A stretch of DNA of 64,000 nucleotides from an uncultured Clostridia bacterium (GTDB taxonomy: Bacteria; Bacillota; Clostridia; UBA1381). Below the pieces are notes generated by a model. It saw only the letters and a program-made list of their open reading frames with translations, was not told the origin of the DNA and made no database searches. Below, one piece after another: positions 1 to 64,000 of the stretch. A program made the position numbers and the translations under genes. Position 1 is the first letter of the stretch, and each line of letters starts with the position of its first letter. The stretch covers positions 1 to 64,000 of the forward strand of contig CANRKO010000007.1 of NCBI GenBank assembly GCA_947631235.1. Reading direction: 5' to 3'.

Positions 1-81
1 TGGTTCCGTACTTACGTTTCGTAAATACCAACACTGTTCATCTTTCAATGTACATGCCCCCGCTCTCGCGACAGCTTACTA

Positions 82-110
82 AGTATACCACAAAGAAATT
101 TGCTTGTCAA
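82..110 (-). promoter_or_regulatory. sigma-A-type promoter for a gene left of the window
   Basis: Read on the minus strand this is TTGACA, a 17-base spacer and TATACT, close to the housekeeping consensus. It points to the left edge. No credible start codon with an open frame is visible in the remaining 80 bases, so the transcribed gene lies outside the window and could be protein- or RNA-coding. Confidence 0.7.
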
Positions 111-194
111 GCATTTTTTCTTAAAATATTCAAAAAAATAATTTTAAGTCAAAATGCCTATGCGCCGCATATTCCGCCGTATTTTTTTTGGGCA

Positions 195-237
195 TATAAA
201 ACAAGCGTCCGACCGGTACTGCTGCCAAATCGGACGC
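195..237 (-). terminator. terminator after the SseB-like gene
   Basis: The minus strand has an 8-bp perfect stem (GCGTCCGA with TCGGACGC) and a 17-base loop, followed by TTGTTTTAT. It sits 15 bases past the stop codon of the SseB-like gene. Confidence 0.6.
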
Positions 238-252
238 ATATGTTCTTATTTA

Positions 253-870
253 TTACGCGTTTTTGTTTTCCGTCTGTTTTTCTACCTCTTTGAATACCTG
301 CTTTAAAAGTTCTTCGCTCAATATGAAATTCTCCGTAAACGGATTTATCACTATCGCCTGCACGGGATTTTTCTTATTATATACAATTCCCACGCACTGC
401 TCGAAGTTAAATTTCAATACCACGCCCGACGGTGATTTCTGTTTCATCGCGTCCTCGTCGGTGAATATCGGCAGATACGTTTTCTTGTCCTGCGACGACA
501 GCAATGCTGGATTTAAAACCGCGCCCTTTTTCAGCGTCGGTCTGCCGTTTTTGTTTTCAAACGGATTTTTCATATTCGATACCGACGGCAGCAAAAACTT
601 TCTGCCCGCCAAAAGCTGTATTACGTCTATGAGCGTTTCCTGTGTTTTCGCTTCCTTGAACTTTCTTATTTTAGCCTTAAACACCTCGTTTTCAAAATCA
701 GCCGCGTCAACCGTATTTTCCTTCGGCGCGTCCTCCTCGGTTTCATCGGTCTTTGTCTCTCCGCTTATAAGTTCGTCGTATGCCTTTGAAAGCTCGTCGC
801 GCATTTCACTGTCGAGACGCTCCGTTTCACGCGATACCTCTTCCGTTTTCTTTTTACCGAACAATCCCAT
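253..870 (-). CDS. SseB family protein
   Basis: 205 residues, no signal peptide. The C-terminal half (about 85-200) looks like the SseB N-terminal domain: a short helix-rich lead, then FLLPSVSN, then a segment with LPIFTDEDAMKQK and a hydrophobic end typical of the family. The N-terminal 80 residues are charged and Glu-rich, probably a disordered linker. SseB-domain proteins occur widely in Firmicutes and their function is mostly unknown (the enterobacterial namesake is a secretion/serine-metabolism protein). It starts 28 bases upstream of nothing obvious and may follow the AGCS transporter gene. Assignment to the family is by recognition of the domain; function is not inferred. Confidence 0.75.
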   Translation of the reverse strand: MGLFGKKKTEEVSRETERLDSEMRDELSKAYDELISGETKTDETEEDAPKENTVDAADFENEVFKAKIRKFKEAKTQETLIDVIQLLAGRKFLLPSVSNMKNPFENKNGRPTLKKGAVLNPALLSSQDKKTYLPIFTDEDAMKQKSPSGVVLKFNFEQCVGIVYNKKNPVQAIVINPFTENFILSEELLKQVFKEVEKQTENKNA

Positions 871-924
871 TTTTACTTCTCCTTTATTATTGTGTCACAC
901 ATAGCATTACCACGCGCGACCGAT

Positions 925-2361
925 TTATTTATACTGCAAATACGTTTTGTTTTTAAAGTACTCGTTCGTTTCCTTTGCCACAACGCCGCTCAGCGCGATA
1001 AGAGCGACTATATTCGGCAGCGCCATTAGACCGTTGAAAATATCCGCTGCCTGCCATACTGCCGAAACGGTAAAATACGGGCCTATAAACACGGCGAACA
1101 CGTACACCCAGCGGTACACCAAAAGCGCGGTTTTGCTTTTAGTTAAATATTCAAAGCAGCGCGAACTGTAATAATTCCAGCCGAGAATTGTCGTGAACGC
1201 GAAGAACACGAGACATATCATCAGTACAAACGACGGTACTGTTCCCGGCAGAACCGGCAAACCGCTTTTGAACGCGTCCATTGTAACGGCGACGCCCTCA
1301 AGCCCTTCCTTCGCCCACGAACCCGCAATCACTATGGAAAGACCGGTCATGGTACAGATTACAACGGTGTCTATAAACGTGCCTGTCATCGTCACGAGTC
1401 CCTGACGAACCGTGTCCTTCGTTCTTGCCACCGCAGCCGCTATAGGCGCGCTGCCCAGACCTGCCTCATTTGAGAATATACCTCTCGCAACGCCGTTCTG
1501 CATAGCGGCAAGCATCGCTCCGAGCACGCCGCCCGTCACAGCGCGCGCACCCCGCACGCCGCCGAACGCACCTCTCAAAACTTCCGACACGGCAGCGGGT
1601 ATGCTCCTCACGTTGCACGCCATCAGCATAAGCGCGAACACCACATACGTCACAGCCATAAAAGGCACGACGATCTCCGATACCTTTGAAATTCTCTTTA
1701 TGCCGCCTATTACCACAAGAGCCGTACACACCGTTACCGCAAGCCCGACCGTGACCACAGTCCACGAGTAGTTTAAGCCGCCCAAAGAAAACGCGATGTG
1801 CGTAACGTTAGGGTCAAAGTAATTCTGAACGGCTGTCGTTATGCCGCTTATCTGCGTAATCGTGCCTATACCCATAATGCCGGCGAACAAGCCGAAGACA
1901 GCGAATAATTTGGCGAGCCACTTCCACTTTGCGCCCATACCCTTTTCTATATAGTAGAAAGGTCCGCCGAGTACGTGTCCATTTTCGTCTATCGTTCTGT
2001 ATTTTATCGCGAGAAAGCCCTCGGTATACTTGGTAGCCATACCGAAAACGGCGGCTATTATCATCCAGAACAGCGCGCCCGGGCCGCCCGCGCATATCGC
2101 TGTGGCGACGCCGACGATGTTACCCGTTCCGATCGTCGCGCTGAGCGCCGTGCATAGCGCGCCGAACGACGACACTTCTCCCTCGCCGCTTTTCTCGCTT
2201 TTCACCATGAATTTGAGCGCCTTTCCGAGATGCCGTACCTGCACGGCGTGTATGCGTATCGTAAGATAAACGCCGGTGAATATGATAAGAAGTATCAGCG
2301 GAATACCCCAGACGAAGTTGTCAACGCTTTCCAATATTTTGTTTAGAGACTCCATATTCAT
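925..2361 (-). CDS. sodium/alanine symporter, AGCS family
   Basis: 478 residues, about eleven hydrophobic segments. Family signatures are clear: an N-terminal VWGIPLILLIIFTGVYLTI helix, the GTGNIVGVATAI motif near residue 80, and AGLGSAPIAAAVA near residue 300. Length fits the AGCS family (about 450-540). These are Na+- or H+-coupled importers of alanine or glycine in the cytoplasmic membrane. The gene begins 63 bases after the zinc-ribbon gene and a strong hairpin lies between them, so it may have its own weak promoter or depend on readthrough; I see no good promoter hexamers. No riboswitch-like structure was recognised upstream. Substrate (alanine versus glycine) cannot be read from sequence. 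Confidence 0.93.
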   Translation of the reverse strand: MNMESLNKILESVDNFVWGIPLILLIIFTGVYLTIRIHAVQVRHLGKALKFMVKSEKSGEGEVSSFGALCTALSATIGTGNIVGVATAICAGGPGALFWMIIAAVFGMATKYTEGFLAIKYRTIDENGHVLGGPFYYIEKGMGAKWKWLAKLFAVFGLFAGIMGIGTITQISGITTAVQNYFDPNVTHIAFSLGGLNYSWTVVTVGLAVTVCTALVVIGGIKRISKVSEIVVPFMAVTYVVFALMLMACNVRSIPAAVSEVLRGAFGGVRGARAVTGGVLGAMLAAMQNGVARGIFSNEAGLGSAPIAAAVARTKDTVRQGLVTMTGTFIDTVVICTMTGLSIVIAGSWAKEGLEGVAVTMDAFKSGLPVLPGTVPSFVLMICLVFFAFTTILGWNYYSSRCFEYLTKSKTALLVYRWVYVFAVFIGPYFTVSAVWQAADIFNGLMALPNIVALIALSGVVAKETNEYFKNKTYLQYK

Positions 2362-2380
2362 CCCCCGTATCTAAAATTCA

Positions 2381-2408
2381 AAAAGCCGCGGCGCGTACAC
2401 GCCGCGGT
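2381..2408 (-). terminator. terminator after the sigma factor/zinc-ribbon genes
   Basis: On the minus strand CCGCGGCG pairs with CGCCGCGG across a 6-base loop and is followed by CTTTTTG. It lies 17 bases past the zinc-ribbon stop codon and separates it from the AGCS gene. Confidence 0.7.
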
Positions 2409-2424
2409 CTTCGTTGACCATATT

Positions 2425-2700
2425 TTAAGCCTCGCGGTGCTTTTCGAAACATTCGCTGCAATACACCGGCTTATCGTTCTTCGGCTCAAACGGAACCGTA
2501 TCCACTTTACCGCAGTCCGCGCACACTATCTCAAACATGCGGCGGTTACGGCGCAGACTTTCTTTTCTTGCCTTACGGCAGTCAGCGCATCTCTGCGGCT
2601 CGTTTTCAAAGCCCTTTTCGGCATAAAATTCCTGCTCACCCGCGGTAAATATAAATTCCTTACCGCAATCCTTACATACTAACGTCTTGTCCTCGTACAT
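2425..2700 (-). CDS. small zinc-ribbon protein
   Basis: 91 residues with two CxxC pairs near the ends (CKDCG at 9-13, CADCRKARKE at 38-47) plus CADCGK and CSEC in the C-terminal half, i.e. two likely zinc ribbons. The motif FTAGEQEFYAEKGFENEP is the hallmark of a widespread clostridial zinc-binding domain of unknown function. It lies 27 bases downstream of the sigma factor gene in the same direction, so co-transcription is likely, ending at the hairpin just downstream. A role in nucleic-acid binding is a guess. Confidence 0.8.
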   Translation of the reverse strand: MYEDKTLVCKDCGKEFIFTAGEQEFYAEKGFENEPQRCADCRKARKESLRRNRRMFEIVCADCGKVDTVPFEPKNDKPVYCSECFEKHREA

Positions 2701-2727
2701 CGGTTTACCTCACTTTGTATATTTTGT

Positions 2728-3357
2728 TTACTCAATACTGTCTCCACTTATAAGAGCCGTTTCCAGCTTTTTTTTAATGCGCTGCACGGCGTTGTCCACC
2801 GCTTTTGTGTCCTTGCCGAGCTTTTCGGCAATTTCGCTGTAAGTCAATCCCTCAAGATGCAGAACAAGCACCTGCGCCTCCAGCTTTGACAGAACCTTAT
2901 TTATCGTATACTCCATACCGTCCACGTTCTCGCGGTCAATCAAAATGGCCTCGGGATCCTGAAGGTCACCCGCCGCTATAACGTCCATCAGCGTTTTGTC
3001 GCCGTCGTCGTCATAGCCGCCTCTGTCGAGCGACACATACGAGTTGAGTGGAAGATGCTTTTTCCTCGACGCCGCTTTAACGGCGGTAAGGATATGACGC
3101 GTCACGCACACACCGGCAAAGACCTTAAAAAACGGAAATCTGTCACCGTCAAAATCGGTCACGGCTTTATAAAGACCTATAAAGCCCTCCTGTATGATGT
3201 CCTCGTCATCAGCGCCCGCAAGGAAGTACGGCTTGGATTTCGCATAGACAAGATTTTTATACCTCGACAATATCGCCTCCAGAGCGTCGTTGTCACCATT
3301 CTGCGCTCTTTTTACAAGCTCTTCGTCCGATATGCCGTCCGGCACGTTTTTGTCCAT
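2728..3357 (-). CDS. sigH: RNA polymerase sigma factor, SigH type
   Basis: 209 residues. Region 2 shows DNDALEAILSRYKNLVYAKS and DIIQEGFIGLYKAV (core-binding and -10 recognition), and region 4 ends with LTYSEIAEKLGKDTKAVDNAVQRIKKKLE, a helix-turn-helix for -35 recognition. Order, length and spacing fit SigH (sigma-30), which starts the sporulation programme and competence/stationary genes in Firmicutes. Start supported by a GGGGTG ribosome site eight bases upstream. A consensus promoter lies 50 bases upstream. The usual rlmB/NYN-domain neighbours are absent, so orthology to sigH rather than another sigma-70 paralogue is likely but not certain. Confidence 0.82.
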   Translation of the reverse strand: MDKNVPDGISDEELVKRAQNGDNDALEAILSRYKNLVYAKSKPYFLAGADDEDIIQEGFIGLYKAVTDFDGDRFPFFKVFAGVCVTRHILTAVKAASRKKHLPLNSYVSLDRGGYDDDGDKTLMDVIAAGDLQDPEAILIDRENVDGMEYTINKVLSKLEAQVLVLHLEGLTYSEIAEKLGKDTKAVDNAVQRIKKKLETALISGDSIE

Positions 3358-3404
3358 CGCTTACACCCCGCCATCTGTTCCGTCTCGGTATAAGTACACA
3401 TTGA

Positions 3405-3433
3405 AGTATATCATTTTATTTTATGCTTGTCAA
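3405..3433 (-). promoter_or_regulatory. promoter of the SigH-type gene
   Basis: Minus strand: TTGACA, 17-base spacer, TATACT, placed about 50 bases before the start codon. The -35 box overlaps the stop codon of the upstream stalk-domain gene. Confidence 0.75.
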
Positions 3434-4674
3434 GTATTGCTTGTATCCTCCGTTCCGGCAGAGGGTACGTTCGATTTTATTATAACGGTTTTTGTCTCGT
3501 TCTCCCATTCTGCGCTGCATCCCAGAGATTCGCTCACGGCGCGTATCGGCACAAGCGTTTTGTCGTTTATAAGCTGCGCGGGTACGTCGAGCGTTTTCTC
3601 TTCGCCGTTCACGTAAAACTTATCGCTGTCTATCGTCATATTGATCGTTGTGTCCTCGGTCGTCGCGATAATGGACTTAACGCCGTTTTCGTCTATCCAC
3701 TGCACCTCCGCGCCGAGTGCCTCGAAAATTGTACGCATCGGCACGAGCGTTCTGCCGTCTATTATGATTGGGTCTTGGAGTGGAAACTGCAGCGTATTGC
3801 CGTCTACCGTCACGGTGACAATATCGGGCTTTACTTTAAGTTCTTCAAGCTGCGACTTGTCCTCGAACATGACGATCGGCTTTTCCGCAAAGCGTACTCC
3901 CGTCGCACGCACGTATGTTTTTTCGGTTATCCCCGACGCGGTCAGCTTATATTGACCCTCGGCGGTGTTGCCCGTTATCCTCGCGTTCAATTCGCTCTTT
4001 GCCATTTCCATATTCGGCACGACGTCAGCCATAGCCTGCATTGCCGCGTCCGCAATATCCGTGTAGCCGTCTGCGTTCATCGAGGTTGTCACGCCGCCGC
4101 CGACGGTTACGGAATAGTACGTCTTACCGCCTGCCCATACTTTTTCCTCAACGCCGTCCTCATTGTCCTCGCGGTGAATGTCGAACACCTCGCTGAGTTC
4201 GTCGGTATCGGGGTTGAGTTCGTATATGTTCATGTCGTATGTATTCGCCGTTTTGCCGTACCGTTCAATACCCACGTACTTTTTTAAGCCCTCGGGTACG
4301 GTGAACACGTTCGCATACGAGTCGCCGAAATTCGCTATAAGTTCATGGTTTGCCGAGCCCAAAAACACAACGCCGTTTTCCTCGACCTGATAAACGGACA
4401 CACCCTGCGTGTCCACGGTTACAAGCTCGTTGTCGTAGTCCGCGTCTATGTCGTCGTAAAACGCCGATATGAGACCCGAGAAGTAATCGTTTACGTTATC
4501 GTACTCGTTCTCATGGCCCGCGAACGACGCTGCAAAATCACAGTAGCCAAGCTGCTGTCCGAGTATTGTCGATATGAATTTGTTGTACGCGTATATGTTG
4601 TCCTTCGCGTACGCCGCCGAACCGAAGAGTACCGCGCACGCGGCAGCCGCGCTTACAGCTTTTTTCATTTTCAT
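3430..4674 (-). CDS. exported protein with C-terminal copper-amine-oxidase-N (stalk) domain
   Basis: 414 residues. An N-terminal signal peptide (basic MKMKK, hydrophobic core, likely cleavage after AAYA) is followed by about 260 residues I do not recognise, then residues about 285-405 form a stalk domain: VDGNTLQFPLQDPIIIDGRTLVPMR... with the repeat LINDKTLVPIRAVSESLG. This domain is a common cell-surface module in clostridia and does not imply oxidase activity. The gene starts 16 bases after trpA with a GGGGACAGG ribosome site, so it is probably read from the trp promoter, an odd tail for a biosynthetic operon. Confidence 0.8.
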   Translation of the reverse strand: MKMKKAVSAAAACAVLFGSAAYAKDNIYAYNKFISTILGQQLGYCDFAASFAGHENEYDNVNDYFSGLISAFYDDIDADYDNELVTVDTQGVSVYQVEENGVVFLGSANHELIANFGDSYANVFTVPEGLKKYVGIERYGKTANTYDMNIYELNPDTDELSEVFDIHREDNEDGVEEKVWAGGKTYYSVTVGGGVTTSMNADGYTDIADAAMQAMADVVPNMEMAKSELNARITGNTAEGQYKLTASGITEKTYVRATGVRFAEKPIVMFEDKSQLEELKVKPDIVTVTVDGNTLQFPLQDPIIIDGRTLVPMRTIFEALGAEVQWIDENGVKSIIATTEDTTINMTIDSDKFYVNGEEKTLDVPAQLINDKTLVPIRAVSESLGCSAEWENETKTVIIKSNVPSAGTEDTSNT

Positions 4675-4690
4675 TTTACCTGTCCCCTTT

Positions 4691-5482
4691 TTATATAAGT
4701 CCCGATTTTAAATCGTTTATTTTCTTCTTTAAATTGTCCGTTCTTTCTTCCCCGTTCGTGCCGGACGCGATGGCTTTGACTATCGCGCTGCCGACTATAA
4801 CGCCGTCAAAATATCGGCACATATCCTTTACCTGCGCGCCGTTTGAAATGCCGAAACCGACACACGCGGGTATGTCGGAATATTTTTTTATTGTCCCCAC
4901 AAATTCCTCAAAGTTTGTGCCGAACTCCGTCTTTTCGCCCGTCACGCCGAGCGATGAAACGCAGTACAAAAAACCCTTTGAATTTTTCGCTATATCCTTT
5001 ACTCTCTCGTGCGAGATCGGGGACACTAAACTTATCTGATACACGCCGTACTTTTCCGTGTACTCTTTTATCTCGTCGCTTTCCTCGTACGGCAGGTCGG
5101 GTATTATAAGTCCGTCCACACCGACTTCTGCGCAGCGTTTAAAAAATTCCTCCGCGCCGTACTGCACGATTACGTTATAATATAGTAGAAACGCAAGCGG
5201 TATCTCAACCTTATCGCGTATCTTTTCAACAAGCTCGAACACCTTGAATATGTCGCAGCCCGCCTCTATTGCGCGCTCGTCGGCTCGCTGTATCGTCGGA
5301 CCGTCCGCCGACGGGTCGGAAAACGGCACGCCGAGTTCCACAAGGTCAACGCCCTCCGACTGCATTGTAAATATCGCTTTCTCGCTCGTCTCTACGTCGG
5401 GGTCTCCGACCGTCAGAAACGTTATGAGCGCCTTTTTGTTTTCGGCTTTCAGCTTATTAAATCTCTCGTCTATTCTGTTCAT
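4691..5482 (-). CDS. trpA: tryptophan synthase alpha subunit
   Basis: 263 residues, the usual TrpA length. Cleaves indole-3-glycerol phosphate to indole and glyceraldehyde 3-phosphate; needs TrpB as partner. Visible signatures: the catalytic-Glu motif LVELGVPFSDPSADGPTIQ, the catalytic-Asp motif LIIPDLPYEES, and phosphate-binding VGFGIS and GVIVGSAIV. The start overlaps the end of trpF by 26 bases, indicating translational coupling. trpB, normally directly upstream, is missing here. The segment SLVSPIS in place of the family's more usual LVAPTT is encoded by one copy of the TTTAGTGTCCCC motif (5019-5030). Confidence 0.96.
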   Translation of the reverse strand: MNRIDERFNKLKAENKKALITFLTVGDPDVETSEKAIFTMQSEGVDLVELGVPFSDPSADGPTIQRADERAIEAGCDIFKVFELVEKIRDKVEIPLAFLLYYNVIVQYGAEEFFKRCAEVGVDGLIIPDLPYEESDEIKEYTEKYGVYQISLVSPISHERVKDIAKNSKGFLYCVSSLGVTGEKTEFGTNFEEFVGTIKKYSDIPACVGFGISNGAQVKDMCRYFDGVIVGSAIVKAIASGTNGEERTDNLKKKINDLKSGLI

Positions 5483-6727
5483 TGCACAACTTCCTTACCG
5501 TTTCAGTAAATTCTTTTATTTTTGTCTCATCTTTAACGCCGTCCGTCTCAACGGCTGACGACACGTCCATGCAGACGGGCTCGAATATCCGTATCCCCTC
5601 CGCGACGTTGTCCTTGTTTAATCCGCCGGCGAGTATCAGGGGCTTTTTTACTTTAGTGTCCCCAACCGCCGACCAGTCGAACGTCCGACCCGTGCCGCCG
5701 AGTTCCTTCGCGCTGTACTTGTCGAGAAGAATTTTGTCCGCGCCTTCGGTGTCGGGTATTTCTCCACCGTCCTTTACGCGAACGGCTTTCCATATTTCGC
5801 ATTTTACGCCGAGCCGCTTTATATATTCCGCGTCCTCGTCGCCGTGGAGCTGTATTACGTCAAGCCCCACCGTTTCGGCAATTTCGCGCACCGTTTCGGG
5901 TTTTTCGTTCACGAACACGCCCACGGTTTTAGTGTCCCCGTTGAGTTTTCCCGAAAGGCGTTTCGCCGTTTCGGGGGACACATAACGTCTCGTCGGCGCG
6001 AATATAAAGCCTATGTAGTCGGGCTTGTACTTATTTACGATTTCAACGTCCTCATCGCGGCGTATGCCGCATATTTTAATCTCCATAACGAAGTCTCCTC
6101 ACGGCGGCTTTTATGTCTTTCTCGCGCATAAACGCCTCGCCGATAAGAGCCGCGTCGTAATTTAGCGAGCGCAGATACTCAAAATCCGCGTGCGAGCGTA
6201 TCGCGCTTTCCGCGACGCGCACCTTGCCTTCGGGAATGTACGGCATAAGCTTTTCACACGTCGTAATATCCTCCTCGAATGTTGCAAGGTTGCGGTTGTT
6301 TACGCCGATTATATCGCCGTACTCTACCGCGCGCTTTACCTCCTCCGCATTATGTGTCTCAACGAGAGCGTCAAGCTTAAGTTCCTTCGCGAGCGCGGAA
6401 AACCTTTTGTACTCCGCGTCGGTGAGCGCAGCCATTATGAGCAGCACCGCGTCTGCGCCGTAAAGCTTTGCCTCGTATATCTGGTACTCGTCAACAACGA
6501 AATCCTTCCTTAATACGGGGACACTAAAGTTACTTTTTATGTCCCCGACGAATTTTATGTCCCCCTTGAAGTATTCGGGTTCGGTGAGTACAGACAACGC
6601 CTGCACGCCGCACTCCGTATACTCCTTCGCTATCGCCATATGGTCGAAGTCGGGGCGTATCAGTCCCTTTGACGGCGACGCTTTTTTTATTTCGGCTATT
6701 ACCGAAACGTCCTGCGGGGACACTAAA
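5019..6727. repeat. five exact copies of a 12-base motif within the trp genes
   Basis: TTTAGTGTCCCC or its complement occurs at 5019-5030, 5652-5663, 5928-5939, 6517-6528 and 6716-6727. Near copies (one base shorter, TTTATGTCCCC) lie at about 6537-6547 and 6553-6563, and a partial one at about 5974. The copies encode LVSP twice, GDTK twice and FSVP once, so the DNA word rather than a peptide is repeated. More copies lie at 56854-56911. Confidence 0.9.
5457..6086 (-). CDS. trpF: phosphoribosylanthranilate isomerase
   Basis: 209 residues, a TIM-barrel enzyme that isomerises phosphoribosylanthranilate in the tryptophan pathway. Family landmarks: MEIKICGIRRDEDVE with the catalytic Cys at 6, YIGFIFAPTRRYVSPETA, VDVIQLHGDE-like DVIQLHGDEDAEY, KILLDKYSA, GTGRTFDW and PLILAGGLNKDNV, DVSSAVET. 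Both ends overlap neighbours (11 bases with trpC, 26 with trpA). Two GDTK tetrapeptides in this protein are written with the same 12-base word, one between beta strands at KLNGDTKTVG and one at SAVGDTKVKK. Confidence 0.95.
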   Translation of the reverse strand: MEIKICGIRRDEDVEIVNKYKPDYIGFIFAPTRRYVSPETAKRLSGKLNGDTKTVGVFVNEKPETVREIAETVGLDVIQLHGDEDAEYIKRLGVKCEIWKAVRVKDGGEIPDTEGADKILLDKYSAKELGGTGRTFDWSAVGDTKVKKPLILAGGLNKDNVAEGIRIFEPVCMDVSSAVETDGVKDETKIKEFTETVRKLCNEQNRREI

Positions 6728-6855
6728 CTTGTTTTGAACATAGGCTCTGCAAGTTCCTTTTCGCCGAGCCTTTTTATAAGTTCAGCCGGCGGCAGACTCT
6801 CCTTCGCCTTCGCTACCCTTACCCGCGTCGAGGCGAGTATCTTATCCAAAATCAT
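6076..6855 (-). CDS. trpC: indole-3-glycerol phosphate synthase
   Basis: 259 residues; closes the indole ring from carboxyphenylaminodeoxyribulose phosphate. Signatures: VIAEIKKASPSKG (catalytic Lys region), VPVLRKDFVVDEYQI, DAVLLIMAALTD, IGVNNRNLATFE and VAESAIRS, all in the right order for TrpC. It begins 12 bases after trpD and overlaps trpF by 11 bases. Around 6517-6564 it carries three tightly spaced copies or variants of the GGGGACACTAAA word, encoding VGDIKSNFSVP, and another at 6716 encoding SLVSPQ just before the conserved SVIAEIKKASPSKG. Confidence 0.96.
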   Translation of the reverse strand: MILDKILASTRVRVAKAKESLPPAELIKRLGEKELAEPMFKTSLVSPQDVSVIAEIKKASPSKGLIRPDFDHMAIAKEYTECGVQALSVLTEPEYFKGDIKFVGDIKSNFSVPVLRKDFVVDEYQIYEAKLYGADAVLLIMAALTDAEYKRFSALAKELKLDALVETHNAEEVKRAVEYGDIIGVNNRNLATFEEDITTCEKLMPYIPEGKVRVAESAIRSHADFEYLRSLNYDAALIGEAFMREKDIKAAVRRLRYGD

Positions 6856-6867
6856 ACAGTCACCCTA

Positions 6868-7878
6868 TCAGAATTTATTTGTGAACGCGACAAGTTCCTC
6901 TACCTTTTCCATGACCTTGCCACCGTCGATAACGCTTTTCGCGGTTTCGACCGCCTCGGCGTATGATTTCGCCTTGCCGCCCATATAAATTCCCGCCGCG
7001 CTGTTAAGCACAACTATGTCGCGTCTCGCGCCCTTTTCACCGGCGAACACAGCCTTCGCGATTTTTGCGTTGTCCTCGCCCGTGCCGCCTTTTATGTCAT
7101 CGCTCGACGCGTACTCCATGCCGTAATCGTGCGGGTCGATCTCGTATGCCGTAATCTTGCCGTCGCGTATCTCGTTTACGTACGTCTTGCCCGTAACGGT
7201 TATCTCGTCCATGCCGTCGCAGCCGCACACAACCATCGCGTTCTTAACGCCCATTTCTTTCATAACCATCGCGAACACGGGTATCATCTCGCGGCTGAAC
7301 ACGCCTATTACCTGTCTCGTCGCGCCCGACGGGTTCGAAAGCGGTCCGAGCATATTGAAGATCGTGCGTATACCGAGTTCCTTGCGTATCAGCGCGACAT
7401 TCTTCATCGCCTTGTGGAACTTCTGCGCGTTCATAAAGCCCATGCCCGTTGTTTTCACACATTCCTCAACCTGCTCCGGTTCGAGCATAATGTTCACGCC
7501 GAGAGCCTCCAGCAAATCCGCGCTGCCGCTTTTTGACGACGCGGCGCGGTTGCCGTGCTTAGCGAGCGTAACGCCCGCCGCAGCGCAGACGAACATCGAC
7601 GTCGTTGACACGTTAAACGTGTTCGTACCGTCGCCGCCCGTGCCTACAAAATCTATATATTCGTCCGTGTCAAGGTGAATTGAGCCGCCCTTCGATTTCA
7701 TCATCTCACAGCAGCCGACTATTTCCTCGACCGTTTCGCCCTTCATGCGCAAAGCCGTCAGAAACGCCGCCACAAGCACCTGCGGAGCGCTGCCTTCGAG
7801 CATAATATCCATCGCTCTTGCGGCTTCCTCACGCGTCAAATCCTTTCCGTCAACAACCTTTTGAAGTAATGCCTTCAT
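6868..7878 (-). CDS. trpD: anthranilate phosphoribosyltransferase
   Basis: 336 residues from the ATG at 7878, preceded by a strong GAGGAGG site; an in-frame ATG 96 bases further up would add residues not seen in the family. Transfers phosphoribose to anthranilate. Signatures: DFVGTGGDGTNTFNVST (PRPP loop), HGNRAASSKSGSADLLEALG, FNMLGPLSNPSG and MDEITVTG. First gene of the trp cluster, with its own promoter. trpE and trpG, which would supply anthranilate, are not adjacent; the next upstream gene is a sugar-phosphate isomerase behind a terminator. Confidence 0.96.
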   Translation of the reverse strand: MKALLQKVVDGKDLTREEAARAMDIMLEGSAPQVLVAAFLTALRMKGETVEEIVGCCEMMKSKGGSIHLDTDEYIDFVGTGGDGTNTFNVSTTSMFVCAAAGVTLAKHGNRAASSKSGSADLLEALGVNIMLEPEQVEECVKTTGMGFMNAQKFHKAMKNVALIRKELGIRTIFNMLGPLSNPSGATRQVIGVFSREMIPVFAMVMKEMGVKNAMVVCGCDGMDEITVTGKTYVNEIRDGKITAYEIDPHDYGMEYASSDDIKGGTGEDNAKIAKAVFAGEKGARRDIVVLNSAAGIYMGGKAKSYAEAVETAKSVIDGGKVMEKVEELVAFTNKF

Positions 7879-7933
7879 AACCTTTTCCTCCTCTAATCTA
7901 TTCTTGTCTAATCTAAAGCCCATTATCTTTTTT

Positions 7934-7962
7934 ATTTTATCACATTTCCGAAAAAAAAGCAA
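7934..7962 (-). promoter_or_regulatory. trp operon promoter
   Basis: Minus strand: TTGCTT, 17-base spacer ending in TGTGA, then TAAAAT, about 55 bases before the trpD start. The short leader leaves no room for a T-box or a leader-peptide attenuator, and none was seen. Confidence 0.7.
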
Positions 7963-7972
7963 TAGCGGCGGC

Positions 7973-8005
7973 AAAAAAATAACGGCGCGGTTTATGCCGC
8001 GCCGT
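7973..8005 (-). terminator. terminator of the RpiB/LacAB-type gene
   Basis: Minus strand: ACGGCGCGG pairs with CCGCGCCGT, followed by TTATTTTTTTG. It lies 15 bases past the isomerase stop and isolates it from the trp genes. Confidence 0.85.
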
Positions 8006-8020
8006 CAGGTGTGTTTTTGA

Positions 8021-8659
8021 TTAACCTACAAGCTTTTCAACGTAAGCCTTGATTTCGGGGCATTTCGCGTTTGCGAAGAACAGCTCCTTGAAGTGTTCGC
8101 CCGCTACCGCGCCCTTTACGAGATCCTGGTCAAGCTGCGGGAGGATGTCCAGAAGTTCTCTGTGAGTAACCTTCTTAACCTCGTTAAGAATTTTAGCGTT
8201 TCTCTGTTCGGGAACGGCTCTCTCCTTCGGATAGCCGCCGCCCCACTCTTCAACAAACAGTTTCTCGAATACGTACTGGAGATTGAGCTCCGCGCCCCAG
8301 CCCCAGCCCTTCGCGAACGGAAGAGCGATACAGTTGCCGTTGTTTACCTGCGTGAACTGGTATGCGTCCGTCGGGTCTACAACGTGTCCGCAAAGCACGC
8401 CCGGGAACGCGTTGCAGGCGAGCATAGCGCCCTCGCCCGTGCCGCAGCCGGTGATTACGAGGTCAGCCGCGCCGCTGTTTAAAAGGATAGCGGCGAGTAT
8501 GCCGTTCTGCACATAGGTAAGCTGCGCCGCGTCGTCAGCCGAGTACATACCGTAGTTATGTACCTCGTGACCCAAAGGCTCAACGACCTTTTTGAGCGTC
8601 TCACAGATAATGCTGTTCTTTGCAGCCTGACTGTTTTCGTTGATTAAAGCAATTTTCAT
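8021..8659 (-). CDS. RpiB/LacA/LacB family sugar-phosphate isomerase
   Basis: 212 residues. The N-terminal 150 residues form the RpiB/LacAB fold: MKIALINENSQAAKN, an aldose-binding stretch and DLVITGCGTGEGAMLACN (the usual GCGTGxG catalytic/anion-binding loop, with the Cys). These enzymes interconvert aldose and ketose phosphates, such as ribose-5-P/ribulose-5-P. The protein is longer than RpiB (about 150); the extra C-terminal 60 residues match a subgroup in Clostridia whose substrate is not established. Single-gene transcription unit with promoter and terminator. Substrate unknown from sequence. Confidence 0.85.
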   Translation of the reverse strand: MKIALINENSQAAKNSIICETLKKVVEPLGHEVHNYGMYSADDAAQLTYVQNGILAAILLNSGAADLVITGCGTGEGAMLACNAFPGVLCGHVVDPTDAYQFTQVNNGNCIALPFAKGWGWGAELNLQYVFEKLFVEEWGGGYPKERAVPEQRNAKILNEVKKVTHRELLDILPQLDQDLVKGAVAGEHFKELFFANAKCPEIKAYVEKLVG

Positions 8660-8698
8660 TTGATATATACCTTCTTTCTTAAAATTGTTTGTGTGATT

Positions 8699-8727
8699 AT
8701 TATAGCAAAATTTTTGCCGTTTTGCAA
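8699..8727 (-). promoter_or_regulatory. promoter of the RpiB/LacAB-type gene
   Basis: Minus strand: TTGCAA, 17-base spacer, TATAAT, about 40 bases before the start codon. Confidence 0.8.
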
Positions 8728-8740
8728 TATGTATTTCGGT

Positions 8741-9577
8741 TTAAAATCCGAATATTGCCTTTGCGGAGAAAAATGCGATAACGATTATACCGAGTACGAT
8801 ACGATACCGGCCGAACGCCTTGAAATCGTGATTTCTGACGTAATTCATCAGGAATTTTATCGCAATCATCGACACGACGTACGCCACAACCATGCCGGTA
8901 AGCAGTATCACCCACTCGCCGCCGGTCATCATAAGTCCGTTTTTCGCGATTTTGAGTATGCTCACGCCGAACATAACCGGTATCGCGAGAAAGAACGAAA
9001 ACTCGGCAGCCGTCTCACGCGAGCAGCCTATAAGTATCGCGCCGAGAATGGTCGCGCCGCTGCGGCTCGTACCGGGGATTATGGACAGTACCTGAAACAG
9101 CCCTATCATAAGCGCCGTTTTGTACGTCATTTCGCTCATGCCGTTTATCTTTGTTTTTCTGCGCGTGTTCTCGACAACGATAAACGCTATGCCGTAGATT
9201 ATGAGCATCGCCGCGACCACGTACCAGTTTTCGATAGCTTCCATGTAGTCGTCGAGCAGAAGTCCTATCACAGCAGCCGGCAGACAGGCGACGATCACCT
9301 TGAACCACATCTGCCATGTTTCCTGTTTCTCGCGTTTCGTCTTTGACGGCGAGAACGGGTTAAGCTTGCGGAAATAGAGCGTCACCACGGCGAGTATCGC
9401 GCCGAACTGTATTACGTAAAGGTACAGATCGGAGTTCGTGAACCTCGCGGTATCGCCTATAAGCGCGTTTACGAGTATCATGTGACCCGTCGAGCTTATC
9501 GGCAGCCACTCCGTTATACCCTCCACCAGTCCGAGAACGATTGTAGCCATCATCTCAAAAATGAAAATATCAATCAC
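8741..9577 (-). CDS. uppP: undecaprenyl-diphosphatase
   Basis: 278 residues, polytopic membrane protein of the BacA/UppP family, which removes one phosphate from undecaprenyl diphosphate to recycle the cell-wall lipid carrier and gives bacitracin resistance. Two catalytic motifs are intact: [15 protein letters not shown] near residue 18 and [10 protein letters not shown] near residue 165. The start given is a GTG that overlaps the stop of the kinase-like gene (GTGA); an ATG eight codons in is possible but has no better ribosome site. Last gene of the ung operon. Confidence 0.95.
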
Positions 9578-10203
9578 CCCTTATTCATAAGCGCCTCGGC
9601 GCAGCCTATTATGAGCTTTGCCGAGCCGTCTATACCGAATTTTTCAGCGTTCACGCACATATCGTAATTCGACATCACGCCCCAGTTTTTGCTCGTGTAA
9701 TAGTCGTAGTACGTGCGGCGCTGCTTGTCGGTCTTTAAAACCTTGTCGCGCGCCTTTGCCTGCGTAAGACCGAGCGCTTCCATTACGCGCTTTGCTCTGT
9801 AATCGACGCTGCCGTGAATGAACACGTTCAGAAGGTCAACGTCCTCGTCCTCCAGCACAAAGTCGGCACAGCGTCCTATTATTACGCACGAGCCCTGCTT
9901 TGCCACTTCCTTGATCGTCTCCGACTGTGCGATAAACAGCTTGTCGTTTATCGGCATCTCGTAGTAAATAGGCGCGTTAATGCCGCGCAGGGAGTAGTTT
10001 CCGCTTGCGAGCGAGTAAAGAAAGCTGCTCGTTGCGCGCTCGTCAACCTCCTTCAACGCCTCCTTACTGAGATTGTTTTTCTGCGCAGCCATTTCGACAA
10101 GTTCCTTGTCGTAAAACGGTATACCGAAATGCTCCGCGACCTTTTCGCCCACGTCGCGTCCTCCGCTGCCGAACTGTCTGCCTATTGTGATTACAAACGA
10201 CAT
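9574..10203 (-). CDS. cytidylate kinase-like family protein
   Basis: 209 residues. P-loop variant [19 protein letters not shown] at the N-terminus and a mid-protein [10 protein letters not shown] segment mark the cytidylate-kinase-like (AAA/P-loop NMP kinase-like) family common in Firmicutes. It differs from true CMP kinase, which has a classic Walker A GPxGSGKST, so the substrate is not known. The stop overlaps the uppP start by four bases. It follows the transglycosylase gene by 20 bases within the ung operon. Confidence 0.85.
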
Positions 10204-10223
10204 GATAGTTTTTCTCCTTTCAT

Positions 10224-10832
10224 TTATTGTTCATTATATTCATTGTTTATTTTACCGCGTTCATCGTCAAGGTCGGCGAAATCCGTCGTCCTGTAGTATT
10301 CCCAGCTTTCGTTTACCTTCACGACATAACTCCTCGTTTCGGGGAACGGTATGTATTTGAGCGTCACGCCGTCGTCGCTGCAGTCCTTGTCTTCAAGCCA
10401 GCCGTTTACGTTGCCCATACCGGCGTTGTACGCGGCGAGAGCCGTATCGGTGTTTTTGTAAAGGTCTATGAGATGTCTTAAATAATGGCAGCCGAAATTT
10501 ATGCTCGTCTCGGGGTCAGCTATGTCGTAATCGTACGTCACGCGCATATCCTTCGCCACCCACGCCGCCGTGTCCTCGGTAAGCTGCATAAGTCCGTAAG
10601 CCACATGCGACTGCGCCTCGGGAACAAAATTGCTTTCAACGTGTATCACAGCCATGACAAGAAACGGGTCGAGGTCGTTCTCGCCCGCGTAATGCGTTAT
10701 AAGCTCGCCGTACGCAATCGGATATTTCGTTCTCTGCGCGATGTCAACGCCTTCGCGCGTACCCACCACAATTCCGGTAATCGCAAGCGTGACCGCCACT
10801 GCCGCAAGAAATACTTTGAAAAGCTTACTCAA
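10224..10832 (-). CDS. membrane-anchored lytic transglycosylase (SLT domain)
   Basis: 202 residues. An N-terminal signal anchor (KVFLAAVAVTLAITGIVVG) is followed by an SLT goose-type lysozyme domain: FLVMAVIHVESNFVPEA contains the catalytic Glu, then YGLMQLTEDTAAWVA, and LAAYNAGMGNVNGWL. Such enzymes cleave the MurNAc-GlcNAc bond with anhydro-MurNAc formation. The arrangement coaE-transglycosylase, with five bases between, is common in Clostridia. Acts outside the membrane on peptidoglycan. Confidence 0.9.
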   Translation of the reverse strand: MSKLFKVFLAAVAVTLAITGIVVGTREGVDIAQRTKYPIAYGELITHYAGENDLDPFLVMAVIHVESNFVPEAQSHVAYGLMQLTEDTAAWVAKDMRVTYDYDIADPETSINFGCHYLRHLIDLYKNTDTALAAYNAGMGNVNGWLEDKDCSDDGVTLKYIPFPETRSYVVKVNESWEYYRTTDFADLDDERGKINNEYNEQ

Positions 10833-10836
10833 TACA

Positions 10837-11427
10837 TCATGCTCCTTTTAATTTATCGTACAACTCCCGCACGCTCGTTTCGAGAGCGTCCGTGTCAAAG
10901 CTGTTGTCTATAACGTAATCGCTGTGCTTTATATAAAAATCGTCGTCGGGCTGCGCGTCTATTCTCTTTTCCGCCGCGCCGCGCGTAATGCCGTCGCGTT
11001 TCATTATACGTTCCGTCCGCACATCGCGCCGCGCCGTTACGTACATGATTTTCTCACACAGTTCCTCCACGGGACTTCCTATAATCACCGCGCCGTCTAT
11101 GCCGATTATTTCAGCGTCCGAATTTTCTATACGGCGGAGCGTTTCCGATTTTATATATTTATGCGTGATACGGCTCAGTAATGCCGTCTTTTCCTTATCC
11201 GCGAACGCCACCGACGCAAGATAACGCCTGTTAAGTTCTCCCGACGGAAGGAGTATTTCCTTCCCGAACGCGTCCGTAAGTTCTTTAAGGCAATCGCTGT
11301 CTTTACCCGTCACCTCGCGCGATATTTTGTCCGTATCGATTATCTCCGCTCCGAGATGAGCGAGCATATCGGACACCGTGGTTTTACCGCTGCCGCTGCC
11401 GCCCGTTATACCGAATATCATACGCAC
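10837..11427 (-). CDS. coaE: dephospho-CoA kinase
   Basis: 196 residues, last step of CoA synthesis. Walker A FGITGGSGSGKTTVSDML at the N-terminus, the family's AEIIDTDKISREV, and the LID-type RRDVRTERIMKRDG. Lies three bases after ung and five before the transglycosylase gene in one operon. Confidence 0.95.
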   Translation of the reverse strand: MRMIFGITGGSGSGKTTVSDMLAHLGAEIIDTDKISREVTGKDSDCLKELTDAFGKEILLPSGELNRRYLASVAFADKEKTALLSRITHKYIKSETLRRIENSDAEIIGIDGAVIIGSPVEELCEKIMYVTARRDVRTERIMKRDGITRGAAEKRIDAQPDDDFYIKHSDYVIDNSFDTDALETSVRELYDKLKGA

Positions 11428-11429
11428 CT

Positions 11430-12104
11430 CTATATATTCTCTATCTGCCAGTCGACAGGCTCTTTACCCATCTGCGTCAGCATACGGTTCGCCGTCTTAA
11501 AGTGTCCGCACCCGAAAAATCCTCTGCTTGCCGACAGCGGGCTGGGATGCGCAGCCGTAAGTATTCTGTGACGCGGCTCGGTTATGACCTTTATCTTTTC
11601 CTTCGCGTTCGCTCCCCACAGCATGAATATTACGGGGTCTTCGCGCTCGTTCAAAAGTTCGACCACTCTGTCTGTGAATATCTCCCACCCTTTGCCGCGG
11701 TGTGAATTTGCCATACCGTCGCGCACCGTCAGCGACGAGTTCAAGAGCAGCACGCCCTGTCTCGCCCATTTTTCAAGGTAGCCGTTATTGGGAATGTACA
11801 GTCCGAGTTCGTCGTGCAGCTCCTTGTACATATTGAGAAGCGACGGTGGTATTCTTACACCCTTCTGCACCGAAAACGCGAGACCGTGCGCCTGACCCGG
11901 CTCATGGTACGGGTCCTGTCCGAGTATGACCACCTTCACATCGCTGTACGGCGTCCATTTAATGGCGTTGAATATATCGTACATGTCGGGATGGACGGTG
12001 TGCGACTTGTACTCGCTCGCCAAAAACGCGCGCAGACGGCGGTAATATTCCTTTTCAAACTCGCCCGCGAGAACCTCGTCCCAGTCGTTTCCAATCTTTA
12101 CCAT
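11430..12104 (-). CDS. ung: uracil-DNA glycosylase, family 1
   Basis: 224 residues; excises uracil from DNA. Catalytic motif [33 protein letters not shown], and the C-terminal [16 protein letters not shown] loop are intact. First gene of the operon ung-coaE-SLT-kinase-like-uppP, with a consensus promoter 50 bases upstream. Confidence 0.97.
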
Positions 12105-12153
12105 AACCCGCTCCTCCGACGTGTATTACCTCAAAATCAATCCATTATGGTTA

Positions 12154-12182
12154 ATTATACCACAAACTTTACGAAATTGCAA
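12154..12182 (-). promoter_or_regulatory. promoter of the ung operon
   Basis: Minus strand: TTGCAA, 17-base spacer ending TGTGG, TATAAT, about 50 bases before the ung start. Confidence 0.8.
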
Positions 12183-12222
12183 CATTTGTTTATCCGCCGT
12201 CATTTCGCTCGGCGCACCTTAC

Positions 12223-12252
12223 AAAAAAAGAATCGCTGCGTGATGCAGCGAT
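12223..12252 (-). terminator. terminator of the ABC ATPase gene
   Basis: Minus strand: ATCGCTGC pairs with GCAGCGAT over a five-base loop, then TCTTTTTTTG. It lies 16 bases past the stop codon. Confidence 0.85.
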
Positions 12253-12267
12253 CCCTTTGTTTTTGAA

Positions 12268-13377
12268 TTAGTTTACAATTACAAGCTCTGTCTCCTTGTC
12301 GAAGATATGGAGCTTATTTGTCTCAAACGCAATCTTGATTGTGTCGCCGAGCTTAGCCGTCGAACGCTGGTTTACCTTCGCTGTGAAGGGCTGACCCGCA
12401 ATCTGGAGATACAGGAACGTCTCACTTCCGAGCATTTCCGTAACTTCAACGTAAGCCGTAGCAACAGCCTCGGGCTTGTTCGCGATGAACATCTCGTCGT
12501 CGTGGAGATCCTCCGGTCTGATGCCGAGAATAACCGTCTTGCCGAAGTAGTTCTGGAGTTCGGGCGTAACCTTGCCGTCGGGGATTTTAATCTTGTTGTC
12601 TCCGAACGATGCGTATACGCCGTCCGCCTCTTTTGTAATCATAGCGTCGATAAAGTTCATCTGCGGCGAACCGATAAATCCGGCAACGAACGCGTTGCAG
12701 GGGTTGTTGTAAAGGTTAAGCGGCGTGTCAACCTGCTGAACGATACCGTCCTTCATAACAACGATTCTCGAACCCATCGTCATAGCCTCGGTCTGGTCAT
12801 GCGTAACGTAGATGAACGTTGTCTGGAGCTTGTTGTGAAGTCTCTTTATCTCCGTTCTCATCTGTACGCGGAGTTTAGCGTCGAGGTTTGAAAGAGGTTC
12901 GTCCATGAGGAATACCTTAGGACTGCGGACAATCGCACGACCCATGGCAACTCTCTGTCTCTGACCGCCCGAAAGAGCCTTCGGCTTTCTGTCGAGAAGA
13001 TGCTCAATGTCGAGGATCTTGGCAGCCTCGGTAACGCGCTTTTTAATCTCATCCTTCGGGGTCTTGCGCAGCTTAAGAGCAAACGCCATGTTATCGTAAA
13101 TCGTCATATGCGGATACAGAGCGTAGTTCTGGAATACCATCGCTATATCTCTGTCCTTCGGAGCAACGTCGTTTACAAGACGACCGTCTATGTAAAGCTC
13201 ACCATCCGAGATTTCCTCAAGACCCGCGATCATACGGAGCGTGGTTGACTTACCGCAGCCCGAAGGTCCTACGAGGATGACAAACTCCTTATCCTCGATA
13301 TCGAGGTTACAGTCGGTTACAGCCTGGAAACCACCCGGATATCTCTTGTAAATGTGTTTGAGTTGTAAATCTGCCAT
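12268..13377 (-). CDS. sugar ABC transporter ATPase, UgpC/MsmK type
   Basis: 369 residues. Walker A GPSGCGKST at about 37-45, signature LSGGQRQRVAMGRAI, Walker B VFLMDEPLSNLDAKL, H-loop YVTHDQTEAMTM, and a C-terminal regulatory OB/TOBE-type domain from about residue 240, the MalK/UgpC/MsmK layout. MsmK-type ATPases energise several carbohydrate ABC permeases encoded elsewhere, which fits the absence of permease or binding-protein genes here. Stand-alone unit next to the GH53 galactanase gene, so supply of energy for galacto-oligosaccharide uptake is plausible but inferred. Confidence 0.93.
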   Translation of the reverse strand: MADLQLKHIYKRYPGGFQAVTDCNLDIEDKEFVILVGPSGCGKSTTLRMIAGLEEISDGELYIDGRLVNDVAPKDRDIAMVFQNYALYPHMTIYDNMAFALKLRKTPKDEIKKRVTEAAKILDIEHLLDRKPKALSGGQRQRVAMGRAIVRSPKVFLMDEPLSNLDAKLRVQMRTEIKRLHNKLQTTFIYVTHDQTEAMTMGSRIVVMKDGIVQQVDTPLNLYNNPCNAFVAGFIGSPQMNFIDAMITKEADGVYASFGDNKIKIPDGKVTPELQNYFGKTVILGIRPEDLHDDEMFIANKPEAVATAYVEVTEMLGSETFLYLQIAGQPFTAKVNQRSTAKLGDTIKIAFETNKLHIFDKETELVIVN

Positions 13378-13587
13378 TTCAAAATTCTCCTCTCGTCTTT
13401 TTAAATTTCGTTCGGAATTCCATGCGAAATTCCCGCTTTTATTAAGCGTTGATTTTCATATACGCTTTTCGTTGTATATATAATAACACATTTTTTCCGA
13501 AAATGTTAGTCGTAGAATATACAAAATTTTTTTTATTCTTTAGTAAAAATAACTAAAGAATTCCCGTTTTTATTATATTTTGTATAT

Positions 13588-16215
13588 TTATTCCGCTGAC
13601 ATCATAAGATTATCGACGCTGCCCTCGTATACCGGCGCGCCGCTCTCTTTCCATAACATCGCCTTCACGATATACGTTTCGCCGCTCTTCGCCGTTTCGG
13701 CGAACGTTCCGCTCTCGGTCTGCTTTACCTCGACAAGCTTGCCGCCGCTGTAGAGCGCAGCCCATAACACGCCGCTTTCATCGGGTGTTGCAAAATACGT
13801 TTCGTAGCTTATTTTTCCGTTCTCGTCAGCCGACGTTATGAGTATAATATCCTCGACCGCGTTTTCATCGTAATCGTTAAAGTCGCAGCCGCTTATAAGA
13901 ATACCCTCGTATGTCGGCGCGTCCTTTGCGTATACCGTTTTGCTGCCCTTTAAAGCGACGCTCACCTTGCCGTCCTCGGGGTACGGTATCGACACGATGT
14001 AGTCGCCGTATTTGTCGGTCGTGCGCGTGTATTCCTCACCGTTTACGATGAATGTAACCTCTTTATTCGCGGCGACCGTTGTGCCGCTTTTAATTTTACC
14101 CGAGATGTTTAAGGTGTCGCTCGATTCGGTATTGTACTTCATCGCAAGCTGACCGGGAACAGCTATACCCGTGAAATCGAATATGGTCGAGTTTGACACA
14201 ACCTCCTTGTCAGTCGTGCCGTTCGGCTCTTTCTGCGCCCAGCTTACGCTTGAATCGGCTTTTATCATTACGGGATCCCAATAAAGGTCGCCTATGCAGC
14301 GTCCGCCAAGCACCGTTTTAAGTTTTGCGTAAAGCTCGGTCAGGAACGCACGCTGACCCGCTTTGTCCTCGCCGTAAATACTCTGATAATAGCCGCTGTT
14401 CGCAAGCTGTCCGTCGCTGCCGTCCTTTTTGGTTGCGTTCCAGTTGTAGCCGGTTTCCATGATTATAACGTCCTTGTCATACGCATTGACAAAAGTGTTA
14501 AACTCGTTTACGACCGTGTCAATCGAAACGTCGGCGTTATAGAACGGATAATATGATACGCCTATCACGTCGTAATCCACTGTTTTGTCCTTCACAAGAG
14601 CCATAAAAGTATTTTCATTTTTTACGAGACCTCCGTTATGACTGTGAATTATTATCTTCGCGTCCGGCGCAAGCTCGCGTACCGCTTTCGCGCCCGCGTT
14701 TACAAAGCGTTTTAAATATTCCGGCTTGTTGTACATTTCGTTATTGTTTTGCCAGTGATTAAACAATATTCCTAAATGCATTTCGTTTCCGATCGAAACA
14801 AATTCGGGAGTGGTGCCTTGGGCGATAAACGCCTGTAATGATTCCTTCGTGTATTCGTAAACCTTCTTTTCAAAATAATTCGCGAGATTTGCCGCGCCGC
14901 TGATGCCCTGCGCGTCTATCTCCTGCTGCCACTTGTACGGCACCATTTGCTTTTCGCCGTCCACCCAGTAGTCGGAATATGCGATCGTAAGTTCTATTGC
15001 CATGCCCTTATCCTTCGCACGGCGCGCAAGACTTAAGCAGTCATCCAAATCCATAAATCCGGCGGGGAGATAATAGTAGCCGTCGCCGTGACCCTTTCCC
15101 GGATCGTCAAGTAAACGTATACGCGCAAGGTTAAAACCGTTTTCAGCCATAATCTGCAGCGCGTCCGCTTCTTCTTGGGCGGTACGCTTAAATTTTACGC
15201 TGCTTGACGAAGTCTGATGTGATTCGATATACGTAAGCTTTGAAATCTCGCCGCCTTTGTAGAATTTCACACGCGTGTCCTCGGTCTTTTCAAATGCGAG
15301 ATTGTCGAGCGTGACAGACGCGGAGCTTTCGAGATTAAGTCCTATATCGCACGTCCCGTCCGTAACGACAATGCCCGGCACTACGATTTTATACGCCGCC
15401 GTTCCCTCGGGAATAGCCGTTGACGCGACCGTGTGACCCTTCGTTTTAGCGTAAAGATAGCTTGTTCCCGTTTCCGCTATGTTGCTCGTGTACGCCTGCG
15501 CGGTGAGGTTGTACGTACCGTTTTCAAGATCGGTAACGGTCTGGCTTACTCGCACCGTTCCGCTTGCAACAAGCGCACCTGTGTCCGCCGACGCTGTGCC
15601 TTCACCGTCAACCGTCCAGCCGTCCGTACCGCTTGCGAAATTGCCGTTCACAACACCGCCGCCGTCATACACTCCCTCAACGCCCGTGAGGGTTACGTCG
15701 TCGAAATAAACCGTGCTTTCGTCCCATGTTTCAAGACATATTACATATGCCTGTGTCGCAGTAGGGGTATAGCTTACGGTGACCTCTTGCCAGTCGGCGG
15801 TCAATGTTGCCGATTTTGACGCGTTTGTGTGGCTGCCGTCGTCGGGCCATTCAGCCGTGCCGTCGTCTATGCGGATTTCAGCCGCCTTTCCCGCAGTTCC
15901 CTTCACGTACGCCGTAAGCGTGTACGTCGTTCCCGCGTTAAGCGTTACGCGCTGTCCCGCTGTCGCGTTTGACAGTTTCAAAGACCGCGTGCCGCTGCGG
16001 GATGTTTCCGTGCTGAGTTCGCCCGTACTGCCATTTGTCGCCGCGTACCAGCCGCCCGTATCTTTGAAAGTCCATGTGTTGCCGCTGCCCAAAAGCGCGC
16101 TTTCAAAATCTCCGTTTGAAAGCAAATTGTCATCCGCGCTTACCGTCACAACGCCCGCAAAGCATGACGCGAGCATGGCGAGAACAACAAACGCGCTCAA
16201 TAATTTTTTCTTCAT
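13588..16215 (-). CDS. secreted GH53 endo-beta-1,4-galactanase with N-terminal carbohydrate-binding modules
   Basis: 875 residues. Signal peptide 1-27 (cleavage after VSA). Residues about 30-180 resemble a CBM4/9-like beta-sandwich (NLLSNGDFES ... VYFDDVTLTG), and 190-310 a second one (GVVNGNFASGTDGW ... VTLDNLAFEK). Residues about 315-690 are GH53: a start KGGEISKLTYIES, ARIRLLDDPGKGHGDGYYYLP, acid/base Glu478 in SIGNEMHLG and nucleophile Glu587 in IIMETGYNW. A carboxypeptidase-regulatory-like segment and a C-terminal module ending near KAMLWKESG follow. It would cut galactan side chains of pectin outside the cell. Own promoter upstream. Confidence 0.93.
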   Translation of the reverse strand: MKKKLLSAFVVLAMLASCFAGVVTVSADDNLLSNGDFESALLGSGNTWTFKDTGGWYAATNGSTGELSTETSRSGTRSLKLSNATAGQRVTLNAGTTYTLTAYVKGTAGKAAEIRIDDGTAEWPDDGSHTNASKSATLTADWQEVTVSYTPTATQAYVICLETWDESTVYFDDVTLTGVEGVYDGGGVVNGNFASGTDGWTVDGEGTASADTGALVASGTVRVSQTVTDLENGTYNLTAQAYTSNIAETGTSYLYAKTKGHTVASTAIPEGTAAYKIVVPGIVVTDGTCDIGLNLESSASVTLDNLAFEKTEDTRVKFYKGGEISKLTYIESHQTSSSSVKFKRTAQEEADALQIMAENGFNLARIRLLDDPGKGHGDGYYYLPAGFMDLDDCLSLARRAKDKGMAIELTIAYSDYWVDGEKQMVPYKWQQEIDAQGISGAANLANYFEKKVYEYTKESLQAFIAQGTTPEFVSIGNEMHLGILFNHWQNNNEMYNKPEYLKRFVNAGAKAVRELAPDAKIIIHSHNGGLVKNENTFMALVKDKTVDYDVIGVSYYPFYNADVSIDTVVNEFNTFVNAYDKDVIIMETGYNWNATKKDGSDGQLANSGYYQSIYGEDKAGQRAFLTELYAKLKTVLGGRCIGDLYWDPVMIKADSSVSWAQKEPNGTTDKEVVSNSTIFDFTGIAVPGQLAMKYNTESSDTLNISGKIKSGTTVAANKEVTFIVNGEEYTRTTDKYGDYIVSIPYPEDGKVSVALKGSKTVYAKDAPTYEGILISGCDFNDYDENAVEDIILITSADENGKISYETYFATPDESGVLWAALYSGGKLVEVKQTESGTFAETAKSGETYIVKAMLWKESGAPVYEGSVDNLMMSAE

Positions 16216-16252
16216 AAATATCTCTCCTTACGCCGAAACATCTCTTATTATA

Positions 16253-16281
16253 ATTATATATTTATCCCGCCGACCTCACAA
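16253..16281 (-). promoter_or_regulatory. promoter of the galactanase gene
   Basis: Minus strand: TTGTGA, 17-base spacer, TATAAT, 40 bases before the start codon. Confidence 0.65.
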
Positions 16282-16378
16282 GTGATATTTTACACTAAAA
16301 TAATGAAGATTTTTTGTGTGTTTTAACAAACAAAAACCGCATACGGGCGTTATGTCATTTGCCGCACTGCAGCCCGCC

Positions 16379-16407
16379 TTGATTTTTCCGTCCGAGTGAT
16401 GTATAAT
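16379..16407 (+). promoter_or_regulatory. promoter of the 16.4-kb stalk-domain gene
   Basis: TTGATT, 17-base spacer, TATAAT, followed by an AAAGGGGG ribosome site at 16416-16422 and a GTG start at 16430. Divergent from the galactanase promoter. Confidence 0.8.
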
Positions 16408-16429
16408 ATATCGGAAAGGGGGAATTTCC

Positions 16430-17197
16430 GTGAAGAGATTTACTTTAGGTTTCGTAATAGGCGGCATTGTCTGCTCCGCGCTGACGGGGTTTGCGGTTGA
16501 GTATGCCGTTACGGCGAACCCGTTCCCTATCAAGGTCGACGGTGCTGCTAAATCAATCGAAGGCTACAACATAAACGACAGCACCTATTTTAAACTCCGC
16601 GACGTAGCAGACGCGGTAGGCGGATTTACGGTCGGTTTTACGAATAATACAATCACAATCAGCACGCAAGCCGAGCCTTCCGAGCAACCGTCCGAACCCG
16701 CAAATACCGACGGAGCTATTACAATTTATGAGGGCGAGGTATCACAGAGAAGATTTGCAAGAGAAGGCGACACCGTTATAAAAGCGGACGGTACTGCAGT
16801 GGTTTTGAAAAAAGGGTCTCATGGAATTTTGGGCGAGGGTCAGGGAGTTGCGCCCGACCTCGGCGTTACGATAACAGGCGTGGGCAATACTACGGTTACA
16901 ATGACAAATGTAACCGGTTTAGTATTCTCAGGTGACGTCGGAGACCAAGTTGACTCAACAGGTATGCGTATAAATAATGAGTCATATTTTGTGAACCAGA
17001 TAACAGGAGAAGGACACTGGGGTGCGGAATGGATGGCAATGACATCAATGCCGACAGAACCCGGAGAATTTGCAGACCAATTATCAGAAGATAAGAACTG
17101 GTATTGGGATAATATAATGCATAGTTGGACTACAGTATATAATCAGAATTTTAGTGGAGATGTTGCTGCTATCCTTGAAACCAATGGCTTAAACTAA
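16430..17197 (+). CDS. exported stalk-domain protein of unknown function
   Basis: 255 residues from a GTG start. Residues 1-25 are a signal peptide or anchor (LGFVIGGIVCSALTGFAV). Residues about 30-83 are a short copper-amine-oxidase-N stalk module: PFPIKVDGAAKSIEGYNI, STYFKLRDVADAVGGF and a closing NNTITIST. A Ser/Glu/Pro linker follows, then about 155 residues I do not recognise. The N-terminal 80 residues match those of the exported protein at 41615 closely, while the remainders differ, so it is a shared surface-display head on different cargo. Monocistronic. Confidence 0.75.
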   Translation: MKRFTLGFVIGGIVCSALTGFAVEYAVTANPFPIKVDGAAKSIEGYNINDSTYFKLRDVADAVGGFTVGFTNNTITISTQAEPSEQPSEPANTDGAITIYEGEVSQRRFAREGDTVIKADGTAVVLKKGSHGILGEGQGVAPDLGVTITGVGNTTVTMTNVTGLVFSGDVGDQVDSTGMRINNESYFVNQITGEGHWGAEWMAMTSMPTEPGEFADQLSEDKNWYWDNIMHSWTTVYNQNFSGDVAAILETNGLN

Positions 17198-17212
17198 ATC
17201 CCTTATATCAAA

Positions 17213-17256
17213 AAAGCGAAAAGATGATTTACCTCATCTTTTCGCTTTCTTTTTTA
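17213..17256. terminator. bidirectional terminator between convergent genes
   Basis: A perfect 15-bp stem (AAAGCGAAAAGATGA with its complement) with a six-base loop, flanked by an A-run on the left and CTTTTTT on the right. It serves the gene ending at 17197 and the one ending at 17265 from the other side. Confidence 0.9.
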
Positions 17257-17264
17257 CCGTTTTT

Positions 17265-18491
17265 TTAATCGTTGTCGCTGTAGAGGTACACCCAGAGTAT
17301 GGTAAGGAGCGCGACCGCAATACCTCCGCCGACGCATATTATCGGCAGGCGCATACCACTGTCGAATACCTTGCCGATATTTATAAGCGGCTTTTTGCCG
17401 TTATCCTTTTCCTCGCTGATGAGTGAGAGCGTGCCTTTCGCCTTCTTGTAGAGCAGCGTGTTCCTGTCGTAATCGGTCTTTATCTGCTTAAGCTCCCTGT
17501 CGGAGAGCGGTATACAGTCGGTTCTGACCTTTAATATCTGATAGCCGTCCGGCGCGTCGTCGCTGCGGCGCAAAAGCGCGTAGTTGTAATATGAACGGTC
17601 GGTCGAAAACCTTACGTAATATATCTCGTCGCCGAGGTTGTACGCCTCGGATATGAGGTAGAAACGGTCGCCGTCGGGGCGAACATCGACAGCCTCGCGG
17701 TACGCGTCCATCGTCGTGTAGTTGGCTATGTCGAAATCGGTAAAGCCCGTAACGGTGCCGAGCACGTTTTCAATATGCTTTTCGTCCTCGTCGGACAGTC
17801 TCTCGGCAATGTCCTCATATGTTACGCTGTCGGCTGCCGTATTTTTAAGCTTGTCAAAGAAGTTGTTAAGTTCCTTATTAAAATGCGATATATCCGTGCC
17901 GGGATGGAAATACCTCGACGAGAAATCCGCAACGCCTATTTCCTCGTTTATGTTCGGCGTTTTAAGATAGCGGTACGCAACGCCGTCAATCGCGGTGTAG
18001 TATTCCTCGCTTACAAGCGCGTCGTTTTCGTAAGTCTTGTATATTATGTACCGCTTATCCTCGTAAAATCCCATCGAGAACGTTCCGACGCGTCCGTCGG
18101 TGAGCTGATTATAGTTGACGTCCAAAATCGCTATTCTCTCGGCGCAGTCCTTCTCCTTGTCGTAACGCCATATGTGGCACGACGCGACGGTGTACTCCGA
18201 GTCGGCTATAAATATCACGAGGTACGGCTCTTTGTCCGCGTCGAAGTTTATTACCTCACTGTACATCACGCCGCGCGGGTACGCGTCGCCGTTCGCGAAA
18301 TCAAACGTATCGCCCGCGTTTTCGGTGGTGAGCGTTCCGTAGGTGTAGATGTAGTCGTTCAGGGTATATGCGAATATCGACGCTGTTCTGCCCTCGTTTT
18401 CGTCAGCCGAAACGCCGCCTATGTTAAGGCATGACATAAAGATAAAAAGAGCGCAAAGCGCGGAAATAACCCGAAATACTCTCTTTTTCAA
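17265..18491 (-). CDS. exported single-pass membrane protein, function unknown
   Basis: About 408 residues from the TTG at 18491, chosen because a GGGGGGTG ribosome site lies just upstream; the frame stays open to an ATG at 18518, which would put CPKKGG before the signal sequence. The signal peptide (RVFRVISALCALFIFMSCLNIGG) could also be a lipobox-like one (FMSC). A large extracellular part rich in Asp and Tyr follows, and a final hydrophobic helix (IICVGGGIAVALLTILWVYLY) is followed by SDND, so a C-terminal anchor is likely. I do not recognise any family. Confidence 0.7.
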   Translation of the reverse strand: MKKRVFRVISALCALFIFMSCLNIGGVSADENEGRTASIFAYTLNDYIYTYGTLTTENAGDTFDFANGDAYPRGVMYSEVINFDADKEPYLVIFIADSEYTVASCHIWRYDKEKDCAERIAILDVNYNQLTDGRVGTFSMGFYEDKRYIIYKTYENDALVSEEYYTAIDGVAYRYLKTPNINEEIGVADFSSRYFHPGTDISHFNKELNNFFDKLKNTAADSVTYEDIAERLSDEDEKHIENVLGTVTGFTDFDIANYTTMDAYREAVDVRPDGDRFYLISEAYNLGDEIYYVRFSTDRSYYNYALLRRSDDAPDGYQILKVRTDCIPLSDRELKQIKTDYDRNTLLYKKAKGTLSLISEEKDNGKKPLINIGKVFDSGMRLPIICVGGGIAVALLTILWVYLYSDND

Positions 18492-18652
18492 CGTCACACC
18501 CCCCTTTTTCGGACACAATCGCCCTATTGTTTACATAATTCTTTTTCTATTATACCGACGCGTGTGTGACATTTCAACTTGATTTTCTTTAAGAGCTTAT
18601 TACAAGAATATGGCAAAAATTGCATAATAATACAAAATGGGCGGCGCGAACG

Positions 18653-18798
18653 TATGGCTCCCCTAATAGGGGAGCTGTCACACGCAGTGTGACTGAGGGG
18701 TTTGTTTTTTTGCGGATTAAACCCCTCCGACGCCTTCGGCGCCACCTCCCCTAGTAGGGGAGGCTTACCGTAGGGGCGGTCATTGGCCGCACGCACAC
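18653..18798. repeat. intergenic palindromic repeat, copy 1
   Basis: The 325-base gap between 18519 and 18843 holds stacked hairpins: GGCTCCCC TAAT AGGGGAGC, then TGTCACACGCAGTGTGAC (a perfect short stem), then AGGGGTTTG against AAACCCCT, CGCCTTCGGCG, and CCTCCCC TAGT AGGGGAGG, ending TAGGGGCGGTCATTGGCCGC. The same ordered set of stems with compensating base changes occurs at 36373-36583 in the opposite orientation, and fragments at 40417. No open reading frame. Such elements are frequent in gut Firmicutes. Confidence 0.75.
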
Positions 18799-18825
18799 AA
18801 AAGACCCCCTCGCGGAGAGGGGGTC
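18799..18825 (-). terminator. terminator of argC-argB-proS
   Basis: Minus strand: GACCCCCTC pairs with GAGGGGGTC over TCCGC, followed by TTTTGTG, 19 bases past the proS stop codon. Confidence 0.75.
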
Positions 18826-18843
18826 ATGCGCGTTTTTCTTAAC

Positions 18844-20550
18844 TTATCTTCTACTTTCCACAAACTTTACCACATCGTCCACCGCCGCACCGACGGTCTT
18901 TTCGGCGGACGAGGGCGCCGTTCTTTCCTTATACTCGACTATTCCCTCGCCGATCTTCTTGCCTACGACTATTCTGACGGGAATACCGATAAGATCCGCG
19001 TCCTTAAACTTTACGCCGGGGCGTTCGTTTCTGTCATCAATGAGCGCGTCAATGCCCTTGGCTTTAAGTTCGTTATAAATTTTTTCAGCCGCTTCGGTCT
19101 GTTCCTCGTTCTTCGCGTTCACCGGTATCACGATAACCTCGAACGGCGCGATAGACACGGGCCAGATAATGCCGTTTTCGTCGTTGTTCTGCTCGACGGC
19201 GGCTGACAGGCAGCGCGTTACGCCTATGCCGTAGCAGCCCATTGTAACGACCTTGCTCTGACCGTCCTCGTCCTGGAACGTAAGACCGAGAGCCTCGGAG
19301 TACTTCGTGCCGAGCTTGAATACGTGACCCACCTCGATACCCTGCGCCGTCTTGATAGGCTTTCCGCATCTCGGGCAGGCGTCGCCTTCCTCGATAACGC
19401 GTATGTCAGCAACCGTGTGCGGCGTGAAGTCCTTGCCGATGTTGACGTTTTTGTAGTGCATATCCGTCTCGTTCGCGCCGATGATGAAGTTCTTCATCGT
19501 TTCGACCTCTTTGTCAACGTACACGGGAATGTCAAGTCCGACAGGACCTGCGAAACCGACCTCGGCGTTCGTAAGCTGTCTCACCATGTACGGCTCGGCA
19601 AGCTCCAAATCATCGGTGCAGCCGACGAGGTTTTTCAGTTTGACCTCGTTTATCTCCCTGTCGCCGCGAACCATAGCCGCGATGTACTTGTCGTCAGCCT
19701 TGTATATGATAGTTTTTGCGAAATTGTACGGCTCAGCGCCGAGGAACGACACAAGCTCCTCTATCGTGTGAACGTTCGGAGTGTGGATTTTCTCCATATC
19801 GCCGCCGTCCTCCGCGGAGGGTTTGGGCGCGTTCACGCACTCCGCCTTTTCGTAGTTCGCCGCGTAGCCGCAGCAGTCGCAGTACGCGATACCGTCCTCG
19901 CCCACGGGCGACTTTACCATAAATTCCTGACTTCCGCTGCCGCCCATCGCGCCGCTGTCCGCGTCAACAACGGTGAAATCGAGACCGAGACGCTCGAATA
20001 TTCTGTTGTACGCATCGTACATTTTTTTATAGCTTTCGTCAAGACCCTCGTCGCTCGTGTCAAAGCTGTACGCGTCCTTCATCACAAATTCGCGGCTGCG
20101 TATAACGCCGAAACGCGGACGAGCCTCGTCGCGGTACTTCGTCTGTATCTGGTAAAGCGTCATCGGATATTCCTTGTACGACTTTACGTTGTCTATAACC
20201 GTCTGCGTGAAAAGTTCCTCATGCGTCGGACCGAGACAATAGTCGCGGTCGTAGCGGTCTTTAAGCTTGAACATACTCGCGCCGAACACGTCCCACCTGC
20301 CCGATGCCTGATACGCCTCGGCGGGCAAAAGCGCGGGCATTAAAAGTTCCTGCGCATCGGCGTTGTTCATTTCCTCTCTTATGATTTTTTCCACCTTCTG
20401 CAGCACGCGCAGTCCAAGCGGCAGGTACGAGTAAATACCCGAACCGAGCCTGCGTATCATCGCGGCGCGCAGCATAAGCTTGTGGCTTGTTATTTCAGCG
20501 TCCGCCGGCACTTCGCGCAAAGTGGGCAGAAGTAAATTTGACATTCTCAT
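18844..20550 (-). CDS. proS: prolyl-tRNA synthetase, bacterial type with editing insert
   Basis: 568 residues, the length of the bacterial ProRS with an INS editing domain. Class II motif 1 region [25 protein letters not shown], motif 2 in [25 protein letters not shown], a YbaK-like insert at about 240-390 ([22 protein letters not shown]), motif 3 [11 protein letters not shown], and a C-terminal anticodon-binding domain ending at VKFVESRR. Charges tRNA-Pro. It follows argB by 20 bases, an uncommon partner. Confidence 0.97.
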
Positions 20551-20570
20551 TATCGTTTGTTCCTTTCCTA

Positions 20571-21452
20571 TTAGTACTTATCGCTCTTTATAAGCGTGCC
20601 GATACCGGTTTTTGTGAATATTTCGAGCAGCAGGCAGTGCGGCACGCGTCCGTCTATTATGTGCGCGCCCGCGACGCCCTCTTTTATCGCGTCGAGACAG
20701 CCGAGTATCTTCGGTATCATGCCGCCGCTTATAGTGCCGTTGTCGATAAGCGGCTGTATCTCGTTTTCGTGTACCTCGTAAATTATATCGCCGTTTTTAT
20801 CCTTAACGCCCTCCACATCGGTGAGCAGAATAAGCTTTTCCGCCTGCACAGCCGACGCGACCGCCGCAGCGACGGTGTCGGCGTTGATGTTGTAGCTGTT
20901 GCCGTCGTCGTCCGTGCCTATCGGGGCGATTACGGGAATGTACTGATCCGACGCGAGCAGGTCTATAAGGCAGTGCTTTATATGCACGATGTCGCCGACG
21001 TAGCCTATATCGACCTTTTCGCCGTCAACCTCGGCGTACTGCTTCCTGCACTCGATAAAGCTGCCGTCAATGCCGCTTATGCCGACGGCGCGTCCGCCCT
21101 TTTTGCTGATGAGCGAAACGATTTCCTTGTTCGTCTTGCCGATAAGCACCTGCTGCGCCGTCTGCATCGTCACGTCGTCCGTCACCCTCAGACCGTTCAC
21201 AAACGTGCTTTTAACTCCCCTGTCGCTTAACGCCTTTGAAATGTCGGGGCCGCCGCCGTGCACGACGATTGGCTTTAAGCCTATAAACTTTAAAAGCGTT
21301 ATGTCCTCCATGACGGAGTTTTTAAGTTCGTCGTTTATCATGGCGTTGCCGCCGTATTTCACGACTATCGTTTTGCCAGAAAATTTTTGTATGTACGGCA
21401 GAGCCTCAATAAGTATGCCCGCCTTTTCAATAAGCTCGTCCATTTTTTCCAT
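20571..21452 (-). CDS. argB: acetylglutamate kinase
   Basis: 293 residues; phosphorylates N-acetylglutamate in arginine synthesis. Signatures: [29 protein letters not shown], substrate-binding [11 protein letters not shown], and [13 protein letters not shown], with SGGMIPK. Nineteen bases after argC and 20 before proS, so argC-argB-proS is one unit. argJ, argD and argF are not here. Confidence 0.97.
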
Positions 21453-21471
21453 ACGTATTATTCACCCCATA

Positions 21472-22509
21472 TTATAAGTAAAATCCCGCATTTGCGAGAG
21501 CTGTTTTCTCGTCCAGTCCGAACATTAAATTCATGTTCTGCACAGCCTGACCCGCCGCGCCCTTGACTATGTTATCGAGCGCCGACACAACGACGGCTCT
21601 TTGCAGCCGCTTGTCGTAGCACACGCCTATATCGACGAAATTCGAGCCTGCGACGTGTTTCGTTTCGGGAAGTTCGCCGACTTCCTTTACTCTCACGAAA
21701 AACTCGTCCTTGTAAAATTCCTTGTACATCTCTACAAGTTCCTCCGCGCTCGACGGTCGGTTGAGGTTTACATAAATCGTGGAGAGTATGCCGCGTTTCT
21801 GCGGTATAAGATGCGGCGTGAACGAAATTATAATCGGCTCGCCCGCGATATTGGAAAGCTCCTGCTCTATCTCCGACGTGTGGCGGTGGTTCGTGACCTT
21901 GTACGCCTTGGTCGTCTCCGTACACTCGCAGAAGTGGTTCTGCAGCGACAGTCCGCGTCCCGCACCCGTCACGCCCGATTTCGCGTCCACGATTATATTT
22001 TTCGTTTCGGCTATCTTACCCGCCAAAAGCGGAGCCGCGCCCAATATGGAGCAGGTAGTGTAGCAGCCGGGATTGCCGATAAGTCTCGCCTTTTTGATTT
22101 TCTCGCGGTGAAGTTCGGGAAGTCCGTACACCGATTCCTTCAAAAGTTCCGGCGACGAGTGCTTTTCGCCGTACCATTTCTCGTACACCGCCGCGTCGTC
22201 GTAGCGGTAGTCGCCGCTCAGATCTATTACTTTAAGTCCTTTATCCAAAAGCGACGGTATGACCGTCTTTGACGCGCCGTGCGGCAGCGCCGTGAATGCC
22301 ACATCGCACCGAGCCGCTTTTTCAAGGTCAAGTTCCTCACATTCCTTTTCGAGAATATGTCTTAAATTCTGGTACACGTCGCTTATCTTCTGTCCGGCAA
22401 AGCTTTGCGAGCCGAGTATTTCTATGCTTACCTCCGGATGATTTGTAAGGAGACGCACAAGCTCTATGCCCGCGTAGCCGGTCGCGCCGAGAACCGCAGC
22501 TTTTATCAT
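21472..22509 (-). CDS. argC: N-acetyl-gamma-glutamyl-phosphate reductase
   Basis: 345 residues. Rossmann start AVLGATGYAGIELVRLL, catalytic Cys in IGNPGCYTT, substrate region GVTGAGRGLS and the family FTPHLIPQKRGILSTIY. Reduces acetylglutamyl phosphate with NADPH. First gene of the arg/proS unit. Confidence 0.97.
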   Translation of the reverse strand: MIKAAVLGATGYAGIELVRLLTNHPEVSIEILGSQSFAGQKISDVYQNLRHILEKECEELDLEKAARCDVAFTALPHGASKTVIPSLLDKGLKVIDLSGDYRYDDAAVYEKWYGEKHSSPELLKESVYGLPELHREKIKKARLIGNPGCYTTCSILGAAPLLAGKIAETKNIIVDAKSGVTGAGRGLSLQNHFCECTETTKAYKVTNHRHTSEIEQELSNIAGEPIIISFTPHLIPQKRGILSTIYVNLNRPSSAEELVEMYKEFYKDEFFVRVKEVGELPETKHVAGSNFVDIGVCYDKRLQRAVVVSALDNIVKGAAGQAVQNMNLMFGLDEKTALANAGFYL

Positions 22510-22551
22510 TGTTTATCCTTCTTTCCGAGTCCGATTTTATCCTAAGTATAT

Positions 22552-22580
22552 ATTATAGTATAAAATACGCGATTTGTAAA
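22552..22580 (-). promoter_or_regulatory. argC promoter
   Basis: Minus strand: TTTACA, 17-base spacer, TATAAT, about 45 bases before argC. No ARG box was recognised by eye. Confidence 0.75.
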
Positions 22581-22588
22581 GAATAATT

Positions 22589-22969
22589 TTACAATATATT
22601 TTCGAGACAAATCTTGTAATCTCTGGGCAGTTTTTCTATAAGCACACCGAGCGAACGACACTTTGAGTACGCGTCCGACTTCTGCCGTTCGCTTGCGTAA
22701 CCCTCAAGCTCCGACACGCCGAGTTCTATCTCGTCAAGGCGCACATGGTTGCCCGTTGCCGTGAGAAAGACGCGTCGGCTATCGACCGAGCCGCGCAGAC
22801 GCTTTATGTCCTCCGCCGCGCCGTCGTAGTCCTCGCTCTCGATTTTTTCGGCGATCGAATTGTTTATGTCGGCAAGTTCGTTTGAAATTTTATTCATTCT
22901 GTTTGTATAAACAAAACTTCCCGCCACGATTGCCGCCGCGATTACGAGCGCGGATATTACACCCCTCAT
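22589..22969 (-). CDS. DUF4363 family protein
   Basis: 126 residues with an N-terminal membrane anchor (VISALVIAAAIVAGSFVY) and a helical extracytoplasmic part (NKISNELADINNSIAEKIE). It matches the DUF4363 pattern in length and layout. Its ATG overlaps the stop of the DUF421 gene (ATGA), a pairing common in spore-forming Clostridia. Function unknown. Confidence 0.8.
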   Translation of the reverse strand: MRGVISALVIAAAIVAGSFVYTNRMNKISNELADINNSIAEKIESEDYDGAAEDIKRLRGSVDSRRVFLTATGNHVRLDEIELGVSELEGYASERQKSDAYSKCRSLGVLIEKLPRDYKICLENIL

Positions 22970-23646
22970 TTCTTCTCCTCCTTCATCTGTACAAACAGCT
23001 TGTCGTCCATGTCGAGCGACGCGAGAAACACGTCCTTAACGCCGTTTACGCCGCGCTTTTTAAACTCGTTTTCGAGCCATCCCGCCGTCTTGCCGGAGCG
23101 CATGAGCTCAAATTTGTTAAGACAGCCGTCCGCGACGAGCATATACGGCAGTCCGCCCTTCGTAACGGTGCTTGAAGTCATGTCGGCGACCGTCACGGCG
23201 CGCGCGTCCGCCTTCGGTATGACGCTTAACTGACCGCTCGTTTCGATAACGGCTACCTCCACGTCGGCGATATTCGGGTAATTGTTAAGGCGCAGCTCCT
23301 CCATGAGGTCGTTTAAATTAAAACGCATACGCCGCAGCTCGCCCTCGTTTATGCGTCCGTTGTATATGACCATGCACGGCTCACCGCTCAAAAACTTTCT
23401 GACCGTCTTGCTTTTAAGGCTCATCTGCGACGTCATAACCTCGGCTATAAGCAGCGTCAGCACCGGCACAATGCCCGAGAACAGCGGTATTTCCACCGAC
23501 TCCATCGGTATCGACGCGAGGTCGGAAATCATTATCGCGACGACAAGCTCCGACGGCTGAAGTTCTCCAAGCTGCCGTTTTCCCATTATCCTTAGCGCGA
23601 GTATCACAAGCGAGTACAGAATTAACGTGCGTATCGCAAGTACCAT
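22966..23646 (-). CDS. DUF421 (YetF-like) membrane protein
   Basis: 226 residues. Three N-terminal membrane helices carry RIMGKRQLGELQPSELVVAIMISDLAS, the YetF/DUF421 signature, and a cytoplasmic or external alpha/beta domain follows (NGRINEGELRRMRFNLNDLMEELR). Paralogues in Bacillus are linked to spores, and coupling with DUF4363 is usual. Biochemical role unknown. Confidence 0.88.
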   Translation of the reverse strand: MVLAIRTLILYSLVILALRIMGKRQLGELQPSELVVAIMISDLASIPMESVEIPLFSGIVPVLTLLIAEVMTSQMSLKSKTVRKFLSGEPCMVIYNGRINEGELRRMRFNLNDLMEELRLNNYPNIADVEVAVIETSGQLSVIPKADARAVTVADMTSSTVTKGGLPYMLVADGCLNKFELMRSGKTAGWLENEFKKRGVNGVKDVFLASLDMDDKLFVQMKEEKK

Positions 23647-23763
23647 GACAATGTTACCTCCGTAAAATTTCTGTTCGTCTTATACTTTCCCGTTCGTATG
23701 AAATTTATGTATTTGCACCCGCGCGCCGTGTCGCAAAATACGTATCTTCCGACACGAATAAAT

Positions 23764-23792
23764 TTGACTTAACGCCCGCACTATGGTAAAAT
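23764..23792 (+). promoter_or_regulatory. promoter of the SLH surface-protein gene
   Basis: TTGACT, 17-base spacer, TAAAAT, about 55 bases before the ATG at 23847; a TTAGGAGG ribosome site precedes the start. Confidence 0.7.
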
Positions 23793-23846
23793 TGTAATGA
23801 CTGAAATATGGTTTTCATAAAAGTTTGAGGTTTAGGAGGCTACACT

Positions 23847-26800
23847 ATGAAACACACGAATAAAATTTTATCCTACATAATTGCGGCGGCAATGACAGTA
23901 TCGCTCATGCCGACGGTATCGTTTGCCGCGCCGGAGGGCGAGAGTACTCGTCCGTCGATAACAAATCCGGTCGAATCCGGAGAAAACTATACCGGCGGCA
24001 TTGACGCGATTGACTGGGGTGATACCGATTGGGGCGCGTTTAAGGACGTTGACTGGACGGATGCCGAAAACAAGACAGCGGACGAGCTTGCGGCGACGCT
24101 TGAGAGCGCGGGTATAAACGTTCTGAATCTCCGCGATACGGCGCTGGTATTCGGCGATACGGAAGAGGAGTCCGAATCGACGGAAGATTTGGGCGGCATA
24201 ACAATCGATGCCGACACAATAAAATTTCCCGAGGGTGACATGGCGTTAATTACGTCGACGGAGGCGGATATTTGGTTACAGTCCGACGCTGAAATCAGTA
24301 TTCCGGATAATTCGTCCGTACTGATAATCAATGTGTCACAGGAAAGCGAAAGCTCAAGTATTTTCGGCGGTGAAAGTATTTACGGCGGTAGTTGTAATTT
24401 GACAATAAACACGAATAACAGCGGTAATCTGGCTGCGGTAAATCTTCACGCTGCGGAGTCAAGCTACGGTATTATCGCGGACAGCCTGAGCATTTGCGGA
24501 GGCGGAGTTGTCGCGGCGGTAAGCGGAAAGGCGCCGACGGATTCCACCGGCATATTCGCATACAACTCGATAAGTGTAAATAAAGCGGCGCTTATAGGCA
24601 CGTGTTTGACAAGAGACGCTCAACAGTGCGATGGTATCATAATACAGGATCAATCTTCCGACATTTTATCCGCAAACTGCGTTTTATCCGCCGAGGACGG
24701 TGCTCTTGTGATTGGCGCTGGCGGCGAGTCATCGCTGCTCTCACGTGGAATAGTGACCGACAGTATATCGGCGAAAAACGGCTCGGAAATTTACGCCTAC
24801 GGCGGCAACGTGCCGGGTAATGACGGCGATCCCGACAACGATATGCGCACCATAGGTCTCGAAATTATGGAGGGGACAAACAAAAGAAAAATAACCGTGG
24901 ATAACGGCAGCGCGATTTACGCGCGCGCGGGAAACGGCGAATACGGATACGGCATATCCGAATATTACCACAACTATGGCGAGGAGGACGCCTCGACTGT
25001 AGAATACGGCGGTGTGGAGTTCGTCGTTGACGAGAGTGAAAACGCCGAACCGTCGGAAATAATCGCGGCAGGCAACAACGACGCTTATCATCAGCGGCGC
25101 GTATATGATGTCGGAATCAGCAAAACACAGTACAAGAATCCGACGGGTAACGTGACCGTAATGGGAAGCCGCAAAACGTACGGCAGCAACGCGATTGTGA
25201 CGTATTTCAATTCCCGTGAGCACAAGTACATGTACGCTTACCATACAAGCGTAGACTATGTAAAAATCACACGCGGAGAAGCAGCCGACTACTATCTTGT
25301 ATATAAGCCCGATGAAGGAGCGTTATATAAAAATAACGGCGAAAAGCTCGAAAGCTTCCCCGGCACAATATGCGAAGGCGATACTCTTACGCTTACGAAT
25401 GATTTTCACTTTGAAACCAACTGCGGAATAGGACTGTATCTGTTTTCCGGCACAACGCTCGTAGTTCCGGAGGGCGTAACGGCAAGCGTAATGAGCGGTG
25501 ATAATCCGGATAATATGAACTCAACAGCTCTTGTGTACAACGGCGGCTGCAATCTTGAAATTGACGGCTTATTTACCGCGACAGGCAGAAGTGCGCGTAC
25601 GGGGAGCAGCGGCATTCTCGGCGGCGGCGGTACACTGTCCATATCCGGAAAAGGAAAACTGTACGCGACAGGCGGGGATGTGATCGACGCATCGGCTGCG
25701 ACTGTGATTTCGGCGGGTATAAGCTCAAACGGCAATATAAGCATACGCGGTACAGCCGTAAGAGCATATTCGAGATATGTTTCACTCAAGCCTCAGGAAG
25801 AGGAAACGGAGTCCCAAAGCGGAGTGAGCGTAGGCATGTTTGTCGACAGAGTTTTTGCCGGTGACGGCGCGGATGTGCACGCCGAAGGCGAAGGCGGCGG
25901 AGAGAATATAATGACATACGGCTGTATTGCAAAAGATGTCACGTCGGAAGGGGAAGGGAGCAATTTTGGGGCATACGTCATCGAAGATTCTTATTGCGAC
26001 CTTTCCGCGGGGCTTGCGCTGAAACAAAACGCAATATCTTTGAACGCCTTTGACGGCGGTAAAATCGACTGTGAATCTCTTAATTATGCTTCTGCGGAAT
26101 CATTCGGATTATGCGAGCAAGACTCGACGGAGGAGAGCGATCCCGTTTTGATTTTTGTTGACGGCGACGGGTCGGCTATTAAATTTTTAGGAGTGGGCGC
26201 TGCCGTAAAGCTGCGGAACGAGCCTGTGGGAAGCTATACCGTGAAAGGCAGCCTGACGGATGGCAGCGTTACATTTGATAAGGAGCAAGCGGGTTACGTT
26301 CGCTCTGACGGTTTGTTGGATTACATGGTGGAGTTCACAACCACACCGACAGCCGACTATGGCATATATTATGACGCCGAGGCGGGATTCCGCAAAAACA
26401 ATAAGGACGGCGAGGCTCTTTCCGACGCGGAGATCCCCAAAGGAATGAGCGCGGACGGCAATGTTCTAACCCTTGACAATGTTGTGTTTGAGTCAAGCGG
26501 CAGCGTCGCCCTCAGGATCGGCGAAGGCGTTACGGTAAGGGTGCCCGAAGGCAAGACTTCCGGCTTAGGGGCGTCTCCGACTGCCGAGTCCGAAATGACC
26601 TTCGGGCTGGTCGGAGAAGGCGGCAACACTTTAGAAATTGACGGAGGCTTGCTCACCGCGGCTTACGGCTTCGGCGACAGCGCCACTAATGTTGCAGGCA
26701 TATTCTCATATGGTGATATGACGATAAAGGGCTCGGGAGATGTTTCAGTCTATGAAAAAAACGGCACGGGTGACTCATACGGAATGATCTCGAACAAAAA

Positions 26801-29381
26801 TTTCATTTTTGACGGCACGGTGAGCGTGTCCGCCTTCTCTGTCGCTCCCGAGGTCAGAGATGACAACCACCTTCCTATCTTCGGCGTTGCGGCAAGAGGC
26901 ATCGAGATGAAAGGCAGTTCTCATCTTGACACAAGCCGCTGTGAAAACTCACAAGCTATCATGATAGCGAACGGCGGAAGCATCACAGCCGAGGGTACAT
27001 CATTTATTGAAGCGGAGGGCGGCATAGTAATCTACGGAAACGATGAACAATCCCCCGGCTCTGTCACGACCAAGGATAACGCGATAATATCGGCTCACGC
27101 ACAAAGGCTTAACTTCGCGGACGCTCCCGAGGATGACGACGCCCCGGGCATACTCGCATGGATTTACGACGACGAAACACAGACATTTGAGGACGGCAAG
27201 GCGACGATCACCGTGAAGAATAATTCGTCTGTCACCGCGACCGGTCAAGGCTCGGCTGTTTGGGGCGTGAGCGCCTCGGACGGCGTTACCGTTACCGGCT
27301 CGAACGGCGATTATGACGGCGAGGTCGAATTTGACGGTTCTACATACGTTATACCCGGCACGGACACCCCTGTCGAGAGCGTTACATTTACCGACGCGAC
27401 ACAACCCACGGATCATATGCTCTACTTTGACGGCGAGACAAGTAAGCTCTATACCGGATATAACTACGATACCGGAGAGCTCTCAAACCCGATAGAGGTG
27501 CCCGGCGCGGCGTGCGACGGAAAAACGCTTACGCTCACATCGGATTTCAAATTTGTCACGAATTACGCGGACGGACTGCACTTAAGCCCCGGCACGACGC
27601 TTTATGTTCCGGCGGGAGAAAGCCCCGAGATTTACAGCGCGTATTCGGGAGTTGACAAGACGGAAGCAGCCGACGGCGCGGTGGCGCTCTACTGCTCGGG
27701 CGACAACACTCTCAAAATAGACGGAAATCTTACGGTGACAGCCGGCAACGTCCGAAACACCAACAGTTACGCCATTGCGGGATACGGCATTAAGATAAAC
27801 GGCGGCGGTATGCTCTCGGCGGGCGGCGGAGACGCGATATATGATGAGACCCTCGGCGGGGCTGATGAAAATGCGGACGGATATTCCTGCGGAATTATAT
27901 CCTACGGTGACGTGAGCATCTCGGGAACCACGGTAACAGCTTACGCGGGAGACGCGTTCTCGGGCAGCGTAGGATTGTCGCTCGGTATACCCTCAAAGCT
28001 TACGATTGACAACTCCGCTTACGTTACAACGGTAAGCGATGTAGACGACGAGCATATGGGCATAGGCTGCACCGTGCATAACCTTGAGATAAAGGACAAC
28101 TCAAAGCTGGAAGCCTTCGCGGTATCATCGGGCACGAAACAAGCGACGGGACTTTTGGTCTATCATGACGATCAGGGCAAATACGGAGAGATTAAACTCT
28201 CAAACAACAGCTCGATAAAAGTCTCGGCGACCGGAAGCTATGCCAAAAGCTACGGAGTTGGGCCGTTTGAAGCCGAGAATTCGACCATTAATGTCAGCAT
28301 GGACAGCAGCAGCACATTTACCGCGGAGGGTGGAACCGCCGCATCGAAGTACGCGATGTTCGGCGGCGTGAAAACAATGTCCGACGGAACCGAGGTATCG
28401 TACAACGAGGAAAAGCAGACCTATGTTGACGCAAACGGAGATGATGTGAAGAAAGTGACACTGGCTCCTCTGTCATCCTCCTCCACCCGCACACACGGCG
28501 GCAGCGGCGGCGGAACGCCGACTTACAGCGTAAGCACTCCGTCAACGTCATCGTCTAACGGTACGGTAAGCACAAACACCAAGAACGCGAAAAAGGGTTC
28601 GAAGGTAACGATTACCGTTACACCCGACAAGGGATACAAGACAGGCAGCGTAGTCGTTAAGGACGCAAACGGCAACATACTTGAAGTTACGAATAACGGT
28701 GACGGAACATACACGTTCACGATGCCGGATACAAAGGTATCCATTGACGCAAAATTTGTCGAGGAAGGAACGGCAACGCCCGCTCCCGACGCGACCGACG
28801 CACCGTCTGCGACCGACGCACCCTCCGCGTCCGACATACCGTTTACCGATGTTAGCGGCACGGACTGGTTCAGGGACGCGGTAAAGGCGGTGTACCGCGA
28901 AGGACTTATGAGCGGCGTGAGCGATACAAAATTCGCACCGGATGAAAGTCTCTCGCGCGGTATGCTTGTCACGATCGTGGGACGCATGGGCGCGGCTGAA
29001 ACGGCTTTGAGCGCGTCGTTTGCCGACGTTGACGAAAACGCCTACTACGCCCCGCACGTTGCGTGGGCTGCCGAGAACGGCATAGTGTCGGGCTTTACCG
29101 ACGGCACTTTCAGACCCGACGAAAATGTCACGCGCGAACAGGCTGCGGCGATACTGTACAGGTATATGCAGTACGTAGGCGCGGACGTGTCGGTCGGCGA
29201 AAACACGAATATTCTAAGTTACGCCGACGCGGGCGAAATAAGCGAATACGCAATTCCCGCCATTCAGTGGGCGTGCGGCGCGGGAATAATGAGCGGTTAT
29301 CCTGACGGTACGCTCTCGCCAAAGACCGGCATAACGCGCGCCGAATTCGCGGCGATGATAAGCAAAATCGCGCTGATTTGA
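23847..29381 (+). CDS. giant SLH-anchored surface protein with repeated beta-helix modules
   Basis: 1844 residues. Signal peptide 1-28 (cleavage after SFA). Most of the protein is Gly/Ser/Asp-rich beta structure arranged in about four related modules; the later ones open with YYLVYKPDEGALYKNN, YGIYYDAEAGFRKNN and MLYFDGETSKLYTG, continue with a TLTLTSDFKF-like strand, a VPEG/VPAG turn and a LEIDG strand. A Gly-rich linker, a beta-grasp Flg_new/InlB-B-like repeat (GTVSTNTKNAKKGSKVTITV) and an Ala/Pro/Asp/Thr linker follow. Three SLH domains end it (FTDVSGTDWFRDAVKAVYREG; FADVDENAYYAPHVAWAAENG; a third from YADAGEISEYA). SLH domains bind pyruvylated wall polymers, so it sits on the cell surface. 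Ligand unknown. Confidence 0.88.
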   Translation: MKHTNKILSYIIAAAMTVSLMPTVSFAAPEGESTRPSITNPVESGENYTGGIDAIDWGDTDWGAFKDVDWTDAENKTADELAATLESAGINVLNLRDTALVFGDTEEESESTEDLGGITIDADTIKFPEGDMALITSTEADIWLQSDAEISIPDNSSVLIINVSQESESSSIFGGESIYGGSCNLTINTNNSGNLAAVNLHAAESSYGIIADSLSICGGGVVAAVSGKAPTDSTGIFAYNSISVNKAALIGTCLTRDAQQCDGIIIQDQSSDILSANCVLSAEDGALVIGAGGESSLLSRGIVTDSISAKNGSEIYAYGGNVPGNDGDPDNDMRTIGLEIMEGTNKRKITVDNGSAIYARAGNGEYGYGISEYYHNYGEEDASTVEYGGVEFVVDESENAEPSEIIAAGNNDAYHQRRVYDVGISKTQYKNPTGNVTVMGSRKTYGSNAIVTYFNSREHKYMYAYHTSVDYVKITRGEAADYYLVYKPDEGALYKNNGEKLESFPGTICEGDTLTLTNDFHFETNCGIGLYLFSGTTLVVPEGVTASVMSGDNPDNMNSTALVYNGGCNLEIDGLFTATGRSARTGSSGILGGGGTLSISGKGKLYATGGDVIDASAATVISAGISSNGNISIRGTAVRAYSRYVSLKPQEEETESQSGVSVGMFVDRVFAGDGADVHAEGEGGGENIMTYGCIAKDVTSEGEGSNFGAYVIEDSYCDLSAGLALKQNAISLNAFDGGKIDCESLNYASAESFGLCEQDSTEESDPVLIFVDGDGSAIKFLGVGAAVKLRNEPVGSYTVKGSLTDGSVTFDKEQAGYVRSDGLLDYMVEFTTTPTADYGIYYDAEAGFRKNNKDGEALSDAEIPKGMSADGNVLTLDNVVFESSGSVALRIGEGVTVRVPEGKTSGLGASPTAESEMTFGLVGEGGNTLEIDGGLLTAAYGFGDSATNVAGIFSYGDMTIKGSGDVSVYEKNGTGDSYGMISNKNFIFDGTVSVSAFSVAPEVRDDNHLPIFGVAARGIEMKGSSHLDTSRCENSQAIMIANGGSITAEGTSFIEAEGGIVIYGNDEQSPGSVTTKDNAIISAHAQRLNFADAPEDDDAPGILAWIYDDETQTFEDGKATITVKNNSSVTATGQGSAVWGVSASDGVTVTGSNGDYDGEVEFDGSTYVIPGTDTPVESVTFTDATQPTDHMLYFDGETSKLYTGYNYDTGELSNPIEVPGAACDGKTLTLTSDFKFVTNYADGLHLSPGTTLYVPAGESPEIYSAYSGVDKTEAADGAVALYCSGDNTLKIDGNLTVTAGNVRNTNSYAIAGYGIKINGGGMLSAGGGDAIYDETLGGADENADGYSCGIISYGDVSISGTTVTAYAGDAFSGSVGLSLGIPSKLTIDNSAYVTTVSDVDDEHMGIGCTVHNLEIKDNSKLEAFAVSSGTKQATGLLVYHDDQGKYGEIKLSNNSSIKVSATGSYAKSYGVGPFEAENSTINVSMDSSSTFTAEGGTAASKYAMFGGVKTMSDGTEVSYNEEKQTYVDANGDDVKKVTLAPLSSSSTRTHGGSGGGTPTYSVSTPSTSSSNGTVSTNTKNAKKGSKVTITVTPDKGYKTGSVVVKDANGNILEVTNNGDGTYTFTMPDTKVSIDAKFVEEGTATPAPDATDAPSATDAPSASDIPFTDVSGTDWFRDAVKAVYREGLMSGVSDTKFAPDESLSRGMLVTIVGRMGAAETALSASFADVDENAYYAPHVAWAAENGIVSGFTDGTFRPDENVTREQAAAILYRYMQYVGADVSVGENTNILSYADAGEISEYAIPAIQWACGAGIMSGYPDGTLSPKTGITRAEFAAMISKIALI

Positions 29382-29399
29382 CGCATGATAACAAATTCA

Positions 29400-29429
29400 A
29401 CGGAGCGCGTCGGTTTCGGCGCGCTCCGT
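29400..29429 (+). terminator. hairpin after the SLH gene
   Basis: Ten-bp perfect stem ACGGAGCGCG / CGCGCTCCGT with a ten-base loop. No T-run follows, so it could be a weak terminator or only an RNA-stability element before the transporter gene. Confidence 0.4.
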
Positions 29430-29459
29430 CAACGATTAAATTTAGTGAGGTGCAACTTG

Positions 29460-31250
29460 ATGACAAATGAAAGAACGATAGGCAATAACCGCATAATACG
29501 ACGTTCCGTAACGAAAATGTTTCCGTCGTGCTTTTTGAGAATTCTCGCGGTAAACTTTCTGACAATGGTGGACGCGATGCTCGCTGGCTTTTTCTATACG
29601 CCGACGCACATCGCGGCGATAGGCGTTGTCGCGCCGGTCACGATCGTAGCCGCGGCGCTTATGAACGCGGTCGCGGCGGGCGTGGAGCTGAGCATGAGCG
29701 TGGCTCTGGGCGCGGGAAACAACGAAAAGGCGGACAGAATGTCCTCGCTCGGCATGATTGTGACGGTATTTCTGTGCGCGCTATTCCTTATCGGCTCGGA
29801 AATATTCGCTCACGGCATAGTGCGCATATGCGGCGCGAACGAACCCGCGATCGAGACGACCGCCGTTCTGTATCTCAGATTTGTCGCGCCGTATTTCGTG
29901 TTCCTCGGCATTAAGCTTGTGCTTACGTCCGTGCTGAGCGTGTACGGCTGCCAAAACGACGTTACGCTGTCAACGGTTCTCGAACTCGTTCTTAACGTTG
30001 TGATGTCCGTGATACTCGCGAAATATACCGACCTCGGCGTTGCCGCGCTCGCATTGGGTTCGTGGATCGCGACGTTTATGAGTATGCTTTGCTGTATCGT
30101 GTCAATGAAAATGCGTAAGCTGCCGATAATGATTAAGCTTGCACACTTCAAACTTTCGGACGCCGCGTCGCTTTTCGAATACGGTTTCCCGACCTCCGCC
30201 GACAATTTTGCCGAAGGCGTTGCCGGCAGCGTTATAAACAACATCATCGCCGTCTCTCTCGGCACGGCTGGACTTGCCGTTTACTCGATTTTGAACAGTA
30301 TTCAGTGCCTAATGCTGACCGTTTCGGACGGTATGCGCGCGGCGATGTGTCCGATGGTGGGAATATTCTACGGCGCGCGCGACAAAAACGGAGTCAGGAA
30401 AACGCTCGCGGAGGGGTTGAAGATTACGTATATTTTCGCCGTCGTGTGGGTCGCGGTCATTTTCGCGCTGCTCACTCCGATAATAAACATTTACATGAAC
30501 GGGAGCGGCGCGGAAGGCATGGAAAGCCTTATCCGCACGGGCGTGTACATTGCCGCGGCGTTTACGCCGGTCGCTCTTATCGTATACGTTATGATAGGTT
30601 TCTACGAGGCTGTCGGCAAACCGCTGCTGTCGCTCGCGTTCGCCATAATCCCCGACTCGATTATTATTCCGATTATGCTGTTTATACTCCTTCCGTCACT
30701 CGGCTACAACGGTATGTGGCTCGCGTTCGGCGGCTGCGAGACGGTATTTCTTATAATATTCGCATTGCTGTTCGTTCTGTGCAAACGCAAATTGAGACCG
30801 TCGGTTGACGACGTGCTGTTCCTCGATGAAAGCATACGCGACAACGTGCCGATGAGAGACATAAGCATACGCTACAGCAACACCGACATAAGCGGCTTAT
30901 CGGCTGAAATCCAAAGCTTTTTAAAGAGCAACGGCGCAAAGGCTCGAACGGCGTATATGTGCGCGCTGTGTCTCGAGGAACTTGCGGCTGACTTTATAGC
31001 CCACTCGCAGATTACGAACGAGAAGATAAACGAGAACCGCGAGCTTATGGATATAAAGCTGTTTTCCGACGAAAACACGTTCCGCATAATAATCCGCAAC
31101 ACAGCCGACCGGTACAATCCGCTTGATTTTACATACGACCCCGAGGATTTCTCAAAAATAGGCGTGCATATGGCGCAGCAGATAGCCGACGAAATTATGT
31201 ACAATTACGTGTATCAAATGAATATGGTCACGATTGATATGAAGAAATAA
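29460..31250 (+). CDS. MATE family efflux transporter fused to a GHKL-like ATPase domain
   Basis: 596 residues from the ATG at 29460, which has a GAGGTG site eight bases upstream; the frame is open to 29385 but those residues come from the intergenic hairpin. Residues 1-450 form about twelve membrane helices in MATE order (VNFLTMVDAMLAGFFYTP, a repeat of the fold from about 230). Residues about 465-596 are soluble and resemble the anti-sigma-type HATPase: CALCLEELAADFIAHSQ in place of the N-box, FRIIIRNTADRYNPLDF, and SKIGVHMAQQIADEIMY as G-box. The N-box Asn seems replaced by Asp. Exports an unknown compound or senses it. Confidence 0.85.
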   Translation: MTNERTIGNNRIIRRSVTKMFPSCFLRILAVNFLTMVDAMLAGFFYTPTHIAAIGVVAPVTIVAAALMNAVAAGVELSMSVALGAGNNEKADRMSSLGMIVTVFLCALFLIGSEIFAHGIVRICGANEPAIETTAVLYLRFVAPYFVFLGIKLVLTSVLSVYGCQNDVTLSTVLELVLNVVMSVILAKYTDLGVAALALGSWIATFMSMLCCIVSMKMRKLPIMIKLAHFKLSDAASLFEYGFPTSADNFAEGVAGSVINNIIAVSLGTAGLAVYSILNSIQCLMLTVSDGMRAAMCPMVGIFYGARDKNGVRKTLAEGLKITYIFAVVWVAVIFALLTPIINIYMNGSGAEGMESLIRTGVYIAAAFTPVALIVYVMIGFYEAVGKPLLSLAFAIIPDSIIIPIMLFILLPSLGYNGMWLAFGGCETVFLIIFALLFVLCKRKLRPSVDDVLFLDESIRDNVPMRDISIRYSNTDISGLSAEIQSFLKSNGAKARTAYMCALCLEELAADFIAHSQITNEKINENRELMDIKLFSDENTFRIIIRNTADRYNPLDFTYDPEDFSKIGVHMAQQIADEIMYNYVYQMNMVTIDMKK

Positions 31251-31258
31251 AATTACAT

Positions 31259-31287
31259 TTGCGTTTCTCCCGACAATGTGGTACAAT
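31259..31287 (+). promoter_or_regulatory. promoter of yerC-like gene
   Basis: TTGCGT, 17-base spacer ending TGTGG, TACAAT, with AAAGGAG 13 bases before the ATG. Confidence 0.7.
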
Positions 31288-31318
31288 AATTACATTGATT
31301 TAAAGGAGCATCGGAAAA

Positions 31319-31609
31319 ATGAAAGAAATGAACGATAAAAGCACGGACATACTGTTTAAGGCGATACTGACACTCCGCACGGTCGATGAGTGCCGCCAAT
31401 TTTTCGCCGACCTTTGCACCATAACGGAACTTAAATCCATAAGTCAGCGCATGGAGGTCGCGCTTATGCTCAAGGAGGGCAGCGTGTACACCGACATAGC
31501 CGAGAAAACCGGCGCGTCTACCGCCACGATAAGCCGCGTGAACAGATGTATAAATTACGGCTCGGACGGCTATAATTTAGTGATTGACAGGATGGAAAAA
31601 GATGTATAA
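31319..31609 (+). CDS. TrpR-related YerC/YecD family DNA-binding protein
   Basis: 96 residues. Helix-turn-helix of the Trp repressor superfamily: SISQRMEVALMLKEGSVYTDIAEKTGASTATISRVNRCI. YerC/YecD proteins are small regulators of Firmicutes with unknown ligands; the name reflects fold, not proven tryptophan response. The stop overlaps the start of the methyltransferase gene by eight bases. Its possible link with the trp cluster 24 kb away is only a thought. Confidence 0.9.
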   Translation: MKEMNDKSTDILFKAILTLRTVDECRQFFADLCTITELKSISQRMEVALMLKEGSVYTDIAEKTGASTATISRVNRCINYGSDGYNLVIDRMEKDV

Positions 31610-32333
31610 GGATTTTGCGCGCGTCTATGACCGTCTGATGAACGCGGACGTGGACTACGAAAAATGGGCTGACTATATAGAAAATCTGTTCGATTGCTGC
31701 GGCGTGAACCCGTCGCTTGTCTGCGACGTCGCGTGCGGCACGGGCAACATCACGATTCCCCTCGCGCGGCGCGGCTACGACATGACGGGCGTTGACGTTT
31801 CGGAAAGTATGCTTAACGTTGCGCGGGAAAAATCGGACGGACTAAGTATTCTCTACCTGTGCCAGAGCATGACTAAAATCGACCTCTACGGCACTATGGG
31901 CGCGTTTCTGTGTATGATTGACGGCGTGAATTACTGCTTGTCCCCGAAGTCGCTGCTCACTTTTTTTACGAGGATTAAAACGTGTTTCACAGACGACGGC
32001 GCGCCGTTTATTTTTGACGTAAGCACGGAATATAAGCTTAAAAACGTCATAGGCTCGAACACGTTCGTCCACTCGGAAAAGGACATTTTCTACACGTGGC
32101 AGAACAGGTACATCGAAAGCAAGCGTCTTTCGGATATGTTCCTCACGTTTTTCGTAAAAGAAGGACATTCCTACCGCCGTTTTGAGGAACGGCACTTGCA
32201 AAGAGCGTGGAGAGAGGAAGAAATCAGGGCGCTGCTGCAAAAAGCCGGATTTAATAAAATCGACGTATTCGGCGAATTGTCGTTCGATAAACCGAAGGAT
32301 AATGAGGAAAGAATTGTTTTCGTTGCGATATAA
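31602..32333 (+). CDS. class I SAM-dependent methyltransferase
   Basis: 243 residues from the ATG at 31602 (MYKDFARVYD, the usual beginning for this group). Motif I VCDVACGTGNITIPLARRGY, then GVDVSESML and a motif near LYLCQSMTKIDLYG. The substrate is unknown; homologues are common small-molecule methyltransferases next to YerC-like or comEA-type genes. Translationally coupled to the regulator upstream. Confidence 0.88.
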   Translation: MYKDFARVYDRLMNADVDYEKWADYIENLFDCCGVNPSLVCDVACGTGNITIPLARRGYDMTGVDVSESMLNVAREKSDGLSILYLCQSMTKIDLYGTMGAFLCMIDGVNYCLSPKSLLTFFTRIKTCFTDDGAPFIFDVSTEYKLKNVIGSNTFVHSEKDIFYTWQNRYIESKRLSDMFLTFFVKEGHSYRRFEERHLQRAWREEEIRALLQKAGFNKIDVFGELSFDKPKDNEERIVFVAI

Positions 32334-32366
32334 GGCGAAAAAAGACAACAAATCATTCATTTTTGC

Positions 32367-32395
32367 TTGATTTTTCCATGATTTTGTGATATAAT
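32367..32395 (+). promoter_or_regulatory. gyrA promoter
   Basis: TTGATT, 17-base spacer ending TTGTGA, TATAAT, 48 bases before the ATG at 32443; ribosome site TAGGAGG. Confidence 0.8.
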
Positions 32396-32442
32396 TATAT
32401 GGTTAGGGATAAATATACAGACACACGTTTTAGGAGGAAATT

Positions 32443-34941
32443 ATGGCGAAGAAAACCGAGGATTTAAAGCTTGACATGGAAGCTATAAATAATCAGCATA
32501 TCGTTGATGTTGACCTCGACAGAGAAATGAAAAAAGCGTATATAGATTACGCCATGAGCGTTATCGTGAGCCGCGCCCTGCCCGACGTAAGAGACGGTAT
32601 GAAACCGGTTCACAGACGTATATTATATGATATGTACGAGTCGAACCTGCTCTACGAGAACGACTTCAAGAAATCGGCGGCTACCGTCGGCGACGTGCTG
32701 GGTAAATACCACCCCCACGGCGACGCGTCGGTATACGATGCGATGGTGCGTATGGCGCAGGATTTCTCGCTGCGTTACCCGCTCGTTCAGGGCAAGGGTA
32801 ACTTCGGCAGCGTGGACGGCGACCCTCCTGCCGCTTACCGTTACACCGAGGCGAAGATGTCCAAAATATCGGCTCTCATGCTCACCGATATCGAGAAGGA
32901 AACGGTCGACTTTGTGCCGAACTACGACGATAAAATTCCCGAACCGGACGTTCTGCCGTCGCGTTTCCCGAATTTGCTCGTAAACGGCAGCGCGGGTATC
33001 GCGGTCGGTATGGCTACGAATATTCCGCCGCACAATCTCACCGAGGTTATAGACGGCATTATCGCGGTTATTGACGATCCGCTTATCACTATCGAGGAGC
33101 TTATGACCCACATACAAGGCCCCGACTTCCCGACCGGCGGCGTTATCATGGGCAGAAGCGGTATACGAAACGCGTACACCACAGGACGCGGACGCATAAT
33201 CCTCCGCGCCGAGGCTGAAATCGAGGAGCATAACGGCAGGAACAGAATTATCGTCACGGAAATTCCGTATCAGGTAAACAAGGCTAAGCTTGAAAAGCAC
33301 ATAAACGAGCTTGCGCGTGACGGTAAAATTGACGGTATCGCTTCGACGCGCGACGAGTCTACCGAGGTAATACGTCTTGTGATAGACTTAAAGCGCGACG
33401 CGAACCCGAATGTTGTGCTGAACAACCTCTACAAGTACACGCAGATGCAGGACACGTTCGGCGTGATACTGCTTGCGCTCGTCGATAAAGAGCCGAAAAT
33501 CCTCAACCTGCGCGAAATGATCGACTATTACATCGCGCACCAGGAGGACGTTATAACGCGCCGCACGAATTTTGAACTTGAAAAGGCTCTCGCGCGGGCG
33601 CATATCCTTGAAGGTTACAAGATCGTTATAGACAACGTTGACGAGGTTATACGTATCATAAGAGCCTCGAAGGGCATACAGGACGCTAAAGACGCACTGT
33701 GCGCGAGGTTCTCGCTGTCGGACGAGCAGGCTGACGCTATCGTAAAAATGCAGCTTGGCAGACTGTCCGGCATGGAGCGTGAAAAGATTGAGGAGGAGTA
33801 CCGCGACGTTACCGCGAAAATCGCGAATTACCGCGAAATTCTCGCTAACGAAAGCATGGTTCTCGATATCATAAAGAATGACCTCATCGACATAAAGAAC
33901 AAGTACGGCGACGAGAGACGCACAAAGATTTCCTCGATTTCGACCGAGATCGATATTGACGACCTCATTGACGAGGAGGATATAGTCGTAACGCTGACGC
34001 ACACGGGCTACACAAAACGCGTTCCCGCCGACACGTACCATTCGCAGAGACGCGGCGGACGCGGTATAACGGGTATGAGTACGAAGGAGGAGGATTTCGT
34101 CGAGCATATCTTAACGACCTCCACACACAACACTCTCCTGTTCTTCACGACGCGCGGCACGGTTTACAAGCTGCGCGGCTACCAGATACCCGAGGGCAGC
34201 CGTCAGTCGAAGGGTACGGCGATAGTAAATCTGCTGCCTTTGGAGAGCGACGAAAAAATCACGGCGATTATTCCAATCAAGGAGTTCCGCGAGGGCGGCT
34301 ACCTCACGTTTGTGACACGCGGCGGTCTTATCAAGAAAACCGATATTATGGATTATTCGAGAATAAGAAACGGCGGTTTAAGAGCCATCGACCTCGCCGA
34401 AGGCGACGAACTTATACGCGTTCAGCTTACGGACGGCACGAAGGACGTTATTTTGTCCACGCACGACGGCTACGCCATCCGCTTTAACGAGAGCGAGGTG
34501 CGCCACACAGGCAGAACGACGCGCGGCGTTAAGGCGATAACGCTCCGCAAGGGCGACTATATCATCGGTTTCTCGCTCGCGAGAGAGGGCAGCGAGCTTT
34601 TGGCTGTCACCGAAAACGGCTACGGCAAGAAAACGCCTCTTGACGAATACAGAAAGCAGTCGCGCGGCGGCAAGGGTATATTCACCTACAAGCTGACCGA
34701 CAAGACTGGCAAGCTTGCCGGTATGCGCGCCGTTACGGACGAGGACGATATTATACTCATCACGTCCGAGGGCGTTATAATAAGAATGCACACCGAGGAC
34801 ATTTCCACGTACAGCCGTCACACGCAGGGCGTTAAGCTTATGCGTCTCGCGGACAACGTTATCGTCGCGAATATCGCGAGAGCGCCGCGCGACGAGGGCG
34901 AGGACGAGGAAACCGAGACTTCGGAAGGAGAGACTGAATAA
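32443..34941 (+). CDS. gyrA: DNA gyrase subunit A
   Basis: 832 residues. N-terminal breakage-reunion domain with [39 protein letters not shown] (quinolone-region residues Ala-Ser in DASVYD, so no classical Ser-to-Leu/Phe change is seen), and catalytic Tyr in [11 protein letters not shown]. The C-terminal beta-pinwheel contains the GyrA box [12 protein letters not shown], which separates it from ParC. An acidic tail ([13 protein letters not shown]) ends it. gyrB is not adjacent. The last A of its stop region abuts the ATG of the next gene, so the lipoprotein cyclophilin is likely co-transcribed. Confidence 0.97.
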
Positions 34942-35816
34942 TGAAAAGAAAACTGACACTTTTGGCAGCGGTCGTAATGTGCGCGGCGATGCTTATCGCG
35001 TCGTGCGGACCGGCGGGTACGTCGGGTCTTACTATGGATAAGGAGACGCTCGAAAACCTCAAGGTTGACCCCGAACTTGTGAAAAATACGATCGACGCGA
35101 CGATTTACCTTGAAGACGGCGGCGAGATAGAACTTGAACTCTACCCCGACCTTGCTCCCGAAACAGTCGAGAATTTCGTTATGCTCGCTGAGGACGGTTT
35201 TTATGACGGCACAATTTTCCACAGAGTTATCGAGAATTTTATGATACAGGGCGGCGGCTACGACGAAAACCTCAAAAAGCAGGACGCGGACGCGATAAAG
35301 GGCGAGTTTGAGGCGAACGGCTTTGAAAACACGCTTTCACATGTGCGCGGCGTAATATCGATGGCGCGTGCGCACGACATGAACAGCGCGACGAGCCAGT
35401 TCTTCATCGTACAGCAGGACTCTCCCCACCTCGACGGTCAGTACGCGGCATTCGGCAGAGTTACCGAGGGTATGGACGTGGTTGACGAGATCGCGTCCGT
35501 GAGAACGGGCTACGTCGAAGCGCAGGGCTTGGACGACGTTCCCGTAGACCCGATCGTGATAGATACAATAGAAATAAACTCCGGCAGCGCGGCGGATGAC
35601 GACAATGCGCCGTCAAAGAGCGACGCGTCAAAAAACGACGCGTCCGATAAAACACCCGCTCCGAAGGCGTCGGCTAAGCCTTCGCCTTCATCGTCGGCAC
35701 AGCCACTCAACGGCGAGGACAACGAGGACGACCTGCTTGACGAAGACGACCCGCTAAGCGGCTACGCGGACAAGGACGGTATCGCGAGAGGCGATTTGAG
35801 CGATTTGCTGACGTAA
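34941..35816 (+). CDS. cyclophilin-type peptidyl-prolyl isomerase lipoprotein
   Basis: 291 residues. Lipoprotein signal with lipobox LIASC (Cys about 23). Cyclophilin core at about 55-215: ETVENFVMLAEDGFYDG, IFHRVIENFMIQGGGY, a GVISMARAHDMNSATSQFFIV strand and LDGQYAAFGRVTEGMDVVDEI. It ends in an Asp/Ser/Lys/Pro-rich tail of about 80 residues, probably disordered. Helps fold exported proteins outside the membrane. It starts one base into the gyrA stop and is followed 15 bases later by a second cyclophilin. Confidence 0.92.
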   Translation: MKRKLTLLAAVVMCAAMLIASCGPAGTSGLTMDKETLENLKVDPELVKNTIDATIYLEDGGEIELELYPDLAPETVENFVMLAEDGFYDGTIFHRVIENFMIQGGGYDENLKKQDADAIKGEFEANGFENTLSHVRGVISMARAHDMNSATSQFFIVQQDSPHLDGQYAAFGRVTEGMDVVDEIASVRTGYVEAQGLDDVPVDPIVIDTIEINSGSAADDDNAPSKSDASKNDASDKTPAPKASAKPSPSSSAQPLNGEDNEDDLLDEDDPLSGYADKDGIARGDLSDLLT

Positions 35817-35831
35817 TAAAGGAGAAACGGT

Positions 35832-36314
35832 ATGAGCAATATAAATATTGAAATCGAAACGGAAAACGGCGGCGTTATCAAGGCGGAACTTTACCCTGAC
35901 ATCGCGCCGATAACGGTCGAGAATTTTGTAAAGCTTATCGAGGACAATTTCTTCGACGGGCTGATATTCCACCGCGTGATAGCCGGCTTTATGATACAGG
36001 GCGGCGGTTACCGCGAGGACGGCTCGCACAAGGACGCGGACTCCATAAAGGGCGAGTTCGACAAAAACGGTGTTAAAAATCCGTTAAAGCACGAGCGCGG
36101 CGTTCTGTCGATGGCGCGCACGATGTTCCCGAACAGCGCGTCGAGCCAGTTCTTTATAATGCACGACGACGCGCCGCACCTCGACGGTCAGTACGCGGCG
36201 TTCGGCAGGGTGACCGACGGTATGGATGTGGTTGATGAGATTGCGGAAACGCCCGTCGATATGAACGATAAACCGATTGAAAATCAGGTTATTAAGACAA
36301 TTCGTATTGTGTGA
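35832..36314 (+). CDS. cytoplasmic cyclophilin-type peptidyl-prolyl isomerase
   Basis: 160 residues without signal peptide: the bare cyclophilin domain. IFHRVIAGFMIQGGGY, LSMARTMFPNSASSQFFIM and LDGQYAAFGRVTDGMDVVDEI are nearly the same as in the lipoprotein just upstream, so the pair arose by duplication with one copy kept inside. Ends the gyrA transcription unit at a strong terminator. Confidence 0.95.
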   Translation: MSNINIEIETENGGVIKAELYPDIAPITVENFVKLIEDNFFDGLIFHRVIAGFMIQGGGYREDGSHKDADSIKGEFDKNGVKNPLKHERGVLSMARTMFPNSASSQFFIMHDDAPHLDGQYAAFGRVTDGMDVVDEIAETPVDMNDKPIENQVIKTIRIV

Positions 36315-36316
36315 AT

Positions 36317-36349
36317 AAAAAAGAGGATGACATATGTCATCCTCTTTTT
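36317..36349 (+). terminator. terminator after the cyclophilin genes
   Basis: Near-perfect palindrome (AGAGGATGACAT and complement, 12 bp) followed by CTTTTTG, three bases past the stop. Confidence 0.9.
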
Positions 36350-36372
36350 GTGTGGTTGCTTTTTTAGAAATC

Positions 36373-36583
36373 GTAGGGGCGACCCTCGCGGTCGCCCGTT
36401 TTAGTCGCGCATGGCGAGCGACCGCAAGGGTCGCCCCTACGGTGAGCCTCCCTTGTTAAAGGGAGGGGGACCGCCGAAGGCGGTGGAGGGATTCATTGTT
36501 AAAATCCAAAAGGAATCCCCCAGTCACGCTGCGCGTGACAGCCCCCTTTGACAAGGGGGCCTTTCGTAGAGTCGTCCCTACGG
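36373..36583. repeat. intergenic palindromic repeat, copy 2
   Basis: Same building blocks as at 18653, mostly inverted: TAGGGGCGACC with its complement around GTCGCGCATGGCGAGCGAC; CCTCCCTT GTTAAAGGGAGG; CCGCCGAAGGCGG; GGAGGGATT against AATCCCCC; AGTCACGCTGCGCGTGACA; GCCCCCTTTGACAAGGGGGC; and an outer GTAGAG/CTACGGG pair. It fills the whole gap between convergent genes and contains no reading frame. Confidence 0.75.
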
Positions 36584-36586
36584 GTA

Positions 36587-37417
36587 TTATCTTCTCTTTA
36601 TATATCTTTCCCTCAGCTTATCGAGATGCTCGTTATACGAATGCGACTTCATTCTTGGGAACGCCTTTATAAGTCTGTGCTGGAACAAATGCTTTTCCTC
36701 AACGATAGCCGCGTACTTCTTTTTAAGTTCCTCGGCGTTTTCGCTGTACTTACGCAGACGCTCCTTCGCTTCTTCGCTGTCGAATATTTCCTCGCCCTTC
36801 TCGGCGACAGCCTTCGCGCCGTCGTAAACCTTCTCGCCTATACCGTCAGACACTGCGCGTATCTTAGCCGCAAGCTCCTCCATACCGCGCATACGGCTCG
36901 TGAGGTGATTTATTGCCACTACCGTAACAACAACATCCGCGATAAACACAGCCGCAAGCACCGATATAATCGTCACGCCGAGCGCGAACGGTATCGCTTT
37001 CACAAGTCCGAGTATCGGCGGGTGGATAAGTTTCATAAGCGCGACGCATATCGCGCCCCACGCGAGCGAGAACAGCAGACAGATGTATCCTCCCAAATTA
37101 AGCGGCTGGTTTGAATAGTCCCACCAGCGCGCATGAAACAGCTTGTCGAGCGCAAAACCCGTCACAAGTTCAAGCGCGGAAGTGAGAATTACCGAGCCGA
37201 CAAACAAAAGCGGAATATTGTGCTCAAGCGGCGTAAGGCATATTACGACGATCGCGCCGCCCACGCCGTATATCGGGCATATCGGGCCGTTCAGAAAGCC
37301 GCTGTTCACAAACCGCTGCTCGACAAGTCCGCGGTATATTACCTCGATACACCAGCCGAGAAAGCCGTATATGAAGAACAGCGCGATTATTTCGTAAATC
37401 GTATACCCCAAAATCAT
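36587..37417 (-). CDS. CmpB-like membrane protein (putative ABC transporter type IV family)
   Basis: 276 residues. Residues 1-190 have about five membrane helices with family signature FIYGFLGWCIEVIYRG and LNGPICPIYGVGGAIV and WWDYSNQPLNLGGYICLLFS. A cytoplasmic coiled-coil-like tail (MEELAAKIRAVSDGIGEKV, EEAKERLRKYSENAEELKK) follows. The family is annotated as an ABC permease on thin grounds; no ATPase is adjacent. Lies 14 bases after the ClC gene. Confidence 0.8.
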   Translation of the reverse strand: MILGYTIYEIIALFFIYGFLGWCIEVIYRGLVEQRFVNSGFLNGPICPIYGVGGAIVVICLTPLEHNIPLLFVGSVILTSALELVTGFALDKLFHARWWDYSNQPLNLGGYICLLFSLAWGAICVALMKLIHPPILGLVKAIPFALGVTIISVLAAVFIADVVVTVVAINHLTSRMRGMEELAAKIRAVSDGIGEKVYDGAKAVAEKGEEIFDSEEAKERLRKYSENAEELKKKYAAIVEEKHLFQHRLIKAFPRMKSHSYNEHLDKLRERYIKRR

Positions 37418-37431
37418 GTTTATCCCTCCGT

Positions 37432-38700
37432 TTATTTTGTGCTTTTATCTATTTCCTCGCCGTCAAGCTTTGAGTAGACTATTTTCTGACTGTGGTAAAG
37501 TCCGTAGTAGCCCGACATCATATACGCCACTCCGGCGGCTATTGCGAACAGTACGAACCCCTGCGCGCCGAAAAGTTCCACGCTCAATATTATTGACGCC
37601 ACAGGGCAGTTTAAAACGCCGCAGAACATGGATATAAGTCCCAGCGCCGCGCCAAAACCCGGCGGCATACCGATAAGCCCCGCGATAAAGCAGCCGAACG
37701 TCGAGCCTATGAAGAACGTCGGCACTATCTCGCCGCCCTTAAAGCCCGACCCTATCGTTATCGCCGTGAACGCTATCTTGAGCGCCCACGCCCAGCCGTT
37801 TTCTATATGCGCAAACGTTACAGCCCTTGTTATCACATCCATACCCGAGCCGTTATAGTCGCGTGTTCCCGAAAGGTACGTAAGCGCGATAATCGCCGCG
37901 CCGCCGACCGCTATGCGGATGTACGGGTTTTTGAACCATATGCGCATGTACCTCGCGGTGTACTGCATGACGGTGCAGAATATTATGCTCAGTTCCGCGC
38001 ACAGCACGGCTATTAAAATCGTTCTGAGCATATTCACCGTCGTTACCTCCGGCACGAGCAATATCTGAAAACTCGTCGGTTCAAGTCCGAACATTGCCAC
38101 TATGATGTACGCGCTTATCGACGATATGAGACACGGCACAATTCCCGGGTAATACATATGTCCTATGCTCGATATGCCGAGCGCGAAAAACGCAGCTGTC
38201 ACGGGCGTTCCGAACAGCGCGGAGAACACCGCGCTCATGCCGCACATTATGACGATGTGCATGAACCGTTTTTCCGTTTTAAACAGCTTGCCCACGGCTG
38301 TGCCGATACTTCCGCCAAGCTGCAGCGCCGCGCCCTCACGTCCCGCGCTGCCACCGAACAAGTGCGTTATCGCGGTGCTTATGAATATTAGCGGCGATAT
38401 TATGAACGGCACGCCGTCGTGACTGCGTATCGAGTCTATTATGCTGTCCGTACCGCGGTTTTGGAGCATGTTCGTCTTTTTGTACAGCCACACTATCAAA
38501 AGACCGCCGACGGGCATTAAAAACACAAGATAATCGTATTTTAAAAACAGCGTGTCCGCGCCGTGCACTGCCGTGTGGAACACGGCTCCGACAATACCGC
38601 CCGCGATACCTATCACAGCCGATATTATTCCCCATTTTACAAAAACCCTCGTATATTCCAACGCGGAGCGCACTTTCTCCGATATAAGCTCCTTGTACAT
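37432..38700 (-). CDS. ClC family chloride channel or transporter
   Basis: 422 residues, about eleven hydrophobic segments. ClC selectivity regions are recognisable: GSAGREGAALQLGGSIGTA (GREGP-like with the gating Glu, Ala in place of Pro) and GGEIVPTFFIGSTFG near residue 320. No CBS domains. Mostly H+/anion exchangers in bacteria; the anion (chloride or fluoride) is not readable here. Probably co-transcribed with the CmpB-like gene downstream. Confidence 0.9.
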   Translation of the reverse strand: MYKELISEKVRSALEYTRVFVKWGIISAVIGIAGGIVGAVFHTAVHGADTLFLKYDYLVFLMPVGGLLIVWLYKKTNMLQNRGTDSIIDSIRSHDGVPFIISPLIFISTAITHLFGGSAGREGAALQLGGSIGTAVGKLFKTEKRFMHIVIMCGMSAVFSALFGTPVTAAFFALGISSIGHMYYPGIVPCLISSISAYIIVAMFGLEPTSFQILLVPEVTTVNMLRTILIAVLCAELSIIFCTVMQYTARYMRIWFKNPYIRIAVGGAAIIALTYLSGTRDYNGSGMDVITRAVTFAHIENGWAWALKIAFTAITIGSGFKGGEIVPTFFIGSTFGCFIAGLIGMPPGFGAALGLISMFCGVLNCPVASIILSVELFGAQGFVLFAIAAGVAYMMSGYYGLYHSQKIVYSKLDGEEIDKSTK

Positions 38701-38790
38701 TCAGTAAGCCCCCCAAGTCTTTCCTGATACATATTCTACCACACCGCGCCATTATTTTCAACCCCCGCGGAGCATACAAACATTTTATTC

Positions 38791-38816
38791 ATATTCCGCC
38801 GCCGATGTCATACAAT
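38791..38816 (+). promoter_or_regulatory. sigma-E-like sporulation promoter upstream of sipL
   Basis: TTCATATT as -35 (ATATT at 38791-38795), 13-base spacer and CATACAAT as -10 (38809-38816), matching the Bacillus/Clostridium mother-cell sigma-E consensus (ATATT, CATACAnT). The ATG of the SipL-like gene is 35 bases downstream behind TTGGAGG. Confidence 0.7.
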
Positions 38817-38850
38817 TTAATATATAGTAATTAAATTGGAGGACAAAGCT

Positions 38851-40392
38851 ATGGAATTGATTAAGGAAAACGTTACCGTAAATCAGGTGTGCTGCAAGGG
38901 TGAGGTCAAAACGCAGATTGACGAGGATATTATAGTGCCGGACGTAAAGCCGGACATACTTAAAATACTCCAGCTTGACGCGTCGGCGTGCGTCACGGAC
39001 AAAAGCGTGTCGGACGGCAGAGCGAGCGTGAACGGCAAAGTTCAGGTCAAAATACTTTACATACCCGACAGCGAGAGCGAAAATATAAAGAGCATTATTA
39101 CATCGTTCGACTTTTCGCAGAATATAGACAACAAAAATATCGGTCAGAATATGAAAGCACTCGTCACAGCGAACGTCGATAACGCGGAGTTTACGCTCAT
39201 AAACAGCCGCAAGCTGCGCGTCAAGCTCACTGTGTGTCTCGACTACGAAATCGTCGAGGAAAAGAACGTCGAAATCGCGGTCGATACATCGGGCTCGGAC
39301 AGTGCGGAGGTTCTTAAGGAAAGCGTGTCACTGCAAAACTGCGTGAGCCTTCGCGAGGAGGAATTTACGCTCAGCGACAGCATCGAAATCCCCTCCACAC
39401 AAACGGCAATTAACGAGATTTTAAAAACCGACGCGCGTATCACCGACGCGGAGTACAAGACGGTTACGGGCAAAATCGCGGCAAAGGGCGCGGCTGCCGT
39501 GTCCGTGCTTTACACCGACGACGAGAATAAGATACGTTTCATGGAAGCCGAGATACCGTTTACCGAGGTGTTCGACTGTCCCGACGCGGGCGACGACACC
39601 GTTTGCGACATCGACTACTGCGTGTCCGACATTCGCTGTGAAGCGCAGGAGGACGCCGACGGCGACAAGCGCGTCATATTTGTTGAGATAACCGTTATCG
39701 CGCAGATCAAGGCTGCGGACAACGTTGTTATCGACATAATAAGCGACTGCTACGAGCCGTACATGAACACGCAGCTTATCAAGGAGGAAACGGAGCTTGA
39801 AGAAATAATCGCGCGTCCGTCGGCGCAGAACACGATACGCGAGACGATTGAAGCGGGCGGCGACGCTCCGCAGGTGTCGGGCGTGTACGACGTTATAACA
39901 AAGCCGTGCGTCACAAGCACGCTCCTTAAAAACGGTCATTTGCAGGCGGAGGGTAAGATAGAGACGTATATCCTCTACCTCACCGACTCCCCCGACGCGC
40001 CCGTATACAGCATAAAGAGGGATATTCCGTTCAGCTACACGCTCGACGCGCGCGAGGACGGCGACGACCTTATAACGGAAATCAAGGCAGAGGTTAAGCA
40101 CACTGCGTACAACCTCAATATGGCGGGTGAAATCGAACTTAGGTGTATTCTGTCGCTCTGCGCCAATATAATGCGTAAGAGAAGAATTGACGTTATCGAC
40201 GACGTTGTTACGGATGAACTCCCCTCGGACTCCGGACGCGGGATAGTGATTTATTTCGTTCAGCCCGGCGACACGCTCTGGGAAATCGCCAAGCGTTACG
40301 CCGTGCCGCGTGACGCCGTGACCGGCTTTAACAACCTCTCCGACGGCGAAACCCCCGCCCCCGGCACAAGATTGTTTATCCCGGGAATGTAA
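38851..40392 (+). CDS. sipL: SipL-like spore-coat morphogenetic protein (DUF3794 + LysM)
   Basis: 513 residues from the ATG at 38851, eight bases after GGAGG. Three DUF3794 modules, each with an acidic Asp-rich strand and a hydrophobic strand (VKTQIDEDIIVPDVKPDILK near 25; FTLSDSIEIPSTQTAINEIL near 180; VYDVITKPCVTSTLL near 345), and a C-terminal LysM domain (IVIYFVQPGDTLWEIAKRYA ... LFIPGM). Clostridioides difficile SipL has the same layout and size and binds SpoIVA to encase the forespore. Cytoplasmic in the mother cell. The promoter agrees. Confidence 0.88.
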   Translation: MELIKENVTVNQVCCKGEVKTQIDEDIIVPDVKPDILKILQLDASACVTDKSVSDGRASVNGKVQVKILYIPDSESENIKSIITSFDFSQNIDNKNIGQNMKALVTANVDNAEFTLINSRKLRVKLTVCLDYEIVEEKNVEIAVDTSGSDSAEVLKESVSLQNCVSLREEEFTLSDSIEIPSTQTAINEILKTDARITDAEYKTVTGKIAAKGAAAVSVLYTDDENKIRFMEAEIPFTEVFDCPDAGDDTVCDIDYCVSDIRCEAQEDADGDKRVIFVEITVIAQIKAADNVVIDIISDCYEPYMNTQLIKEETELEEIIARPSAQNTIRETIEAGGDAPQVSGVYDVITKPCVTSTLLKNGHLQAEGKIETYILYLTDSPDAPVYSIKRDIPFSYTLDAREDGDDLITEIKAEVKHTAYNLNMAGEIELRCILSLCANIMRKRRIDVIDDVVTDELPSDSGRGIVIYFVQPGDTLWEIAKRYAVPRDAVTGFNNLSDGETPAPGTRLFIPGM

Positions 40393-40416
40393 TTCTAAAA
40401 GTAAGGACGATCCGCA

Positions 40417-40540
40417 AGACCCCCTCGCTGAGGGGGTCGAAATCTTTGATTTCGGGGGGTGCATGTTTTTCAGTATAATATAACACCCCCCAAAAGCCGC
40501 AAACGGCTTTTGACCCCCTCGGAGAGGGGGGCATACGTAA
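40417..40540. repeat. intergenic palindromic repeat, fragmentary copy 3
   Basis: GACCCCCTC GCT GAGGGGGTC, then CGAAATC TTT GATTTCG, then GGGGGGTG against CACCCCCC around a TATAATATAA stretch, AAAAGCCG CAAA CGGCTTTT, and again GACCCCCTCGGAGAGGGG. Only the flanking GACCCCCTC stem matches the copy at 18.8 kb, so relation to the other two is partial. Confidence 0.6.
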
Positions 40541-40565
40541 GAGCAGCCGCAGGGCTGCTCTTTTC
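40541..40565 (+). terminator. terminator of sipL
   Basis: GAGCAGCC GCAG GGCTGCTC followed by TTTTC; it overlaps the end of the opposing HTH gene by two bases. Confidence 0.65.
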
Positions 40566-40791
40566 AATCTCTAAATTCAAATAATTTTTTCAGCGGTATA
40601 TTTAAGGCGGCGGATATATCAATTAAGGTATTAACCGTACAAGACGAGGCTGCCGTTTCAATTCGTTGTATATAATTTCTGCTTATATTACTTTTTTCTG
40701 CCAACTGCTCCTGCGTCATGCCTCGTTCCTTGCGGTAATGAAGAATATTTAAGCCTATAGCTAACCAAGTGTCAAAATATTTACCGTTCAT
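40564..40791 (-). CDS. small XRE-type HTH regulator
   Basis: 75 residues. HTH_3 fold: LNILHYRKERGMTQEQLAEKSNISRNYIQRIE with a short helix after it (LIDISAALNIPLKKLFEF). No other domain. Divergent from the decayed SLOG-like gene, so it may have been its repressor, in the style of plasmid or prophage controllers. It opens the AT-richer island. Confidence 0.85.
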   Translation of the reverse strand: MNGKYFDTWLAIGLNILHYRKERGMTQEQLAEKSNISRNYIQRIETAASSCTVNTLIDISAALNIPLKKLFEFRD

Positions 40792-40874
40792 ATCCCTTTC
40801 ACCTCAAGTATTATTATATTTCAAAATAAGAATATTAACATCACACATATATTCATTAAATACACACAAATAGA

Positions 40875-40903
40875 TTGTATTTATGTCAAATAAGTGATAT
40901 AAT
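40875..40903 (+). promoter_or_regulatory. promoter upstream of the decayed SLOG-like gene
   Basis: TTGTAT, 17-base spacer ending AAGTGA, TATAAT; AT-rich surroundings. Start codon 64 bases downstream. Confidence 0.65.
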
Positions 40904-40967
40904 ACAAATAATATAGAAGTATTTGAAAATAAAATGATTGTAATATTGTAAATTTGGAGTGTATAAA

Positions 40968-41186
40968 ATGAGAAAAATATGCTGTTTCGCGGGACACAGT
41001 AATATAGGTTACAGTGAGAAAATACAAAAACAGGTTTATGATAAAGCGCACGAACTTGCCGTCAATTTTGGCGTAAAGGAATTTTGGGTGGGAAATTATG
41101 GCGGCGCATATAAAACTCTTGAACACGCAAGAAGAAAGAAACATATTAAAATTTTTAATTTGGGTGATTTGGTTGTGCAATATTGA
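40968..41186 (+). pseudogene. internally deleted SLOG (YpsA/DUF1273-like) protein
   Basis: 72 residues from the ATG at 40968 (GGAG eight bases before). The first 45 residues (MRKICCFAGHSNI... EFWVGNYG) look like the start of a SLOG-like family that begins with a CFxGHR motif and an FWVGNYG strand, and the last 25 (GGAYKTLEHARRKKHIKIFN) look like the end of the same family (conserved GGAYKTLEYA...IINL). Full proteins are about 150-190 residues, so roughly 90 residues are missing, apparently by in-frame loss between two GG repeats. Family assignment is from memory, not a search. Nucleotide/ligand-binding fold; function of the family is unclear. Confidence 0.6.
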
Positions 41187-41247
41187 ACGGTCGCGCAGCG
41201 ATAGGTGTCAGACACCGTTTCACCCGAGGGCGTGCTGTCCCATGGGG

Positions 41248-41276
41248 TTGCCTTTTTGCATCGGCTGTGGTATAAT
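41248..41276 (+). promoter_or_regulatory. promoter of the zinc-ribbon pseudogene
   Basis: TTGCCT, 17-base spacer, TATAAT; ribosome site GGAAGGAG before the ATG at 41312. Confidence 0.7.
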
Positions 41277-41311
41277 TTAAACAGTAAAATATTCGGAAGG
41301 AGCGTATAAAT

Positions 41312-41500
41312 ATGAGAAAGTGTATAAGATGCGGAGCGTAAACGGAGGAGGGTTTTTCGTTTACGGGCGGCGGAGGAAACGTGCTGCGTAAAAAGGGATT
41401 CAGCCTGAAAGCCGTTTACCCCAAAGCGGCGTTATGCCCCAAGTGCGGCGAGGTGTCGATTTATGTCGAGGACGAGGCTCTCGAAAAGCTGACGAAATGA
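41312..41500 (+). pseudogene. small zinc-ribbon protein with in-frame stop
   Basis: Reads MRKCIRCGA, then TAA at 41339-41341, then in the same frame TEEGFSFTGGGG...VYPKAALCPKCGEVSIYVED and ...LTK, ending at TGA 41498. CxxC pairs at both ends fit the common clostridial MKCIRCGAEM... zinc-ribbon family, which has Glu where the stop stands (GAA to TAA is one change). Strong promoter and ribosome site remain, suggesting recent inactivation, a suppressed stop or a sequencing error. Confidence 0.75.
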
Positions 41501-41614
41501 CAAAAATACATAAATTCGGGTGGTGGAGTATGTTTTAACTTAACACCCGAATTTATGAATTATGTCATACGAGTATATAAGTTAAAAGGGAGATTATAAA
41601 AGGAGGAACTTTTT

Positions 41615-42250
41615 ATGAAAAAGAAAGAACTATTTGCTGGTATTATTATCGGTTCTGCACTTACAGCAACAGGGGCATTTGCCGTACAATATGTTGCTAC
41701 GGATAACGCTTTCCCTGTGACATTAAATGGAAGTAGCGTAAACTTACAAGGATATAACATTGAAGGAAACACTTACTTTAAACTTCGTGATATTGCTGAC
41801 ACTATCGGTGGTTTCTCTGTAGGATTTGAGAATAATACCATTACTTTAACCACCGATAGTTATAATTCTCCGCAAGCAAATCGCGAAAGCGTTGTTTCAG
41901 GGTATGTCGGCGACAATAAATATTTTGTAGAAATTATGGGCGCAAGAACGACAAATGATAAAAACGGTAACCCCGTAATCATAGTAGAATACCGTTTTAC
42001 AAACAATAGTGATAAAAATACTTCCTTTTTGACCGCGATAAGTACAAATGCTTTCCAGAACCGCATACAATGCGAAACAACGTATATGCCTGATCTTAAT
42101 ATGAATGACTTGACAAAGATACAGCCGGGCGGAACAATATTAGTAGAACAAGCCTATAAATTATTTGATACTGCTAATGATGTAACTATAGAAGTGAGTA
42201 CATTGTTTAGTCTTGATGATAACATCGTTTCATGGTCTTTTGACATATAA
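41615..42250 (+). CDS. exported stalk-domain protein, paralogue of the 16.4-kb protein
   Basis: 211 residues. Signal/anchor FAGIIIGSALTATGAFAV, then stalk module PFxVTLNGSSVNLQGYNI, NTYFKLRDIADTIGGFSVGF and NNTITLTTD, very close to residues 1-83 of the 16430 gene. The rest (100 residues with MGARTTNDKNG, FTNNSDKNTSFLTAIST, TKIQPGGTILVEQAY) resembles a beta-sandwich for extracytoplasmic proteins, possibly a DUF5067-type domain; unsure. AT-rich codon use compared with the chromosomal paralogue. Confidence 0.7.
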   Translation: MKKKELFAGIIIGSALTATGAFAVQYVATDNAFPVTLNGSSVNLQGYNIEGNTYFKLRDIADTIGGFSVGFENNTITLTTDSYNSPQANRESVVSGYVGDNKYFVEIMGARTTNDKNGNPVIIVEYRFTNNSDKNTSFLTAISTNAFQNRIQCETTYMPDLNMNDLTKIQPGGTILVEQAYKLFDTANDVTIEVSTLFSLDDNIVSWSFDI

Positions 42251-42281
42251 AGAGGTAAACGAATAGTCAAGGAGAAATAAA

Positions 42282-42780
42282 ATGAGCGATCCGAATTACA
42301 TAAAATGCCATATTTACACTATGGACGGCACTGTTAAAGATTACGACATAAACCCAGACAGCTTTTCGTTCGATTACATGAAATATCTCTACAAGGGCGA
42401 GTTGTATTTTCAAGAGCAACTAAAGAACGGGAAAACCGACAACAAGGTAATATATAAAGAGGATTTTGACGGGCTTGTTAAAGGGGTTCGTTGCCCGAAA
42501 TGCGGGCGTCAATCAATATCTTTTCAACGTGAGCAATCCTATAATATAGGCACTCATACAAATAAAGTATATGTTGTACCTGCAAAAAAAATCTCATAGT
42601 TGTGTTTACTGGATTTTAATAGGTTGGTGGTGGAAACCCATATATTGGATATGTATAGGTTGGTGGTACCAGCCGTTGTTCGGTCGCAGAAACAAGGGCG
42701 GCATAGGCTTTAATGCCAACAAAACAATAAATCATACTGTAGCAGTGTGCCAAAGCTGCGGGCATACGTGGAAAGTATAA
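42282..42780 (+). pseudogene. zinc-ribbon membrane-like protein split by a frameshift at an A8 run
   Basis: The frame from 42282 runs to a TAG at 42597 and contains the first CxxC (VRCPKCGRQSISFQREQS). The next frame takes over at once: SHSCVYWILIGWWWKPIYW, CIGWWYQPLFG..., NANKTINHTVAVCQSCGHTW with the second CxxC and ends at 42780. The junction is a run of eight A at 42584-42591; seven A would make one frame of about 165 residues with two halves of a zinc ribbon around Trp-rich membrane segments. Either decay, slippage-controlled expression or a base-call error. Confidence 0.72.
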
Positions 42781-42807
42781 TAATACATATTCTGGGAGGA
42801 TTATCAA

Positions 42808-42885
42808 ATGGGGTTTATGGAATTACGATATAGCAAAGTTCGCGAAAACCCATCCGAAACCCAAAGCGACAGCGAGCCGTTGTGA
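42808..42885 (+). CDS. 25-residue ORF at the start of an element remnant
   Basis: MGFMELRYSKVRENPSETQS... stop after SEPL. Ribosome site GGGAGG is eleven bases upstream. I do not recognise a family; the position just ahead of the replication-initiator-like gene resembles short leader ORFs of integrative elements. Could be non-functional. Confidence 0.35.
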   Translation: MGFMELRYSKVRENPSETQSDSEPL

Positions 42886-43095
42886 GCGCGCTTGCAAGCG
42901 AACAGACGAGCCGAGCGACGGTTTCGTGTGGAGAAGGAGCAGTACGCGACACGGGATACTCATAAAAAACCCAAAGCAAGTAATCGGCGTTAAGACGGCA
43001 CGTTTACAAGCCGTTAGCCGATACGCAGCGACGGCTTTTTGTGAAAAAGGAGGCGCAACGGAGCGTTTGAGCGCTGACTTTTATGCAAATAAAAA

Positions 43096-43127
43096 GTCGG
43101 CGCGAACGCTGCGACGTTCGCGCCGAC
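43096..43127. promoter_or_regulatory. 13-bp perfect hairpin in the element leader
   Basis: GTCGGCGCGAACG and its complement with a six-base loop (CTGCGA). On the minus strand it is followed by TTTTTATTTG and would terminate leftward transcripts; on the plus strand it has no T-run. It lies between the short leader ORF and the RepA-like gene. An origin or conjugation-related structure is an alternative. Confidence 0.5.
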
Positions 43128-43221
43128 GTGGTGCGGGTGTTCTTACAGAACCTTGCAAAATATGGCTAAAAAAAGGGTTTTAGGCAGTCAACAGATAGTG
43201 ACAACTAAATATTTTTTACTG

Positions 43222-43254
43222 AAAAATCACGAAAAGAAAAATCGTGGTTTTTTT
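43222..43254 (+). terminator. leader hairpin before the RepA-like gene
   Basis: AAAAATCACGA pairs with TCGTGGTTTTT (one G-T pair) over nine bases and runs into TTTTTTT, 25 bases before the gene's start. It could attenuate transcription into the gene. Confidence 0.55.
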
Positions 43255-43278
43255 ATTACGAAAAAGGAGGAAATTGAA

Positions 43279-44103
43279 ATGTCAGTATTCAGAATAGAGA
43301 AAAACAAAAATTATACGGTAATGTCGAATTACCACTTGCGCGACAAAAATCTGTCGTTAAAAGCAAAGGGACTGCTATCGCAGATGCTTTCTTTGCCGGA
43401 GGATTGGGATTATACCCTGCGAGGTCTTGCGGCAATAAATAAGGAAAGTGTGGACGCAATCAGAACGGCGGTGCTCGAATTGGAGCGAGCCGGATATATC
43501 AACCGCCGTCAGACACGCGACAGCCGCGGGCGTATGTCTGCGAGTGAATATACTATTTATGAAACTCCGCGTGAGTCATCTTCCGAGTCGGACAATCCGA
43601 CATCGCCGAAACCGATACGGCAAAAGTCAACGTCGGAAAATCCAACGGAAATAAATAAAGAAATATCAAGTAAAGATAAACAAAATAAAGAAGTATTAAA
43701 TACTCAATCAAATCCTATCCGTAAAAATTTGATTGATGGGATTGACGCTTACACAAAATTGATTAAGCAAAATATTGATTATGATATTCTTTGTGAAAGC
43801 CACTCCAAATCAGAGATTGACGAAATTGTAGATTTGATTGCCGAAACAGTATGTACATCACGAAAGAGAATACGAGTCGCGGGCGAGGATTATCCGGCTG
43901 ACGCTGTACGGTCAAGGTTGCTGAAACTCGACAGTTCTCATATCGAATATGTACTGGAATGTCTTCGCAGGAATACGACGCAGGTTCACAATATACGGCA
44001 ATATACACTGACCGCACTGTTCAACGCGCCGATAACCATAAACAGATATTATTCCGCAAAGGTGAATCACGATTTGTACGGAGGGCATGATGAGCAGGTA
44101 TAA
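43279..44103 (+). CDS. RepA-like replication initiator/HTH protein of integrative elements
   Basis: 274 residues from the ATG at 43279, eight bases after AAGGAGG. N-terminal winged helix SNYHLRDKNLSLKAKGLLSQML and SVDAIRTAVLELERAGYINRR, as in helix-turn-helix and RepA N-terminal proteins on ICEs and plasmids; a Ser/Thr/Asn linker; C-terminal DUF6017-like domain (YTKLIKQNIDYDILC ... IRQYTLTALFNAPIT). Expected to bind element DNA for replication or control. The stop overlaps the next start by 17 bases. Confidence 0.75.
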   Translation: MSVFRIEKNKNYTVMSNYHLRDKNLSLKAKGLLSQMLSLPEDWDYTLRGLAAINKESVDAIRTAVLELERAGYINRRQTRDSRGRMSASEYTIYETPRESSSESDNPTSPKPIRQKSTSENPTEINKEISSKDKQNKEVLNTQSNPIRKNLIDGIDAYTKLIKQNIDYDILCESHSKSEIDEIVDLIAETVCTSRKRIRVAGEDYPADAVRSRLLKLDSSHIEYVLECLRRNTTQVHNIRQYTLTALFNAPITINRYYSAKVNHDLYGGHDEQV

Positions 44104-44464
44104 ACGACTGACACCCGATACATATCGTAGCGTGAACGCAGTCATAAAGCAGTATTGCTGCAACTATTATGACGGCAACTGCATTCTGTTTGACAACGGC
44201 TATCCTTGCATTTGCCATCAGAGTATTTCATATTCGCTACTATGTAAATGGTTTCGTGATAATGTGTTGCCGAATGACAGGAAATTATACGGCGAATTGC
44301 TTATAGCCGAAAATCGCAAAAAGTGTTCTGTCTGCGAAAGATATTTTATCGCCAACTCTAACCGAGCGAAATATTGCTCGGATTGCCAAAAACGTATTAT
44401 TCGGCTGCAGGCGGCGCAGCGCAAGAGGAAACAGCGGGAAATGTCACGGTTTAGAGTGGTTTAG
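44087..44464 (+). CDS. Cys-rich VLP domain protein
   Basis: 125 residues (a second ATG follows one codon later). Cys cluster in the first half (KQYCCNYYDGNCILFDNGYP, CICHQ) and a zinc-finger-like pair later (KKCSVCERYFI ... KYCSDCQK), ending in a basic tail. This is the Cys-rich VLP family found on ICEs of Firmicutes next to RepA-like genes; function unknown. Its last 26 bases belong to a 107-base direct repeat that recurs at 45541. Confidence 0.75.
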   Translation: MMSRYKRLTPDTYRSVNAVIKQYCCNYYDGNCILFDNGYPCICHQSISYSLLCKWFRDNVLPNDRKLYGELLIAENRKKCSVCERYFIANSNRAKYCSDCQKRIIRLQAAQRKRKQREMSRFRVV

Positions 44465-44545
44465 ATATAGGATTTATGCGGATTTTAAGGCTTAAAAAAC
44501 GGAAGGCGGTGTAATTACATTCCGACCTTCCGTTTTTGCGTTCAA
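44439..44545. repeat. 107-base direct repeat, left copy
   Basis: Runs from the end of the Cys-rich VLP gene through its terminator into the end of the DUF6809 gene. About 90 percent identical by eye to 45541-45648. The two copies are separated by 995 bases that hold two minus-strand genes. Confidence 0.85.
44493..44536. terminator. bidirectional terminator in the left direct repeat
   Basis: ACGGAAGG pairs with CCTTCCGT, with an A6 run before and T5 after; ends the VLP gene on the plus strand and the DUF6809 gene on the minus strand. Confidence 0.8.
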
Positions 44546-44799
44546 AGTATGAAACTGTCAACCATCATCTGTATGCCCAAACTAAATCCGAGCTTGAAAT
44601 CTAATAGACCTGTTTCTTCGGCAATTTCATCTTCGGCTTCAAGCAGGCGTTCAAGTAGCGTGCGTTCGGGTTCAGCAAGCATGCTTCTTAGCTGTTCAGA
44701 TATTTTCGACACAATATCTGACGCTTGCTTCCGTCGCGCGGTCATTGCAATGGTCTGTGGGCGTATGTTGCTGTAGTATAATTCCTCGATAAAATTCAT
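44542..44799 (-). CDS. DUF6809 family protein
   Basis: 85 residues: MNFIEELYYSNIRPQTI at the start, an acidic helix ERTLLERLLEAEDEIAEETG and closing LDFKLGFSLGIQMMVDSF. Length and ends fit DUF6809, a small helical family of phages and ICEs of Firmicutes. Function unknown. Confidence 0.75.
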   Translation of the reverse strand: MNFIEELYYSNIRPQTIAMTARRKQASDIVSKISEQLRSMLAEPERTLLERLLEAEDEIAEETGLLDFKLGFSLGIQMMVDSFIL

Positions 44800-44926
44800 G
44801 GCGTAGTCCTCCGTAAAAATTTCTTTAAGAATATTATACTACGAACGATCAGCCGCGCCCAGCGACATATTTGTAGAAAATATTGCAGCCGGTCTGTATA
44901 ATGCGCCTAATCGGAAAGCGGCAAAC

Positions 44927-45442
44927 TTATCGCCCGCAGAATCCGTATTCTTGCTTTAATCGCTCGCATATTTCGTATGCAACCGGACATATTTTGACAT
45001 TTTCTATAAATGTCAGCAAACTCCACAACCGTTCAGGCTGATTGGTGTACGGATAATTCTTGCAGCCTTCGGGCTTGCAGTCGCCCAGCATACAGCCGCC
45101 GCTGTCGAGCAGAAAATCGCATGGTTTGTGCTTTGTGATATATGAGCCGAACTCATCTCGTTTTAAGTATTGGTCGATAAAATCATCGACACTTAAATTT
45201 AAGTGCGCCGCGTCATGTTCAAAATCCTGCGGTGGAATTTCGGCGCTGTATTCTTTACAGCAGTTTCGGCATCGGCTGCAATCATAATTCGCAAATAATT
45301 CATTATGCAGGCGCAGAAATTGCTCGTCGAGTTTGTCCTTGTCGGCATGATTTTTAAGAAAATTTCGAAATTTTAAATTTTCATGCTCCTTGCGCGCGGC
45401 TGCGGCAGCTACATTATCGGGCGTTATCATAAACTTTATCAC
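44927..45442 (-). CDS. YkgJ family cysteine-cluster protein
   Basis: 171 residues. The cluster CSRCRNCCKEY at about 55-65, CDFLLDSGGCMLGDCKPEGC and a late CPVAYEIC give the eight-Cys YkgJ pattern, thought to bind zinc or an Fe-S cluster. Function unknown. Between two 107-base direct repeats and with its own promoter. Confidence 0.85.
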   Translation of the reverse strand: MIKFMITPDNVAAAAARKEHENLKFRNFLKNHADKDKLDEQFLRLHNELFANYDCSRCRNCCKEYSAEIPPQDFEHDAAHLNLSVDDFIDQYLKRDEFGSYITKHKPCDFLLDSGGCMLGDCKPEGCKNYPYTNQPERLWSLLTFIENVKICPVAYEICERLKQEYGFCGR

Positions 45443-45465
45443 CTCATATTCGGTTTATCAGAATG

Positions 45466-45494
45466 ATTATATTACGAATTGGCGATTATTGCAA
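45466..45494 (-). promoter_or_regulatory. promoter of the YkgJ-type gene
   Basis: Minus strand: TTGCAA, 17-base spacer, TATAAT, 24 bases before the start codon. A perfect 18-base palindrome GCTTTATACGTATAAAGC at 45521-45538 lies just upstream and could be an operator. Confidence 0.7.
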
Positions 45495-45540
45495 GTGGTT
45501 TGTGAAAATATGAAATTTATGCTTTATACGTATAAAGCAA

Positions 45541-45648
45541 AATGTCACGGCTTAGAGCGATTTAGATATAGGTTTTATGCGGATTTCAGGGCTTGAAAAA
45601 CGGAAGGCGGTGTAATTACATTCCGACCTTCCATTTTTGCGTTCTAAA
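45541..45648. repeat. 107-base direct repeat, right copy
   Basis: Copy of 44439-44545, including a translated fragment of the VLP gene's 3' end and the terminator hairpin (one arm changed: CCTTCCAT). It occupies part of the 436-base gap 45443-45878, which otherwise holds the left arm of the 26-base inverted repeat and a TATAAT-like box near 45756. Confidence 0.85.
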
Positions 45649-45668
45649 ACGTGACACATACAAAAATA

Positions 45669-45694
45669 TCCTGAAACAAAAAGTTTCGGGACAA
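45669..45694 (+). repeat. 26-base inverted repeat, left arm
   Basis: Starts TCCTGAAACAAAAAGTTTC and ends GGGACAA; perfect reverse complement of 46987-47012. Each arm can itself fold (TGAAAC/GTTTC). Together they bracket the tyrosine recombinase gene. Confidence 0.9.
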
Positions 45695-45878
45695 ATCGGA
45701 AAACTCGCATATGTGCTTGATTTTCAGCCGTTTTATATCGCTAAACGACAAAATTTACTATAATGTCAGTATAGCATAAGACGAGCGGCAAGTCAAGTAT
45801 TTATGCGGAATTATGGCAATATCAAAAATCGGCGGATTTAATTCTCCGTCAGAGATTTAGTCAAAAAGGAGGGTTTTT

Positions 45879-46937
45879 ATGGCTCGCAGAGGCGAAAACA
45901 TTTACAAAAGGAAGGACGGGCGCTACGAGGGCAGATACATAAAGCGGTATGATGTCAACGGCAAGGCGGTTTACGGCTATGTCTACTCGCGCAGCTATGC
46001 CGATATAAGGAGCAAACTGGCGAAATGTAAATCGGGGAAAGTTCCGAAAGCTACGGGTTCGAGTACGCCGCTGTCGGAATGGCTCACGATATGGATCGAC
46101 TCGGATAACGGCGTTAAAGAAACAACACGGGCGCTGTATCGGCGGCATATTCGAAACAATATATCTCCGAAAATCGGTAAGTATCAGCTGCGGAAGCTGA
46201 ACACGGATATTTTGCAATCGTTTGTAAACAATCTGAAGTTCGCGCCATCAACGGTGAAGCTGATATTTACAATATTGAAGTCGGCGCTGATGTGCGCGGA
46301 GGATAAGGGGTTTATCGAAAATATCTGGTCGAAGGTGAAACTGCCGAAAAGCGAAAAATCAGAGGTTACGATACTTACGCCGCAGGAGCAGCGCAGATTG
46401 GAAGCGGTTCTGACCGAGAAAAACGACATTGGGATTTTGATTTGTCTGTACACAGGCTTGCGTATCGGCGAGTTATGCGCGCTGAAATGGAGTGATATTG
46501 ACTTTGCGGCGGGACAAATGCACATAAACGGAACGCAGTCGCGTATTAACGGAGAATTGAAAATAACACCGCCGAAAAGTAAAGCGTCCAAGCGGTCGTT
46601 TCCGATCCCCGATGTTCTTATGGAAAAGTTGAAAAAGCACGAAAATTACAGCGAGTTTGTTCTGTCAAATCACGGCGGAATGGTCGAGGTCAGAGCGTAC
46701 CGCCGAAGATTTAAGGAATTGCTTAAACTTGCGGGATTGCCCGACATAAAATTTCACGCGCTGCGCCATACGTTTTCAAGCCGAGCGTTGGAGGTTGGTA
46801 TGGACTATAAAACGCTGAGCGAGATTTTAGGCCATGCTTCGGTTTCGATTACAATGGATTTATACGTCCATTCGCTTGACGAGCATAAAAAAGCGCAGAT
46901 GAACAAGCTCAACAGCCTGTATTCGCCGTCGGAATAA
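45879..46937 (+). CDS. tyrosine recombinase/integrase
   Basis: 352 residues. N-terminal AP2-like/SAM-like arm (KRKDGRYEGRYIKRYDVNGK and a core-binding part from about 62), catalytic domain with Arg195 (TGLRIGELCALKW), His293 and Arg296 (HALRHTFS), a late LGHASVSITMDLYVH and the nucleophile Tyr329. All key residues are intact, so likely active. It inserts or inverts DNA at short sites. AAAAAGGAGGG ribosome site. Located between the arms of a 26-base inverted repeat, 160 bases before the giant BspA-type gene. Confidence 0.94.
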   Translation: MARRGENIYKRKDGRYEGRYIKRYDVNGKAVYGYVYSRSYADIRSKLAKCKSGKVPKATGSSTPLSEWLTIWIDSDNGVKETTRALYRRHIRNNISPKIGKYQLRKLNTDILQSFVNNLKFAPSTVKLIFTILKSALMCAEDKGFIENIWSKVKLPKSEKSEVTILTPQEQRRLEAVLTEKNDIGILICLYTGLRIGELCALKWSDIDFAAGQMHINGTQSRINGELKITPPKSKASKRSFPIPDVLMEKLKKHENYSEFVLSNHGGMVEVRAYRRRFKELLKLAGLPDIKFHALRHTFSSRALEVGMDYKTLSEILGHASVSITMDLYVHSLDEHKKAQMNKLNSLYSPSE

Positions 46938-46986
46938 TCCGTCGGACTTGGCGGAACATTCGGTAAATTCGGGTGTTCCGCTTGTT

Positions 46987-47012
46987 TTGTCCCGAAACTT
47001 TTTGTTTCAGGA
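46987..47012 (-). repeat. 26-base inverted repeat, right arm
   Basis: Perfect reverse complement of 45669-45694. It lies 50 bases after the recombinase stop codon and 86 bases before the BspA-type start codon. Confidence 0.9.
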
Positions 47013-47098
47013 CAATGGGCGGGTAGCTTAGTTATTATGCAGATTTTGGTTGTGTGTTATACGCGAATAACGGAGAATAAAAGAAAGGGGACTATCCT

Positions 47099-50000
47099 AT
47101 GAAAAAACGATTTATAAGTTTATTGTTGTCGCTGTCGATGTTGGTTTCTATTATTCCGACGGCATTTGCTGATGAAATCGAACCTGATAACTCTGTGCAA
47201 AACAACGAGAACCGTGTTGAGGCAACGGAACCGGCACCAGTTGAAACGCTATCGCCGGACGAAGCGAATGAAGCGGCAGAGGCAACATCTGAACCGATTG
47301 AAACAGCTTCGCCAAGCGTTGAAGCAGAAACACCGGAAGCAACGCCTGCGGAATCGATTACGGCTTCGGATGATGATAGTATTGGGGAGATAGACACATC
47401 TATTCAACTTATGGCAACAGGCACATACTATCCTGAGTATGGATTTTATTTTGATGAAAACAGTGGAACAATAACTGATGCTGATGAAGATATTTCAGGG
47501 TTTTTAAATATTCCTGAAACAACCAGTGGTAAGCCTGTTACTAAAATCAGTAACTATGCATTTCAAGATTGCAAATCACTTACTGGTCTAAATATTCCTA
47601 AGGCTGTTACCAATATAGGCAATAGTGCATTTCAAAATTGCACAAATCTTTCTGAGGTTACACTGAATTATAATAATACCAGAGAATTTGAATGTTCAAT
47701 AGGAAATTATGCTTTCAGTGGCTGTACCAGCCTAAAAAACCTTACAATTCCTGATAGTATAACATATTTAGGAGAACACTTTATAGAAAACACAGCAATA
47801 GAGAGCATAACCGTTCCTAAAAGTATAAAAAGTGTTGGAGCATATTATGGTGGTCCATTTGCAGAGTGTACTACGCTTTCGCATATAACGATAGAGAACG
47901 GTATAACTGCTCTACCAAATAACCTTTTTGATGGTGCTACCTATATAACAAACATCACAATACCCGAATCAGTAACGAGTATAGGACATTCTGCTTTTTT
48001 GAATTGTACAAATCTCAAAAAAATAGATATCCCCAAAGAGGTTAAAAGCATAGGCAATAGTGCATTTCAAAACTGTACAAATTTTTCAGAGGTTACACTG
48101 AATTATAATAATGCCAGAGAGTTTGAATGCTCGATAGGGAATTATGCTTTCAGTGGCTGTACCAGTTTAAAGAATCTTACTATTCCTGATAGTATAACAT
48201 ATTTAGGAGAACACTTTATAGAAAATACAGCAATAGAGAGCATAACCGTTCCTAAAAGTATAAAAAGTGTTGGAGCATATTATGGTGGTCCATTTGCGGA
48301 GTGTACTACGCTTTCGCATATAACGATAGAGAATGGTATAACTGCTTTGCCAAATAACTTTTTTGATGGTGCTACTTATATAACAAACATCACAATACCC
48401 GAATCAGTAACGAGTATAGGACATTCTGCTTTTTTGAATTGTACAAATCTTAAAAAAATAGATATCCCCAAAGCGGTTAAAAGCATAGGCAATAGTGCAT
48501 TTCAAAATTGCACAAATCTTTCTGAGGTTACACTGAATTATAATAATGCCAGAGAATTTGAATGTTCAATAGGAAATTATGCTTTCAGTGGCTGTACCAG
48601 CCTAAAAAATCTTATAATTCCTGATAGTATAACATATTTAGGAGAACACTTTATAGAAAATACAGCAATAGAAAGCATAACTGTTCCTAAAAGTATAAAA
48701 AGTGTTGGAGCATATTATGGCGGTCCATTTGCAGAGTGCACCGCACTTTCACATATAACGATAGAGAACGGTATGACTGCTCTACCAAATAACCTTTTTG
48801 ATGGTGCTACTTATATAACAAACATCACAATACCCGAATCAGTAACGAGTATAGGACATTCTGCTTTTTTGAATTGTACAAATCTTGAAAAAATAGATAT
48901 CCCCAAAAATGTTTCTGTAATTAACACCAGTGCTTTTCAGGCTTGCTCAAATCTGTCACAAGTAACTCTACATTACAATAATGCACGTGAATTTGAACTT
49001 AAGATTTACGATTATGCGTTTAATGGATGCTCAAAATTAACTGAATTGATTTTGCCTGAGAGCGTGACTTACTTAGGACATCATTTTACGGCTGGAACTG
49101 CAATTAGCAATATTACAATACCGAAAAGCATAAAAAGTGTAGGCGAATATTATGGTGGACCTTTTTCCGGAAATATTAATTTGACGTATGTAACTTTAGA
49201 AGATGGTATGACAGCAATCCCTGCAAATCTGTTGAATTATTACCAAAATCCAAGTTACGTGGAAAATGTGACAATTCCAAGCAGCATAACCGACATAGGA
49301 GCGCGCGCTTTCGAGGATTGTGACGCAATAACCGCAGTAGATATTCCTAAAGGGGTTAAAAGTATAGGTCAGGGAGCATTTCAAAATTGTAATAACTTAA
49401 CTAATGTTATTTTTCATGAGAATAATGAGGAAGGGTTTGAATTAAAAATATATGATACAGTATTTCAAGGCTGCTCAAAATTGTCCAAGTTGAATTTGCC
49501 GGACACAGTAACCTATTTAGGTCATCATATGATACAAGGTACATCTATAAGCAGCATAACTGTCCCCAAAAGCGTAACCGGCGTTGGGGCTAATTATGGC
49601 GGTCCTTTTGCGGGCGCAGTATATTTGGATGACATTATATTTGAAGACGGCACTACTGCAATATTTGATTATGAATGTGAGAGCAATTCGGATATGAGCT
49701 ATATTTCAAGAATAGAAATTCCGGCTACTGTTACCAAGATAGGAAGGGGTGCATTTAAAAACTGCACAAAGTTAAAATCTATTAATATTCCCGACAGCGT
49801 TCAAACGATCAGTGATGAGGCATTTTATAATTGTCCTCAACTGAATGTAAGCATAAGTGAATACGCTCCTGCTATTGCTGACTTGATAGATGATGATATA
49901 AGGTTCTTTCTTTCAAAAGAAATAACATCTTATAATCATTTTACATACAGTAATACAGATTATTACTCAAAAGCAAACGAAATGACTGGTTATGTACCGT

Positions 50001-52558
50001 TTGAATTGAAGTATGAGCTTAAAGATAATGTTTCCGTCACCAATAAGAAGATAGTGGTCAGAATACCGAATCAGTCAACACTCGTTGAAAGCACATTAAA
50101 ACTTGACGGAATACTGCTTCAAAATTATACATATGAAAACAATCTGCTTACAATTCCGGTAGAAGCTAATAAAGCAGATATAACTTTCTGTGTAAAACCT
50201 ACCGAATACACTACATTACTGACATACGCAAAAATGGATTTTACTGAAAATAACGAAAATAAATCCGAAATAATAGGCGTTATAAACTGCTCGATACCTG
50301 ATATTTCAATAAAAGCGGACAGTCTTACAAACAATGGCAGAGTAACCGTAGAAGGAATTGCGCCGCCGTCAAGCACGGTTGATTTCTATATAGGCGATGA
50401 AAAAGTCGGTACGACAACAGCTATAAAATCAGGAAACTACAAGACTACCGTAGATATTCCTTCGCCGGAAAATTATAAGAAATATACAATAACGGCTCAA
50501 ACTGAAAAGGACGGTGAACGTGTAGACGCTGAAGGCACGGTAGTATATCAAGAGGCGGCTCCCGCTTTGAAATCACTGGTAATGTATTACGGAGACCACA
50601 CAAGCACGCATAAGTATGAGCTTACAAATAACAGCACTGCGAAGCCGACGATTGTATTTTATCCGTCAAGCGGATTCAAATTTGAAGTGGAATTTGAAAA
50701 TGCGGAAAACATAGATAAGGTGAGGATCGTAAGCACGCGCAATAATCAGAGAAAATATATGCCGGCTTATTGGGACGAAACCGCTAAATGCTATGTAGCA
50801 CAAGGACATTTCGAAGATACAAATCCCTCAAGCTATGTTCCGGGTGAGATAACGGTAGAGTATCTGCAAAAGAGCGAACCATATTTGTTCGGTGATGAAA
50901 TTGATTTCACATCGGCTGAATACGCAAACACGCTGCCCGAAGCGTGGGAGGGCGCAAAGGTAACATTAACCGACGAAAATGGCGACGAAATGGCACAAAT
51001 ACAACTTACGGAGGTTTCTTTAGACAGTCTGAGCGGTGTTATTGATTTTTATAATACTCTCAAAGGAAAACTCGAATTTAACATTTTGTCAGAGGTTATT
51101 CCGGAGCATATAAATAAACAAAACGCTTCAGAGTATGGATACGAACGAGTTGTTGACGAAGTCGGCGAAGAGCTGTATGTCAAAGTCGCGGAAGAAGCGG
51201 ACAGTAAAATTCAAAGCGAAGTCATTGACTTTGCAAAGGGAAAAGTTTCAAGTTTCCTTATAGAAAATAAATATTATGGTGCAGATATGGCGCTTGATAA
51301 TATAAGCTCTATTACGTCTGTGTTGGGTGATGTTGATAAGATTGTGACATATAACAACAATCGGGTAGACATTAATAATGCGCGGCAGAATGTATTAAAT
51401 TCATCGTGGAGTCCGGAAGAAAAGCAAGAAAGATTACATCGTCTTGATATTGCTGAAAAGTCAAACAATGCCGAACTTGCGGTTTTAGCGCTGTCAACAA
51501 TATTAGCTGTGTCAGGGATCGGACTTCCGCCTGTGTGCGCTTTGGTTTTAACGGCGTTATCGTATCAAAATACGATGGAAATTGAATATGCTCTCGGCGA
51601 TTGGGATAATTATATAGACTATATGAGCTCCGGAGTGGGATTTCTGTTTAACTGGTCTGTAGACCCAAGCGGATATGTTTATGAAGCGGTAACGAACAAT
51701 AGAGTTGAGGGCGTAGCGGCAACGGCTTATTGGATAGCTCCGGATTATATTGACGAGAACGGTAAAGGAGATGAATCTAAAGCCGTGCTTTGGGACGCAT
51801 CGGAATACGCCCAGATGAATCCGATACTTACAGACGGAATGGGCGCATACGCGTGGGACGTTCCCGAAGGATTATGGCAAGTCAAGTACGAAAAGGACGG
51901 ATATGAAACGCAGTACAGCGATTGGCTGCCCGTTCCTCCGCCGCAGACAAATGTGAATATCGGATTAGTATCTAAAGCTGTTCCTAAAGTAGAGAGCGCT
52001 GTTTTGACTTCGAATACTCTGGCAATTACATTTGATAAGTATATGAAGCCCGACACAGTTACCAATGTTAAAATAAGCGGATACACATATACAATGGACT
52101 ACAGCAAAGATGAAACTGCTCCCGACGGAACGGTTTACGCAAGAACATACACCTTCAACTTGAACGAGCCTGTTTCTGAAGGGGAAAGTGTTCCGGTTTC
52201 AATAAGCAATGCCGAAAGCTACGCAGGCACGAAAATGGTCGCGTATAACGAGGACGTTGTTTGCTCCAATAGTGTAGAGAATGAATATTTAGCACGCGTT
52301 GAAAATGTATCTGAGGATAAATCAAATAAGACTGTATCGGCAGATATTATAAATATTTCAGATAAAATGCAGTCATTTGACGCTATATGCGCAATATATG
52401 ACGCGAGTGGCAGACTGACAGGGCTGAAAACAATGCCTATAGTCGGATTAGCCAAAGAGGAATCGTGGAGAGCTGTTTTCAAATTTGATACGGAATGGAG
52501 CAGCTATAAAATATTTGTATGGGACAGCTTAAATGGCATGAAACCGCTGTCGGAATAA
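47099..52558 (+). CDS. giant BspA-type leucine-rich-repeat surface protein
   Basis: 1819 residues. Signal peptide 1-25 (after AFA), then an acidic Glu/Thr/Ala-rich stretch to about 110. Residues about 125-925 are LRR_5 (BspA, Treponema pallidum-type) repeats such as IPESVTSIGHSAFLNCTNLKKI. Beta-sandwich and Big/PKD-like segments (950-1150), an alpha-helical part (1300-1490, with a hydrophobic helix around LAVLALSTILAVSGIGLPPVC), a carboxypeptidase-regulatory-like segment, a Big-like strand set and a C-terminal module ending SSYKIFVWDSLNGMKPLSE follow. No SLH or LPxTG. BspA-type proteins bind host or matrix proteins. AT-richer than the chromosome. Confidence 0.92.
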   Translation: MKKRFISLLLSLSMLVSIIPTAFADEIEPDNSVQNNENRVEATEPAPVETLSPDEANEAAEATSEPIETASPSVEAETPEATPAESITASDDDSIGEIDTSIQLMATGTYYPEYGFYFDENSGTITDADEDISGFLNIPETTSGKPVTKISNYAFQDCKSLTGLNIPKAVTNIGNSAFQNCTNLSEVTLNYNNTREFECSIGNYAFSGCTSLKNLTIPDSITYLGEHFIENTAIESITVPKSIKSVGAYYGGPFAECTTLSHITIENGITALPNNLFDGATYITNITIPESVTSIGHSAFLNCTNLKKIDIPKEVKSIGNSAFQNCTNFSEVTLNYNNAREFECSIGNYAFSGCTSLKNLTIPDSITYLGEHFIENTAIESITVPKSIKSVGAYYGGPFAECTTLSHITIENGITALPNNFFDGATYITNITIPESVTSIGHSAFLNCTNLKKIDIPKAVKSIGNSAFQNCTNLSEVTLNYNNAREFECSIGNYAFSGCTSLKNLIIPDSITYLGEHFIENTAIESITVPKSIKSVGAYYGGPFAECTALSHITIENGMTALPNNLFDGATYITNITIPESVTSIGHSAFLNCTNLEKIDIPKNVSVINTSAFQACSNLSQVTLHYNNAREFELKIYDYAFNGCSKLTELILPESVTYLGHHFTAGTAISNITIPKSIKSVGEYYGGPFSGNINLTYVTLEDGMTAIPANLLNYYQNPSYVENVTIPSSITDIGARAFEDCDAITAVDIPKGVKSIGQGAFQNCNNLTNVIFHENNEEGFELKIYDTVFQGCSKLSKLNLPDTVTYLGHHMIQGTSISSITVPKSVTGVGANYGGPFAGAVYLDDIIFEDGTTAIFDYECESNSDMSYISRIEIPATVTKIGRGAFKNCTKLKSINIPDSVQTISDEAFYNCPQLNVSISEYAPAIADLIDDDIRFFLSKEITSYNHFTYSNTDYYSKANEMTGYVPFELKYELKDNVSVTNKKIVVRIPNQSTLVESTLKLDGILLQNYTYENNLLTIPVEANKADITFCVKPTEYTTLLTYAKMDFTENNENKSEIIGVINCSIPDISIKADSLTNNGRVTVEGIAPPSSTVDFYIGDEKVGTTTAIKSGNYKTTVDIPSPENYKKYTITAQTEKDGERVDAEGTVVYQEAAPALKSLVMYYGDHTSTHKYELTNNSTAKPTIVFYPSSGFKFEVEFENAENIDKVRIVSTRNNQRKYMPAYWDETAKCYVAQGHFEDTNPSSYVPGEITVEYLQKSEPYLFGDEIDFTSAEYANTLPEAWEGAKVTLTDENGDEMAQIQLTEVSLDSLSGVIDFYNTLKGKLEFNILSEVIPEHINKQNASEYGYERVVDEVGEELYVKVAEEADSKIQSEVIDFAKGKVSSFLIENKYYGADMALDNISSITSVLGDVDKIVTYNNNRVDINNARQNVLNSSWSPEEKQERLHRLDIAEKSNNAELAVLALSTILAVSGIGLPPVCALVLTALSYQNTMEIEYALGDWDNYIDYMSSGVGFLFNWSVDPSGYVYEAVTNNRVEGVAATAYWIAPDYIDENGKGDESKAVLWDASEYAQMNPILTDGMGAYAWDVPEGLWQVKYEKDGYETQYSDWLPVPPPQTNVNIGLVSKAVPKVESAVLTSNTLAITFDKYMKPDTVTNVKISGYTYTMDYSKDETAPDGTVYARTYTFNLNEPVSEGESVPVSISNAESYAGTKMVAYNEDVVCSNSVENEYLARVENVSEDKSNKTVSADIINISDKMQSFDAICAIYDASGRLTGLKTMPIVGLAKEESWRAVFKFDTEWSSYKIFVWDSLNGMKPLSE
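47621..48925 (+). repeat. three tandem 435-base repeats inside the BspA-type gene
   Basis: Units start at 47621, 48056 and 48491, each 145 codons, differing by a few bases (for example AGAG/AGCG near the unit end). Two weaker units follow with a similar period. Likely expanding or contracting by recombination. Confidence 0.95.
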
Positions 52559-52697
52559 AATTAAATCAGGTCACATTCATATAATTACACAAGGCGGCAA
52601 AGCTATGGCGATGCCGCCTTGTTGATTGGCGCCGAATAGGCATGACAAAAACCACCAGTTCAACTGGTGGTGGGTAAAAAAATACTTTAGTATAAGA

Positions 52698-52760
52698 AAA
52701 CCTCCTGATATAATAGGAATGAGATTTGGCGATCGCATAACTAAAAATATCAGGAGGTTT
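52698..52760 (+). promoter_or_regulatory. hairpin that masks the tnpA ribosome site
   Basis: AAACCTCCTGATAT at 52698-52711 is the perfect complement of 52747-52760, which contains the tnpA Shine-Dalgarno AGGAGG five bases before the ATG. IS200 elements are known to suppress transposase translation in this way. A promoter-like TATAATA is inside the loop. Confidence 0.8.
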
Positions 52761-52765
52761 AAAAC

Positions 52766-53236
52766 ATGAGGAATGAAATAAAGTCGTTGGAGCATTCAAA
52801 ATACAGATGTCAGTATCATATAGTATTTGCGCCAAAATATAGGAGGAAGGCAATCTATGGCAAGCTGAAGGCGGACATAGGAAAAATCATACGCAAGCTG
52901 TGTGAAGAAAGGAAGGTAGAACTCATAGAAGCGGAAGCATGTCCGGAACATATACATATGCTGGTAAGCATACCTCCATATATGAGTGTATCACAATTTG
53001 TAGGATATATCAAGAGCAAAAGTGAGCTGATGATATTTGACCGACATGCGAATCTGAAGTACAGATATGGACGGAGGAATTTTTGGGCGAGAGGATATTT
53101 TGTTGACACGGTAGGGAAGAACGAGAAATTAATCAGGGAATACATACGGAATCAGTTGGAGGAAGATTATGCCACGGATCAAATATCGATAGAGGAGTAT
53201 ATGGATCCGTTTACTGGAAAGCCGAGGAAAGGCTAA
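52766..53236 (+). CDS. tnpA: IS200-type Y1 transposase
   Basis: 156 residues. HUH motif His62-Ile-His64 (CPEHIHMLVSIP) and the likely nucleophile Tyr126 in LIREYIRNQ; the KYRCQYHIVFAPKYRR start is typical. Length is standard for IS200 TnpA, and all catalytic residues are present, so the element may be active. Moves by single-strand excision and insertion via subterminal hairpins. Confidence 0.95.
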   Translation: MRNEIKSLEHSKYRCQYHIVFAPKYRRKAIYGKLKADIGKIIRKLCEERKVELIEAEACPEHIHMLVSIPPYMSVSQFVGYIKSKSELMIFDRHANLKYRYGRRNFWARGYFVDTVGKNEKLIREYIRNQLEEDYATDQISIEEYMDPFTGKPRKG

Positions 53237-53483
53237 AAAGACAGCCACCGGGGGGTGGCTGCCTGTGATAAAGATGCGATGACAAATCTTCAAAGCCGCC
53301 TTAGAGGTGGCTAGCAAGTGCTGCCCCTTATAGGGGCTGTGAAAACCACTAGTTTACTAGTGGTTTTTATTTTGCACAAAAAATTTATTTTTCAAAAAAA
53401 CTTTAAACAAATCGGTTGTTATTTTCATATTTCTATCGTTTATGAAGTGAAGGGGCAAAAAGGGTTTGGGTTTCCCCAAGTAA

Positions 53484-53588
53484 ATCAAATTTTTGTAAGT
53501 GTGTACACGCTTGCTGTGCTTGCTATTCTCTAAAATAGCAGGCATAAGCAAATTTTTGTAAGTGTGGCTACGCTTGCTGTGCTTGCTT
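53484..53588 (+). repeat. two 41-base direct repeats
   Basis: Copies differ at a few bases (TGTGTACACGC versus TGTGGCTACGC) and are 64 bases apart, separated by a small stem (ATTCTCTAAAATAGCAGGC). Position between an IS and a recombinase suggests an attachment, transfer-origin or element-end role; no proof. Confidence 0.6.
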
Positions 53589-53855
53589 CACTACAAAAAT
53601 ATGATGATTTCTCTATATAGGTAAAAAAATCTAAAAAAATTTTTAAAAAAGTCATTATTTTTCAATTTTTATTTGTTACTTATAATAGAAGGGAAAAAAT
53701 ACCAACTTCTTTAACCATTGCTAATAAAGGGAGGATATCTATTAACAACGGGAAAAGTATAAATAATTTTTCTGAAAATGGTTGTTATTTTGCACTTTCA
53801 AACGTTCACAAATTAGGGAGGTAAAAATCAAAGACCAACAGCGATATTATTCGAT

Positions 53856-53987
53856 ATGAGCGCGTTTAAAGAAAATACGCTTATATGCTCTAATGCCGCA
53901 CTTGATTGACAACTGAATATTCCATTCATCAAATACGTTCTTTCCGAACAAGAGCCGCTATTGCGGGCGCGCCACGACGCTGTATAG
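53856..53987 (+). pseudogene. decayed small protein with internal TGA
   Basis: Frame MSAFKENTLICSNAALD, TGA at 53907-53909, then QLNIPFIKYVLSEQEPLLRA to TAG at 53985. Amino acid composition on both sides looks protein-like, and no family was recognised. It may be part of the element's former cargo, or chance. Confidence 0.3.
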
Positions 53988-54207
53988 CCGAGCGATCAAG
54001 CCTTCAATGAAATACCGGATTTGCCGCCGGCACGGTCATGACTGCTCGGAAAGCATAATGATACTCCTGCCTTGAACTCGTCACTGAATTGGGCGGCCGG
54101 CGCGGATGCGGCGGAGGTGAAACTCCTGTGAGGTCGATTGGCTCTCGACCGTTTGATGAATTATTAATGGGGGTAGTAAAATTTTTCAAAGGAGGACAAG
54201 TGTATAC

Positions 54208-54351
54208 ATGACAAAAAATAAAATTACTACCTTTGCCGAAACGACAAAATACGAAATCGACAAAATTACTTTTATCGTCCAGCCGGTGTTCAAGGAACAA
54301 TCCGCCGAAACACTCGGCTCGGTCTTGCTGCGGCTTATGACTGCGGAATAA
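54208..54351 (+). CDS. TnpW-like small transposon protein
   Basis: 47 residues: MTKNKITTFAETTKYEIDKI followed by TFIVQPVFKEQS and a C-terminal LLRLMTAE. Size, the KITxIV-type central strand and the place directly before a large serine recombinase match the TnpW family of Clostridium transposons. Function unknown. The AAAGGAGG site is 12 bases upstream, a little far. Confidence 0.6.
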   Translation: MTKNKITTFAETTKYEIDKITFIVQPVFKEQSAETLGSVLLRLMTAE

Positions 54352-54441
54352 TTAAATTTTCAAAACAGGCTGACAAACGGAAAATATTGCGGTATAATAA
54401 CTGTAATACTGTTTGTTGACTGTCAAGAGAAAGGAGTTATT

Positions 54442-56142
54442 ATGAGACAGTCAAATACGAAAAAAGAATTAACAGCGGCTCTGTATGTCAGGCTCAGCCG
54501 CGACGATAACTTGGAAGGCGACAGCTACAGTATCGTAAATCAGAAAAAACTGCTTACGAAAGTGGCAAAAGAGAAAGGATATACCAACCTTTTGACGTAT
54601 TGCGATGACGGAATTTCGGGCGTTACGATGGATCGCCCCGGCTATAAGCAGATGATAAGCGATATTAAAAGCAACAAAATTTCCGCTGTATTCGTAAAGG
54701 ACTTATCGCGATTGGGGCGAAACTATATCGAGGTTGGCAGACTGACTGAGGAATTTTTCCCCGACTATGATATTCGTTTCGTTGCCGTTTCGGATAACAT
54801 TGACACCCAAGATGGCGAGAATGAGCTTGCGCCGATAAAGAATCTGTTCAATGAGTGGTATGCCCGCGACATTTCTAAGAAGCGGAGGATAAGCAATAAA
54901 ATCAAGGGCAATTCCGGCGAGCCGATGGGTCAGCCGCCATATGGGTATATGAAAAATCCCGATAATCACAAGCGTTGGGTAATAGACGAGGAAGCGGCTT
55001 CGGTGGTGCGGAGGATATTTCAAATGGCGATTGACGGGTTTGGAACAGAGGAAATCGCGTCGGCTTTGGAGCGTGATAAAATACTAACGCCCACAAACTA
55101 TTGGGCGAGCAAAGGCATTAACAGACCGGGGAAGAAAAATCCCGATAATCCGTATCAGTGGAATTGCTCGACCATAGTCCATATTCTCAGCCTGCAGGAA
55201 TATTGCGGCGACATACTCAATTTCAAGACATATTCAAAATCGTATAAAAACAAAAAGCGAATTGATAATGACAGGGAAAATTGGGTTGTGTTCAAAGACG
55301 TTCACGAGCCGATAATCGAGCGTGCCGTGTGGGAAAAGATACAGGCAAAGCGAGGTAAGGCTCGCAAACGAAAGAAATTCGACGGTGAAAAGAATATGTT
55401 TTCCGGCTTGCTTGTATGCGCGGACTGCGGCAGCAATTTATGGTATCACTTCAACCAAAAAAATCCAAGTATTGAATATTTCAACTGCTCCGGCTACAAC
55501 AAAGGCGGCAGAAAGATTTGCTCTTCAACACACTACATACGGCTCGATTTTCTCGAAAAGGTTGTGCTCGGAGAAATCAGACGGCTCACAAAACTGGCGA
55601 CAAAATATGAGAGTGAGTTTCTGAAACTTGTTATCGGTCAATCCACAAAAGACGCAGAACACGAACGACAGGTTAAGCAAAAGGAGTTAAAAACGCTGCT
55701 CGCCAGAGATAAGGAGCTCGATGTGCTGTTTGAGAAAATCTACGAGGATAACGCTATGGGACGTCTTTCCGATGAACGCTTCGGCAAGCTGTCCGTGAAA
55801 TACGACGCAGAGCAAAAAGAGTTGAATAAACAAATAAACGAGCTTCAAGCGGAATTGGACAGCGATAAAAACAAAAGTGTTTCCACGGACGAGTTTATGG
55901 CAATAGTCCGCAAATACACGCGGGCGAGGAAATTAACGCCAAGAATGCTTAATGAGCTTATAGAGAAAATAGAGGTTTATCAGGCTGAAATAATCGACGG
56001 AAAGAAGGTACAGCGACTGAAAATATATTATAACTGTATCGGCTCAATAGAGATACCGGATTTGGACTTGATACCGGATAATGCGGTGACAGTAAATACG
56101 CGGCAGGGCGTGGATATAAATTTCGCGGGCGCTGCCTTGTAA
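54442..56142 (+). CDS. large serine recombinase (TnpX-like)
   Basis: 566 residues. N-terminal resolvase domain with catalytic Ser19 (LYVRLSRDD), VKDLSRLGRNYIEVGRL and the E-helix; a recombinase domain (GYMKNPDNHKRWVIDEEAASVVRRIF ... YCGDILNFKTY); a zinc-ribbon (GLLVCADCGSNLWY ... FNCSGYNKGGRKIC); and a coiled-coil C-terminal part (KQKELKTLLARDKELDVLFE). All intact. Catalyses integration and excision of its element at short core sites. Right behind it stand a 14-bp hairpin and tRNA-Arg. Confidence 0.95.
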   Translation: MRQSNTKKELTAALYVRLSRDDNLEGDSYSIVNQKKLLTKVAKEKGYTNLLTYCDDGISGVTMDRPGYKQMISDIKSNKISAVFVKDLSRLGRNYIEVGRLTEEFFPDYDIRFVAVSDNIDTQDGENELAPIKNLFNEWYARDISKKRRISNKIKGNSGEPMGQPPYGYMKNPDNHKRWVIDEEAASVVRRIFQMAIDGFGTEEIASALERDKILTPTNYWASKGINRPGKKNPDNPYQWNCSTIVHILSLQEYCGDILNFKTYSKSYKNKKRIDNDRENWVVFKDVHEPIIERAVWEKIQAKRGKARKRKKFDGEKNMFSGLLVCADCGSNLWYHFNQKNPSIEYFNCSGYNKGGRKICSSTHYIRLDFLEKVVLGEIRRLTKLATKYESEFLKLVIGQSTKDAEHERQVKQKELKTLLARDKELDVLFEKIYEDNAMGRLSDERFGKLSVKYDAEQKELNKQINELQAELDSDKNKSVSTDEFMAIVRKYTRARKLTPRMLNELIEKIEVYQAEIIDGKKVQRLKIYYNCIGSIEIPDLDLIPDNAVTVNTRQGVDINFAGAAL

Positions 56143-56155
56143 ACAAAAGAAAAAT

Positions 56156-56192
56156 GAGTGTTCTTACAGCTTTAAGTTCTGTAAGAACACTC
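56156..56192 (+). terminator. 14-bp hairpin between the recombinase and tRNA-Arg
   Basis: GAGTGTTCTTACAG and its perfect complement over a nine-base loop. No T-run, so termination is unsure; could also be an element end or the tRNA transcript's terminator on the other strand. Confidence 0.5.
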
Positions 56193-56196
56193 GGTA

Positions 56197-56273
56197 TGGT
56201 ACGCCCGAAGGGACTCGAACCCCCGACCTTTCGGTTCGTAGCCGAACGCTCTATCCAGCTGAGCTACGAGCGC
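56197..56273 (-). tRNA. tRNA-Arg (ACG)
   Basis: Minus strand: acceptor GCGCTCG pairs with CGGGCGT (two G-T pairs), D-arm GCTC AGCTGGATA GAGC, anticodon stem TTCGG/CCGAA with loop CTACGAA (anticodon ACG, read as ICG), T-arm GGGGG TTCGAGT CCCTT-type, discriminator A, and CCA encoded (56197-56199). Its 3' end faces the island, a common integration context. Confidence 0.93.
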
Positions 56274-56340
56274 ATATGATTTTCACCTGAAAATCACTTC
56301 AAATATATTACCACACAGCACCTCGATTGTCAAGAGTTTT

Positions 56341-56369
56341 TTGACAAAAAGGCGGTACTGTGGTAAAAT
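56341..56369 (+). promoter_or_regulatory. ogt promoter
   Basis: TTGACA, 17-base spacer ending TGTGG, TAAAAT. Confidence 0.8.
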
Positions 56370-56387
56370 TATCACGGGGTGAACGAT

Positions 56388-56843
56388 ATGAGATTTGTAT
56401 GGTATTACGACTTCCCTATCGGCAAAATCGCGATAGCGAGCGAGGGCGGATACATAACCGACATAACCTTCGGCTACGCGGACGGCATCGAACATGAAAC
56501 GGCTGAAACGGCTGCGTGCGCAAAGGAGCTTTGGGAATACTTCGACGGCGAGCGCAGGGAATTTGACATTAAAATAAAATACGACGGCACGCCGTTCACT
56601 CGCGCGGTACTCGAACAGACGATGAAAATACCCTACGGCGAAACGCGTTCCTACGGCGATGTTGCGCGTATGGTTAATAACCCGCGTGCGGCACGGGCGG
56701 TCGGCAACGCGATACACCGCAACCGTCTGCTCATCGTTATCCCCTGTCACAGAATTATACAGGGAGACGGCTCGCTCGGCGTCTACGCGGGGCGCGAGGA
56801 TATTAAACGCCGACTTTTAAGCCTTGAAAAACATAATATCTGA
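56388..56843 (+). CDS. ogt: methylated-DNA--protein-cysteine methyltransferase
   Basis: 151 residues from the ATG at 56388 (GGGGTGA five bases before; a GTG at 56379 also in frame). Active-site VIPCHRIIQGDGSLGVYAG, and helix-turn-helix DVARMVNNPRAARAVGNAIH. Repairs O6-alkylguanine by a suicidal transfer to Cys. Monocistronic. Confidence 0.96.
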   Translation: MRFVWYYDFPIGKIAIASEGGYITDITFGYADGIEHETAETAACAKELWEYFDGERREFDIKIKYDGTPFTRAVLEQTMKIPYGETRSYGDVARMVNNPRAARAVGNAIHRNRLLIVIPCHRIIQGDGSLGVYAGREDIKRRLLSLEKHNI

Positions 56844-56853
56844 ACGTAAAAAT

Positions 56854-56911
56854 GGGGACACTAAAATTTTAGTGTCCCTGTATTTTAGTGTCCCTCAACT
56901 TTAGTGTCCCC
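56854..56911. repeat. cluster of four TTTAGTGTCCC motifs
   Basis: GGGGACACTAAA at 56854-56865, then TTTTAGTGTCCC at 56867-56878 (these two form a near-perfect palindrome), TTTTAGTGTCCC at 56883-56894 and TTTAGTGTCCCC at 56900-56911. It lies between two convergent genes; the palindrome could act as a terminator, but the third and fourth copies are direct. Confidence 0.9.
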
Positions 56912-56913
56912 AA

Positions 56914-57435
56914 TCAGCACACTTCCACAATTTCATCTCTGTTTCTGTACTCGGTATGGCGCGGCGAAGGTTCACAGCCGTCGGCAATACCGCTAACCGG
57001 CAGCAGCGCGATAAGGTCGTACTTCGCAGCGCTCGGGAAAAGCTCCTTCACCTTATTTACGTCAAAATGCCCTATCCACGTCGAGCCGTAACCCAAATCA
57101 TGTATCGCGAGCATCATATGCGTCGCGACAATCGACGCGTCCACATCGGCAAAATTCTTACCGTCGTACTGTCTGACCCACGCCGCCGACGGGTCGGCTC
57201 CAATCATGAATATTACCTTCGCGGGCGCGATAAACTGCATTTTTGTGCAGCTTAAAAGCTTCTCGCGCGCGTCCTCACTCTCGAAAACCCATATTTTGAA
57301 CGGCTGATTGTTCACCGCCGTCGGCGCACACACGCCCGCCTCTATAATTTTTTCCACATCGTCCTTCGGTATATCCGCGCCGTCAAACATGCGCACGGAA
57401 TACCTGTCCTTTGCAAGCTGCAAAAAATCCTTCAT
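56914..57435 (-). CDS. nitroreductase family protein
   Basis: 173 residues. FMN-binding start DRYSVRMFDGADIPKDDVEKIIEAGVCAPTAVNNQPFKIWV, and a late HDLGYGSTWIGHF region. Short nitroreductase/oxidoreductase of the NfsA/FRP superfamily, NAD(P)H-dependent; substrate unknown. Its stop codon abuts the motif cluster. Thirteen bases after the L,D-transpeptidase gene. Confidence 0.92.
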   Translation of the reverse strand: MKDFLQLAKDRYSVRMFDGADIPKDDVEKIIEAGVCAPTAVNNQPFKIWVFESEDAREKLLSCTKMQFIAPAKVIFMIGADPSAAWVRQYDGKNFADVDASIVATHMMLAIHDLGYGSTWIGHFDVNKVKELFPSAAKYDLIALLPVSGIADGCEPSPRHTEYRNRDEIVEVC

Positions 57436-57448
57436 CCCGGTAACCTCC

Positions 57449-58066
57449 TTAATAAATCGTAATAATTGTGCCTTCCGTAACGGTTCGCAGCACTCTTACC
57501 ATATCGTCCTCCGCTATGGCGATACATCCCGCCGTAGCCGTTTTACCGTCGGATATGCAGTGCAGGAACACCGCACTGCCGACATACGGTACGCGGCAAG
57601 CGTTATAGCCTATATCCAAAAGATAATTATAGGCGGGCGCGTACTCTATAAGATGCTCGTCGTGCGAAAAATCGGTATTTGCGGGCAGCTCCGACGCGTA
57701 CGCGAGAGTATTGTAATCGGCGCGCTCACTGTCGCCGCGCCAATACATGTCAGACGTTATTTTCGTGTACGGCACGCGGCTTTCGGGGTCGTCCCTAATA
57801 CCGTACGCGCCCCTTGTAACGTAAGTGCCGAGGGGTGTTTTCATATCCCCCTCGGCAGTCTTACCCGTTCCGTTTTTACCTATCACACCGCCGCACGAAA
57901 ACAGCGTTTCGTAACGCCCCTCACGCGCGCGGTACACCGTAAGGCGGCAGGTGTGACTTTCTGCGTCACACCGCACGCCTATTCTGTATTTTCCCTCGTA
58001 TTCGGCGGGCAATACGCCGCCGAATAAAAGTCTTTCGTATAAATCCTGCTCCTCCGTGATGCTCAT
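57449..58066 (-). CDS. YkuD-type L,D-transpeptidase
   Basis: 205 residues without a recognisable signal peptide. The YkuD core: GVIGKNGTGKTAEGDMKTPLG, SAVFLHCISDGKTATAGCIA with the HxxS...G-Cys pattern and its catalytic Cys. Makes 3-3 peptidoglycan cross-links or attaches proteins, usually outside the cell; lacking an export signal is odd, so the true start or export route is uncertain. Confidence 0.82.
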   Translation of the reverse strand: MSITEEQDLYERLLFGGVLPAEYEGKYRIGVRCDAESHTCRLTVYRAREGRYETLFSCGGVIGKNGTGKTAEGDMKTPLGTYVTRGAYGIRDDPESRVPYTKITSDMYWRGDSERADYNTLAYASELPANTDFSHDEHLIEYAPAYNYLLDIGYNACRVPYVGSAVFLHCISDGKTATAGCIAIAEDDMVRVLRTVTEGTIITIY

Positions 58067-58072
58067 AATTAA

Positions 58073-61000
58073 TTACTCTTCAATCGCCTTCTCGAGCGCC
58101 TCGCACGTCTTTGTGTTCCACAAAAATGCCTTTATTTTTTCACCCTCTGGCAGTTCGGCTGTAAGATCGCTTTCACCGTTGACCTCCACAAGCTGCGTAT
58201 CCATGTTTATTCCCACGAGCCGTCCGTTACTGTCGTACGACGCGGCTATAAGCGAAATCTCCATCGTGGTCGAGCCGCTGTTTGTAACCTTTGCCGCAGC
58301 CACGTTTTTGCCGTCCACTTCTTTCACCGTGAACTCTTCGGCGCTTAGCGCGGGTTTTGTCTTGAACGTAACCGGATCGCCGTTTGTCACCGTATCACCG
58401 GCTATACCGATTGCCTGGTACACGTATGTCGTGTCGGGCTTCAATCCGTCTACCGCAAGACTGTAATCATGCTCACCCTCCGCGCTGAACACGATCGGGT
58501 TCTTATCGCCGTATCTTATCTTTTCCTCGCTGCCCTGTTCCCAAATCAGGAACATACCTACCGCGTTCGGGGTTATCGTCTTATTGCCGTAGGACGTTAT
58601 TTTGATATGGCCGTTAAGCGTCGCTCCCGTGGACGTAACATTGTCCGCATCCTTTGTCGTATATACGTAATCGGGAGCCTGCTCGCTCGTAACCGTTATT
58701 GTCACGTAATTCGTCGTCGTAACCTTTGCCGTCTCCTGCGGGTCGGGGTGCGTGAACGTCGCCGTCACGGTGAGCGTCGCGTTGCCTGCCTCGGCAATGC
58801 CTTTAACCGTCGCCGACGAGCCGTCCTGCGTGGGGGTCACTTCAACCGCGCCGTCCGTCGGCTTCGACCATTCTGCGCCCTCCAGAACGTAGCTACTATC
58901 GGATATTTCAAGCAAAATTTCCTTCTCATCACCCTGCGCCATATAAACCTGAGTGGGATTTAATCTAAATCCTATCTGAGTCTTATACGGAATTTCAGCC
59001 ACAGCCGACGAGCCTACTATATTGAGATACAGCACGCCGCTGCCGGTATTGAGCGCGTCGTCGTCGATATTGACCTTTGTCCAGTCGCTCATTTCTTCCG
59101 TTATCTCTATTATATCGCTTTCGGGGTCTGTCATCTGAGCGTCGCGGAAGAATTGAATTTTATCGCCAACCTTAAGGTTCGTTCCATCAACGTTCACACG
59201 CGCGTAATCGCCGATATCGCCATAGCCTATCGGCAGGTTATAAATTTCCGCTTCCGCCTTACGCGTGTCGATATTAAACGTAATCTGCGCCGTACCTCTC
59301 ACACTCTTGTAGTTCTCATCCGTCGGGTCAAATTCCCATTCGTAATCCTTGCCCGACTCAACGAGAACCGAACCCGGCTGAACGCCCTCCTGGACAAGCC
59401 ACCTTGCCGCACCGGCGAGCGGCTCGCCGTTCACGTCCGTAAACGACGGAGTAAGCGTAGAATCATTGAGGTAAGCGCCCTTGTCAACATTGCCCGCTCT
59501 CACGCTGCCCTGAGGCTCAGCCTGAAGGATTGTCAGCGTTGTTCTTTCCTCGTTGTCCGCGTATTTTTCCGCACTTGCGCCGGACACCTTAGCCGTCGCG
59601 CGGACTTCATACGTACCCGCGTCCTTCGGCGCGGCGCGCAGCCAATCGACTGTTCCTGCTGTCTCGGAATGAAGCGCTATATCCGTTTTCGCGTACTCGA
59701 TCGTGATCTCCGTACCCTGCTCGGTCGATGCGGCGGTTACGGCGTGCGCGTTTCCGTCGTATATCACTTCTTTGTTCGTCTCGTCAAACTTAAGCGGCAC
59801 GGGCTTCTTATCACCCGCCGTTACTTCCGCACTGCCCGTCAGCGAGTTATATCTTTTTGCATCCTCGCCTGTCGGCTCAAATTTCCAATTGTAGCTGCGC
59901 TTGCCGCTTTGAAGCATTGTAGTATCGCCGTCTACCCAGCTCAGGGTACCCGTCACCTTCATGGACGGGTTATTCTCATTCACAAACGTACCCTCGAGTT
60001 CTACGGTTGACAGCTTGTTGTTTTCCAAGCCGTTCGGAGCGGACACGCTGCCCTCAACCTTCGGATTTGCCTTTACGACTTCAAGCGTGCCGAGCTCGTC
60101 GTCCGTTATCGAGTAGTTATAGCTTGAAGCCGGCGGCGTGGACGCTTTTACCGTGTATTTGCCTACGGGAGCGTCCTCCTTTGTGCCGTCAGCGCCGTTA
60201 ATGTCAGTCGCCGTCAGATTTGCCTTTACGTCCGAAATCGAGTCCGTTTTCACAAGTCCGTGACCTTCGAGTTGTGCCGCCGCCTCTTGATAGCTTTCGA
60301 CGGTGAACACGTGTGCCTTGCCGTACGGTTTTGTTATCGTCTTGTTTTCACCTGTCAGTTCAAGCTTGATCGGACGCTGAGACGAGATGTAAGCCGTTGT
60401 GTGATACGTTGAAAGACCTGCTCCGAGAGTGTAGTTTGATGCATTCTCGCCCTCGAGCGCGTCCTTGCAGTCAACGCTTATGGTTACGGTCTTCGGATAG
60501 TAAAAATCATAACCTGCGTCGGCGAATGTCGCCTTCTTAATCGCCGATTCCTTGATTTTAACATCATCGGAAGCGGTTACCTTGTTTTTAAACTTAACAT
60601 TTTCTGTGTTTATCTCAGCGTTTGTTGTGCCGTCGTATGCCTTGTTCACAACGCTGCCCGAAAAGTTCGGCTGAAGCGTAAGCGGTGAGATTGTCAGAAT
60701 AACATTCGCGATACCCTCCGAATATCTTTCTCCTTCCGGGTATGTGGCATGAACCTTATATGTTCCGGCGTCCTTCGGAGCGGCGTCTGTGTAGCTGCTG
60801 AAATCTTCATCGTCCGCAAACGTCGTATCGTTCGGGGTTGTCTGTTTATATGTTATCTTCAAGTGATTTTCCGGTATTGCGTTGCCGAGTCTGTCCCATG
60901 TAAAATCCGAAGCCGTCAAGGGCTGCGCCGTTCCGTTATATGTCTTTTTGGCACGTGACGCAGCTTTCAGTCTTAGATTTGTCAGTTCTAACGCAGAAAC

Positions 61001-62983
61001 CATTACTGATGCGTATTCCTCATCCGGCACTTCATAGTTTTCCTTGTCCTCCGGTGTAAATTGATACGCTTTTAAAACAGCGGTACCCGCATTATCCGCT
61101 GTTATGAGGTCATTTTCGTCAACCCACTTCAGCGTGCCGTCAACCCAGTCATGCGAATATGTATTTACATACCTGCCCGACAGTTTTGACGCGGAAAGTG
61201 CTGTGCCGTTTTGCGATACCTTTATACCGGTCGCCGTAATGATGTTGTTTTTCTTGGGTGTGGTTTTTTTGACGGTTATGCCTGTGTCGGTGTCCGATTT
61301 AAGAGTAACCTTATAATTGCTGTTGCTCGTTTCCGTGACTGCCGTGAAAGGATATTTTGTGCCGCCGTTGACGATTGCGTCCTTAGCCATACCGGCGCTT
61401 GTGACGTTGACGCCGAGCTGTGCGGCAGTCTTGTTTTCTTCGAGCAACGTGCTGCCTTCATCGTCATCGTACACTTTGCACGTAATGTCCGCGTCGGTCA
61501 GCTCCTGACCGTAAAATTTCTCGGTGCTCTGCGGCTCGACAAAGACTTCCTTTTGTGAAATGTCTATTTTGAGTTTGCAGATATTCCTAACCATGTTTCT
61601 GCTGTTGTAGCAGCGCGTCTGTATTTCTGCCGTATGAGTGCCTACCGCAAGCCCCTTTTTCGGGGAGATAACAAGCTCCGCGTAGTTTACCCAGTCCTCT
61701 TGGTATTGTGTTTTTGCGTTTTGTACGTCGGTGTCGGAGGGTATGTAGAACTGAGTTCCGCCGCCGTTAAGACCGCCGGCATCGTACGTCAGCTTCGCGT
61801 GCTCTTTATCGGCGTTCATGTTGTTCAGCTTTAGGCTGAAATTGTCGTTGTCCGACTTTATCTGAATATATTCGCGCACGTTACCCTTGTTTACAAGGCG
61901 AAGCGTAAGCGATGCCGCCTCCTCCGTCGGATTATACTCGACTTTTAGGGGTGCTTCCGTGCTGCCCGCGAGCTCGTTAAATGACACGGGATCTGCTGAA
62001 CCGGTCGGATCTATCGTCGGGAACGCACTTTCGGCGTCGGCTTCGTTTTTCGTAATGTTGTACGCGTATGACGTCGGCTCCTTGAGTATGGCTTGGAGCG
62101 TTATCTCGTGGTCGTTCGGATCCTCATCGGCAAAGCCTTCTTTATTTTCATCGGGAAGATAGTCGCCTATCGGTGCGCTGAGGTTGTCGGGACCTTCCTT
62201 TTTGGTTACAACGCGCCAGCCCGAAACTACCTTTTTCGTTCCCTCAGCCTGCACGTCGGTGCTGTCAGCCTTCGGCGCGATAATTGCCGGCATGTCTCCG
62301 ACCATCGCAAGCTCCTGTATCTGTTCTTTCGCATCTTCCTCCATGGGGCATTTCAGCTTATAACCGGCACCAATATCGTCTTGACTGAGCGTGTATGTAA
62401 CGTGCACGAGCTTAACATTTTCCGTGTCTATCGGAACTTCGCGCATGCTTTCTGTTTCCTCAAAGGTTTCCGGCTTTTTAGTTAATTTGTAGAGGTTTAT
62501 CGTATATTCGCCGACCTGATACTTGACTTCATCGTCCTTGTGGAACAAGTTGTGAACATCATCGGGATCTCCTATCTGCCAGCCGTGGTAGCGGTGCTTA
62601 TTACCGTCAATCTCGTCCCTGACAATTCCCGAAAGATCGTTTTCGTCGGGAACGATTTTCACAGCCTCATGCGTCTGTCCCTTCGGACCATGTTCGGGAC
62701 GTGAAATTTCAATCTGATAGTAGTTTTCGCCGATATGATACGTTCTTGTAGTTTTATCGTAGTCACTCGAGTGGTCTATTTGTGTGTTAAACTCCGCCCA
62801 CAGCATGTTCCTCGGCAAAGCCTCCGTTTTTTCAAAAATGCTGTATGTCTGCGGGTGCGATCTGAATCTCGCTGAGATCAGTCTTACATCTTCTTCCGCG
62901 CCGGCGGTAATAAGGCTTGTCGGCAATATCGATATGATCATCGCCAGCGCGGCGATTAGTGCCGTAAATTTTTTTGCTTTCAT
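58073..62983 (-). CDS. giant exported MBG/YDG-domain surface protein
   Basis: 1636 residues. Signal peptide 1-29 (after AGA). Residues about 30-330 contain unrecognised beta-structure with LQAILKEPTSYAYNITKNEA; 350-500 a beta-sandwich (PLKVEYNPTEEAASLTLRLV). Residues about 530-1300 are tandem MBG/YDG-type modules (FYGQELTDADITCKVYDDDE, KKTYNGTAQPLTASDFTWD, KAYDGTTNAEINTENVKFKN, VIYDGNAHAVTAASTEQG), a Big_2-like repeat near 1390-1480 and a final module ending KAFLWNTKTCEALEKAIEE. No SLH or LPxTG; attachment unclear. Adhesin-like role is an inference. Confidence 0.85.
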   Translation of the reverse strand: MKAKKFTALIAALAMIISILPTSLITAGAEEDVRLISARFRSHPQTYSIFEKTEALPRNMLWAEFNTQIDHSSDYDKTTRTYHIGENYYQIEISRPEHGPKGQTHEAVKIVPDENDLSGIVRDEIDGNKHRYHGWQIGDPDDVHNLFHKDDEVKYQVGEYTINLYKLTKKPETFEETESMREVPIDTENVKLVHVTYTLSQDDIGAGYKLKCPMEEDAKEQIQELAMVGDMPAIIAPKADSTDVQAEGTKKVVSGWRVVTKKEGPDNLSAPIGDYLPDENKEGFADEDPNDHEITLQAILKEPTSYAYNITKNEADAESAFPTIDPTGSADPVSFNELAGSTEAPLKVEYNPTEEAASLTLRLVNKGNVREYIQIKSDNDNFSLKLNNMNADKEHAKLTYDAGGLNGGGTQFYIPSDTDVQNAKTQYQEDWVNYAELVISPKKGLAVGTHTAEIQTRCYNSRNMVRNICKLKIDISQKEVFVEPQSTEKFYGQELTDADITCKVYDDDEGSTLLEENKTAAQLGVNVTSAGMAKDAIVNGGTKYPFTAVTETSNSNYKVTLKSDTDTGITVKKTTPKKNNIITATGIKVSQNGTALSASKLSGRYVNTYSHDWVDGTLKWVDENDLITADNAGTAVLKAYQFTPEDKENYEVPDEEYASVMVSALELTNLRLKAASRAKKTYNGTAQPLTASDFTWDRLGNAIPENHLKITYKQTTPNDTTFADDEDFSSYTDAAPKDAGTYKVHATYPEGERYSEGIANVILTISPLTLQPNFSGSVVNKAYDGTTNAEINTENVKFKNKVTASDDVKIKESAIKKATFADAGYDFYYPKTVTISVDCKDALEGENASNYTLGAGLSTYHTTAYISSQRPIKLELTGENKTITKPYGKAHVFTVESYQEAAAQLEGHGLVKTDSISDVKANLTATDINGADGTKEDAPVGKYTVKASTPPASSYNYSITDDELGTLEVVKANPKVEGSVSAPNGLENNKLSTVELEGTFVNENNPSMKVTGTLSWVDGDTTMLQSGKRSYNWKFEPTGEDAKRYNSLTGSAEVTAGDKKPVPLKFDETNKEVIYDGNAHAVTAASTEQGTEITIEYAKTDIALHSETAGTVDWLRAAPKDAGTYEVRATAKVSGASAEKYADNEERTTLTILQAEPQGSVRAGNVDKGAYLNDSTLTPSFTDVNGEPLAGAARWLVQEGVQPGSVLVESGKDYEWEFDPTDENYKSVRGTAQITFNIDTRKAEAEIYNLPIGYGDIGDYARVNVDGTNLKVGDKIQFFRDAQMTDPESDIIEITEEMSDWTKVNIDDDALNTGSGVLYLNIVGSSAVAEIPYKTQIGFRLNPTQVYMAQGDEKEILLEISDSSYVLEGAEWSKPTDGAVEVTPTQDGSSATVKGIAEAGNATLTVTATFTHPDPQETAKVTTTNYVTITVTSEQAPDYVYTTKDADNVTSTGATLNGHIKITSYGNKTITPNAVGMFLIWEQGSEEKIRYGDKNPIVFSAEGEHDYSLAVDGLKPDTTYVYQAIGIAGDTVTNGDPVTFKTKPALSAEEFTVKEVDGKNVAAAKVTNSGSTTMEISLIAASYDSNGRLVGINMDTQLVEVNGESDLTAELPEGEKIKAFLWNTKTCEALEKAIEE

Positions 62984-63004
62984 AAGTTGTTCCTCCTAAT
63001 TCTG

Positions 63005-64000
63005 TCACTCAAACATATCCGCGCATTTTGCGAGATTGTCGATTATCTTGATATGCTGCGGGCATACGCGCTCGCACTGTCCGCACTTTACGCAGTCGGA
63101 CGCGCGTCTATGCTCGGGCGCGGCTTTTGCGTAATCCTTCGCCGCCTCGTCGTTCTGACCGCCGAGCCGCTTGTTTGCCGCCGCGAAAATATCGGGTATC
63201 TCTATTTTCTTCGGGCAGCCGCCGGTGCAGTACCGGCACGCCGTGCATGGGATAGCCGACAATTTGTCCAAAATCTTCTGCGCCTCGCGTATTATAGACT
63301 GTTCCTCATCGTTAAGCGGTTTAAAGTCCTTCATGTACGAAAGGTTGTCGCGCATCTGCTCCGTGTTCGACATTCCCGACAGCACCGTTAAAATACCGTC
63401 GAGCGACGCGACAAAACGTATCGCCCATGACGCGTACGACGCGTCGGGATTGTAGTCCTTAAACAGCTTTTTTATCTCCTCCGGCGGGTCGGCGAGAGTG
63501 CCGCCCTTTACGGGTTCCATTACGACTATCGAAACGCCGTGCGCGCGCGCCGTCTCGTAGTTCGCGCGGGACATTACCTTCGGATTTTCCCAGTCCGCGT
63601 AGTTAAGCTGGAGCTGTACAAAATCCACCTCGGGGTGCTCGTTCAGCACGCTGTCGAGTACCTCCGGCGAGTCGTGGAACGAAAATCCCACGTGCTTTAT
63701 AAGTCCCTTTTCCTTTTGCTCCTTCACAAAATCCCAAATGCCGTAGCTGTCGAACGTGCCGCGGTTCTTCGCCGAAACGGCGTGGAGCAGGTAGTAGTCG
63801 AAATACCCCGCCCCCGTGCGTTCAAGACTTGTGAAAAACTGCTGTTTCGCGCTTTTTTCGTCGTGCGACATCATGTTGACGTTCAGCTTTGTCGCGAGCG
63901 TGTAAGAGTCACGCGGGTGTCTGTCAACAAGCGCGATTTTTGTGTCTGCCTCCGATGTTCCGTATACGTACGCGGTATCAAAATATGTAAATCCCGCGTC
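63005..64000 (-). CDS. aldo/keto reductase with C-terminal ferredoxin clusters (5' end cut)
   Basis: 331 residues are visible; the start lies beyond the window. AGFTYFDTAYVYG holds the catalytic Tyr (DxxxxY pattern), then LNVNMMSHDEK, YYLLHAVS, KHVGFSFHDSP and MEPVKGGTL. C-terminal CTACRYCTGGCPKK (about 238) and CVKCGQCERVCPQH bind 4Fe-4S clusters, as in the YakC/YajO-like AKR group of anaerobes. Probable NAD(P)H- or ferredoxin-linked oxidoreductase of unknown substrate. Confidence 0.9.
   Translation of the reverse strand, partial: DAGFTYFDTAYVYGTSEADTKIALVDRHPRDSYTLATKLNVNMMSHDEKSAKQQFFTSLERTGAGYFDYYLLHAVSAKNRGTFDSYGIWDFVKEQKEKGLIKHVGFSFHDSPEVLDSVLNEHPEVDFVQLQLNYADWENPKVMSRANYETARAHGVSIVVMEPVKGGTLADPPEEIKKLFKDYNPDASYASWAIRFVASLDGILTVLSGMSNTEQMRDNLSYMKDFKPLNDEEQSIIREAQKILDKLSAIPCTACRYCTGGCPKKIEIPDIFAAANKRLGGQNDEAAKDYAKAAPEHRRASDCVKCGQCERVCPQHIKIIDNLAKCADMFE

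Follow-up and report, generated by a model that had tools for sequence, protein, structure and literature searches.

We put the probability at roughly 0.55 that the 12-base word TTTAGTGTCCCC is the binding site of a catalytically dead RAYT relative, which would control its own gene and, where the word lies behind or inside genes, hinder or halt transcription. The evidence comes from the abundance of the word, the way in which it is written into coding sequences, its arrangement behind genes and a fixed copy at the promoter of a RAYT-like gene.

Abundance and distribution of the word

The window, by which we mean the whole 64-kb stretch of DNA analysed, contains seven exact copies of the word. 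Five are found within trpA, trpF and trpC, at 5019(-), 5652(+), 5928(+), 6517(-) and 6716(-), all of them where the preliminary description had placed them, and two more, at 56854(-) and 56900(+), belong to an intergenic array. Near copies are located at 4887, 5974, 6535, 6553, 56868 and 56884; of those listed earlier, 5974 and 6553 stand, while the one given as about 6537 is actually found at 6535. Additional two-mismatch matches at 41909, 51197 and 56085 may be due to chance. Allowing up to two mismatches, 16 matches were counted in the window against a shuffle mean of 2.81 and a maximum of 7, with 0 of 100 shuffles reaching 16. The source genome (2.09 Mb searched, 86% complete) holds 113 exact copies compared with none of the reversed control word, and 149 compared with 10 at up to one mismatch, a strong genome-wide enrichment that speaks against the chance occurrence considered in the preliminary description. 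Positional analyses of this genome cover 100 of the 113 exact copies together with the window and contig C7.

The exact word is present in all 16 genomes of the genus (8 to 151 copies) and in some other genera of the family. Sixteen genomes from other families of the order carry 0 or 1 copy, and among the 376 genomes outside the family in a class sample of 391, 16 carry 1 or 2 copies, with no copy found in the others. The form TTTAGTGTCCC alone occurs 27 to 167 times in genus g1, 24 to 60 times in g4, g6 and g22, 3 to 63 times in g10 and 0 to 10 times elsewhere. Named genomes bearing inverted word pairs belong to uncultured Clostridia, Oscillospiraceae and Bacillota MAGs, with the 'Lapin' series supplying the majority, based on the 80 listed of 91 relatives' stretches that hold pairs by construction; no inverted word pairs were found in viral contigs. 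The papers searched do not describe the word as a repeat; four of them contain just its 11-letter forms, in unrelated work.

Words within the trp genes

The trpA gene (4691..5482, minus strand; TIGR00262) contains one exact word at 5019..5030 (-), read as SLVSP and spelled TTA GTG TCC CC in 12 of 26 homologues, and one variant, TTTATTGTCCCC, at 4887..4898 (+), which is retained in some members of the genus. Word scan and codon alignment place two exact words in trpF (5457..6086, minus strand; best NCBIfam model slightly under cut-off), at 5652..5663 (+) and 5928..5939 (+), both read as GDTK, beside the variant TTATGTGTCCCC at 5974..5985 (-), again retained in some of the genus. By the same approach, trpC (6076..6855, minus strand; named by NCBIfam) has exact words at 6517..6528 (-), read as FSVP, and at 6716..6727 (-), read as SLVSP, as well as two copies of the variant TTTTATGTCCCC spaced 18 nt apart, at 6535..6546 (+), retained in the five closest genomes, and 6553..6564 (+), retained in 9 of 12 aligned genus members. 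The latter reads GGG GAC ATA AAA on the coding strand and is absent from G014, G002 and G015. The peptide readings reported earlier, LVSP and GDTK twice each and FSVP once, are correct. Assignment of the sites to less conserved loops does not hold for TrpA, where 24 of 26 homologues have LVSP, and is doubtful for the FSVP site of TrpC, which adjoins the conserved LRKDF.

Codon alignments of 30 TrpC, 23 TrpF and 26 TrpA loci, the comparison that the preliminary description had proposed, show that the trp words occupy the same alignment positions as the corresponding codons of word-free relatives, both congeners and near genera, so that the word sites represent in-place substitutions with rare one-residue exceptions. 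These are one residue added beside an extra word in G006 and three distant homologues that lack a single residue at one TrpC site; the rows for G015 TrpC and G051 TrpA are incomplete. The extra G006 word (contig C10, L208:1605-1643) is a second trpC word 27 nt before the first and is possibly a recent gain. In G015 (C6:33721-34567), the trpC match comes in two pieces about 50 bases apart, with the break near a word. The proposed mini-element that tolerates coding insertion is contradicted by in-place codon substitutions, by places shared with close relatives and arrays that gain or lose units where they stand (both at loci selected for a pair) and by the lost catalytic residues of the RAYT relative. 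Judging from the aligned sequences, it is apparently point substitution, and not insertion, that creates new coding sites.

The 24 LVSP-bearing TrpA homologues divide into 12 that spell it via the word and 12 that use other codons. The same residues encoded by other codons in word-free genomes had been named as grounds for rejecting the earlier proposal; they do argue against insertion and against a peptide motif, yet they favour selection acting on the word as DNA. The earlier view that the DNA and not the peptide is being kept is upheld, with synonymous positions fixed to the word. Compared with six distant genomes of the genus, exact trp word sites are identical in 15 of 29 cases versus 363 of 7344 for other 12-mers, and if only equal residues are considered, in 7 of 7 versus 349 of 2555. 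Variant trp words are exact in 7 of 24 comparisons with these six congeners. G014 retains 0 of 5 trp word sites; word carriers surround it in the trp tree, yet it has no word in trp, while its words are found in cobalamin, heme-pathway and U32 genes and the RAYT-like protein is present. G045, from genus g4, has two trp sites in common with g1 and one of its own.

Coding words beyond the trp genes

Across the fetched loci, which were chosen for word content except for the trp loci, 257 coding words were found in 173 ORFs. The coding strand reads GGGGACACTAAA in 213 of these 257, with 138 in frame 0 and 75 in frame 2; in the reverse orientation, 27 are in frame 2 and 17 in frame 0. In the third frame the word would introduce a stop codon. 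The 46 coding words of the source genome are concentrated in 22 ORFs; at least two are present in 13 of these ORFs, compared with 0.57 expected from random placement over an assumed 1900 ORFs. Gene calls in all these counts are longest-ORF heuristics, and the 22 ORFs include the RAYT-like gene itself, where the word precedes the MAR start and is probably untranslated. Word positions along ORFs do not clearly depart from uniform (KS p 0.07).

Outside trp, naming covered 20 proteins of the source genome and G003, a subset of word bearers. NCBIfam-named word genes of the source genome are hydF, hypD, hypE, glucuronate isomerase and mutL, joined by a U32 protein related to trhP that falls below the NCBIfam cut-off. 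In G003 they are cbiF, cbiET, cobB, cobQ, hemA, hemC and genes with cysG- and cobA-type domains, while cbiG- and cobU-like word-bearing proteins are below the cut-off. At two loci (L032:3277-3324 and L036:4017-4073), tandem coding words give rise to GDTK repeats in ORFs of 966 and 95 amino acids, resembling intergenic arrays.

Intergenic arrays and inverted pairs

The intergenic array of the window (56854..56911) consists of two exact and two one-mismatch words, the first two forming an inverted pair, and is situated between convergent ORF stops (ends 56843 and 56914). RNA folding of the pair region (56845-56882) yields -18.4 kcal/mol with a z-score of -6.3. Generally, intergenic copies are mostly inverted pairs of the form GGGGACACTAAA-(usually 2 nt)-TTTAGTGTCCCC, to which further half-words are often attached, and 16 of the 24 intergenic clusters in the source genome contain such a pair. 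Most clusters are found within 40 bp of a stop codon. Based on the longest-ORF heuristic, the 24 clusters comprise 10 in convergent, 13 in tandem and 1 in divergent context, where the script scored the 56854 array as tandem although its neighbours converge; of the relatives' 87 clusters, 10 lie at an edge and the others comprise 52 convergent, 18 tandem and 7 divergent cases. T-rich sequence (at least 5 T in 8) follows 12 of 15 pairs in the source genome and 62 of 80 in relatives. In position, T-rich tail and predicted folding, the inverted pairs look like intrinsic terminators. A GT[AG]G foot was looked for beside the pairs and found in 0 of 15 and 0 of 80, respectively.

When word places of the source genome were paired with loci of close relatives, words were common to both in 49 of 50 pairings, a proportion biased upward since possession of a pair was the basis on which the relatives' loci had been selected. 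Between close relatives, arrays vary in their number of whole units, and on visual inspection the spacers are more variable than the words.

A diverged RAYT-like protein and its promoter

The RAYT-like protein, 172 aa long and encoded at G000:C2 (locus L306), shows a Y1 transposase fold by predicted-structure comparison (4er8). It is diverged to the extent that the Pfam Y1_Tnp model misses it, and a sequence-profile search of the PDB returned nothing up to E 1, with only the fold comparison giving a match. Conservation was assessed in an alignment of 65 proteins, comprising 30 genome homologues, three longer relatives and 32 of 35 database proteins, which favours close relatives of the protein itself. 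In this alignment, 57 of 65 homologues have neither histidine of the HuH motif, the protein itself reading EIR, and the Y---NP catalytic motif is found in 0 of 65. No HuH-less RAYT of this kind was found among the matches listed for literature on inactive or domesticated RAYTs, considering titles and abstracts. A C-terminal LPSWLL is present in 52 of 65 homologues (L306 and homologues), the three longer relatives ending in ..WLL, and is preceded by a low-confidence linker rich in Lys, Pro and Glu; this tail may dock a partner protein.

Each of the 16 genus genomes encodes one close homologue, G002 in addition having a second, distant match and the G012 copy being cut by a contig end. The protein tree broadly follows genera, with some nodes weakly supported. 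Downstream of the gene, 26 of 33 loci share one neighbour (score above 400), which looks by eye like a polysaccharide deacetylase. Among 70 genomes of the family, TTTWGTGTCCC is more abundant the closer the homologue (Spearman 0.76; 0.54 without the genus), a correlation that ignores kinship. In genus g21 much of the HuH motif is also lost, yet few words are present, and G070 (88% complete) has 43 relaxed words, yet no RAYT-like homologue was found in it.

The window also contains an ordinary IS200/IS605 transposase (52766-53236, plus strand) with flanking hairpin-like repeats, the sole Pfam Y1_Tnp match in the genome and unlinked to the word. Its neighbours on either side, assigned by eye from their translations, are a large, internally repetitive ORF resembling surface proteins and an ORF resembling serine recombinases (47099-52558 and 54442-56142). 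This element was considered as the source of the words and rejected, as Y1_Tnp-free genomes, among them G006, G007, G011, G015 and G018, still carry words.

By pattern, the word flanks the RAYT-like gene in 27 of 33 loci, on the upstream side only, while no operator site was found in G024, G041, G054, G049, G016 and G023. In g1, g4, g6, g22 and g21, the word or a close variant is positioned 14 nt before the extended -10 box of the gene; two g10 genomes and G019 have a gap longer by eleven, at 25 nt. A 14-nt gap is seen in 23 of 25 aligned promoters. These 25 were picked by word pattern, so conservation of the word there is partly by construction, whereas the fixed gap is not. In a locus set that includes the chosen RAYT-like loci, 22 of the 26 matches whose gap is exactly 14 lie ahead of the RAYT-like gene, as do 22 of 38 at 13-15; seven of the 16 others at 13-15 start inside an inverted pair. 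An inverted partial word is found just 5' of the start codon in 15 of 25 promoters.

Proposed function and alternative explanations

We propose that a RAYT lost its chemistry and retained binding to the word, which the RAYT-like protein would still recognize. The promoter copy would represent an autoregulatory operator, and bound words behind or inside genes would act as roadblocks or terminators, a speculative suggestion based on the occurrence of both word orientations, though unequally, and on a distribution along ORFs not clearly different from uniform. The word would now serve in three roles: operator, 3'-end element and site inside certain genes, many of them metabolic. Of the two functions suggested in the preliminary description, a protein-binding word is probably correct in that the word goes with the RAYT relative, whose binding we infer; the suggested RAYT association holds as a link with this relative but not as insertion by an active RAYT, the catalytic residues having been lost in the genus. 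A further-reaching version, which we consider tentative and would rather bet against, is that the RAYT became a genome-wide regulator, that point mutation writes the word into the coding sequence of metabolic operons and that the intragenic word, not the promoter, sets expression there.

Several observations count against the preferred reading of a catalytically dead, word-binding RAYT relative. Operator and genomic words do not covary in a simple manner at position 4, where g4, g6 and g22 have T in the operator and mostly A genome-wide. Genus g21, G070, the trp genes of G014, the operator-less loci and the variant trp words, of which few stay exact, are likewise at odds with it, and so is the near-uniform distribution of words along ORFs. 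The excess of one orientation among coding words is not predicted by a duplex roadblock and may reflect peptide tolerance, or an RNA-level role instead. Further, RAYTs are reported to recognise single-stranded REP DNA with a GTAG motif (PMC3733652, PMC8266576); a lone coding word forms no hairpin by itself, and the pairs have no GT[AG]G beside them.

Among the alternatives, the one that survives best, though it is clearly less probable, is that another DNA-binding protein or a methylase reads the word and that the RAYT-like gene is only one regulated target. A single promoter site cannot distinguish an autoregulator from a foreign regulator, and the failed covariation fits this possibility. 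It is disfavoured by the 14-nt architecture, which goes with the RAYT-like gene in the 22 of 26 matches given above, with the same caveat on locus choice, and by the frequent flanking of RAYT genes by their own repeats (PMC6006769).

Only slightly less plausible is that the word marks DNA for uptake or transfer, in the manner of the DUS of Neisseria and the USS of Haemophilus; point mutation would build up single copies in genes, biased uptake would spread them and pairs would double as terminators. Such words are short, form inverted pairs that act as terminators and occur as single copies in genes. Compatible with this are the inverted pairs close to 3' ends, the single words that ORFs carry in two frames per orientation, in-place substitution and the patchiness of the trp operon, trpC being matched in 37 of 70 family genomes. 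The words are, however, strongly clustered and not spread evenly through the genome, as reflected by the ORFs with at least two words, and outside trp the exact copies of the window are confined to one intergenic array. About 100 copies per genome is also far below the number in DUS and USS genomes, and no uptake words in Clostridia were found among the literature matches listed.

It is improbable that an active RAYT placed the copies by insertion as REPs. Pairs near 3' ends do resemble REP dimers and a RAYT relative is encoded in the genome, but we rejected insertion on the grounds that coding words replace codons in place, words are shared at their places (at loci chosen for the pair), catalytic residues are lost and the GT[AG]G foot is absent beside the pairs examined. 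Chance or peptide-level selection can be dismissed, for although GDTK and LVSP fit some native loops and few changes are needed at some sites, 113 copies stand against 0, two frames are used per orientation and synonymous positions are fixed to the word.

If the catalytically dead RAYT relative does read the word, the protein should bind it, repress its own promoter and affect transcription through trp and cbi genes. This bears on what bacteria gain from RAYTs, the exact function of which is called unknown in one article (PMC8049555). Loss of catalysis with the protein, promoter site and genomic word all kept would separate host function from mobility, and would also exemplify sites retained in coding sequence at the expense of codon choice.

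Comparison with known systems

The system is similar to RAYT/TnpAREP and REP/REPIN systems, using the class 2 TnpAY1 criteria (PMC6006769), with regard to the predicted fold (4er8), one close homologue per genome, a repeat beside the gene and inverted pairs near 3' ends. It differs from RAYT/TnpAREP in that both HuH histidines and Y---NP are lost, the C-terminus carries LPSWLL and the word is found at a fixed distance from the -10 box. Unlike REPs, the word pairs lack a GT[AG]G foot and the sites within ORFs were made by substitution, as seen in the aligned trp genes. Intragenic REPs and Rickettsia RPEs are also repeats within ORFs; however, they are described as insertions adding residues (PMC3733652), whereas the words described here replace codons in place.

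Short words, inverted pairs as terminators and single gene copies are shared with the DUS of Neisseria and the USS of Pasteurellaceae, in contrast to which the present word is clustered in certain operons, numbers about a hundred copies and goes with a RAYT-like gene. TldR proteins descend from TnpB. They offer a parallel in that an enzyme from an IS200/IS605-related element turned into a regulator once its catalytic activity was gone, as would be the case here. While TldRs are RNA-guided transcription factors (PMC13418256), the protein discussed here would be of TnpA/RAYT-side descent and would read a fixed DNA word.
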